Shown here: piece after piece, positions 1 to 34,279 of the stretch
How the letters are laid out: each line of letters begins with the position of its first letter
How positions within the stretch are numbered: position 1 is the stretch's first letter
Source: a virus
Reading direction: 5' to 3' (one strand)
IMG/VR virus record: IMGVR_UViG_3300023180_000198
Span: 1 to 34,279 of that record
Length of the DNA stretch: 34,279 bases
The notes under the pieces: model-generated
Told to the model about the DNA's origin: nothing
Databases searched by the model: none
What the model saw: only the letters and a program-made list of their open reading frames with translations
Made by a program: the position numbers and the translations under genes

Positions 1-737
1 ACCACATGAGATGCATCAATTGGATACACAGTGGCATCACGTTGAAATCTTCCGCCACCTAAACCTCCAGTACCGCTGTATGGTTGTGATGATCTATTGC
101 TCATGCCACCTGACATAGGGTGTGCCATTGTGCCAGCATAGCCGCCGCCAGTTGGTGATACAAAATTCTGTGAATATGAATCTGATGTGATGTTTAGACT
201 TTTTACATTGAGATCTAAATTTTTAATAAAATATGCTTCAGGCTTTTTGCCTTTGCCTTCATTGACCACAATACGTTCAACATTGCCTGGATCAACCCAA
301 TACCATTTGTATGTTTTAGGATCTCTGACAAATATTTGATCTCCATACTTGATGGTGTTTCTTACCATTTTGAAACAACGTTTTTGCCATTGATTGATTT
401 TGTTCCATTGCATCAATGCATTTTGTAAAAGTGCAGTTTCTGTGTCTGTTGGTTCTTCTTTGTACTGAATATGAAATGGTGAACCTGTTTTTTCATCTGA
501 CTGAGAACTAAATTCTGCAATAGTGTCTAGTGCAGAGTTAATTTCTGTATCTAAGTCCATCATATCATATTGATAATATCTTTCACGTCTGTTTGGTTGG
601 CCAGCATATACTTCTGGTAGCCACGTGTTGTATTTTGAATGCTGAGTACTGCCGGTATAAGATGATGATGTTGATCCCACCGGTGAGTTTGTACCAGACT
701 CTGTGTTGTATTCTTTAAAGTATTTTCGCCAGCTCAT
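1..737 (-). CDS. 20: Portal vertex protein gp20, C-terminus cut off by window edge
   Basis: The product would form the dodecameric portal ring at the capsid vertex, through which DNA is packaged and to which the neck attaches. The frame starts at ATG 737 (MSWRKYFKEYN...) and stays open to base 1, giving about 245 residues of a protein that is usually over 500. Recognition rests on the conserved T4-like/cyanophage portal stretch with LDTEINSALDTIAEF (about residues 60-75), followed by the PFHIQY and YGDQIFVRDP segments and a VDPGNVERI segment. A glycine-rich insert (SPTGGGYAGTMAHPMSGG) follows. It lies downstream of the putative tape measure gene on the same strand with a 48-base gap. No Shine-Dalgarno sequence is visible before the ATG; a sigma70-like promoter ends only 10 bases upstream. 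Family identity is strong; the start is likely but not certain. Confidence 0.9.
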   Translation of the reverse strand, partial: MSWRKYFKEYNTESGTNSPVGSTSSSYTGSTQHSKYNTWLPEVYAGQPNRRERYYQYDMMDLDTEINSALDTIAEFSSQSDEKTGSPFHIQYKEEPTDTETALLQNALMQWNKINQWQKRCFKMVRNTIKYGDQIFVRDPKTYKWYWVDPGNVERIVVNEGKGKKPEAYFIKNLDLNVKSLNITSDSYSQNFVSPTGGGYAGTMAHPMSGGMSNRSSQPYSGTGGLGGGRFQRDATVYPIDASHV

Positions 738-747
738 AATGTTATTT

Positions 748-776
748 ATTGTATGCTTTTATAATTGTTTTGTCAA
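748..776 (-). promoter_or_regulatory. Sigma70-like promoter before gp20
   Basis: On the minus strand TTGACA (776-771) is followed after exactly 17 bases by TACAAT (753-748). An AATAAATA late-like box (750-743) overlaps the -10 region. Either signal would place the transcript start within a few bases of ATG 737, so the message would have almost no leader. Whether both are used cannot be told from sequence. Confidence 0.5.
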
Positions 777-785
777 GTAATATTA

Positions 786-3700
786 TTATGGATGATCTGC
801 ACCACTTGCCACTACCCAATTTTCAAAATTCTGTTTTCCTTTTTTGGTTTCACCCAATTGTTCTGCCTGCATTCTGGCTATATTATCCAAAATATCAGAT
901 GCTTTTTTGGTGTTTTCAGCAATTATTTCTTCTGTGGTTTTTTCTCTTTTGGTGTAATCATCCGGATTGCCAAACATAGGCATAATTTTGATATTGCTGT
1001 CTGGTTTAATTGCGCCATCAGTTTGCTGTGTTCCTGTGCCTGTACCTGTGTCTGCTTGTGTTAGACTACCTGATGCTGATGACTGATTGAAGTTGTATCC
1101 AAATCTTCCCATTTCTTCTGTGAGATACTGTCGCAACTGTTCGTTGGTAGCATCTGCTAGTGACACAATCTGATTACCATCTGGTCCAGTGAAAATTTGT
1201 CTAAAATTAGGATCAGATCTGAGTTTACCTAAATCAACTCCAGAAATATCAGTTAATTGCAATAATAGTTCTTTTTCTTTTTTCTTAAGTTCATCTAATT
1301 GTGCTTGATATATTCCAGGATCAATTTCACTCTGCGATTTTTTCAACACTCGCATATCGCCGGCTACTTTTTGTAAATTAGAATTTATTTCATCAGCTGA
1401 TTCAAAATCTTCAGCAGAGTAGCCGAGCGGAGTAACCGAAGCTACACCTCGCATTATACCAGCACCAATACCACGTTCTAATATATCTCCTAGTCCGTTG
1501 AATATTCCTCCAAATGCTCTAGTTAATGCTTCCCAAAATGTCATTCTACCAGAAAACAAATCAGCAAAGTAATTTGTGATTCCAGTAAAGGCTTCGTTTA
1601 TCATTTGAAACCCTGGCCCTTTAAGCCAATCAGCTACACTTTCAACAGCACCTGTAAATTTGTCAACTAAAAATTGAAAACCGTTTACTGTGTCTTCGTT
1701 TAAAAATGCTAACGCTACTTTGGTAAACGCTGTTCTAATTTTTGCTAGAGCTAGTGCCATTTGATTTTGTGCTCGGCCTAAAGCACCTGCGTCAATCTCG
1801 CTCATGGTTTTTACCATTTCAGCAAATGTGTTATCATCAACTGTTTCATTTAAGTTTGCCAGTCTAATCACAAACTTGGCCATTGGATCGCCACTGATTT
1901 CTAAAGCTCTTAAAAACTGTCTTGAGTTAGCATCAACTGTTCCAATGGTTTCTCTAAAATCATCTAATGCCCCTACAACATTACCTCCACGTCCGGCTTC
2001 GTATGATAAATTCTGTAAACTCTGTAATAGACCTGGAGACACTCTGGCCAAATCTTGACCAAACTGTGTAAACTGTAAACCACCTCTACCTATACCTTCA
2101 GAAAGTGCTGTTGTTAATTCTTGTCCTAGATCAGGTCCAAATGCGGCCAAGCCGGCAAATGCAGTCTGACTTGATGCTAATGCACTCTGTCTTAGGTCTG
2201 ATGGCAACATCTGTAATGCATTTGTAAATGATTCAATAGCACTGGCTTGTAAAACCATCTGTCTAATCACATCATTTGATGTATTGGTCAATCTAGTAAA
2301 TGCCTGTGTGGTTCTTAAAACTCTAACTGTGTTGTCACTAATCTGTTTGTTATTGCCTTCAAGATCAAAACCTAAAATTCGCATTGCTTCTGCTGTTTCA
2401 ACAGTGGCTTGCGACAGTTCTTGGTTACTTAAACCTAAATAGCCTTGTTCTCTTAATAGCCCTTGTGTGTTTTGAATTGCATCTGTGACAGTTTTTGTTC
2501 CATACTCGCCCATTACTGTTGCAAACTCTCCACTTAATTCTATAAACTGATCTAAACTTAAACTGGCGTCTGCGGCTCTGGCGGCAAATGTGGCAATGCC
2601 ATCAGCTACGCCGGCATTTGGTCCTGTGGCATCTGCTATTTCGTTAAAGCCTCTTCTAAAGATAGTATTCTCTAATCGGCCTAATCTCATTAAAAATTTA
2701 AATGCGGCTTTGAGTCCTGAAATTAAACCGGCAATGGCCGCTGTTGCTGGATTAAGTAATCTACCAAATTTTGCAAAGCCACCTATTACACCACCAAGTA
2801 CTCCTCCTTTGCCACCTAATGTATCCATTAGTTTGCCAATCATTCCTTTGTTGGCTTTGGTATTACTGTCTAATGCTTGTTTTACTGCTTTTAATTCTTC
2901 TTTATTATTATCATTTGATGCTTGTTGAGGTTTAGATTCTTTTTCTGTGATACCAGCAGTTTTTTCGGTTGCAACAGCAATTCTTTCTAGCATTTGAATT
3001 ATTTGTGTGTTTTCAAAACCAGATATTGCACCAGTTGGTGTTTGGGGTGTGCCGGATGATTCATCATCTTGTTTTTGAGTTAGCGGTTGATTAGATGACT
3101 GTTGATTAATTGACTGTTGTAATTTAGATGCTAGATCGTCAAATGAACTTCCAATAGCTTCTGCAAAAACCGAACCAATCTTTTCGGGTGTTTGTGCATT
3201 TATATTATTGATTAAACTTTTATTGTCCTGAACCAGTTGATCAATTGCTGACTTGTATGCTTCACTAGTAGTATCAACTGTGCTTAAAAAACTTTTATTG
3301 TCTTGGACTAACTGATCAATTGCTGACTTGTAAGTTTCGCCTGTAGAATCAACTGTGCTTAAAAAACTCTTGTTGTCTTGAACCAGTTGATCAATTGCTG
3401 ACTTGTACGCTTCGCCTGTAGAATCAACTGTGTTTAAAAAATTTTTATTATCAGAAATAAGTTGGGATATTGCTGTTTTTAAAACCGATGAGTCTGATTT
3501 GGCTTCACTGACTAGATCTTTATTCTGTGCAACTAAATTCTGTAACTCTTGTTCAATTGCAGTTGTGTCAATTTCTACTTTAGTTTCTTTGTTTTTAGTA
3601 GCACTTGTTTTTGCTTCATTTTTAAAAAAATTCAATATAGATTCAAGTGTTTTGGCTTGAGTATCAAGTTTTTTAAATCCGGATTGATTACGAGATGCTA

Positions 3701-3803
3701 ACTGATTAACAGCCTTAATCAATTCCTGAATACTGCGATCATACGCAAATTCTGGTATTGAATAATTTGTTCCGTCTATGTTTAAATCTACACGATCTGC
3801 CAT
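786..3803 (-). CDS. Putative tail tape measure protein (gp29-like role)
   Basis: A 1005-residue protein that probably sets tail length and sits inside the tail tube. The N-terminal 200 residues are polar and coiled-coil-like, and contain three near-identical 25-residue repeats (residues 125-199, core YKSAIDQLVQDNKS) plus a degenerate fourth copy before them. Residues about 330-375 are glycine/alanine-rich and hydrophobic (GGVLGGVIGGFAKFGRLL, TAAIAGLISGLKAAFKFL), as in many tape measure proteins, and the middle is long and helical. T4 gp29 is shorter (590 residues). Context supports the role: the divergent neighbour is the gp26-like gene with a frameshift signal, the usual companion of a tape measure gene. 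It starts at ATG 3803 without a visible ribosome binding site. The coding call is certain. The function is inferred; another large virion protein is the alternative. Confidence 0.7.
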   Translation of the reverse strand: MADRVDLNIDGTNYSIPEFAYDRSIQELIKAVNQLASRNQSGFKKLDTQAKTLESILNFFKNEAKTSATKNKETKVEIDTTAIEQELQNLVAQNKDLVSEAKSDSSVLKTAISQLISDNKNFLNTVDSTGEAYKSAIDQLVQDNKSFLSTVDSTGETYKSAIDQLVQDNKSFLSTVDTTSEAYKSAIDQLVQDNKSLINNINAQTPEKIGSVFAEAIGSSFDDLASKLQQSINQQSSNQPLTQKQDDESSGTPQTPTGAISGFENTQIIQMLERIAVATEKTAGITEKESKPQQASNDNNKEELKAVKQALDSNTKANKGMIGKLMDTLGGKGGVLGGVIGGFAKFGRLLNPATAAIAGLISGLKAAFKFLMRLGRLENTIFRRGFNEIADATGPNAGVADGIATFAARAADASLSLDQFIELSGEFATVMGEYGTKTVTDAIQNTQGLLREQGYLGLSNQELSQATVETAEAMRILGFDLEGNNKQISDNTVRVLRTTQAFTRLTNTSNDVIRQMVLQASAIESFTNALQMLPSDLRQSALASSQTAFAGLAAFGPDLGQELTTALSEGIGRGGLQFTQFGQDLARVSPGLLQSLQNLSYEAGRGGNVVGALDDFRETIGTVDANSRQFLRALEISGDPMAKFVIRLANLNETVDDNTFAEMVKTMSEIDAGALGRAQNQMALALAKIRTAFTKVALAFLNEDTVNGFQFLVDKFTGAVESVADWLKGPGFQMINEAFTGITNYFADLFSGRMTFWEALTRAFGGIFNGLGDILERGIGAGIMRGVASVTPLGYSAEDFESADEINSNLQKVAGDMRVLKKSQSEIDPGIYQAQLDELKKKEKELLLQLTDISGVDLGKLRSDPNFRQIFTGPDGNQIVSLADATNEQLRQYLTEEMGRFGYNFNQSSASGSLTQADTGTGTGTQQTDGAIKPDSNIKIMPMFGNPDDYTKREKTTEEIIAENTKKASDILDNIARMQAEQLGETKKGKQNFENWVVASGADHP
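3207..3431 (-). repeat. Three tandem 75-bp coding repeats in the tape measure gene
   Basis: Residues 125-149, 150-174 and 175-199 repeat a 25-residue unit with core YKSAIDQLVQDNKS; a diverged copy (TAISQLISDNKNF) precedes them. The DNA copies are also close, which suggests recent in-frame duplication and would let repeat number change the length of the protein. Confidence 0.85.
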
Positions 3804-3838
3804 GATAAATAATATTAACTACAGTGTTAATTCGCTCC

Positions 3839-3846
3839 CATAAATA
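3839..3846 (+). promoter_or_regulatory. Late-type promoter box for gp26
   Basis: CATAAATA differs at one base from the T4 late consensus TATAAATA and lies 70 bases before the gp26 start, in a 112-base divergent intergenic region. Confidence 0.45.
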
Positions 3847-3857
3847 TCTGCTACAGG

Positions 3858-3865
3858 TATTTATA
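3858..3865 (-). promoter_or_regulatory. Late-type promoter box for the tape measure gene
   Basis: The minus strand reads a perfect TATAAATA at 3865-3858, 55 bases before ATG 3803. It lies to the right of the plus-strand late box at 3839-3846, so the two promoters fire across each other. Confidence 0.6.
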
Positions 3866-3915
3866 TGTGTAATTAAGCACAATGTTAATATTTGATAAAA
3901 AGGAACAATAATAAT

Positions 3916-4752
3916 ATGTCAACAACTACACCGGGTAATCCGCTAAAAAAATATTATCGTACACCCAAACTGTATATCACATTGCCTTCTGGTGGCAAAT
4001 TCAACCAAGTAGCCGACGAAGCCATGAACGGTGAACTTCCGGTGTATGCCATGACCAGTAGAGACGAACTCTTGTTGAGAAATCCAGATGCACTGTTAAA
4101 CGGTGATGCTATAGTACAAGCAATCCAGAGCTGTGTGCCAGCAATCAAAGATCCAAAACAGTTGCCTGTTTGTGATATTGACTTGATTCTAATTGCAATC
4201 AGACAAGCCACATACGGAGAAATCATGGAAGCCAAATTGAAATCTCCACATTCAGGAAAAACTGACAGCTATGATGTAAACCTCAGTGCCATTATTGATA
4301 ACGTACAATCGTTACCTGATGAAACACATGTTACACTGAATAACAGTTGTACTGTTTATGTAAGACCGTTCAGTTACACAATTCAAACCAGACTAAATCT
4401 TTTGGCATTTGATCAAGCCAAAACAATTCGTGACGTTGGCGAAGTGTCTGAAAAATCAGCACAACAATTCAAAGCCATGTTTTTAAAACTAGCAAACACA
4501 AACATGGATGTGATTGCTGAATCTATTGTGAAAATCACAACACCCGAAGGTGACGAAATCACAGACTTGAATATGATCAAAGAATTTCTAGAAAATCTAG
4601 AAAGTGTTGACAGCAAAAAAATTGACAAAAGAATTGATGAGCTAAACAAAGCTGTGGTCAACACCAAGCAAGAATTTGCCTGCACAGAGACTGGTAAAAC
4701 GTTTGAAGCAGAAGTCAAATTGGATCCTGCTGATTTTTTCGTCAATTCTTAA
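3916..4752 (+). CDS. 26: gp26-like baseplate hub/tail assembly protein (0-frame product)
   Basis: The 278-residue 0-frame product resembles the T4 gp26 base plate protein family: an N-terminal LYITLPSGGKF segment, then an acidic helical body (MTSRDELLLRNPDALLNGDA, CDIDLILIAIRQATYGE) and an ETGKTFEAEVKLDPADFF tail. T4 gp26 is 208 residues. It probably acts in hub or tail-tube assembly. The start chosen is ATG 3916, because AAGGA (3900-3904) lies just upstream; an in-frame ATG at 3892 would put this ribosome binding site inside the gene. The frame ends at TAA 4750-4752, three codons after a perfect slippery heptamer, and a -1 frame continues to 4970, so a minority product of 351 residues is expected. 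It is divergent from the putative tape measure gene, as expected for a tail assembly chaperone locus. Confidence 0.75.
   Translation: MSTTTPGNPLKKYYRTPKLYITLPSGGKFNQVADEAMNGELPVYAMTSRDELLLRNPDALLNGDAIVQAIQSCVPAIKDPKQLPVCDIDLILIAIRQATYGEIMEAKLKSPHSGKTDSYDVNLSAIIDNVQSLPDETHVTLNNSCTVYVRPFSYTIQTRLNLLAFDQAKTIRDVGEVSEKSAQQFKAMFLKLANTNMDVIAESIVKITTPEGDEITDLNMIKEFLENLESVDSKKIDKRIDELNKAVVNTKQEFACTETGKTFEAEVKLDPADFFVNS
4734..4740 (+). promoter_or_regulatory. Programmed -1 frameshift slippery site T TTT TTC
   Basis: In the gp26 frame the codons read GAT TTT TTC, so bases 4734-4740 form a canonical X XXY YYZ heptamer. The -1 frame is closed by TGA at 4731-4733 and is open from 4734 to TAA 4968-4970, exactly spanning the slip site. 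No obvious strong stem-loop follows at 5-9 bases; a weak TGGC/GCCA stem lies at 4787-4800. Confidence 0.85.
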
Positions 4753-4970
4753 TCACATCCGAGCCGTCTGACATTGTTACCTACTTTGGCGAACTAGCCA
4801 GCGAAACCAAAGCTATTCATAGAAGTGTAGCAGAAATTTGTTGGTACATGCGAGGCTCTATCACTTATGAAGAAGCCTGGAACCTTACCTACGAAGAAAA
4901 GAAGGTAATTGAAGAATTCCTCAAAGAAAATATTGAAAAGTTTAAAGGTTCAATGACTCCGGTTGTTTAA
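4734..4970 (+). CDS. -1 frame C-terminal extension of gp26 (tail assembly chaperone GT-like)
   Basis: After slippage the next codon is CGT at 4740 and 76 residues follow before TAA 4968-4970, giving a 275+76 = 351-residue fusion. The extension reads like real protein: an acidic helical stretch (SDIVTYFGELASETKA), then ICWYMRGSITYEEAWNL and YEEKKVIEEFLKENI. It has no start codon of its own upstream; the first in-frame ATG (4848) would give only 40 residues. The stop overlaps the stop of the convergent methyltransferase gene by three bases (TTAA, 4967-4970), another sign that this frame is used. The short helical region may correspond to what marine T4-like phages carry as gp51, but T4 gp51 is much larger (249 residues), so that name is not assigned. 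The architecture matches G/GT tail assembly chaperones of lambda-like phages, by inference. Confidence 0.8.
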   Translation, partial: FFRQFLITSEPSDIVTYFGELASETKAIHRSVAEICWYMRGSITYEEAWNLTYEEKKVIEEFLKENIEKFKGSMTPVV

Positions 4971-5668
4971 TGTTTTAAAAAAACAAATTCACCTTTTGTT
5001 ACACCATGTGGATTAGTAAAAATGTTTTGTTTCAACATTTTAATATCATCAGATCTGAAATGTTCAAACATGGTTGTGGCTTTGTTGTTGTTTGTTTCTA
5101 ACACACATATTTTAAAATCAATCTCTTTCAAATCCACATTGACTTCTTCACCTTCGATATCTATCAAAATAATATCACAAGCAGGTAAGTCTTTGTAGTG
5201 TGTGTTTGGCACTTGGCGAGTTGGTTGTGTTTTGTCATCTAACAAGTAACTGAGTTCCATGGCCAACAGTTTGTCGTTGGGACCGGTATCAACTTGATCA
5301 CTTTCGATAGACGATACTGCAGAATGTATAAAAGATGTATTTTCTAAACCTAACTGTTGTTTTAAATCATTAGCAATATTGATACTTGTTTTGTCAATGT
5401 CATAGCCGGTCCATGAGTTTATTTTTTGTTTGCCAAGTAATACATCAATAAAACTTAAGAATCCAAAACTGCAACCTAATTCTATCACATCAATTGGTCG
5501 ATCGAATTTGATACTGTTGCGACAATCCCACACAATACTCTCGATAGTTCTAGATCTAACTCGTTTTTTCAGCATGGTATCATGATGATCTTGTACAAAG
5601 CCATGGCTGTGGTTTTTTAGTTTTTCAATGAATAATTGATAAAGTTGAGATTCTGTTATTTGTTTCAT
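4967..5668 (-). CDS. SAM-dependent methyltransferase, FkbM-like
   Basis: A 233-residue class I methyltransferase. Motif I is VIELGCSFGFLSF (residues 61-73), an acidic residue that could hold the ribose hydroxyls follows in WTGYDIDK (D90), and DIILIDIEGEEV near residue 165 resembles the D-x-EG-E motif of FkbM-type enzymes. The substrate is unknown; a sugar or small-molecule target is suggested by FkbM likeness only. The start is ATG 5668 without a good ribosome binding site; an AATAAATA late-like box (5685-5678) is 9 bases upstream. It is convergent with the gp26 frameshift product and overlaps it at the stop. It lies directly downstream of the structured RNA region and may be reached by that transcript. 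Confidence 0.7.
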   Translation of the reverse strand: MKQITESQLYQLFIEKLKNHSHGFVQDHHDTMLKKRVRSRTIESIVWDCRNSIKFDRPIDVIELGCSFGFLSFIDVLLGKQKINSWTGYDIDKTSINIANDLKQQLGLENTSFIHSAVSSIESDQVDTGPNDKLLAMELSYLLDDKTQPTRQVPNTHYKDLPACDIILIDIEGEEVNVDLKEIDFKICVLETNNNKATTMFEHFRSDDIKMLKQNIFTNPHGVTKGEFVFLKH

Positions 5669-5677
5669 GTTTAAAAA

Positions 5678-5685
5678 TATTTATT
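5678..5685 (-). promoter_or_regulatory. Late-like AATAAATA box before the methyltransferase
   Basis: On the minus strand AATAAATA ends 9 bases before ATG 5668. The spacing would leave almost no leader, as for several other late-like boxes here. The motif is short and AT-rich, so chance is possible. Confidence 0.35.
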
Positions 5686-5695
5686 TCTACGTAGG

Positions 5696-5731
5696 CATAG
5701 AGCTCTGCTCTATGGTACAACGCTCTGCGTT
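5696..5731. other. Two tandem hairpins with the same triloop
   Basis: CATAGAGC / GCTCTATG (5696-5703 with 5707-5714) closes a three-base loop, and AACGC / GCGTT (5719-5723 with 5727-5731) closes a second loop of the same sequence (TCT on plus, AGA on minus). They lie between the structured RNA region and the methyltransferase start. They could be a processing or stalling signal on the minus-strand transcript. No U-tract follows on the minus strand, so they are not simple terminators in that direction. Confidence 0.6.
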
Positions 5732-5799
5732 AGTTTCTTTTAGATTTATAATTGTGATTATCGTATTAGAAAAAATGATTTGTATGTGTTTTTTAACCC

Positions 5800-6150
5800 T
5801 ATTACCTGGATTTGGCCATACTTCACCCAGTAACGGGTGAAGGGACCTTGATAAATTATTACCAGAGATCAGTCATCCAACTTGCGGAACCCATGGAGGC
5901 GGTTGGCCGATACCCCCGTCATTCCTACTTCATCCAACGGAACTTGTACATACCCAAAGTTGGCTGTTTACATACAAGCTAACAGTTGCATCTCTTTTTC
6001 TAGCAGAGCTGTTATCATTTGTGCCTAAGTTAACACTTGCCTTGCAACACCAGATTCACCACCTACTTGATTCGGCGCATTTCTGAGATATAATTATCAG
6101 TTTGGTTGCTATGTTTTGCCTGAGTTGTGCCTATGTGAGCCTATAGTTTG
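5800..6150 (-). ncRNA. Candidate structured non-coding RNA, family unknown
   Basis: The 584 bases between the methyltransferase and the nuclease hold no convincing gene, yet 5881-5940 has 36 G/C of 60 in an otherwise AT-rich genome. Helices visible by eye (plus coordinates): a long arm 5805-5817 with 5844-5866, capped by an 8-bp stem 5821-5828/5835-5842; CCAACTT/AAGTTGG 5877-5883/5957-5963 enclosing 5902-5906/5934-5938; TAACAG/CTGTTA 5980-5985/6009-6014 with an inner CTCT/AGAG stem. In the long arm two positions (5805/5866 and 5816/5845) are G-U pairs only if the RNA is copied from the minus strand and are C-A mismatches otherwise. A sigma70-like promoter sits at the minus-strand 5' side. No T-loop or anticodon arm was seen, so it is not a tRNA. 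The 3' end is unknown. GOLLD- or IMES-type marine/phage RNAs are possible relatives but were not matched. Confidence 0.55.
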
Positions 6151-6153
6151 CAA

Positions 6154-6183
6154 TTATTACATAAATGTACCCTGGATTGTCAA
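6154..6183 (-). promoter_or_regulatory. Sigma70-like promoter for the candidate RNA
   Basis: Minus strand TTGACA (6183-6178), an 18-base spacer and TAATAA (6159-6154). Transcription would begin near 6147 and run into the GC-rich structured region. Its -35 box is 8 bases from the -35 box of the divergent nuclease promoter. Confidence 0.5.
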
Positions 6184-6191
6184 CCTTTTTG

Positions 6192-6220
6192 TTGCATTTT
6201 TTTTTAAAACCGTGTATATT
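6192..6220 (+). promoter_or_regulatory. Sigma70-like promoter for the nuclease gene
   Basis: TTGCAT (6192-6197), a 17-base spacer containing a T-run, and TATATT (6215-6220), giving a leader of about 26 bases before ATG 6253. The leader contains AAGGA at 6243-6247. Confidence 0.5.
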
Positions 6221-6252
6221 GTATTATAACATAGCAAAAAGCAAGGAAAAGC

Positions 6253-6756
6253 ATGAGTGGTAGAAAAAGCAAAAACAAAGGAAAATCGTACGAAAGAGAT
6301 GTTGCAAACTTTTTGAGTGAGCTGTATCAAGAAAGTTTTACCAGAGTTCCTTACTCGGGAGCATTTGTAGGCGGACAAAACATTGCCAGAATACAACATC
6401 TAAGTGAACAGCAAACTAGAGGATTCAAAGGTGATATAATACCACCTGAAAGTTTTCCTTTGCTTGTGATAGAAGCAAAAAACTATGGCGAATTTAGATG
6501 GAATCAATTGGCATTAGGTGACGACGTAAAACAGCTAAATGAATGGATATCACAAGCATCAGAAAGTTGTGAACCAAATGACAAATGGTTGTTGTGTGTT
6601 AAAATTTCAAGACAAGGTGAATTTGTACTTTGGGATCCTGCACAATGGAAAGATTTAATATATACTAAAACATATCAAACTTATCAATATATTAGTTACA
6701 AAGAGTTTTGGGAAAAAAATAAAAATGCAGTCAAGCAACAAAGTAACAATCAATGA
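6253..6756 (+). CDS. Holliday-junction-resolvase-like PD-(D/E)XK nuclease
   Basis: A 167-residue protein with the layout of archaeal Hjc-type resolvases and related PD-(D/E)XK nucleases: basic N-terminus with GKSYERDVANFL (conserved Glu), a serine-containing VPYSGAF segment, GFKGDI as the first metal-binding acid, and LLVIEAKNYG supplying the E-x-K pair. These residues would bind metal and cut branched or modified DNA. The start ATG 6253 is preceded by AAGGAAAAGC. A T4 endonuclease VII (gp49) gene is not in this window; this enzyme could take over junction resolution before packaging, which is inference. The gene overlaps the next one by 32 bases in another frame. Confidence 0.7.
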   Translation: MSGRKSKNKGKSYERDVANFLSELYQESFTRVPYSGAFVGGQNIARIQHLSEQQTRGFKGDIIPPESFPLLVIEAKNYGEFRWNQLALGDDVKQLNEWISQASESCEPNDKWLLCVKISRQGEFVLWDPAQWKDLIYTKTYQTYQYISYKEFWEKNKNAVKQQSNNQ

Positions 6757-7906
6757 TTTTAGTTTAGTTATATTAAGAAATCATAGTCTACTCGAATCAG
6801 TACGTGATTATTTTTATCAAATGCTGTTACATGATTTTGACGAAGATAAAATTTTTATAACTAACAAAAACAATTTAAGATGGCTACTGGGTCGTAAACT
6901 TAAAACAACATATGCAGTTGTTATTGAAGAAGGCATTTTGTTTAATAAAAAAATTGAAGATATAATTACCAGTTCACTTAATGACATAGAACAATATTCG
7001 TTAATCGGTCATTTATTAGATAGAAAAAATCGCTATTATCATTTACACCCGCAACATTTTATTATTAATGCTAGTCATTGGAAACAAATTGATTGTCCAG
7101 ATTTTACTAAAAAAGCCAATAATAATTTAATTGACATTGAACGTTCTACAGAAAATTTTCATGATGATTATACACCGTTATGGATTAGAAAAAATTCTAA
7201 TAAAACAATAAAATGTGAAAATTTAAAATTTGGTGGTTTTGTTATTAGTGAAATGTTAAAAAATAATTTACTGATTAGACCTTTTCAAGAAGATGAAAGA
7301 CATACTAAGCAATTTGTTTATTATAGCGACAATGAGCAAGTTAGAGAGCTATTAAAATATGAAAATCTTTCTGCTAATTCTTACTATTATCCATTAACAA
7401 CCGGACATCGCAAACAACAGTTTACTAATTTGTATTCAAATTATGTTTCTGTTGCCAATGGAATAGAAAGTTTAATACGAATTAAAAATGTCTATCAAAA
7501 AATAAAAAAAATTACATTTTACGATATATCAATAACTGCATTAATGTTTACAGAATTACTAATTAAAAACTACTTAGAAGATTATAAAAGTTTTGTAATT
7601 GAATTTAATAAACTATGTACCAAACAGCCATGGGCATTAATTAATGACATTAACGATTTAGACAGTTATACTGATGCAGTTGATGTATTACCAATTTTAA
7701 AACATTTAAGAAATAATGATGTTGATATAGAATATAAAATTGGCGATATTACTAGATCTTCGATATTGGAAAATTTAAAAACAGACACGTTGATTAATTT
7801 AACCAATGTGTTTGACTATCAGCATAATCTTATACGAAAAGATGAATGGGATTTTTGGTTAAAAAAAACTAAATCAATATCTATTAAAACTGAAATCCTA
7901 AGATAG
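6725..7906 (+). CDS. Unknown AT-rich 393-residue protein
   Basis: Function not recognised. An N-terminal part contains TTYAVVIEEGILFN, then a segment LIGHLLDRKNRYYHLHPQHF with clustered His/Tyr and a Trp-rich follow-up (INASHWKQIDCPDF). The second half has KKITFYDISITALMFTELLI, which faintly recalls a nucleotide- or SAM-binding strand-loop-helix and is not enough to name an enzyme. The impression is of marine phage proteins with glycosyltransferase-like and methyltransferase-like halves, from memory only. Codon use is visibly more AT-rich than in the neighbours (runs of AAT, AAA, TTA, ATT), which may mark separate origin. It starts inside the end of the nuclease gene (ATG 6725) with only a weak GGGAAAA upstream and overlaps the convergent neighbour by 9 bases. 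Confidence 0.65.
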   Translation: MQSSNKVTINDFSLVILRNHSLLESVRDYFYQMLLHDFDEDKIFITNKNNLRWLLGRKLKTTYAVVIEEGILFNKKIEDIITSSLNDIEQYSLIGHLLDRKNRYYHLHPQHFIINASHWKQIDCPDFTKKANNNLIDIERSTENFHDDYTPLWIRKNSNKTIKCENLKFGGFVISEMLKNNLLIRPFQEDERHTKQFVYYSDNEQVRELLKYENLSANSYYYPLTTGHRKQQFTNLYSNYVSVANGIESLIRIKNVYQKIKKITFYDISITALMFTELLIKNYLEDYKSFVIEFNKLCTKQPWALINDINDLDSYTDAVDVLPILKHLRNNDVDIEYKIGDITRSSILENLKTDTLINLTNVFDYQHNLIRKDEWDFWLKKTKSISIKTEILR

Positions 7907-8260
7907 TTTTAATAGATATATTAACTGATTTATTTCTTGAACAACTTCATCGATGATGTTTTGCACATCACCGTAGTTGATTGTTTCTTTGAATTCTTCG
8001 TATGCAGTTCGTAAATCAATAGCAGATTCAATAATATCTTCAACGTTGGTATAGTTAACTAGTTCAACTCTGCCACTGTCAACTTGAATATTTCCCGATC
8101 TTCCGGACCATGATTCAACTAGCTGATCAACTAAAAGACTGGTTTTATCATAAAAGCCGCCAAGTGCTTGGTGCTGAGCATAAGACTTAGTTTGCCAGTG
8201 ATAGTATTTGGTTTGATTGAGATATTCTAAAGAGTATCTTACAATTTGCTCAATGTTCAT
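7898..8260 (-). CDS. Dps/ferritin-like small protein (DUF5856-like)
   Basis: A 120-residue all-helical protein. Residues 17-60 (KYYHWQTKSYAQHQALGGFYDK..LVDQLVESWSGR) follow the helix-A/helix-B pattern of Dps-like ferritins, where His, Asp and Glu near W/H-rich helix A bind iron, and the C-terminal half continues as two amphipathic helices (IIESAIDLRTAYEEF, NIIDEVVQEINQLIYLL). Similar short proteins occur in T4-like cyanophages. Whether it binds iron or DNA is not known. The ATG at 8260 has a good upstream AACAGGAG ribosome binding site. It is the last gene of the minus-strand run gp47-gp46-oxygenase-this gene. Confidence 0.6.
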   Translation of the reverse strand: MNIEQIVRYSLEYLNQTKYYHWQTKSYAQHQALGGFYDKTSLLVDQLVESWSGRSGNIQVDSGRVELVNYTNVEDIIESAIDLRTAYEEFKETINYGDVQNIIDEVVQEINQLIYLLKLS

Positions 8261-8273
8261 GTTGTTGCTCCTG

Positions 8274-8933
8274 TTAGTATCTGTATTTATTCCAACTTTT
8301 TTCTAGTAATGGTATAAATCTAGTTTTGTCTTTTTTGCCATGTGCTATAATATGCAGTCTTGACTCATTACTTCTGTTCCATACAGCATGAGGTTTTCCT
8401 ACATCTATTAGAAATGCACTTCCGTTTGTAAAAGGAATGTTACCCCAATTTTTATATCTAAACTCGCAACCAGCTGGATTATAAATTGATATGTTTACAG
8501 GACTTAGACAACGTTCATGATTGTCTTGGTGTGGTAAAATATAACCTCCTGGCTCAATCCACATAAATCTTAATCTTTTATATGTTTTGTAAGGAAACGT
8601 ATTTTTAAAAAACTCTGTAGTAACAGGACATTGATCAGATATCTTTGTCCATTTGTAGGTTGGTTCTTCTAAAAATTCTCCATCGTAATACATCCAGTCA
8701 TTAGTATATTCTGCATCAATTCCGTGTAAGCATATACTTTTCCATGTGCCATTGCCTTCGTGTTCTCGGTGAACAACACATTGATCTTTAACATTGAGTG
8801 CTTCTTGATATATTTCTTTCCATGGAATTTCCAAATCTAGTTTAACATACGGGATATTTGTGTCCTGCTGTAACCAATCCCATATGTCTTTTCCGTTATA
8901 ATCAGATGTAAAATGCTGTTTGAGTTGTTCCAT
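8274..8933 (-). CDS. Aspartyl/asparaginyl beta-hydroxylase-like 2OG-Fe(II) oxygenase
   Basis: A 219-residue protein of the AspH-like oxygenase family. The double-stranded beta-helix core has the iron triad H135-x-D137 in MWIEPGGYILPHQDNHE and H182 in DVGKPHAVWNRSNESRLH; R192 is placed to bind 2-oxoglutarate. Such enzymes hydroxylate protein side chains or small molecules; the substrate here is unknown. All catalytic residues appear present, so it is probably active. It lies 8 bases downstream of gp46 and 13 bases upstream of the Dps-like gene, in the same minus-strand run. No strong ribosome binding site is visible before ATG 8933. Confidence 0.75.
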   Translation of the reverse strand: MEQLKQHFTSDYNGKDIWDWLQQDTNIPYVKLDLEIPWKEIYQEALNVKDQCVVHREHEGNGTWKSICLHGIDAEYTNDWMYYDGEFLEEPTYKWTKISDQCPVTTEFFKNTFPYKTYKRLRFMWIEPGGYILPHQDNHERCLSPVNISIYNPAGCEFRYKNWGNIPFTNGSAFLIDVGKPHAVWNRSNESRLHIIAHGKKDKTRFIPLLEKSWNKYRY

Positions 8934-8941
8934 ACATGTAT

Positions 8942-10723
8942 TTAATGAACACTAACTACTTCAAAATCTTCACCAAAAGAAGTAAATCCATTTTCTTTTC
9001 TTACATTCATAATACTGTTAACTCTGCCTGTTAATTCATCTTTGTGTGAAATTAAGAAAATGTTTTTTTGTCGTTCTCTGGTCATTTGTTTAAGAATGGC
9101 CATACTGGATTCAACACCTTGTGTGTCCATACCAGAATCAATAAGTTCATCAATGAATAATAGATTAATAGGTGTGTTTGTAGATTCATAAATGTCTCTA
9201 AATGCCCAGCTTAAGCCAAGAATTAATCGATTTCTCTCACCTCTACTTAAATTGTCAAAGTCTAATTCTCTACCTAGTTCTGTGATTTCAACAGACAAGT
9301 CAGATTGGAATATCACTTCATGCGGTAATCCCAATTGTTCAAGATAATGATTTAGTCTTGCATTTAGATATGCTAAGTTCTGATCAATAATTTTTTTACG
9401 TATAAATGAATCTTTAGATGTTAGTAGTCTATATAAAAATTCTTGATGCTCTTTGAGTTTGGTTAAACTGTTAATGTAATCGTAGTCAATATGTTCAATG
9501 TTTTTGGTTTGTAAAGTTTCAATTTGTTCTAAATGCGGATTGCTTTCATTGTTTACACGAGCAAGTTCAGTTTCTAGTGCGTTTAAATTTTGTTTGTGCT
9601 GATATGCCTCATCAAGATTACTGTAGTATGTTATAGGTTTTGCTCCTACATCACCAATCTGTTCAATACGACTTTGTGTATGTGTTATATTTTGTTGTAG
9701 TGTTTGTAGTTGTTGTGTATGCGAATCTATATTTTGTTGTGTATTAGCAATTATTTTTGTATGAGCGGTATCGTCATGTATTTCTTGTTCACACATAGGA
9801 CATGTTTTTTGTTCTAGTGTGTTAATATGCAAATTCAACTGTTCTATTTGTTTTTCTATAGATGTGCTTTCTCTTACATCGTAGTCTAACTGTTTTTGTA
9901 GGCCAGTAAGTTCTGATTGCTGATCTTTCCAAGCAGACAACTGTTTGTGTAACTCTAGTTCACTTTCAATATCAATCTTTTTAAGCTCTTCAATTGAAAC
10001 ATTTAACTCTGTGATATTTTTTTCATGTTGATCTTGCCAGGCCTGGCTTTTGATTTTGAATTTTCGAATAGTTTCTTCAATTTTTTCATTAGCAGACTTT
10101 ACTGCTTGTATTCTGCTTTCTTCATCTTTGATATCTTCTTTGGTCTGTCTAATCTGTTCTTTGAGCCGGTCTGCTTTGTTTGACAACTGAGTAATACCTA
10201 GTAGTTCTTCAATAATCTCACGTTGTTCAGTTGGCTTCATGGCCAAAAATGGCTGATTATAAGTGTTTAATGCCACAAGGTTTTTAAACAGTGCATGACT
10301 CATGCCAAACACTCTTGTGATTTCATCTTGTGTCAGTCTGTTTTCGCCTTGTGCTTCGTCGGTGTCTTTTTCATTGACCACTTGGTCGTCGACAATAAAT
10401 TTAAAATAGTTGGGTTTTCTACCACGTTCTACTCGATAGCTATGACCATTAACTTCAAAATCACAGCTTACACTCATACCTTTTTGATTGGTTTTGTTGA
10501 TCAAGTTATCACGTTTGATATTTGTGATAGCATCGCCATACAAACAAAAACTCAATGCATTGATAATTGTGGTTTTACCTGTGCCGTTTCTTGATCCTTC
10601 ACCACCAAGATCTAAATTATTACCCAGTACTAAAGTAAGACCAGGTTGATCCAGTTTTACCACTTGAGTAGCCTGCCCTACACTCATAAAATTTTTAATA
10701 GTTAATGATTTTAATTTGATCAT
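8942..10723 (-). CDS. 46: Recombination endonuclease subunit gp46 (SbcC/Rad50-like ATPase)
   Basis: The 593-residue partner of gp47 in the Mre11-Rad50-type complex that resects DNA ends, degrades host DNA and feeds recombination-dependent replication. Walker A GSRNGTGKTT is at residues 43-52, a zinc hook CPMC at 308-311 in the middle of long coiled-coil arms, the ABC signature LSRGERNRL at 492-500, Walker B LLFIDEL at about 521-527, and the switch histidine in SHKDEL at 559-564. Length is close to T4 gp46 (560). The start ATG overlaps the gp47 stop as ATGA (10723-10720), which indicates translational coupling. Confidence 0.97.
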   Translation of the reverse strand: MIKLKSLTIKNFMSVGQATQVVKLDQPGLTLVLGNNLDLGGEGSRNGTGKTTIINALSFCLYGDAITNIKRDNLINKTNQKGMSVSCDFEVNGHSYRVERGRKPNYFKFIVDDQVVNEKDTDEAQGENRLTQDEITRVFGMSHALFKNLVALNTYNQPFLAMKPTEQREIIEELLGITQLSNKADRLKEQIRQTKEDIKDEESRIQAVKSANEKIEETIRKFKIKSQAWQDQHEKNITELNVSIEELKKIDIESELELHKQLSAWKDQQSELTGLQKQLDYDVRESTSIEKQIEQLNLHINTLEQKTCPMCEQEIHDDTAHTKIIANTQQNIDSHTQQLQTLQQNITHTQSRIEQIGDVGAKPITYYSNLDEAYQHKQNLNALETELARVNNESNPHLEQIETLQTKNIEHIDYDYINSLTKLKEHQEFLYRLLTSKDSFIRKKIIDQNLAYLNARLNHYLEQLGLPHEVIFQSDLSVEITELGRELDFDNLSRGERNRLILGLSWAFRDIYESTNTPINLLFIDELIDSGMDTQGVESSMAILKQMTRERQKNIFLISHKDELTGRVNSIMNVRKENGFTSFGEDFEVVSVH

Positions 10724-11724
10724 AGTCTGTTATAAATCTCTATCAGTACTGAATTGTCAAATGTTTCAGAATCAATATTTTTGAGTTGATCTAACACAAT
10801 TTCATCAACACTTTGAAATTTGATTTCTCCAGCAAACTCCATTTCATCTTCTAGTTCTTTGTGCGGAAGCAAACTGATCTCTCTTAGACTATATGTGTTT
10901 TGAAAATTTTCTTTGATAAAGTTTGCTTCTTCATATGTGACATCAATGTCAATTTTGATTCTTACATGTGTTTCTGGTTCAAGATAATCGTCTGGTGCTT
11001 CCAACAGTTTGCTGAGCATAATAGTTCTGTATTTTGGACCATCAGGCCAAATTACAAATTTAGGATCTTGTGACCATTCTAATAACATACAGCCACGATC
11101 GTTGTCCCATGCATCTGCATAGTTGTGAGCAAATGGAGATCCAATGTAACTGACGTTCTTTCTGTGTTGTCGCTTGTGAAAATGTCCTGTAAAAACTCGT
11201 TCTACATTGCTGAAATGTGAGTCATTTAATTCGCCGTGATCGGGCATTTCTACCATGGCATTCATTTTAAAGTTTGGCAGTTCAAAATGACCAAACATGT
11301 ATTTGGCTTTGATGTTTTTTATTTTTTTCCATTCGTTGCCAACTAACCATGGAACAAGTGCCACATCATCTTTGACTGTGATATCATTGATAACTGTCAC
11401 ATTAGGAATTTCTTCAGCAAACACTACAGATGATATTTCACGTTTGTCTCTGTAAAACAAATCATGATTGCCTACAAGAAAATATGTGTGTTCAAATGCT
11501 TCACTGAGTCGTTTAAGGTTAGAAATTGAATAGTTTAGTGTACTGATATTAATTGAGCTTCTGTGATGATGCCAATCACCCAAAAAGATACAGGTTTCTG
11601 CACCAAACTCTTTGGCTTGGTCAATGAACCAGTTTACAAAATTTTCACAATCGTTGTTGTGCTGTCTTGAATTGTTTTTTAAACCAAAATGGATGTCTGT
11701 GAAACAGGCCGCTTTTTTAAACAT
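10720..11724 (-). CDS. 47: Recombination endonuclease subunit gp47 (SbcD/Mre11-like)
   Basis: A 334-residue calcineurin-like metallophosphoesterase, the nuclease of the gp46/gp47 complex. Metal ligands are visible: D10 and H12 (FTDIHFG), D50 (FLGDWHHH), N86 and H87 (VGNHD), and two later histidine motifs (MFGHFEL and FTGHFHKRQ), then SYIGSPF. Length matches T4 gp47 (339). A perfect consensus promoter sits 24 bases upstream of ATG 11724, so the pair is probably an early/middle operon driven by host polymerase. Confidence 0.96.
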   Translation of the reverse strand: MFKKAACFTDIHFGLKNNSRQHNNDCENFVNWFIDQAKEFGAETCIFLGDWHHHRSSINISTLNYSISNLKRLSEAFEHTYFLVGNHDLFYRDKREISSVVFAEEIPNVTVINDITVKDDVALVPWLVGNEWKKIKNIKAKYMFGHFELPNFKMNAMVEMPDHGELNDSHFSNVERVFTGHFHKRQHRKNVSYIGSPFAHNYADAWDNDRGCMLLEWSQDPKFVIWPDGPKYRTIMLSKLLEAPDDYLEPETHVRIKIDIDVTYEEANFIKENFQNTYSLREISLLPHKELEDEMEFAGEIKFQSVDEIVLDQLKNIDSETFDNSVLIEIYNRL

Positions 11725-11747
11725 AAAATTATCTCAAAGTTTTTTAA

Positions 11748-11776
11748 ATTATACTAGATTTTTATGTAAATGTCAA
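11748..11776 (-). promoter_or_regulatory. Perfect sigma70 consensus promoter for gp47-gp46
   Basis: Minus strand TTGACA (11776-11771), exactly 17 bases, TATAAT (11753-11748). It starts just after the gp55 stop and leaves a leader of about 17 bases before ATG 11724. Confidence 0.8.
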
Positions 11777-11780
11777 ATGA

Positions 11781-12611
11781 CTATTTGTTCTTGGTATCGA
11801 TGCTGTCAATGGTTGGACCAAATTCTGATTTTACTTTGAGTTCATGTTCTAGTTGTCTAGTAAATGAAGGAGTCTGTCCAGCTTCTTGTAGTATATCATC
11901 TCTAATACTCTGATGTTTCTTTTCAAGATTCAAAATCCTAGTAAAAGAATTGGTTATGGCCGCAGTATAATAAGCAAAAGGATTTTGTGATTTGGATTCA
12001 TCAAACTGTAATCCTATTTGACTCAACTGTAACAATGCCTGAGATTGCATTTCATCGTTGTAGGTGTATCCTCTCCAGTTTCCTCTACTGCCATATCTTT
12101 CACAGAGCTTGATAAACATTCTTCCCAGTTTGTCTGTAATTCTACCATTTTCTAAACTGAATTGATTGTGTCCAGCATGATGGCTGATTCCCACAACTCT
12201 CCAGTTGTCTGTGTCATCTAATACATAGTGTTTGAATGGAATAAAATTCAATTTGACTTTGGTATCTGCTATGGTTTTGGGATTAGATTTTCTATCCGGA
12301 TCATCTGGAATGTGATCAAATGTGTATGCTCGAATAACCACATCTTGATCTTTGATATCTCTAGTTTTAATCTCATGCTCGCCTAGTTTGGCTTTGGTAA
12401 CACCTAATTCTTCACATTTGAGTTGTGATAGTCTTTCTGCCCTGGCTTGTCTGGCTTCTTTGATTTTGGCTTTGGTCATTTTTTCAATGCCTTCACGCAC
12501 AATCAAATCGTAGTCACGATACATTGGGTCTTCATACCAACAAAAGCTGTTTTTACTTTTGTGTATTTCTTTGAGAATGTCTCTGTTGTTTAAATAATTT
12601 ACTCTTCGCAT
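11781..12611 (-). CDS. 55: Late-transcription sigma factor gp55
   Basis: A 276-residue relative of T4 gp55, the sigma-family factor that directs host RNA polymerase to TATAAATA late promoters. The sigma-like core is in the C-terminal half: NWRGYTYNDEM, then QFDESKSQNPFAYYTA and ITNSFTRILNLEKKHQ, the region-2-like part, ending in a DDILQEAG tail. The N-terminal half (YLNNRDILKEIHKSKNSFCW and a basic KAKIKEARQARAERL helix) makes it longer than T4 gp55 (185). A longer frame could begin at TTG 12650, but that TTG is the -35 box of a promoter; the start chosen is ATG 12611. It is head-to-head with the late gene gp48, whose promoter it would recognise. Confidence 0.85.
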   Translation of the reverse strand: MRRVNYLNNRDILKEIHKSKNSFCWYEDPMYRDYDLIVREGIEKMTKAKIKEARQARAERLSQLKCEELGVTKAKLGEHEIKTRDIKDQDVVIRAYTFDHIPDDPDRKSNPKTIADTKVKLNFIPFKHYVLDDTDNWRVVGISHHAGHNQFSLENGRITDKLGRMFIKLCERYGSRGNWRGYTYNDEMQSQALLQLSQIGLQFDESKSQNPFAYYTAAITNSFTRILNLEKKHQSIRDDILQEAGQTPSFTRQLEHELKVKSEFGPTIDSIDTKNK

Positions 12612-12620
12612 GTTGTGTTT

Positions 12621-12650
12621 ATTATAAGTGTATTGGGTAACAAAAGTCAA
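12621..12650 (-). promoter_or_regulatory. Sigma70-like promoter for gp55
   Basis: Minus strand TTGACT (12650-12645), 18 bases, TATAAT (12626-12621). The -10 box ends 9 bases before ATG 12611, so the leader would be only a few bases long. This settles the start against the longer TTG frame. Confidence 0.7.
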
Positions 12651-12705
12651 CCTTTTATGTTTATCTTTTTTATTTTTTTAGATAAAATACAGTTTTAATT
12701 TTGTC

Positions 12706-12713
12706 TATAAATA
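12706..12713 (+). promoter_or_regulatory. Perfect late promoter box overlapping the gp48 start
   Basis: TATAAATA at 12706-12713 shares its last A with ATG 12713 and lies 5 bases before ATG 12719. In T4, transcription starts a few bases after this box, so the message would be leaderless or nearly so if ATG 12719 is used. Confidence 0.65.
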
Positions 12714-12718
12714 TGTTT

Positions 12719-13519
12719 ATGACAATCTCAAACGACTTTAGAGCTAAATTACAAGCCAAACCCGGTGCAATACGTGAAGTGTATGGCATAAAAAACGATT
12801 CAGCTAATTTGCTAGGCCCTATAGCTAGATCAAACGGCATGATCATGCCTTACACACCAGCTATACAAGTAAACCAAGCAGTGGTTGATTACGCACAATA
12901 CAATTTGCCACAAACAAATTTTGATTACTTTGCATTTGCTAGAAGAAGTTCTCCTACATTTTCTGTGACAGCACCATATACAGCACAAGATCAAGAAGAA
13001 GCTAGATACATGTTGGCTGTGATTCATTTTTTAAGAACAGTTACCATGAGTTATTATGGCATTCAAAACAAAGAAAAGCGTGGTATACCGCCCCCGGTTT
13101 TACTGTTCAGTGCCTATGGTCCATACATGTATGAAAAAGTGCCAGTACTGGTCAGAAACGTGAGTTTTGGTCTAGATCAAGAAATTGATTATGTGCCAGC
13201 CGGAGCTCCATCCACTAGTGTAGCTACCAATACTCAAGAAGCATATAGAGTCATTAATGGTATTCCATACTCGTATGAAGAAATACAACAAATGAATGTG
13301 GAAGCAACAGAATTTAACGATGGAGAATACGGAACACCTCTTAGTATTCAAAGCACAATTGACAATGCAGTGGCAAAAAGTTTTGTGCCCACTGTGTTAA
13401 CAATTTTTATGGATCTAGTGTATGCTCCTATACCAAGCAATGTCAGAGACAACTTTAATCTTGATGATTTTCGTAAAGGCAAATACCTAGGAGATCCGGG
13501 CACTGGAGGATTTATTTAA
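12719..13519 (+). CDS. 48: Baseplate tail tube cap gp48
   Basis: A 266-residue protein matching marine T4-like gp48, which caps the central hub and starts tail tube growth together with gp54. Conserved stretches are RSNGMIMPYTPAIQV, FAFARRSSPTFSVTAPYT and LLFSAYGPYMYEKVPVLVR, then FVPTVLTIFMDLVYAPIP near the C-terminus. T4 gp48 is longer (364). The open frame extends back to TTG 12701 and ATG 12713; ATG 12719 (MTISNDFRAK) is preferred because the late promoter box occupies 12706-12713. The gene ends in TAATG, overlapping gp53 by one base, and starts a plus-strand late operon gp48-gp53-hub protein-gp5. Confidence 0.8.
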   Translation: MTISNDFRAKLQAKPGAIREVYGIKNDSANLLGPIARSNGMIMPYTPAIQVNQAVVDYAQYNLPQTNFDYFAFARRSSPTFSVTAPYTAQDQEEARYMLAVIHFLRTVTMSYYGIQNKEKRGIPPPVLLFSAYGPYMYEKVPVLVRNVSFGLDQEIDYVPAGAPSTSVATNTQEAYRVINGIPYSYEEIQQMNVEATEFNDGEYGTPLSIQSTIDNAVAKSFVPTVLTIFMDLVYAPIPSNVRDNFNLDDFRKGKYLGDPGTGGFI

Positions 13520-13812
13520 TGGCTACTAAAAAAAATTCACCGTATTATAGAACAAGAGTGATAAATGACTATCTTGACATCATTGACATGCCTGTTATAA
13601 AGTCCAGCAGTAATGATCAATACTATACAGTAGAGAGCAAATATGATCGTAGACCAGATCTATTAGCATATGATTTATACGGAGACACAAGATTGTGGTG
13701 GGTGTTTGTGAGAAGAAATATGAATAAAATTCAAGACCCAATAAATGATTTTAGAGCTGGTATCACAATTAGACTGCCAGACAAAACAGCACTAGCAGGC
13801 ATAGTGAATTAA
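13519..13812 (+). CDS. 53: Baseplate wedge protein gp53 (LysM-like)
   Basis: A 97-residue protein with the LysM-like fold of gp53, which joins wedges together around the hub. The diagnostic stretch is RPDLLAYDLYGDTRLWWVF followed by RRNMNKIQDPINDFRAGITI and a final IRLP. It is half the length of T4 gp53 (196), as is typical of marine relatives. Start ATG 13519 overlaps the gp48 stop (TAATG) and two bases separate it from the next gene, so translation is coupled. Confidence 0.85.
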   Translation: MATKKNSPYYRTRVINDYLDIIDMPVIKSSSNDQYYTVESKYDRRPDLLAYDLYGDTRLWWVFVRRNMNKIQDPINDFRAGITIRLPDKTALAGIVN

Positions 13813-13814
13813 AA

Positions 13815-16271
13815 ATGGCAACAAACGAAACAAGAATTGACACTATCTGGAATAATGTCAACAGCGATTATTTTAAAAAAAATATTTTACATGATTATGA
13901 ATCAGTGACATACGATATCACGTTGGCAATGGCCACTACCAAAGACACTCAGCGATGGTTAAACATTGAAGCAAATCCAGATGACCCTACTGATATTAAC
14001 ACTCTCAACTCATCAGTTTTTCAAGATGAAACAATAATTTTAGCACAAACAGCCAGCACTATTACGCAAATTACCAGTTTGACAATGCAGGCCACAACAG
14101 CACCCAATCAAAGAAACAGTATAACATATTCTCATAGATTTTCTATGCAGGCTGTACAACCGTTGGGTTCAAGTCTGTTAAGAAATATCTATAAATCAGC
14201 GGCAATATTAAACATCGAAAATCATTACAGTCATCCTTATTTTTTACAAGTATATCTAAAAGGGCGTAAAGGTGATGGCAGTTTACCTGAATCTGAAATA
14301 CCAGGAACACGTAGATGTTACTGTATTCATATTTCTGATATTAAGTATACAATAGATGTTGGGTCAACAACATACAATATAGAAGCAATTCGTGCCGGGC
14401 AAATGGCACAAGCTGATGATCATAATTTAGTTGCTAAATTACAAATGGCAGATGTAGGAAGTTTTGAAGACTTTACTAAAAAATTTGCACAAGGTTTACA
14501 AGATCAAGAAAGACACTATCTTGGACAGAGCAAACTGCTACTAGATCAATATGAAATACAAGTTACTGCTGATGTTGAAGAAGAAAAAGAAAAGTTTTTA
14601 GAATCAGGTATAATAGATGATGTTAACAAAGAAAATTTCAACAACCAAGATTCTGAATCGGGACTGGTTAAAGCCGAAATTGAAAAAAATACTAGAATTA
14701 CAGAAATTTTAGAAAAGTTTATTTCAAGAAACAAATACATTCAAAAAAAAGCACAAGGAACTAGAAATTCTATTGCTGAAAAATTATCCGAAGACACTAT
14801 CAAAAATATTGATATTGACAAATACCTTGCCACTATTTCTACACACGCAGTACCAATTGGTTATGACCCTTTGCGTAGAGATTATGCTAGAAAGTTTATA
14901 TACACTATCAATATAGTAAAGTATACCACAGTACCAGCGGCAATTGTTGATGAACATCAACCCAATAAGCAGTATACCACTGTAAGAGTAAAAAAGTTAC
15001 TAGACACAGGAAGACTGGTAAAAAGATATGATTATTTCAACACTGGAACCAATATTGATGTTTTAAATTTTGATATCAATTACAACTTCCAGTATGTTTT
15101 TGGCTTAGACACTGTGGTAGGATTGTACAACAAGTACAGTGAACAGTTTAATTCAATAATACCAAGAGAAGCCAGTTCACAGAAAAAAATTGACGAAATT
15201 AATTCCAATAACAAAAGAAATCAAAACACATGGAACAATGCAATCTTAGATGATAAAGTAGATTTCAGTGAAAATTATGCAATTTTAAAAGCACGTGAGC
15301 AGATTTTGAACACTACTAGAGAACGTTTTTTAAATGGCACAGTTGAACCAGACTCAAACACTATACAAGCATATAATGAGCTAGTTAAAGATTACAACGA
15401 ATCTATTAAAGATGTAAACAGCAGTCTTGATGTGTTTCAAGGCGGTCCACCAACTAGACAATTAACTGAATTAAATCAAGCAAATACATTAAATGCAAAT
15501 GATTTTGTTGAACCACCAACCGGTGTCAATCGTCCTGGATATACCAAACTAGGAAAACAAGACAGATTTATTACATATGCAGAGACAATTGAAGATCAAA
15601 AATATCTTTCTGCCGCAGAAACTAATGGCACAATGTTACCAACTCAATTTTATGAAAGATACTTGTTGCCGTTAAACGAAGGAATGACTGAAGTTGGTGC
15701 ACAATCTGATTTTAATACTATTTTACAAAATGCCAAAGTTGGTTCAAATGAAATGGTAAGAGCTCAATTAGATATTATAGGTGACCCTTACTGGATGGAT
15801 CACCCACAAATGAGTGCTGAAAAGTACAGCTCGGAAATTGCTAACTATAGAAATGAAAATGTAATTATGCTGGTTAGCATAACACCTAGACAACCTGATG
15901 TCGACACTGGTCTATTACCTCCAGCTGAAACCAGATCTGACGAATTTTTAACTGCACTGTACAGAGTTGTACAAGTACAAACACAGTTTAACAACGGACA
16001 ATTTCGACAAAAACTTGATTTAGTTAGAGACACCATTACAGATCTTAGCCTAATGGTTGACGGTGATCTAGAACAATTAGACAGTCAATCAGATGCAGTT
16101 GATACTACTAGCGGTAATACCACTGCAAACAGAAATGCTAACAGCAACAGAAAAGAACCAATAAACGGTGAAAGATATTATGAGACCGAAGATGGCGGCG
16201 TTAGATATGAAGGAAGTTATTCTACCGGCGGCATGATGCAGTATATAGATCAAGAAAATGACTATCAATAA
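13815..16271 (+). CDS. Large baseplate hub-like structural protein, possible gp27 counterpart
   Basis: An 818-residue virion protein between gp53 and gp5. The N-terminal 230 residues look like a gp27/VgrG-type hub domain (YDITLAMATTKDTQRW; VQPLGSSLLRNIYKSAA; FLQVYLKGRKGDG; YTIDVGSTTYNIEAIRAGQM). Residues about 250-330 are highly charged and coiled-coil-like (VEEEKEKFLES, KAEIEKNTRITEILEKF). A middle domain with YNFQYVFGLDTVVGLYNKYS and a C-terminal tail rich in Gly/Tyr/Asp follow. T4 gp27 is 391 residues, so this would be a much enlarged hub. The role is inferred from position beside gp5, gp27's partner in T4, and weak resemblance. A marine-specific baseplate protein unrelated to gp27 is the alternative. 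The coding call is certain. Confidence 0.6.
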   Translation: MATNETRIDTIWNNVNSDYFKKNILHDYESVTYDITLAMATTKDTQRWLNIEANPDDPTDINTLNSSVFQDETIILAQTASTITQITSLTMQATTAPNQRNSITYSHRFSMQAVQPLGSSLLRNIYKSAAILNIENHYSHPYFLQVYLKGRKGDGSLPESEIPGTRRCYCIHISDIKYTIDVGSTTYNIEAIRAGQMAQADDHNLVAKLQMADVGSFEDFTKKFAQGLQDQERHYLGQSKLLLDQYEIQVTADVEEEKEKFLESGIIDDVNKENFNNQDSESGLVKAEIEKNTRITEILEKFISRNKYIQKKAQGTRNSIAEKLSEDTIKNIDIDKYLATISTHAVPIGYDPLRRDYARKFIYTINIVKYTTVPAAIVDEHQPNKQYTTVRVKKLLDTGRLVKRYDYFNTGTNIDVLNFDINYNFQYVFGLDTVVGLYNKYSEQFNSIIPREASSQKKIDEINSNNKRNQNTWNNAILDDKVDFSENYAILKAREQILNTTRERFLNGTVEPDSNTIQAYNELVKDYNESIKDVNSSLDVFQGGPPTRQLTELNQANTLNANDFVEPPTGVNRPGYTKLGKQDRFITYAETIEDQKYLSAAETNGTMLPTQFYERYLLPLNEGMTEVGAQSDFNTILQNAKVGSNEMVRAQLDIIGDPYWMDHPQMSAEKYSSEIANYRNENVIMLVSITPRQPDVDTGLLPPAETRSDEFLTALYRVVQVQTQFNNGQFRQKLDLVRDTITDLSLMVDGDLEQLDSQSDAVDTTSGNTTANRNANSNRKEPINGERYYETEDGGVRYEGSYSTGGMMQYIDQENDYQ

Positions 16272-16281
16272 AATAGCACAT

Positions 16282-16289
16282 AATAAATA
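16282..16289 (+). promoter_or_regulatory. Late-like box before gp5
   Basis: AATAAATA ends 6 bases before ATG 16296, inside the 24-base gap after the hub-like gene. It could give gp5 its own late transcript with almost no leader. Confidence 0.4.
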
Positions 16290-16295
16290 TTAAAA

Positions 16296-17696
16296 ATGGC
16301 AGGAAAAAACATATCATCACCAGATCACTGGCGTAAGTCTACCGGGGAAGGCATTAGCAAATCTGCAGGTTATTCTACAGTTCAATTTGCTGAAGTTATG
16401 GACAATAAAGATGCGGCCAGAATGGGAAGACTCAAAGTATACATTGTTGGCAGTCAAGGAGTCAAAACTGATCCAAACAATTGGAGACAGGTAATATGGA
16501 CTTCACCATTTGCCGGTGCAACAAATCAACAAGATCTAATCAAAGGTGGAGATCAAGAAAACACATATCTAGGAACACAACGCAGTTATGGTTTATGGAT
16601 GACACCACCGGATATTGGCAATATTGTTGTGGTTGCATTTGTTAACGCTAGAGACAACAATGGTGTGTGTTTAGGTTGTGTGATGCAACCAGGAATAAAC
16701 CACATGCTTCCGGGTATTCCAAAAGGTAAAACATTTGGAGATGAAGCGCCAATAACTCCATTAGCAGAAGCAAACAGAGTAAGTGATGAAGCTTTTAATT
16801 CACAAGATCTATATGACACTGAAAATCCTGTAAAAGATGGTGTAAGAAGACCCATACACGAACCGCTGTATAATGCATTATATCAACAAGGTTTAGAAAA
16901 CGACAATATCAGAGGTTTAACAGATTCAGGTGCTAGAAGAGAAAATCCATCAAAAGTTTTTGGTGTGTTAACACCAGGCGGTCATCAATTTGTAATGGAT
17001 GATGCCAATCAAAAATATATTAGACTAAGAACTGTAGGTGGTGCTCAAATATTGCTAGATGATTCACACAGTTCTGTATATGTGGTCAACAGCAAAGGCA
17101 CAGGCTGGGTTGAAATCACAGAATCTGGAAAAATTGAAGTTTGGAGCGAAGACAGTATCAGTGTAAGAAGTGAAAAAGATATTAATTTTAGAGCAGATAG
17201 AGATGTTAATATTGAATCAGGAAGAAACGTTAACATAAAAGCCAATCAAACAGATTTAGACACACAACCAGAATCTACTAGGAACTTAGGCAGTATCAAA
17301 GGCAATGTTCATATTGAAGCACCAGGCCATTTCAAAGTCAAAGCAGATTCCGGAATTGATACTAGCACAGACGGAACCACTAATATATACTCAGGTATCA
17401 ATCATAATTTGACTGCACTTGGCGTAAGTAATATCAATGCCGCTGGCGGACATTTTGAAACTGCATCAGTTATTCATATGAATGGCCCAGTTGCCGGAGT
17501 TGCAACTCCGGTTGATAGTATCACACTACAAATGAACGAAAACGGTGAATTGTATACAAACGTATTAAAACCTAGATCTGCAGATACTATACCGTCACCA
17601 AGAAATACAGAATCAGGCAAAGAATCTATTGTTTCAAGATTCCCAACCAGAGAGCCATATCCAGAACACGAATCACAAGATACAGAAAATCAATAA
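16296..17696 (+). CDS. 5: Baseplate hub/spike protein gp5 without lysozyme domain
   Basis: The 466-residue central spike protein. An N-terminal OB-fold (about residues 25-135) includes GRLKVYIVGSQGVKTDP, RQVIWTSPFAGATNQ and WMTPPDIGNIVVVAF. A linker to about 205 leads into the VFGVLTPGGHQFVMDD segment typical of VgrG/gp5 spikes, then a beta-helix of short repeats (SIKVR..., INFRADRDVNIESGRNVNI, NVHIEAPGHFKVKA). In T4 gp5 a lysozyme domain sits between the OB-fold and the helix; here there is no space or E/D-T lysozyme motif for it, and the total is about 110 residues shorter than T4 (575). The spike would pierce the outer membrane without digesting peptidoglycan itself. It ends directly against the convergent SpeD gene with no gap. 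Confidence 0.88.
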   Translation: MAGKNISSPDHWRKSTGEGISKSAGYSTVQFAEVMDNKDAARMGRLKVYIVGSQGVKTDPNNWRQVIWTSPFAGATNQQDLIKGGDQENTYLGTQRSYGLWMTPPDIGNIVVVAFVNARDNNGVCLGCVMQPGINHMLPGIPKGKTFGDEAPITPLAEANRVSDEAFNSQDLYDTENPVKDGVRRPIHEPLYNALYQQGLENDNIRGLTDSGARRENPSKVFGVLTPGGHQFVMDDANQKYIRLRTVGGAQILLDDSHSSVYVVNSKGTGWVEITESGKIEVWSEDSISVRSEKDINFRADRDVNIESGRNVNIKANQTDLDTQPESTRNLGSIKGNVHIEAPGHFKVKADSGIDTSTDGTTNIYSGINHNLTALGVSNINAAGGHFETASVIHMNGPVAGVATPVDSITLQMNENGELYTNVLKPRSADTIPSPRNTESGKESIVSRFPTREPYPEHESQDTENQ

Positions 17697-18077
17697 TTAG
17701 ATTTCAGTAAATCCATCTTTTCTGTTTAAAAATTTATAATCAATCTTTAAAGGATCAAGTTGTTGTAAATGTTCAAACACAGTATCTGGTTCAAAATCAC
17801 TACAACTGTAAACATCCAGCTGTGCCACTGCTGGCCATGATTCATCCCAAATGTGCATGGCAATATGACTGGTTTCAATGATTGCAAACGCAGTCATACC
17901 TTTGTTACCATCGACTCTGCAATATTTTGCAACAGGTCCGTACATAACTTTCATGTTGATTTTTTCAATTAATTTGGTAATGAATTCCATAGCAACCGGT
18001 TCATCAAAAATTGGTTTTTGAATCTCTGCTCTTACTACAAGATGTTTATGCTCTATTGCCATGGCAGTATTTAACAT
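17697..18077 (-). CDS. speD: S-adenosylmethionine decarboxylase-like protein SpeD
   Basis: A 126-residue bacterial-type AdoMet decarboxylase proenzyme, which self-cleaves to a pyruvoyl enzyme and makes decarboxylated SAM for spermidine synthesis. The core IIETSHIAMHIWDE (residues 67-79) carries the serine (S70) that becomes pyruvoyl, H71, H75, and the catalytic-type cysteine C92 in QLDVYSCSDF. In cellular enzymes the residue before the serine is usually Glu (ESH); here it is Thr (TSH). SpeD is a known auxiliary metabolic gene of marine myoviruses. Start ATG 18077 (or ATG 18062, MAIEHKHL) lies only 16 bases beyond a terminator, so expression probably depends on read-through. It is convergent with gp5 with no bases between the stops. 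Confidence 0.75.
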   Translation of the reverse strand: MLNTAMAIEHKHLVVRAEIQKPIFDEPVAMEFITKLIEKINMKVMYGPVAKYCRVDGNKGMTAFAIIETSHIAMHIWDESWPAVAQLDVYSCSDFEPDTVFEHLQQLDPLKIDYKFLNRKDGFTEI

Positions 18078-18093
18078 TATTATTTAAACAAAT

Positions 18094-18124
18094 CATAAAA
18101 AAAGGGCGATTCTCACCGCCCTTT
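18094..18124 (-). terminator. Rho-independent terminator after the small membrane protein gene
   Basis: Minus strand: stem AAAGGGCGGT / ATCGCCCTTT closing a GAGA (GNRA) tetraloop, followed by TTTT to make a run of seven T. It has the same lower stem as the terminator at 18511-18543. Confidence 0.85.
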
Positions 18125-18152
18125 AAATTCAAAGATCTTTGAGGTCTTTAGA

Positions 18153-18386
18153 TTATTTAGACTTATAAATGTGATATAAAATCCAAACAGCTACCAAGCC
18201 TAGTAATCCTTGATCACTAAATCCTGATATAATTGCTTGTACATTTCCAATTACAGAAATGTTTGGCCAAAAAGGAATACCTTGGCCGCTGAATAACACT
18301 TCAAGCACAATACCTAGTGCTATCAGTGATACACCAACATCTGCTAGTGCAGATGCCCATGATTTGATTTTATTAATGATATCCAT
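18153..18386 (-). CDS. Small two-helix membrane protein, unknown function
   Basis: A 77-residue hydrophobic protein with two likely membrane segments (residues about 12-32, SALADVGVSLIALGIVLEVL, and 57-74, LLGLVAVWILYHIY) joined by a loop with SGQGIPFWPNISVIGN; the C-terminus is YKSK. The start is ATG 18386, because a complete AAAGGAGG ribosome binding site ends about 9 bases upstream; a longer GTG 18416 frame would include it. It has its own promoter and a strong terminator, so it is an independent, probably abundant transcript. A holin or a virion/membrane-modifying role is conceivable but nothing here proves it. Confidence 0.8.
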   Translation of the reverse strand: MDIINKIKSWASALADVGVSLIALGIVLEVLFSGQGIPFWPNISVIGNVQAIISGFSDQGLLGLVAVWILYHIYKSK

Positions 18387-18416
18387 AATAAGGACCTCCT
18401 TTAAACAATCAAACAC

Positions 18417-18447
18417 ATTTTAGCACATCATATGAGTAATGTGTCAA
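18417..18447 (-). promoter_or_regulatory. Promoter for the small membrane protein gene
   Basis: Minus strand TTGACA (18447-18442) and an extended -10 TGCTAAAAT (TAAAAT at 18422-18417) with a 19-base spacer. The spacing is long but the TG extension compensates. The leader would be about 24 bases and carries the strong ribosome binding site. Confidence 0.55.
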
Positions 18448-18510
18448 GTGTTTTATTTGTTAAAATTTATTTAGAAGTTTAAAGATTTTATTAACAGATG
18501 TGTTAAAGGT

Positions 18511-18543
18511 CATAAAAAAAGGGCGATATTTCTACCGCCCTTT
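18511..18543 (-). terminator. Rho-independent terminator after the 104-residue gene
   Basis: Minus strand: stem AAAGGGCGGTA / TATCGCCCTTT closing a GAAA tetraloop, with a T-run continuing to seven. It is nearly identical in the lower stem to the terminator at 18094-18124. Confidence 0.85.
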
Positions 18544-18592
18544 GAGTTTTATTATACTACGTCTTTTTATTATTATAAATTAGATAGTATTA

Positions 18593-18907
18593 TTATGCAT
18601 TAGCATTGATAACAGTTCTGCCTGCATCAGCTAACAGATTGATAACTGAGTTTTTCATCTGTTTTGCAGTTTCATATGAACCTGTACCAATTACTCTTAC
18701 ATTAAAGTCATAACCTTTGTTGATAAGATCAGTTGTTGGTGTAGATCTTTTCATTGCAAGGTTTTTGAACTTGATAACACCACCATTGATGTTACCAGAG
18801 TTATCAGTTGCATTTTTAGCCTCATCAAGGAAAACGCCAACTTTGTTGTTAACTCTACCTTTTGAGAACTCTCTAGTATATACTACGTATTGTTTAGTTC
18901 TAGCCAT
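18593..18907 (-). CDS. Small soluble protein with strong expression signals, unknown
   Basis: A 104-residue protein not recognised. It is mixed alpha/beta: N-terminal MARTKQYVVYTREFSKGRV, a middle with DNSGNINGGVIKFKNLAMKR, and an amphipathic C-terminal helix (YETAKQMKNSVINLLADAGR). The start is ATG 18907, because GGAGGTAA lies 8-15 bases upstream; upstream in-frame starts (ATG 18958, GTG 18967) would bury this ribosome binding site, and the GTG abuts the -10 box. With a consensus promoter and a terminator it forms a self-contained transcription unit, the same design as the neighbouring membrane protein gene. High expression is inferred; nucleic acid binding or a virion protein are both open. 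Confidence 0.8.
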   Translation of the reverse strand: MARTKQYVVYTREFSKGRVNNKVGVFLDEAKNATDNSGNINGGVIKFKNLAMKRSTPTTDLINKGYDFNVRVIGTGSYETAKQMKNSVINLLADAGRTVINANA

Positions 18908-18967
18908 TTCTTCGTTACCTCCGATTTGAAATAGTTTGTTGATTATATTTTCTAACATAATATACAC

Positions 18968-18996
18968 ATAATATACTAGAACGTGTATATTGTCAA
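18968..18996 (-). promoter_or_regulatory. Consensus sigma70 promoter for the 104-residue gene
   Basis: Minus strand TTGACA (18996-18991), exactly 17 bases, TATTAT (18973-18968). The -35 box overlaps the stop codon of the upstream gene. The leader is about 55 bases long and ends in GGAGG. Confidence 0.75.
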
Positions 18997-19244
18997 CCGT
19001 TATTTTCTTCTTTTTTTACCTGAATACCAGCATTTTTGAAAACCAACTCAGGTGCTTTCATTAATTCTTGTTTGATTTCTGCGGTGTATAGAGTAATATC
19101 ATCCATTTCGAACAGGATTTCCACATTTTTACTCAACTTGTCGTTGTAATAGTCAGTTATCACATCCAACAGTTGAACAGCCTGTTTTTTATCCATGTGC
19201 CACCAGTCTTTGCCCTGGACAAAGTTTTTTAATTCGTTACTCAT
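18993..19244 (-). CDS. Unknown 83-residue protein coupled to clpP
   Basis: A short acidic, mostly helical protein (FVQGKDWWHMDKKQAVQLLD, then VITDYYNDKLSKNVEILFEM), not recognised. It starts at ATG 19244 just 4 bases after the clpP stop, with no separate promoter, so the two are co-transcribed. Its stop codon TGA is part of the -35 box of the next gene. A ClpP-related adaptor is a guess from position only. Confidence 0.65.
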   Translation of the reverse strand: MSNELKNFVQGKDWWHMDKKQAVQLLDVITDYYNDKLSKNVEILFEMDDITLYTAEIKQELMKAPELVFKNAGIQVKKEENNG

Positions 19245-19248
19245 GTAA

Positions 19249-19809
19249 CTATAATATATGATCTGCTATGCGAAGAGCAACCAATTGTTTTGCCGTAAAG
19301 TATTGATCACTTGGAGAATCCAATTTTTTCTTAACAGTTGACATGTTCCAGCCAGTGGCTTCTTTGAGAATTTGAAAACATCTTTCTTCACAGTTGGCAT
19401 TTTCTTGCATGGCACTTTTCATGTCATGCATTTTGGATTCTAATCGATCTGAATGTTGATGATTCATTATCCCGGTATTTTTTGCTATGTATCTCATACC
19501 CTGTTTGCCTGATGCAAAAATTAAAAATGCCGCACTCATGACAGCACCAACACCAATTGTGGAAATGTTATGATAGCTGTGTTTCATCACATCTATAAGT
19601 GCAAATGAATGGTAAAGATCGCCGCCGTACGAATTAATATACAGTTTAAGTGTACGTTTTGGCTTTTTTTGCAGGTTAGCTGACAATATCCATTTGATAG
19701 CAACAGAAGTATTTTCCTCGTCAATGTCTCCATATAGATAGTGTATGTCGTTCTCTAACAATGACTTATCTATCTGGTCTTCTGACGAAAATTGATCAAA
19801 TTTTTTCAT
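19249..19809 (-). CDS. clpP: ClpP-like serine protease
   Basis: A 186-residue ClpP-fold protease. The substrate-binding strand LYINSYGGDLYHSFALID (residues 56-73) corresponds to INSPGG of cellular ClpP; the nucleophile is S92 in GVGAVMSAAFLIFASG; H117 in NTGIMNHQHS and D168 in DSPSDQYFTAKQLV complete the triad. All three are present, so activity is expected. It lacks a long N-terminal propeptide. Cellular ClpP works with ClpX/ClpA; no ATPase is encoded here, so it would act alone or with host ATPases. In T4 the prohead protease is gp21; whether this enzyme works in head maturation or host takeover is unknown. A perfect late promoter box lies 38 bases upstream. Confidence 0.85.
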   Translation of the reverse strand: MKKFDQFSSEDQIDKSLLENDIHYLYGDIDEENTSVAIKWILSANLQKKPKRTLKLYINSYGGDLYHSFALIDVMKHSYHNISTIGVGAVMSAAFLIFASGKQGMRYIAKNTGIMNHQHSDRLESKMHDMKSAMQENANCEERCFQILKEATGWNMSTVKKKLDSPSDQYFTAKQLVALRIADHIL

Positions 19810-19847
19810 GTTAAATACTTGCTAATAACTTGTTGCTTTTAATAATA

Positions 19848-19855
19848 TATTTATA
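19848..19855 (-). promoter_or_regulatory. Late promoter box for clpP
   Basis: Minus strand perfect TATAAATA (19855-19848), 38 bases before ATG 19809, which suggests late expression of the protease. Confidence 0.55.
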
Positions 19856-19900
19856 TATCGATCAAAATGCAACCAAATTATGTGCGTATATTATATGTGC

Positions 19901-19908
19901 AATAAATA
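19901..19908 (+). promoter_or_regulatory. Late promoter box for gp25-gp6-gp7
   Basis: AATAAATA ends 18 bases before ATG 19927 and is the only promoter-like signal before the three-gene wedge operon. Confidence 0.5.
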
Positions 19909-19926
19909 GTATTAAGGTAGTTAAAA

Positions 19927-20352
19927 ATGGCATATTCAGTACTTGACAATAAACAAGCAGGTGTTTCTAACAGAACAGAAAATGTAGTGTATTCTGGAAC
20001 TTATCGAGGATTTAGCACAGTTTCTGGAGTAAAAAACAATCAGCTATATGATCTTGATCTAGTCAAGCAAGATCTTATCAATCACTTTTATACTAGAAAA
20101 GGTGAAAGAGTTATGAATCCTGAATTTGGCACTATTATTTGGGACATGATCTATGAGCCGCTTGATGAAGCAAATAAAGAATTAATTCTAGAAGATTGCA
20201 GAAAAATTATTGCCAGTGATCCCAGAGTAGAACTAGGATCAATCAGCATACAATCTCTTGATTCTGGTTTAAGAATCAACATCAACATTAATATTCTACC
20301 GTTTAATCAATCATCAACTATGTCATTAAACTTTGAAAGAGAAACACTATAA
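19927..20352 (+). CDS. 25: Baseplate wedge protein gp25
   Basis: A 141-residue lysozyme-like-fold wedge/sheath-initiating protein, close to T4 gp25 (132). Typical stretches are LYDLDLVKQDLINHFYTRKGE, then RVMNPEFGTIIWDMIYEPLD, and DPRVELGSISI near residue 105. It connects wedges to the sheath and triggers sheath polymerisation. It starts the operon and its TAA overlaps the gp6 ATG by one base (TAATG). Confidence 0.93.
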   Translation: MAYSVLDNKQAGVSNRTENVVYSGTYRGFSTVSGVKNNQLYDLDLVKQDLINHFYTRKGERVMNPEFGTIIWDMIYEPLDEANKELILEDCRKIIASDPRVELGSISIQSLDSGLRINININILPFNQSSTMSLNFERETL

Positions 20353-23300
20353 TGAGTCAAATACAAAGACAAGATAATTTATTTTCAGCAGAAGACTGGA
20401 AGGTAGTTTATAGAACATTTAATCAGGCAGACTTTACTGCATATGATTATGACACAATCAGAACTGCCATGCTAGATTATATTCAGGTCAACTACCCAGA
20501 AGATTTCAACGACTATATTCAGTCAAGTGAATTTATTGCCATCATTGACCTGTTGGCATTTTTAGGACAAAGTTTAGCATTTAGAACTGATTTGAATTCT
20601 CGAGAAAACTTTTTTGACACTGCTGAAAGACGAGAAAGCATATTAAGACTAGCAAAATTAATCAACTACCAGCCCAAAAGAAATGTTCCTGCCAGAGGAA
20701 TTCTCAAAGTCAACAAAATTAGAACAACTGAACCAATAACAGATTCTGAAGGTACTGCACTAGACAATAAAAATGTTGTCTGGAATGATCCAAACAATCC
20801 CGACTGGTATGATCAATGGTTGTCTGTGATAAACACAGCGTTTAGTTCTACAAATCAATTTGGAGATCCATACAAAAGCAAATCAATATCTGGAATTGAA
20901 ACAGATGTTTACAATATCAATTCAACTACCAATCAGGCTGTGGTTAAAAACTTTACACAGTCAATTGATGGAATATCAACATCTATAGATGTAGTCAAAT
21001 CTGATATTCATGAAGATGGTTATCTTTACGAAAAATCACCAGACTCATCTGAATCTTATAACTTATTATATAGAAATGACAATCAAGGATTTGGCAGTAC
21101 TGACACAGGTTTTTTTGTTTACTTTAAAGAAGGTGAGCTACAGCATCAAGACTATCAATTCAGCACACCAGTACCAAATAGAAATACCAACGTTGATGTT
21201 ACAAACATCAATGACACAGATGTTTTTGTACAAAAAATTACATCGTCTGGTACACCAATTGAAAAATGGACCAAAGTACCAAACTTGTTTGGTCAAAACA
21301 CAATTTACAACAGTTTAAATCTTAACACCAGAAATATCTTTAACGTTGAATCTAGGGTTGATGATCAAATCACAGTGCAATTCAGCGATGGTAATTTTGG
21401 TAATGCACCATATGGTAAATTTAGAATTTGGTACAGACAAAGCAATGGTCAAGGTCAGATAATTAGAAAAGACAGAATTCAAAACAAAGAAATTTCTATT
21501 GCATATCTCAACAAAGAAGGTCAGCAGTTTACACTGACACTTAGTTTGTCATTAAACTACACAGTTTCAAACTCACAACCAGCAGAAACAGATGCTGAAA
21601 TAAAAACTAATGCACCGCAAACATTCTACACACAGGACAGAATGGTTAATGCAGAAGATTATAATATTTTTCCATTAACACAAAGCAACACTGTTAGAAA
21701 ACTAAAAGCAATAAACAAAACACACATAGGTCACAGTAGATACATTGATATCAATGATCCAACAGGAACAGTTAAAAGTGTTAATGTGTATGGTAACGAT
21801 GGTATTTTATATAAAGATCCAGACTTTAGTTTAAATGAAGAAGAAATTGAAGGCACAGTTGTTGACAACAGCAGTTACAACTATATTATCAATAACATAT
21901 TACAGCCTTTGATTAAAAAAACACAATTGAAAAACTTCTACTATGACACATATAAAAACAATATTTTAGATATACATGATAGTACACAGTTTGAAATGAC
22001 CAATGCTAGTGAAAAAATAGTCTGGCATCCATTTCCTGATTCAGGAGAAAGCGATTCTGGATATTTTTATTTGTTTGGCGGATCAACAGACATTTCAAAT
22101 TCAACAACCATTTACAATAATCCTTATAGTGGACTAGAAAAACTAGGATTTGTAAGGCCCGGAACAAAATTAGAATTTGTTGACGATTACACATCTCCAA
22201 CTACAGTAGTATGGACAACTGTTGTTAGCGTAAGAAATAATGGTAGTATGCTTTCTAGTGATACCACTGGTTGTGTACAACTCACAGAACAAATAACTAA
22301 AGGATTAAAAGTACGAACAGTTTTACCAAGTATAAGAACAACACTATCAAGCAGTGAAAGATCCTTAATACAAACCAAAATGGAAAACGGCGAAGATTTT
22401 GCTTTAGGATATCATTACTATGCATCACCGGATCAAAATTCTCCAGGTGTTGCTGAGTTGTCAATTCCTAGTACAGGTTCTGCATGGTATGTTATTAACG
22501 AAGACTATTTAGATTCTACCGGTGATTTTTCAATCACAAATAACAAAATACATAACAATGTACAGTCTTTAAGCAGTGATACTTCATGGTTAATTTATGC
22601 TGAATATATTCCAGCACCTAGCACACAAGCCAGTCCAAGATACAGATTTACTGTGAGAGGATTAGACTATGTGTTTGAAAGCAAAGACGAAGTAAGATTT
22701 TATTACGTTGAAGATTATAAAAATATTGATACTGCCACAGGCAAAGCAGTTAAAGACACAGTTACTCTTTTAGATATTAATAAAGATGCAACTGTGCTCA
22801 CAGATCCTGCAAATGCTTCTGTTATAACTGATCCAATTGTTTTTAACATTACAGATAACTTTACTGAACAAGATGGATATGTTGACACAAAGAAAGTCAA
22901 AGTTTCTAATATTGATTCAGACGATGATGGTGCACCAGACAACCCAATAGCACATGAAAATCTTATAGATAATAACAACTACATATTTTTTAACAGCTAT
23001 GAAAGTTATGATGGTTACACATATTACATGTTGAATTCAGATGTTACACAGGTAGCAAACACAGATGTAGCTAATACTACTAGTGGTATTACTTTTGTAA
23101 CAGCAGACCAATATTTTTATAATAGCGATGGAAATACAGCAACAGTGATTCACGAAGATTCTGGTAACCCAATCAAAAGAGAAGGTTTCTTAAACAATGT
23201 AACCTATAAGGCTTATCTAGGAAGAAGTTTTACAACTTCTGATAAACTGTATTTCCAATATAAACACTCGGCACCAAGAGATCAACGTATTGATCCAAGT

Positions 23301-23882
23301 GTTTCTAATATTATTGAATTAATTGTTTTACAACAACAGTATCAAGCAGATATTACCAATTGGTTTAACAACAATGGTTCTAGGGCCACGTTACCAGCAC
23401 AGCCAACCAGCGATGAAATTAGAGAAAACTTACTTGACATTGAAAAATACAAGTCAATAGGTGATCAAATTGTGTACACATCAGCAAGATTTAAATTATT
23501 ATTTGGTGATACTGCTGATTCTCAAAATCAAGCAGTGTTTAAAGTGGTTAAGATTCCTGGTGCAACATACACAGACAATCAAATCAAAACCGAAGTAGTA
23601 CAGGCCATTAGTAATTATTTTTCAATTTCAAACTGGGACTTTGGTGATACTTTTTATTTTTCTGAACTGGCCGCATATATTCATACACAGTTGAGTTCAC
23701 AAATTTCAAGTGTGGTTATTGTACCAAAAGATGCTGAAGCAAAATTTGGCGATTTATTCCAAATCAAATCAGCAAGTAATGAATTATTTTTTAGTACTGC
23801 ATCTGTTGATCAAGTACAAATTGTATCTGGACTTACAGGTGTAAACTTAAGATCAACTACAAGCACAGTTGGAGGTAGTTAA
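20352..23882 (+). CDS. 6: Baseplate wedge protein gp6
   Basis: The 1176-residue inner wedge protein that forms the continuous ring around the hub. The N-terminus is characteristic: YDTIRTAMLDYIQVNYPEDF, then SSEFIAIIDLLAFLGQSLAF and RTDLNSRENFFDTAERRESI. A C-terminal part with FYFSELAAYIHTQLSSQISS is the gp6/J-type wedge end. It is nearly twice T4 gp6 (660), with beta-rich inserts in the middle. It overlaps gp25 at the start and gp7 at the stop (TAATG at 23880-23884), so the three genes are coupled. Confidence 0.93.
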   Translation: MSQIQRQDNLFSAEDWKVVYRTFNQADFTAYDYDTIRTAMLDYIQVNYPEDFNDYIQSSEFIAIIDLLAFLGQSLAFRTDLNSRENFFDTAERRESILRLAKLINYQPKRNVPARGILKVNKIRTTEPITDSEGTALDNKNVVWNDPNNPDWYDQWLSVINTAFSSTNQFGDPYKSKSISGIETDVYNINSTTNQAVVKNFTQSIDGISTSIDVVKSDIHEDGYLYEKSPDSSESYNLLYRNDNQGFGSTDTGFFVYFKEGELQHQDYQFSTPVPNRNTNVDVTNINDTDVFVQKITSSGTPIEKWTKVPNLFGQNTIYNSLNLNTRNIFNVESRVDDQITVQFSDGNFGNAPYGKFRIWYRQSNGQGQIIRKDRIQNKEISIAYLNKEGQQFTLTLSLSLNYTVSNSQPAETDAEIKTNAPQTFYTQDRMVNAEDYNIFPLTQSNTVRKLKAINKTHIGHSRYIDINDPTGTVKSVNVYGNDGILYKDPDFSLNEEEIEGTVVDNSSYNYIINNILQPLIKKTQLKNFYYDTYKNNILDIHDSTQFEMTNASEKIVWHPFPDSGESDSGYFYLFGGSTDISNSTTIYNNPYSGLEKLGFVRPGTKLEFVDDYTSPTTVVWTTVVSVRNNGSMLSSDTTGCVQLTEQITKGLKVRTVLPSIRTTLSSSERSLIQTKMENGEDFALGYHYYASPDQNSPGVAELSIPSTGSAWYVINEDYLDSTGDFSITNNKIHNNVQSLSSDTSWLIYAEYIPAPSTQASPRYRFTVRGLDYVFESKDEVRFYYVEDYKNIDTATGKAVKDTVTLLDINKDATVLTDPANASVITDPIVFNITDNFTEQDGYVDTKKVKVSNIDSDDDGAPDNPIAHENLIDNNNYIFFNSYESYDGYTYYMLNSDVTQVANTDVANTTSGITFVTADQYFYNSDGNTATVIHEDSGNPIKREGFLNNVTYKAYLGRSFTTSDKLYFQYKHSAPRDQRIDPSVSNIIELIVLQQQYQADITNWFNNNGSRATLPAQPTSDEIRENLLDIEKYKSIGDQIVYTSARFKLLFGDTADSQNQAVFKVVKIPGATYTDNQIKTEVVQAISNYFSISNWDFGDTFYFSELAAYIHTQLSSQISSVVIVPKDAEAKFGDLFQIKSASNELFFSTASVDQVQIVSGLTGVNLRSTTSTVGGS

Positions 23883-26800
23883 TGTCATATCATGACAATA
23901 ATGACATTGAAAGCAATGTAGAATTGTCAAATGTTCAAGTTAGCAATGCTAACGTTGAAAGCAATTCAGGCATTGTCAGTACTGATTCTACAGCATTGAG
24001 TTTTTTACCGGAAGTGTTCCAGACAGAAAAGTTGAAAAACTTTTTTGACGGCACAGTTGAACAAGTTTTAAGAAAACCCAACGATGAAAAAACTACTGAA
24101 TACATTGGAAGAAAAACCGACGTTTATTTTGATAGCAGTAAAGACAATTATAAAATTGAAAAAACAAAAAATCGTCAAAACTATCAATTAGAGCCCGGCA
24201 TTGTTTTAAAAGATAACGATTCCGGTGAAACTACTAATGCTATATTTTATAATGAAATTTTAGATCATATTGATCATGAAAACGGAATAGTATCAAATCA
24301 AAATCGATTGTTTAATCAAAAGTATTATAGTTTTTCACCACCTATTGACTATGACAAATTTGTCAATTATGACAACTACTATTGGTATCCAAGTCAAGAT
24401 CTTAACGTACCATCAATTGTAGTAGACGGCACAACTGAAAACTTTACAGCAAATAACAGTCAAACCACATTCACATTAGAATCTGCTATAACAGAAACAA
24501 TAATACAAAAGTTTGTTGAAACAGATAAAAACAATTCTCTTAGTGATACTGCTAACATTGTTTTCAACTTATCAAATTATTTTAACAGCGACACTGATAT
24601 TGTTAAATTAGACGGCAGTGTTTTTACAAGTTACACAGCCAACAATACTAACAAAACAATAACGTTCAGCACCGGTGATATTGACAGCAACAGCATAGTT
24701 GAAGTTTTTTATATTACTGATGTTATAAAAGTAAATGGTATAACTGTTGACTACGACAACTATACTGCACTTGGTAAAACATTGGTATTATCAACTGCTT
24801 CTAGTGCCAACGATGTTGTTGAGATATCACACAATGTACGACCAGATCTAATATTAGGAAATAAAGAATATGTTTCTCCTAATAATATTAAGTTTAGTTC
24901 TGGCATGTTGATCAAATTTAATGATGCATATCTAATTGATATACAAGGACAGTACCAATCACAAAAGTTTTTTGTTGAAGGTGTTAACAGTGCATCAGGT
25001 ATTGAATTTGTTGAACTAAGCACCGAACCTGAATTGTTTTTAGCTGATGAGCTGTTACCATGGGATTCTGCTGATAGTATAGGACTAGCAGATGAAAATG
25101 GTGGGTGGGATTCTGCAAGATGGAGTTCTGTTTCTGATATTACTAATCCAGACTACATCACAATTGAAAGAGGAAGTCGAGATAATAATCCATGGAGTAG
25201 AACCAATGGTTGGATTCACAAAGATAATTTAACAAATTACAGAACTCTACAGCAAACAGTTAACGTGTTTCATCCATGGGATGCTGTAACTGACGATATT
25301 AGAGGTTTTGATACAGGCTTCTGGGACGTTACTACTGACACACAAGAAACCACATTTCAATTAGACAACAGCAGAAAAGGTCGTAGACCAATCATTGAAT
25401 TTGAAAAAAATATCAAATTATATAATTACGGAACACAACATGCTGTTACTGTTGATGTTTTAGCAGACGACGACACTGTTGATGACATCAACGGTTCATC
25501 TACATACACTGTTGACGGTATTAACATTGAAGATGATATGCTTATCTTGTTCCGAAACAGTGATTTTGAAACAACACTTGTGCCATGGTCCGGTGATGCA
25601 TACCCATGGGATCATGACTCTGATGCAAATGTGGCAACGGGCGGTCCTACAGGTGGTGATCAAGGCTGGGATATTACCGGTGCTGATTTTGATGTATCAT
25701 CATCAGTCTGGCAAGTAACAGGACACAGCACAGGAAATATTCAATTAGTCAAATACAACAACATTGCTACAGATTTTAATATTTCAGATGGTTCAAAAAT
25801 TACAGTAAGACTAGGAACAACATATCAAGGAAAAGAATATTACTGGGACGGCTTTAGTTGGATTGAATCTCAAGCAAAAGACAGTATTAATTCTGCACCG
25901 TTGTTTGATATCTACAACAACGCCGGCGAGCTAATCAGTGATGGTTCTCCGGAAGCTGGCAACAAAATATTTGGTTACGAAGTTGGAACAGGCAGTAACG
26001 ATCCTTATCTAAAATTTCCTTTAACTTATGAAAATTACAACACAGTGGGTGATATCAAATTTAAAAATCATTTAGCTGATGCTAATTCCACACATGGTCA
26101 TCTTAACTATAAAAAGTACATTTACAAAAACAAATTGCAAGATACTTTTTACTACACTGTAATTGTGCATCCAAGTAAACGTAATACAGGAAACAAGTAT
26201 TTTATTGACAACATTGAACAACAGAATTTGGTTTTTATCAAAGGAAACAAATATGTACTTGATCTTAGCGATTCAAGTTTTTCCGCAACTGGATTTTCTG
26301 GCTTAAATCATCAATTTGCATTGTCTGAAACACCCGATGGTAGATGGAACAGTGGAACAAGATACGACACTAATGTAAAATATTTTATTGACGATGTTCA
26401 AGTGTTGCCAGCTGATTTTTATAACAGTTTTGCTAGTGCTGAAAAAAGAAGAATTGAATTTTTACCTGATCAGGAAACACCAGATCAATTGTATTATTAT
26501 TGTGTTCATCATGAGAATATGGGTGGAGAAATAAGAACTGTTGAAAACAATATCAGTTCTTTGGTTGATGCCACTGTTATTGAATATCAAAACGAATGGG
26601 TTCTTAAAAAAGAAAAATCATATCAAAAAGTGATTCAAGAGTTTATAGTTGACAGTGAATCAAACAAAAACACATTTGTTTTAGATGCAACCATTGCCGG
26701 AGATGCAGTAGCTAAAGTATATGTCAACAACAAACAACTTGAATATAAAGTTGATTATACTATTTCAAAAAATCAAATAATAAACACAACCAATAACATA

Positions 26801-29800
26801 AGCGAAGGATCACATGTTCTTGTAAAATGGCAAACACTTGAGAATAAACAATTAAAATCAGCATATTATGAAATTCCTAAAAATCTTTCAAATAATCCAC
26901 AAAACAAATCAGTAATTTCATACTCATTTAGTGATTATCTAAGTCATTTTTATTCTACAATTTCAAATCAATCAAATTTGGTAGGATTAGCTTCTGAGAA
27001 TAACAGCTACAGAGACACTCAAAAAGATATATCACAAGGTGATGTGATTCTACAACATACTGCTCCGTTAATGAAAGCCGGAGTACATGTCAACAGCTTG
27101 TCTCGTGATTTAATTAAATCAATTAAACTTGCACAGACAGACTATACAAAATTTAAAAATCAATTTGTTACAAAAGCACAATCAATTATTGATTCGTCAG
27201 ACACTTCGGTACTGACAGATAGTGAACTAGTAGACACTATTCTAAAAGAAATGAATGCTAACAAAAAAGCCACTAGCAAGTGGTCACACAGTTTAATGTT
27301 GGCATATGGTGATACCAAGCAGACACAATCAATCACAATAGATTCAACTAATAAAACATGGAACACATTTTCTCAAGGACTTCCACAAGTGTTTGTTCAA
27401 GATGCACAAGGATTCCATCAACAATCTGGTGAACCAGGGTTGGAAATTGATTTTAGATTTGATCCTGCTACTGAAAAACAAACAAAATCTTTATACATTT
27501 ATCAAAACAACAAACAGTTGTTAATGAATCATGATTACATACTTGATAATTCAAATAGCACAACAAGTATTGTTTTTATAGCAGATATTAGACCTGACAT
27601 TGGCGATGTAATTCGTATTGAATATTTTGCAGACAAACAACCAGCATGGATTCCAGCCACTCCGGCAAAACTTGGTATGACTGGTTTGTACAAACCAGAA
27701 CAAACTGTAGATAATGGTCATGCTGAAACTACATTTTATTTTATCCAAGGCCATGACGGTAGTTTAACTTTGAACTATGGAAACGACATTGATAGAGCAT
27801 TATTAGAACTAGAAAAAAGAATATACAATGATTGTGAAAACAAATTTATTGATCCAGATTATGTTCCTGCTCTTTCATATCAAACACTAGTCAGCAACTA
27901 TTTCAATAAAAAAGATTATTCTTACAAAGATTATACAAATATCATAAGATCACAAATGCATTCATGGTTTGTTTTCAATAAAGTTGATTGGGAACTAAAT
28001 GATTCTACAAACAACAATTGGAGAGCATGGAACTGGAGCTCTGTAGCAAACTTAGAAGGTGATAGAACACCCGGTCATTGGAGAGGAATTTTTAAAAAGT
28101 TTTATGGCACAGAAAAACCTCACACTCACCCATGGGAAATGTTAGGATTCACAACAAAACCTCTTTGGTGGGATAGAAACTACAGCTGGACTAGTTTTAC
28201 AAAAAGACAAAAATTAATCAACGATATTGAAAACGGTATAATCATTGCTGGCGAAAGAGAAAACCTTTCTGACTTATCATACACAGACAAAAACAATCCG
28301 TACAGACATGAAAACTTTTCATCTTTTGTTCCTGTAGATATTAGTGGTAATGTTTTAAACCCATGGGCAATTGGTTTATGTAATAAATTACCACAAGGTA
28401 CTAACACAGAACTCAGCTGGAGAATTGGAGATTTATCACCTGCAGAATTGGCTTTTTATAGAAACAGTGCATATCCGTTTGCATTGGTATCTACTATAGC
28501 ATTAATGAAACCAGCAGAGTTTTTTGAATTATTTTTTGATACATTGAATTCTGCTACTGCAACAATAAACAAAAACAATGTGTATGATAAAAACACAAAT
28601 TTAAGACAGTCAAACAATGTCAAAGTTCATCGAGAACTTGATAATTCTTCAGTGGTAGTAGGAACTGGTTATCAGCAATACATTAGTGAAAACATTATCA
28701 ACAACTCAAGCAACGTTGAAATAAACTACGGTAATATCATAAGAAACAGTGTACCGCAGTTGATTCACAAACAGTCCGCTTTCATTGATTTTGGTTCATA
28801 CAAAGCACAAGCCGAATCATATTCACCTACTGCTCAAAGAACCAGTGTGTTTATTCCAACCGATGATATAGATCATTTGACACATGTTAGCACACCAATA
28901 CAAGGATCCAGTTATTCTGCTGTGGTCATTGAAAAAACAATACATGGTTATCGTGTCTCAGGATATGATATTGGCAAGAATTATTTTGAAAGCACAGTCA
29001 GTGACATAAATGGTTTATCAGTTAGTGTCAATATAGGTGGTACACCAATTAACATTCCATCATACACACCAAATCAAACTGTGGCGGTAGACAGTTTTGT
29101 AAGATATGAAGGTGCTGTATATAAAGCAACTCAACCACATGTGACCGGAGATATTTTTGAACCTAAATACTATCAGTCAGTAAAAAATATTCCAATAACC
29201 GGCGGTGCTTCTGCAACTTATTACAAACAAATCAAAAACAACAAAGTAGCCAAAATAGAGTATGGTACTGAATTTAAAACTATACAAGAAGTTTTTGATT
29301 TCTTAGTTAACTATGGTAGAAAACTAGAATCAGATGGTTGGATCTTTGACGAATATCTAAAAGAACAAAATGAAACAAGTAACTGGTTATATGCCGCTAA
29401 AGAATTTTTATTTTGGAGTTTAGGCTCCTGGAGTAATGGTAGTTTATTAACTTTATCTCCAAGTGCCAATAGAATTAAATTTAAACCCAAGTCAGGTGTA
29501 GTGTCATCAGTTGAAGATGTGGTTGGCAACACATATTCAATACTTGACAAAAATGGAGCTCCGGTGCCAGCAGAAGATACACAGATACTAAGAGATGGAT
29601 CGCAGATCACAATTAGACACTATAACAAAACACCTCTTTACTTTGTAAACTTATATGCAAGAGAACTTGAACATATTACTGTGTTTAACAATACTACAAC
29701 ATTTGGAGATAAAATATTTGATCCAATACTTGCTGTTAGACAACCTAGATTAAAACAGACACTGCTAAGAACTAAAGACTGGTACGGAAAATACGAAGCC

Positions 29801-32800
29801 AATGGATTCATAATTGATTCAAATGCTGGAATTATCAGTAACTTTGAAACGTCAACTAGAGACATGACTAGATATCTAGATGTTGATAAACCTATCAATA
29901 ACGAAATTCTAAACGAAACAGGATTGCACACAATAGGATATCAGAATAGAGAGAATCTAAAAAATCTTGAAATTTTAGATGAAAACCAAACCAAATTTTA
30001 TCAAGGCTTTATTAGACAAAAAGGCACAGAAAACAGCATTGACAAACTGCTAAGAAGTGATGTTATCAGTGATAGACAAGACATTAACTTGTACGAATAT
30101 TATGCTTTTAAGATTGCAGAATTTGGCGGCTCTGGTGTTAATCAGTCAATTGAGTTCAAACTAGATTCAACTAAAATCAAAAATAATCCACAGTTGATTT
30201 CATTCTTACCAACATCAGATTCAGTTGTAACAACAGATGTAGAAACTGATAATATTATTACCATTGATGTTGATGATACCGAAAACTGGATTAAAAAGCC
30301 AGACGGCGACAAAACAACAACTGATTTATTTTCCGTTAGATCAGAAAAATTTGAAATGCCAACAGCGGGTTATGTGCATGTCAAAGACACAACTTATCAA
30401 GTGTTTGACAAGAGCAATTTAAATCTGCACTACCAAACAAATGCCAACAGTAATATACAATTAGGATCAACATACTGGATTGCGTATGACAACAACAGAG
30501 ACTGGAATGTGTATAGACTCTCTAACTTGTCGCAATCAATTGACGGAATAGTATCAGCAGATCCATTAACAGTAACCGTTGATGATTCAACTGGTAACTT
30601 GATTAGCAACGTTGGCGAAACTGTAGATGTGGTTATTCCAAAACACACTGATTCAAACAGCAATGTTGTACTTGATATGGTGCACGGGTCTAAAACACTA
30701 ACACTGGTAGAATCAGATCAAACAATATCAAAAACATTCGCACTAACTGACCTGTTAGGTTCTGGAGCAGATGTTACAGCATCAGGCACAGCAGATCAAG
30801 TACAGAAATTTATAGTCAAATCTGGTGGTACAGGATATTCAGCAGGTGACACTGTAACTGTTGCAGGTTCTGGAGGATCAAGTGCTGTTGGTAATGTAGC
30901 CACTGTTGATGCCAACACTGGTGCTATCACAAGCATAACATTATCTTCCGGAGGTGCAGGTTTTTATGCTGAACCAACAGATATATCAATACTAACAGGC
31001 AATACTGCTTCGGCGGGTGCAAATGCAGTTATTAGATTAAAAGGCAACAACCCAACTTATTACGCAGTTGGTACATTGGCAGATACCAACACATTTGTAA
31101 ACGGAGAAACTGTAACTGACAATCTTGGTAACACTGCTACACTACTTAATACATTTACTGGTGCAGGAATTACTCACTTGTTATTAACTAATGAATCAGG
31201 ATCATCATTTGGCACAGCAACATACATTGCAGGTGCAACAGCAAATCTTTCAACAATTTCAAACGTAACAACACTACCAAGTGCAAATATTTCTGATACA
31301 GATTATGATGATTTTGATAAGACTTTTGGTGGATTGCTGTCACTACAAGTCAATGCAGGAGGTTCAGGATATATCAATCCAAATGTAGAATTTAACGACA
31401 CTGCAAATTCAAATGTTGCCGGCGAAGTAATCACTGCAAACGGTTCAGTCACAAGTGCTTATATAACAGATCCAGGATACGGGTTCCAACAAGTGCTTGG
31501 CACAGAAGCAACACTGGCCGTAGAAGTGCTCGACAGAGTTGACAGTGCAAATGCAGTCACACTTGATTTTGATGACAAACTGATCAAGTGTTCAACTATC
31601 AGCAACATTGCAGTCACAGTAAACAATGAGTTTGATACAACCAACAACGGTAGTGCTAGAATCAATGTCACTGACAGTGCCAATATTACCTTTGCTTCCA
31701 ACATAGATTTAACTGCAAACACAGTTACTACAGCTCTGTCAAATAACTTAACAGACAGATCAACATCAAATGTACAACTAGAATTTTATTTAGATGCTGG
31801 CACATCTGCTTCAGAAGGAAATGTCACAGTATCTTTGAATTACAAAAAAATAACTTATAGTGTTGCTGATACTACAGGTAACTCTGCTACAGCAAACACA
31901 GTAGTTGACAGTTATTTCAACAGCAGTTCACATCCTTTGTATTTCTATAAAGATGTAAGATTAGCTTCAAGAAACAATGGCATAGATCAAAGCAATGTAG
32001 GATCAAATCTGTCCGCCACAGTCAATGATTTTGTGTCTAATGTGTGTTCAGACATTACATTTATTGAAGGTGATAAAATTTGGTTAGACAATGGTGGCAA
32101 TAACAACTGGTATACATTAACAATGACATCTAATGCTAGTGTTAAAACTGCATATGACAATCTGGCAACAAATGCCAATATAGAAACAAGTATAACCGTT
32201 GGCAGTGACTATTGGATTATCCATTCAGATGTCAATTACGATTCGATTGAATCTTCTGTGTTTGAATCAACAGCAAGAACAAACAAAAACAAATCACAGA
32301 TTAACTCAAACTTATTTTACAGATCAAAAGTGGTTGATGTTGAAAACAGATCAAGACAAACTGATTTTGAAATTTGGGATCCTATTAAAAGATTATTTCC
32401 AGGTGAAGCAGAAAGAGAAATAAAATTTATCAGCTCAGTTGACCCAGCAGTTTATACTAACTCTTCAGACCCAAATAGAGATGTTGATGTCACAGCTTGG
32501 GGTCAAGAAAATGTAGGCAGAGTATGGTGGAACACATCAACTGTCAAATACCTTGAATATGAAAATTACAACTTAGATTACAAACAACAGTATTGGGGTA
32601 AAACATTCCCAGGTTCAACATTTGGTGTTTACGAATGGACTGAAAGTACACAAACACCTGAAAAGTATACTGGTTCTGGTACACCTATCAACAACACAGA
32701 CTACAGCACAGTTTCAACTACCAACAAACAAAATATCACAACTGTAAAATACTATTTTTGGGTCAAAAACAGTGATATAGTTCCTAATGTAAATTGGAGA

Positions 32801-34279
32801 TCACTGACAACAACAGCCATAGCAAGACTACTTAAAAATCCAACTTCATATGGTGTTGATTGGTATGCTCCGGTAGACACTAATAGTTTATTGGTAGCAA
32901 ACTCAAGTCGTTACATTGGTGATCAATCTAATTTTAGATTAAACTACAAAACCAAAGACGTAGATATTCCAACAAACTCGCAATGGTTAATGATCAAACA
33001 AAATGATCCTAACAAAAAAGTCGATGAAAGAATATGGAACAAGTTCACAGACAGTTTAAGTGGTCAAAACAGTCAAGGATTGGCTGTGCCTGATGTTTCT
33101 AATCTAAGTGAATTAAATCGTTATGGTAACAGTCTAAGACCTAGACAGTCTTGGTTTAAAGATGTGCTTGAAGCACGTAAAAACTTTGTTTATACTGCAA
33201 ACAAGATACTTGCTAATATTAATTTAGATGTTGATTTGCCTGAATGGCAACAAACTGTAAGCACCGAATTAAGTTTTAATAAAATTGATTATTTTGCTTC
33301 TGGCTATAACAGTTCAATTGTGATTGACAGAGAAGTTGATACTTACAACGACATGCTGAGTGCTACATTAACACCAGGTGAAGTAATCAAAGTTGATCTA
33401 GATTACAACAACAAGTGGGCCATTTACATCTATGGTAATAGACAACAGATACTTGGTACTGATGTTGCTACCTCTGGCAATGAACTAGTAAGAATAGCAA
33501 ACCAAACAGCAACAGTCGAACTAAATTCAACTTTTTACACCAGCACAGATTCAAATGTACAAGCTGAAATTAGAGAAATAATGTCTACTATGTACAGCTA
33601 TATTTTTGCAGGTAGTAGAAATGTGTATCTTAACACACTGCTGTTTAGTGGTATCAATACTGTGTTTTCACAACACAATGAAATTGATTGGCTAATTAAA
33701 ACCACATATTTTGATGTGGTACAAGAAGATCAAAGTTTATCACAACTGGTAAGTTATCAACCAGATACATTTACCTATCTAAAAGATTATATAAACGAAG
33801 CAAAACCATATCACAGTAAACTGATTAATTACTTGAGCAAAAAGACTACACCGGTTGAATACGCAAATACTTCTGTAGTTGATACCTTGTCGTTTGCTCA
33901 AACATTGGTTTTTGATAGAACTACTAAAGATATAGAATTACTTTCTAACACTGCGGCCACAGATGCTGATCAATTGTTGGAATTAAAAAATAAATCTCAA
34001 TTGACATATCCACCCGACAACAGTGCTATTGAAAGAATTGGAAAATATTTCTATGCAGATGAATTAAATGCATTAGATACTTCAAACACATCTGCTGTTG
34101 AGAGTTTTATGAGTATGTTAAGAGATAAAATTGCACCATTTAGAGATGCAGACTTTGATGCTAACACATTTGTAACTACCGGTAACCCAGAATGGTATCA
34201 GTCACTGTTACAATCAACTAACTCATGGCAAGCAAATGTAAACTACACACCAAACGTAGAAATTGACAGTAACTCGTTG
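23882..34279 (+). CDS. 7: Giant baseplate wedge initiator, gp7-like, C-terminus beyond the window
   Basis: The frame opens at ATG 23882 (overlapping the gp6 stop) and, at all positions checked, stays open to the last base: 3466 codons without a stop, more than three times T4 gp7 (1032). The N-terminus (DSTALSFLPEVFQTEKLKNF; NRLFNQKYYSFSPPIDYDKF; NYDNYYWYPSQD) and repeated PWD/W-rich segments resemble marine T4-like gp7. A recurring style of beta-domain is visible: N-terminal scaffold, a cupredoxin-like insert near residues 781-885, a central region with repeated GWIF/AAKEFLFW segments, a glycine-rich GGxGY insert near 2314-2500, and a C-terminal region with PYHSKLI. It would form the wedge arms from which fibres hang. 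Naming as gp7 comes from position after gp6. Confidence 0.85.
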   Translation, partial: MSYHDNNDIESNVELSNVQVSNANVESNSGIVSTDSTALSFLPEVFQTEKLKNFFDGTVEQVLRKPNDEKTTEYIGRKTDVYFDSSKDNYKIEKTKNRQNYQLEPGIVLKDNDSGETTNAIFYNEILDHIDHENGIVSNQNRLFNQKYYSFSPPIDYDKFVNYDNYYWYPSQDLNVPSIVVDGTTENFTANNSQTTFTLESAITETIIQKFVETDKNNSLSDTANIVFNLSNYFNSDTDIVKLDGSVFTSYTANNTNKTITFSTGDIDSNSIVEVFYITDVIKVNGITVDYDNYTALGKTLVLSTASSANDVVEISHNVRPDLILGNKEYVSPNNIKFSSGMLIKFNDAYLIDIQGQYQSQKFFVEGVNSASGIEFVELSTEPELFLADELLPWDSADSIGLADENGGWDSARWSSVSDITNPDYITIERGSRDNNPWSRTNGWIHKDNLTNYRTLQQTVNVFHPWDAVTDDIRGFDTGFWDVTTDTQETTFQLDNSRKGRRPIIEFEKNIKLYNYGTQHAVTVDVLADDDTVDDINGSSTYTVDGINIEDDMLILFRNSDFETTLVPWSGDAYPWDHDSDANVATGGPTGGDQGWDITGADFDVSSSVWQVTGHSTGNIQLVKYNNIATDFNISDGSKITVRLGTTYQGKEYYWDGFSWIESQAKDSINSAPLFDIYNNAGELISDGSPEAGNKIFGYEVGTGSNDPYLKFPLTYENYNTVGDIKFKNHLADANSTHGHLNYKKYIYKNKLQDTFYYTVIVHPSKRNTGNKYFIDNIEQQNLVFIKGNKYVLDLSDSSFSATGFSGLNHQFALSETPDGRWNSGTRYDTNVKYFIDDVQVLPADFYNSFASAEKRRIEFLPDQETPDQLYYYCVHHENMGGEIRTVENNISSLVDATVIEYQNEWVLKKEKSYQKVIQEFIVDSESNKNTFVLDATIAGDAVAKVYVNNKQLEYKVDYTISKNQIINTTNNISEGSHVLVKWQTLENKQLKSAYYEIPKNLSNNPQNKSVISYSFSDYLSHFYSTISNQSNLVGLASENNSYRDTQKDISQGDVILQHTAPLMKAGVHVNSLSRDLIKSIKLAQTDYTKFKNQFVTKAQSIIDSSDTSVLTDSELVDTILKEMNANKKATSKWSHSLMLAYGDTKQTQSITIDSTNKTWNTFSQGLPQVFVQDAQGFHQQSGEPGLEIDFRFDPATEKQTKSLYIYQNNKQLLMNHDYILDNSNSTTSIVFIADIRPDIGDVIRIEYFADKQPAWIPATPAKLGMTGLYKPEQTVDNGHAETTFYFIQGHDGSLTLNYGNDIDRALLELEKRIYNDCENKFIDPDYVPALSYQTLVSNYFNKKDYSYKDYTNIIRSQMHSWFVFNKVDWELNDSTNNNWRAWNWSSVANLEGDRTPGHWRGIFKKFYGTEKPHTHPWEMLGFTTKPLWWDRNYSWTSFTKRQKLINDIENGIIIAGERENLSDLSYTDKNNPYRHENFSSFVPVDISGNVLNPWAIGLCNKLPQGTNTELSWRIGDLSPAELAFYRNSAYPFALVSTIALMKPAEFFELFFDTLNSATATINKNNVYDKNTNLRQSNNVKVHRELDNSSVVVGTGYQQYISENIINNSSNVEINYGNIIRNSVPQLIHKQSAFIDFGSYKAQAESYSPTAQRTSVFIPTDDIDHLTHVSTPIQGSSYSAVVIEKTIHGYRVSGYDIGKNYFESTVSDINGLSVSVNIGGTPINIPSYTPNQTVAVDSFVRYEGAVYKATQPHVTGDIFEPKYYQSVKNIPITGGASATYYKQIKNNKVAKIEYGTEFKTIQEVFDFLVNYGRKLESDGWIFDEYLKEQNETSNWLYAAKEFLFWSLGSWSNGSLLTLSPSANRIKFKPKSGVVSSVEDVVGNTYSILDKNGAPVPAEDTQILRDGSQITIRHYNKTPLYFVNLYARELEHITVFNNTTTFGDKIFDPILAVRQPRLKQTLLRTKDWYGKYEANGFIIDSNAGIISNFETSTRDMTRYLDVDKPINNEILNETGLHTIGYQNRENLKNLEILDENQTKFYQGFIRQKGTENSIDKLLRSDVISDRQDINLYEYYAFKIAEFGGSGVNQSIEFKLDSTKIKNNPQLISFLPTSDSVVTTDVETDNIITIDVDDTENWIKKPDGDKTTTDLFSVRSEKFEMPTAGYVHVKDTTYQVFDKSNLNLHYQTNANSNIQLGSTYWIAYDNNRDWNVYRLSNLSQSIDGIVSADPLTVTVDDSTGNLISNVGETVDVVIPKHTDSNSNVVLDMVHGSKTLTLVESDQTISKTFALTDLLGSGADVTASGTADQVQKFIVKSGGTGYSAGDTVTVAGSGGSSAVGNVATVDANTGAITSITLSSGGAGFYAEPTDISILTGNTASAGANAVIRLKGNNPTYYAVGTLADTNTFVNGETVTDNLGNTATLLNTFTGAGITHLLLTNESGSSFGTATYIAGATANLSTISNVTTLPSANISDTDYDDFDKTFGGLLSLQVNAGGSGYINPNVEFNDTANSNVAGEVITANGSVTSAYITDPGYGFQQVLGTEATLAVEVLDRVDSANAVTLDFDDKLIKCSTISNIAVTVNNEFDTTNNGSARINVTDSANITFASNIDLTANTVTTALSNNLTDRSTSNVQLEFYLDAGTSASEGNVTVSLNYKKITYSVADTTGNSATANTVVDSYFNSSSHPLYFYKDVRLASRNNGIDQSNVGSNLSATVNDFVSNVCSDITFIEGDKIWLDNGGNNNWYTLTMTSNASVKTAYDNLATNANIETSITVGSDYWIIHSDVNYDSIESSVFESTARTNKNKSQINSNLFYRSKVVDVENRSRQTDFEIWDPIKRLFPGEAEREIKFISSVDPAVYTNSSDPNRDVDVTAWGQENVGRVWWNTSTVKYLEYENYNLDYKQQYWGKTFPGSTFGVYEWTESTQTPEKYTGSGTPINNTDYSTVSTTNKQNITTVKYYFWVKNSDIVPNVNWRSLTTTAIARLLKNPTSYGVDWYAPVDTNSLLVANSSRYIGDQSNFRLNYKTKDVDIPTNSQWLMIKQNDPNKKVDERIWNKFTDSLSGQNSQGLAVPDVSNLSELNRYGNSLRPRQSWFKDVLEARKNFVYTANKILANINLDVDLPEWQQTVSTELSFNKIDYFASGYNSSIVIDREVDTYNDMLSATLTPGEVIKVDLDYNNKWAIYIYGNRQQILGTDVATSGNELVRIANQTATVELNSTFYTSTDSNVQAEIREIMSTMYSYIFAGSRNVYLNTLLFSGINTVFSQHNEIDWLIKTTYFDVVQEDQSLSQLVSYQPDTFTYLKDYINEAKPYHSKLINYLSKKTTPVEYANTSVVDTLSFAQTLVFDRTTKDIELLSNTAATDADQLLELKNKSQLTYPPDNSAIERIGKYFYADELNALDTSNTSAVESFMSMLRDKIAPFRDADFDANTFVTTGNPEWYQSLLQSTNSWQANVNYTPNVEIDSNSL
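26222..26536 (+). other. Cupredoxin-like domain within the gp7-like protein
   Basis: Residues about 781-885 follow the pattern of small blue-copper-like domains: FIKGNKYVLDLSDSSF, then LNHQFALSETPDGRW with H810, then LYYYCVHHENMGGE with C874, H877 and M880. A lone His plus C-x2-H-x2-M is the type 1 copper ligand set. Similar segments occur in marine phage virion proteins. Copper binding is inferred. Confidence 0.6.
30821..31500 (+). other. Glycine-rich beta-repeat insert in the gp7-like protein
   Basis: Residues about 2314-2540 contain repeated GGxG(Y/F) units: SGGTGYSAGDTVTVAGSGG, SSGGAGFYAEPTDI, AGGSGYINPNVEF and DPGYGF, with Ala/Thr/Val-rich strands between. Such repeats are common in tail fibre and baseplate adhesins. 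The composition (Gly, Ala, Thr) differs from the Asn/Tyr/Lys-rich parts on both sides, which suggests a shuffled module. Confidence 0.6.

Follow-up and report, generated by a model that had tools for sequence, protein, structure and literature searches.

In phage lambda, a short and a long tail assembly chaperone, G and GT, are made from one mRNA by −1 frameshifting, on a slippery sequence other than the one described here, and their gene lies beside the tape measure gene, upstream of it and on the same strand. According to the G/GT model, many short and few long chaperones coat the tape measure protein, and the C-terminal domain of the long form recruits tube subunits. With regard to T4-like phages, Vladimirov, Gautam and Davidson (Virology 2022, 566:9-15) reportedly identified the tail assembly chaperone (TAC) genes, which correspond to genes 26 and 51 in T4, and are said to have found that a poly-T −1 frameshift yields the long form, TAC-NC, in several T4-like groups. 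In passages of later papers, this work is credited with the poly-T slippery sites in the genes for the short form, TAC-N, of T4-like phages (PMC12846349) and with the observation that some T4-like phages have instead a short gene and a fused long gene (PMC10885494); passages in PMC12671138 and PMC11131426 cite it as well. For the myovirus TAC of Vandenendeviridae and Andersonviridae, a passage of PMC12846349 describes a conserved −1 frameshift at poly-T GTTTTT, the chaperone region immediately preceding the tape measure gene.

The locus analysed here belongs to a viral DNA of 34,279 nucleotides (IMG/VR record IMGVR_UViG_3300023180_000198), the whole of which is hereafter called the window. Its features are as follows:

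786..3803, minus strand: putative tape measure protein gene (named by its relatives), 1005 aa, head-to-head with the chaperone gene
3804..3915, no strand: intergenic region, in which a word search places TATAAATA at 3858-3865 of the minus strand
3916..4752, plus strand: gp26-like gene, short form (TAC-N), 278 aa, with PF12322 and phrog_150 matches and an AlphaFold2 model
3916..4970, plus strand: predicted frameshifted long form (TAC-NC), 351 aa, the two frames joined at the heptamer
4734..4740, plus strand: slippery heptamer T TTT TTC, of the X XXY YYZ pattern found in the loci of relatives
4734..4970, plus strand: −1 frame of 78 codons, predicted to encode TAC-C, the C-terminal domain of the long form, stop TAA at 4968-4970

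The 0 frame extends from ATG at 3916 to TAA at 4750-4752 and ends with CCT GCT GAT TTT TTC GTC AAT TCT TAA, the heptamer at 4734-4740 lying in frame with three sense codons between it and the stop. A TGA at 4731-4733 blocks the −1 frame, which is then open from 4734 onward; 76 of its 78 codons lie beyond the two Phe, and its stop overlaps the end of a convergent gene (4967-5668). These are the elements reported in the preliminary description of this DNA, namely the GAT TTT TTC heptamer three codons before the gp26 stop and a TGA-blocked −1 frame of 76 residues opening at the heptamer and ending within the convergent gene, and all of them were found.

The 0-frame protein matches PF12322, T4_baseplate (E 3.1e-18, 66.7 bits for a cut-off of 24.5, residues 46-275), and the baseplate hub family phrog_150 (E 6.3e-22). 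AlphaFold2 models it with a mean pLDDT of 90.2 and a pTM of 0.85, and the C-domain as helical with a mean pLDDT of 86.3. With the TAC-N model, Foldseek placed the HK97 tail assembly chaperone 2ob9 at rank 1, at a non-significant level (E 0.22, probability 0.63); in a second structural comparison, the same structure ranked sixth (Z 5.5, rmsd 5.2, 103 of 107 residues) and shared its score with unrelated helical matches. In a viral model library, 63 models match the N-domain at E up to 0.001, the top named ones being T4-like baseplate hub and baseplate proteins. Among solved structures, a sequence search with the N-domain returned nothing credible (best E 0.089), nor did a comparison with the C-domain model (best E 2.7), and no Pfam or PHROGs family matched the C-domain at E up to 1. 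Neither a tRNA nor an Rfam family at gathering score was found in the window.

Relatives were collected in two ways. A tblastn search with the joined product matched 63 phage records, nine of which were examined: Callisto and Paride (Pseudomonas), Phosso (Sinorhizobium), Atu_ph07 (Agrobacterium), CBB, Salicola phage SCTP-2, pEa_SNUABM_12, 121Q and Munch. T TTT TTC with the −1 frame is present in all nine. IMG/VR was scanned by means of an alignment of the 0-frame protein, with DNA patterns taken from two regions that lie outside the junction; this yielded 110 relatives, of which 80 were kept, against one near-identical contig only in an earlier single-sequence scan. An in-frame X XXY YYZ heptamer with an open −1 frame occurs in 79 of the 80 loci, with the 0-frame stop following 3 to 33 bases later, the 80th (L086) being cut by the contig end. 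The 79 loci are partly redundant, since L013 is nearly identical to the window and L028 is Atu_ph07 again, and two of them (L034 and L047) have a −1 frame truncated where the contig stops. The expectation that relatives would share T TTT TTC and the −1 frame is thus borne out in both collections.

When all rows are taken together (scan, nine records and window, with the redundancy just mentioned), the heptamer is found in 89 of 90, as TTTTTTC in 78, TTTTTTT in 8 and AAATTTT in 3. Clustering of the 87 fusions with a complete −1 frame, which leaves out L086, L034 and L047, gave 53 clusters at 90% identity (48 TTTTTTC, 4 TTTTTTT, 1 AAATTTT) and 28 at 50% identity (25 T TTT TTC, 2 T TTT TTT, 1 A AAT TTT). 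In the eight T TTT TTT and three A AAT TTT loci, the bases have changed and the slippery pattern is retained. In the 27 T-run clusters, the two Phe are preceded by a codon for Asp, Ser, Asn, His or Thr that always ends in T, and the remaining cluster reads GTA AAT TTT. With the amino acids of the site and the codon usage of each gene taken as fixed, the chances of X XXY YYZ over the 28 clusters multiply to 10^-15.5, a value that is too small in that it ignores their shared ancestry. Of the 14,530 codon positions elsewhere in the same 0 frames, 3 have TTTTTTY or AAATTTT in frame, and one out of seven other Phe-Phe pairs is slippery. The combination of heptamer and open −1 frame is neither chance nor a sequencing slip, and the predicted site for programmed −1 frameshifting is strongly conserved.

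The region following the site was surveyed by folding 50-base stretches at 14 positions in 53 representatives. The stretch beginning 4 bases after the heptamer has both the lowest mean energy (−10.4 kcal/mol, versus −4.9 to −9.3 elsewhere) and the lowest mean z (−1.16 versus −0.57 to +0.23), and z falls under −2 there in 13 of the 53, versus 1 to 8 at the other positions. Further, 24 of the 53 show z under −1.5 over the 70 bases from the heptamer. In the window itself, no stable structure follows the site as far as simple hairpins are concerned (z +0.93 over 50 bases, −0.01 over 70 bases). A signal for the stimulatory structure envisaged in the preliminary description is therefore partly present across the family but absent from the window, at least as a simple hairpin. 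Family members with and without predicted RNA structure at the same slippery site provide a natural comparison for the tuning of slippage.

This survey also bears on the alternative that survives best, although we rate it as very improbable: that RNA polymerase slips on the T run, the resulting mixed mRNAs giving rise to the long form. A run of six or more T is indeed found in 86 of the 89 heptamer loci; however, the A AAT TTT type (3 loci, one of the 28 clusters) preserves slippage on tandem codons with a shorter run, and a structure signal downstream of the site fits slippage by ribosomes.

The −1 frame was compared in 18 pairs of loci of equal length, 62-97% identical, with each locus used once, the stretch compared beginning 9 bases past the first base of the heptamer and partly overlapping the 0 frame in some loci. 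Changes at codon positions 1, 2 and 3 number 159, 71 and 373, and dN/dS lies between 0.05 and 0.32 in 17 of the 18 pairs, i.e., those in which it is defined; these counts include near-repeats, the pairs L079/L084 and L048/L052 resembling L080/L087 and L049/L050, respectively. Such a substitution pattern indicates that the −1 frame is evolving as protein, under purifying selection.

Whether this protein could be initiated on its own depends on its start codons. The window has ATG at codons 38 and 73 only, with no SD-like word upstream of either, which agrees with the earlier statement that the frame lacks a usable start, and the 75 codons of the Callisto frame (L003) contain no ATG, GTG or TTG. 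A separate gene with its own start, which we consider slightly less probable still than polymerase slippage, matches the database view, given that, of the nine records (L003-L011), seven annotate downstream an ORF with its own start, coding for a hypothetical protein, and two leave this frame unannotated. Separate initiation may occur in some relatives, since a start-type codon lies within the first 15 codons in 26 of the 53 representatives, and one with an SD-like word within 25 codons in three (L028, L006 and L008). Against this, the first start in the window comes only at codon 38, and start positions shift between relatives, whereas the heptamer and the opening of the frame at or before it are constant. 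It is the conserved heptamer and phase, rather than start codons, that argue for frameshifting.

A sequencing error or a broken gene, conceivable because homopolymers are error-prone, is made untenable by conservation: a separate 38-kb contig (L002/L013) has the unchanged heptamer with two base differences only over 1401 bases, both synonymous and within gp26, the run is common to isolates and metagenome contigs, and the −1 frame is constrained.

We are thus highly confident that the gene encodes the tail assembly chaperone of a T4-related myovirus, expressed as TAC-N and TAC-NC via −1 frameshifting on T TTT TTC. As judged from sequence comparison, the locus combines these features of frameshifted chaperones, namely, a −1 frame devoid of a start at the junction, a conserved slippery site, and adjacency to a tape measure gene, and the longer protein is a predicted product, probably arising from ribosomes that slip back one base. 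Most ribosomes would stop at 4752, yielding TAC-N, the short form. On T TTT TTC, where tRNA-Phe occupies TTT and TTC, a minority would move back by one base, evade the stop and append the helical TAC-C to form TAC-NC. By analogy with lambda G/GT, many TAC-N and few TAC-NC may coat the tape measure protein, and TAC-C may recruit tail tube subunits. In the nine records, a short ORF that was hypothetical (7) or unannotated (2) now receives a name.

Upstream of the chaperone gene, the 1005-aa ORF of the minus strand has homologues in the equivalent position in relatives (best E 2e-39), and 58 of 71 collected ORFs, that of the window included, form one similarity cluster. The scanned ORFs of seven relatives include three with hits to tape measure PHROGs (best E between 2e-6 and 2e-4) and four that reach no tape measure family, the best match of L008 being phrog_14121, a virion structural protein; none of the seven matches the T4 gp29 family, and two contain lysin-like segments. 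The pEa_SNUABM_12 record annotates its own ORF as a putative tape measure protein. The window's ORF shows no tape measure family in Pfam and PHROGs. By its relatives, it can be taken as the tape measure gene, which upholds the adjacency noted in the preliminary description. This gene harbours a 75-bp tandem repeat at 3214-3449 on the minus strand, with 3.1 copies of 25 residues each, which might act as a tail-length module. In one relative, the ORF in tape measure position at L085:170-3421 (minus strand) carries an endolysin-like segment (phrog_3513, E 1.9e-32). Also in the window, an open frame of at least 3466 aa (23882-34279, plus strand) runs off the end, directly following a 1176-aa protein that matches a baseplate wedge family.

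After exclusion of 14 of the 90 rows, which have less than 1500 bases upstream or an incomplete −1 frame, 76 loci remain; in 71 of these (42 of 46 representatives), a long divergent ORF and the chaperone gene are placed head-to-head. The five loci not scored as divergent are L005 and L028 (both Atu_ph07); L053 and L082, in these two of which the long minus frame ends further upstream; and L039, in which it is present (1057-3399) and was missed through a too-early call of the chaperone start. In the 122 bases before the chaperone start as called, 51 representatives were searched for TATAAATA, which we take to be the T4 late promoter core, with up to one mismatch allowed. The plus strand contains such a word in 37 of the 51, where mononucleotide shuffles predict 14.9, and the minus strand in 36 of them, where the shuffles predict 17.8. 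The exact word is not enriched over the whole window (3 found, 3.8 expected). We tentatively raise the possibility, ourselves leaning somewhat against it, that the tape measure and chaperone genes of a large T4-related group, in which jumbo phages are frequent, are expressed divergently from a single short stretch carrying back-to-back T4-type late promoters, these promoters being deduced from the word count only. If true, the divergent partners would be co-timed yet translated from separate mRNAs, unlike in the lambda-type same-strand order. A title-level literature search returned no title on the divergent arrangement or on a stem-loop after the site for this lineage. The arrangement and the RNA-structure signal, seen in the family and not in the window, are the less expected features, for which we claim no priority.

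With regard to better-known T4-like phages, we compared seven records of our own selection, T4 and six others. All six non-T4 records display the same architecture, with TTTTTTC in P-SSM2, S-PM2, KVP40 and phiW-14, and TTTTTTT in HTVC008M and phiM12. T4 is the only one of the seven without the site, the last 30 codons of its genes 26 and 51 containing no in-frame X XXY YYZ; its gp26 and gp51 both match PF12322. In profile comparisons, for which E-values refer to single hhalign comparisons, gp51 (the profile of which includes L107 as a 120-aa truncated read-out) aligns along its own length to the fused T4-like TAC-NC (probability 99.1%, E 8e-19), while the T4-like −1-frame domain matches the end of gp51 (94%, E 1e-7). 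The fused profile of the window family aligns with the fused T4-like profile (99.1%, E 8e-19) with the junction FFR in register. Taken alone, the C-domain of the window family is weakly similar to T4-like C-domains (35%, E 4e-4) and non-significantly to the end of T4 gp51 (3.8%).

The suggestion that the gp26 region of T4-like phages operates as a frameshifted chaperone gene is thus supported, with the site in all six non-T4 records, but it is not new according to the passages citing Vladimirov et al. 2022, with which the present results are in agreement. Frameshifted TAC genes of T4-like phages are already known, and the window is a further member, which extends the evidence to diverse uncultivated and jumbo phages that the 2022 paper may already cover. 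Compared with lambda G/GT, where the chaperone and tape measure genes follow each other on the same strand, the two genes of the window stand head-to-head. The T4-like TAC genes of Vladimirov et al. resemble it in having a poly-T −1 frameshift within the TAC-N gene, whereas T4 itself has two separate genes, 26 and 51, instead of the heptamer. The TAC of Vandenendeviridae and Andersonviridae likewise shares a poly-T −1 site with the window, and differs from it in belonging to other phage families and in gene order.
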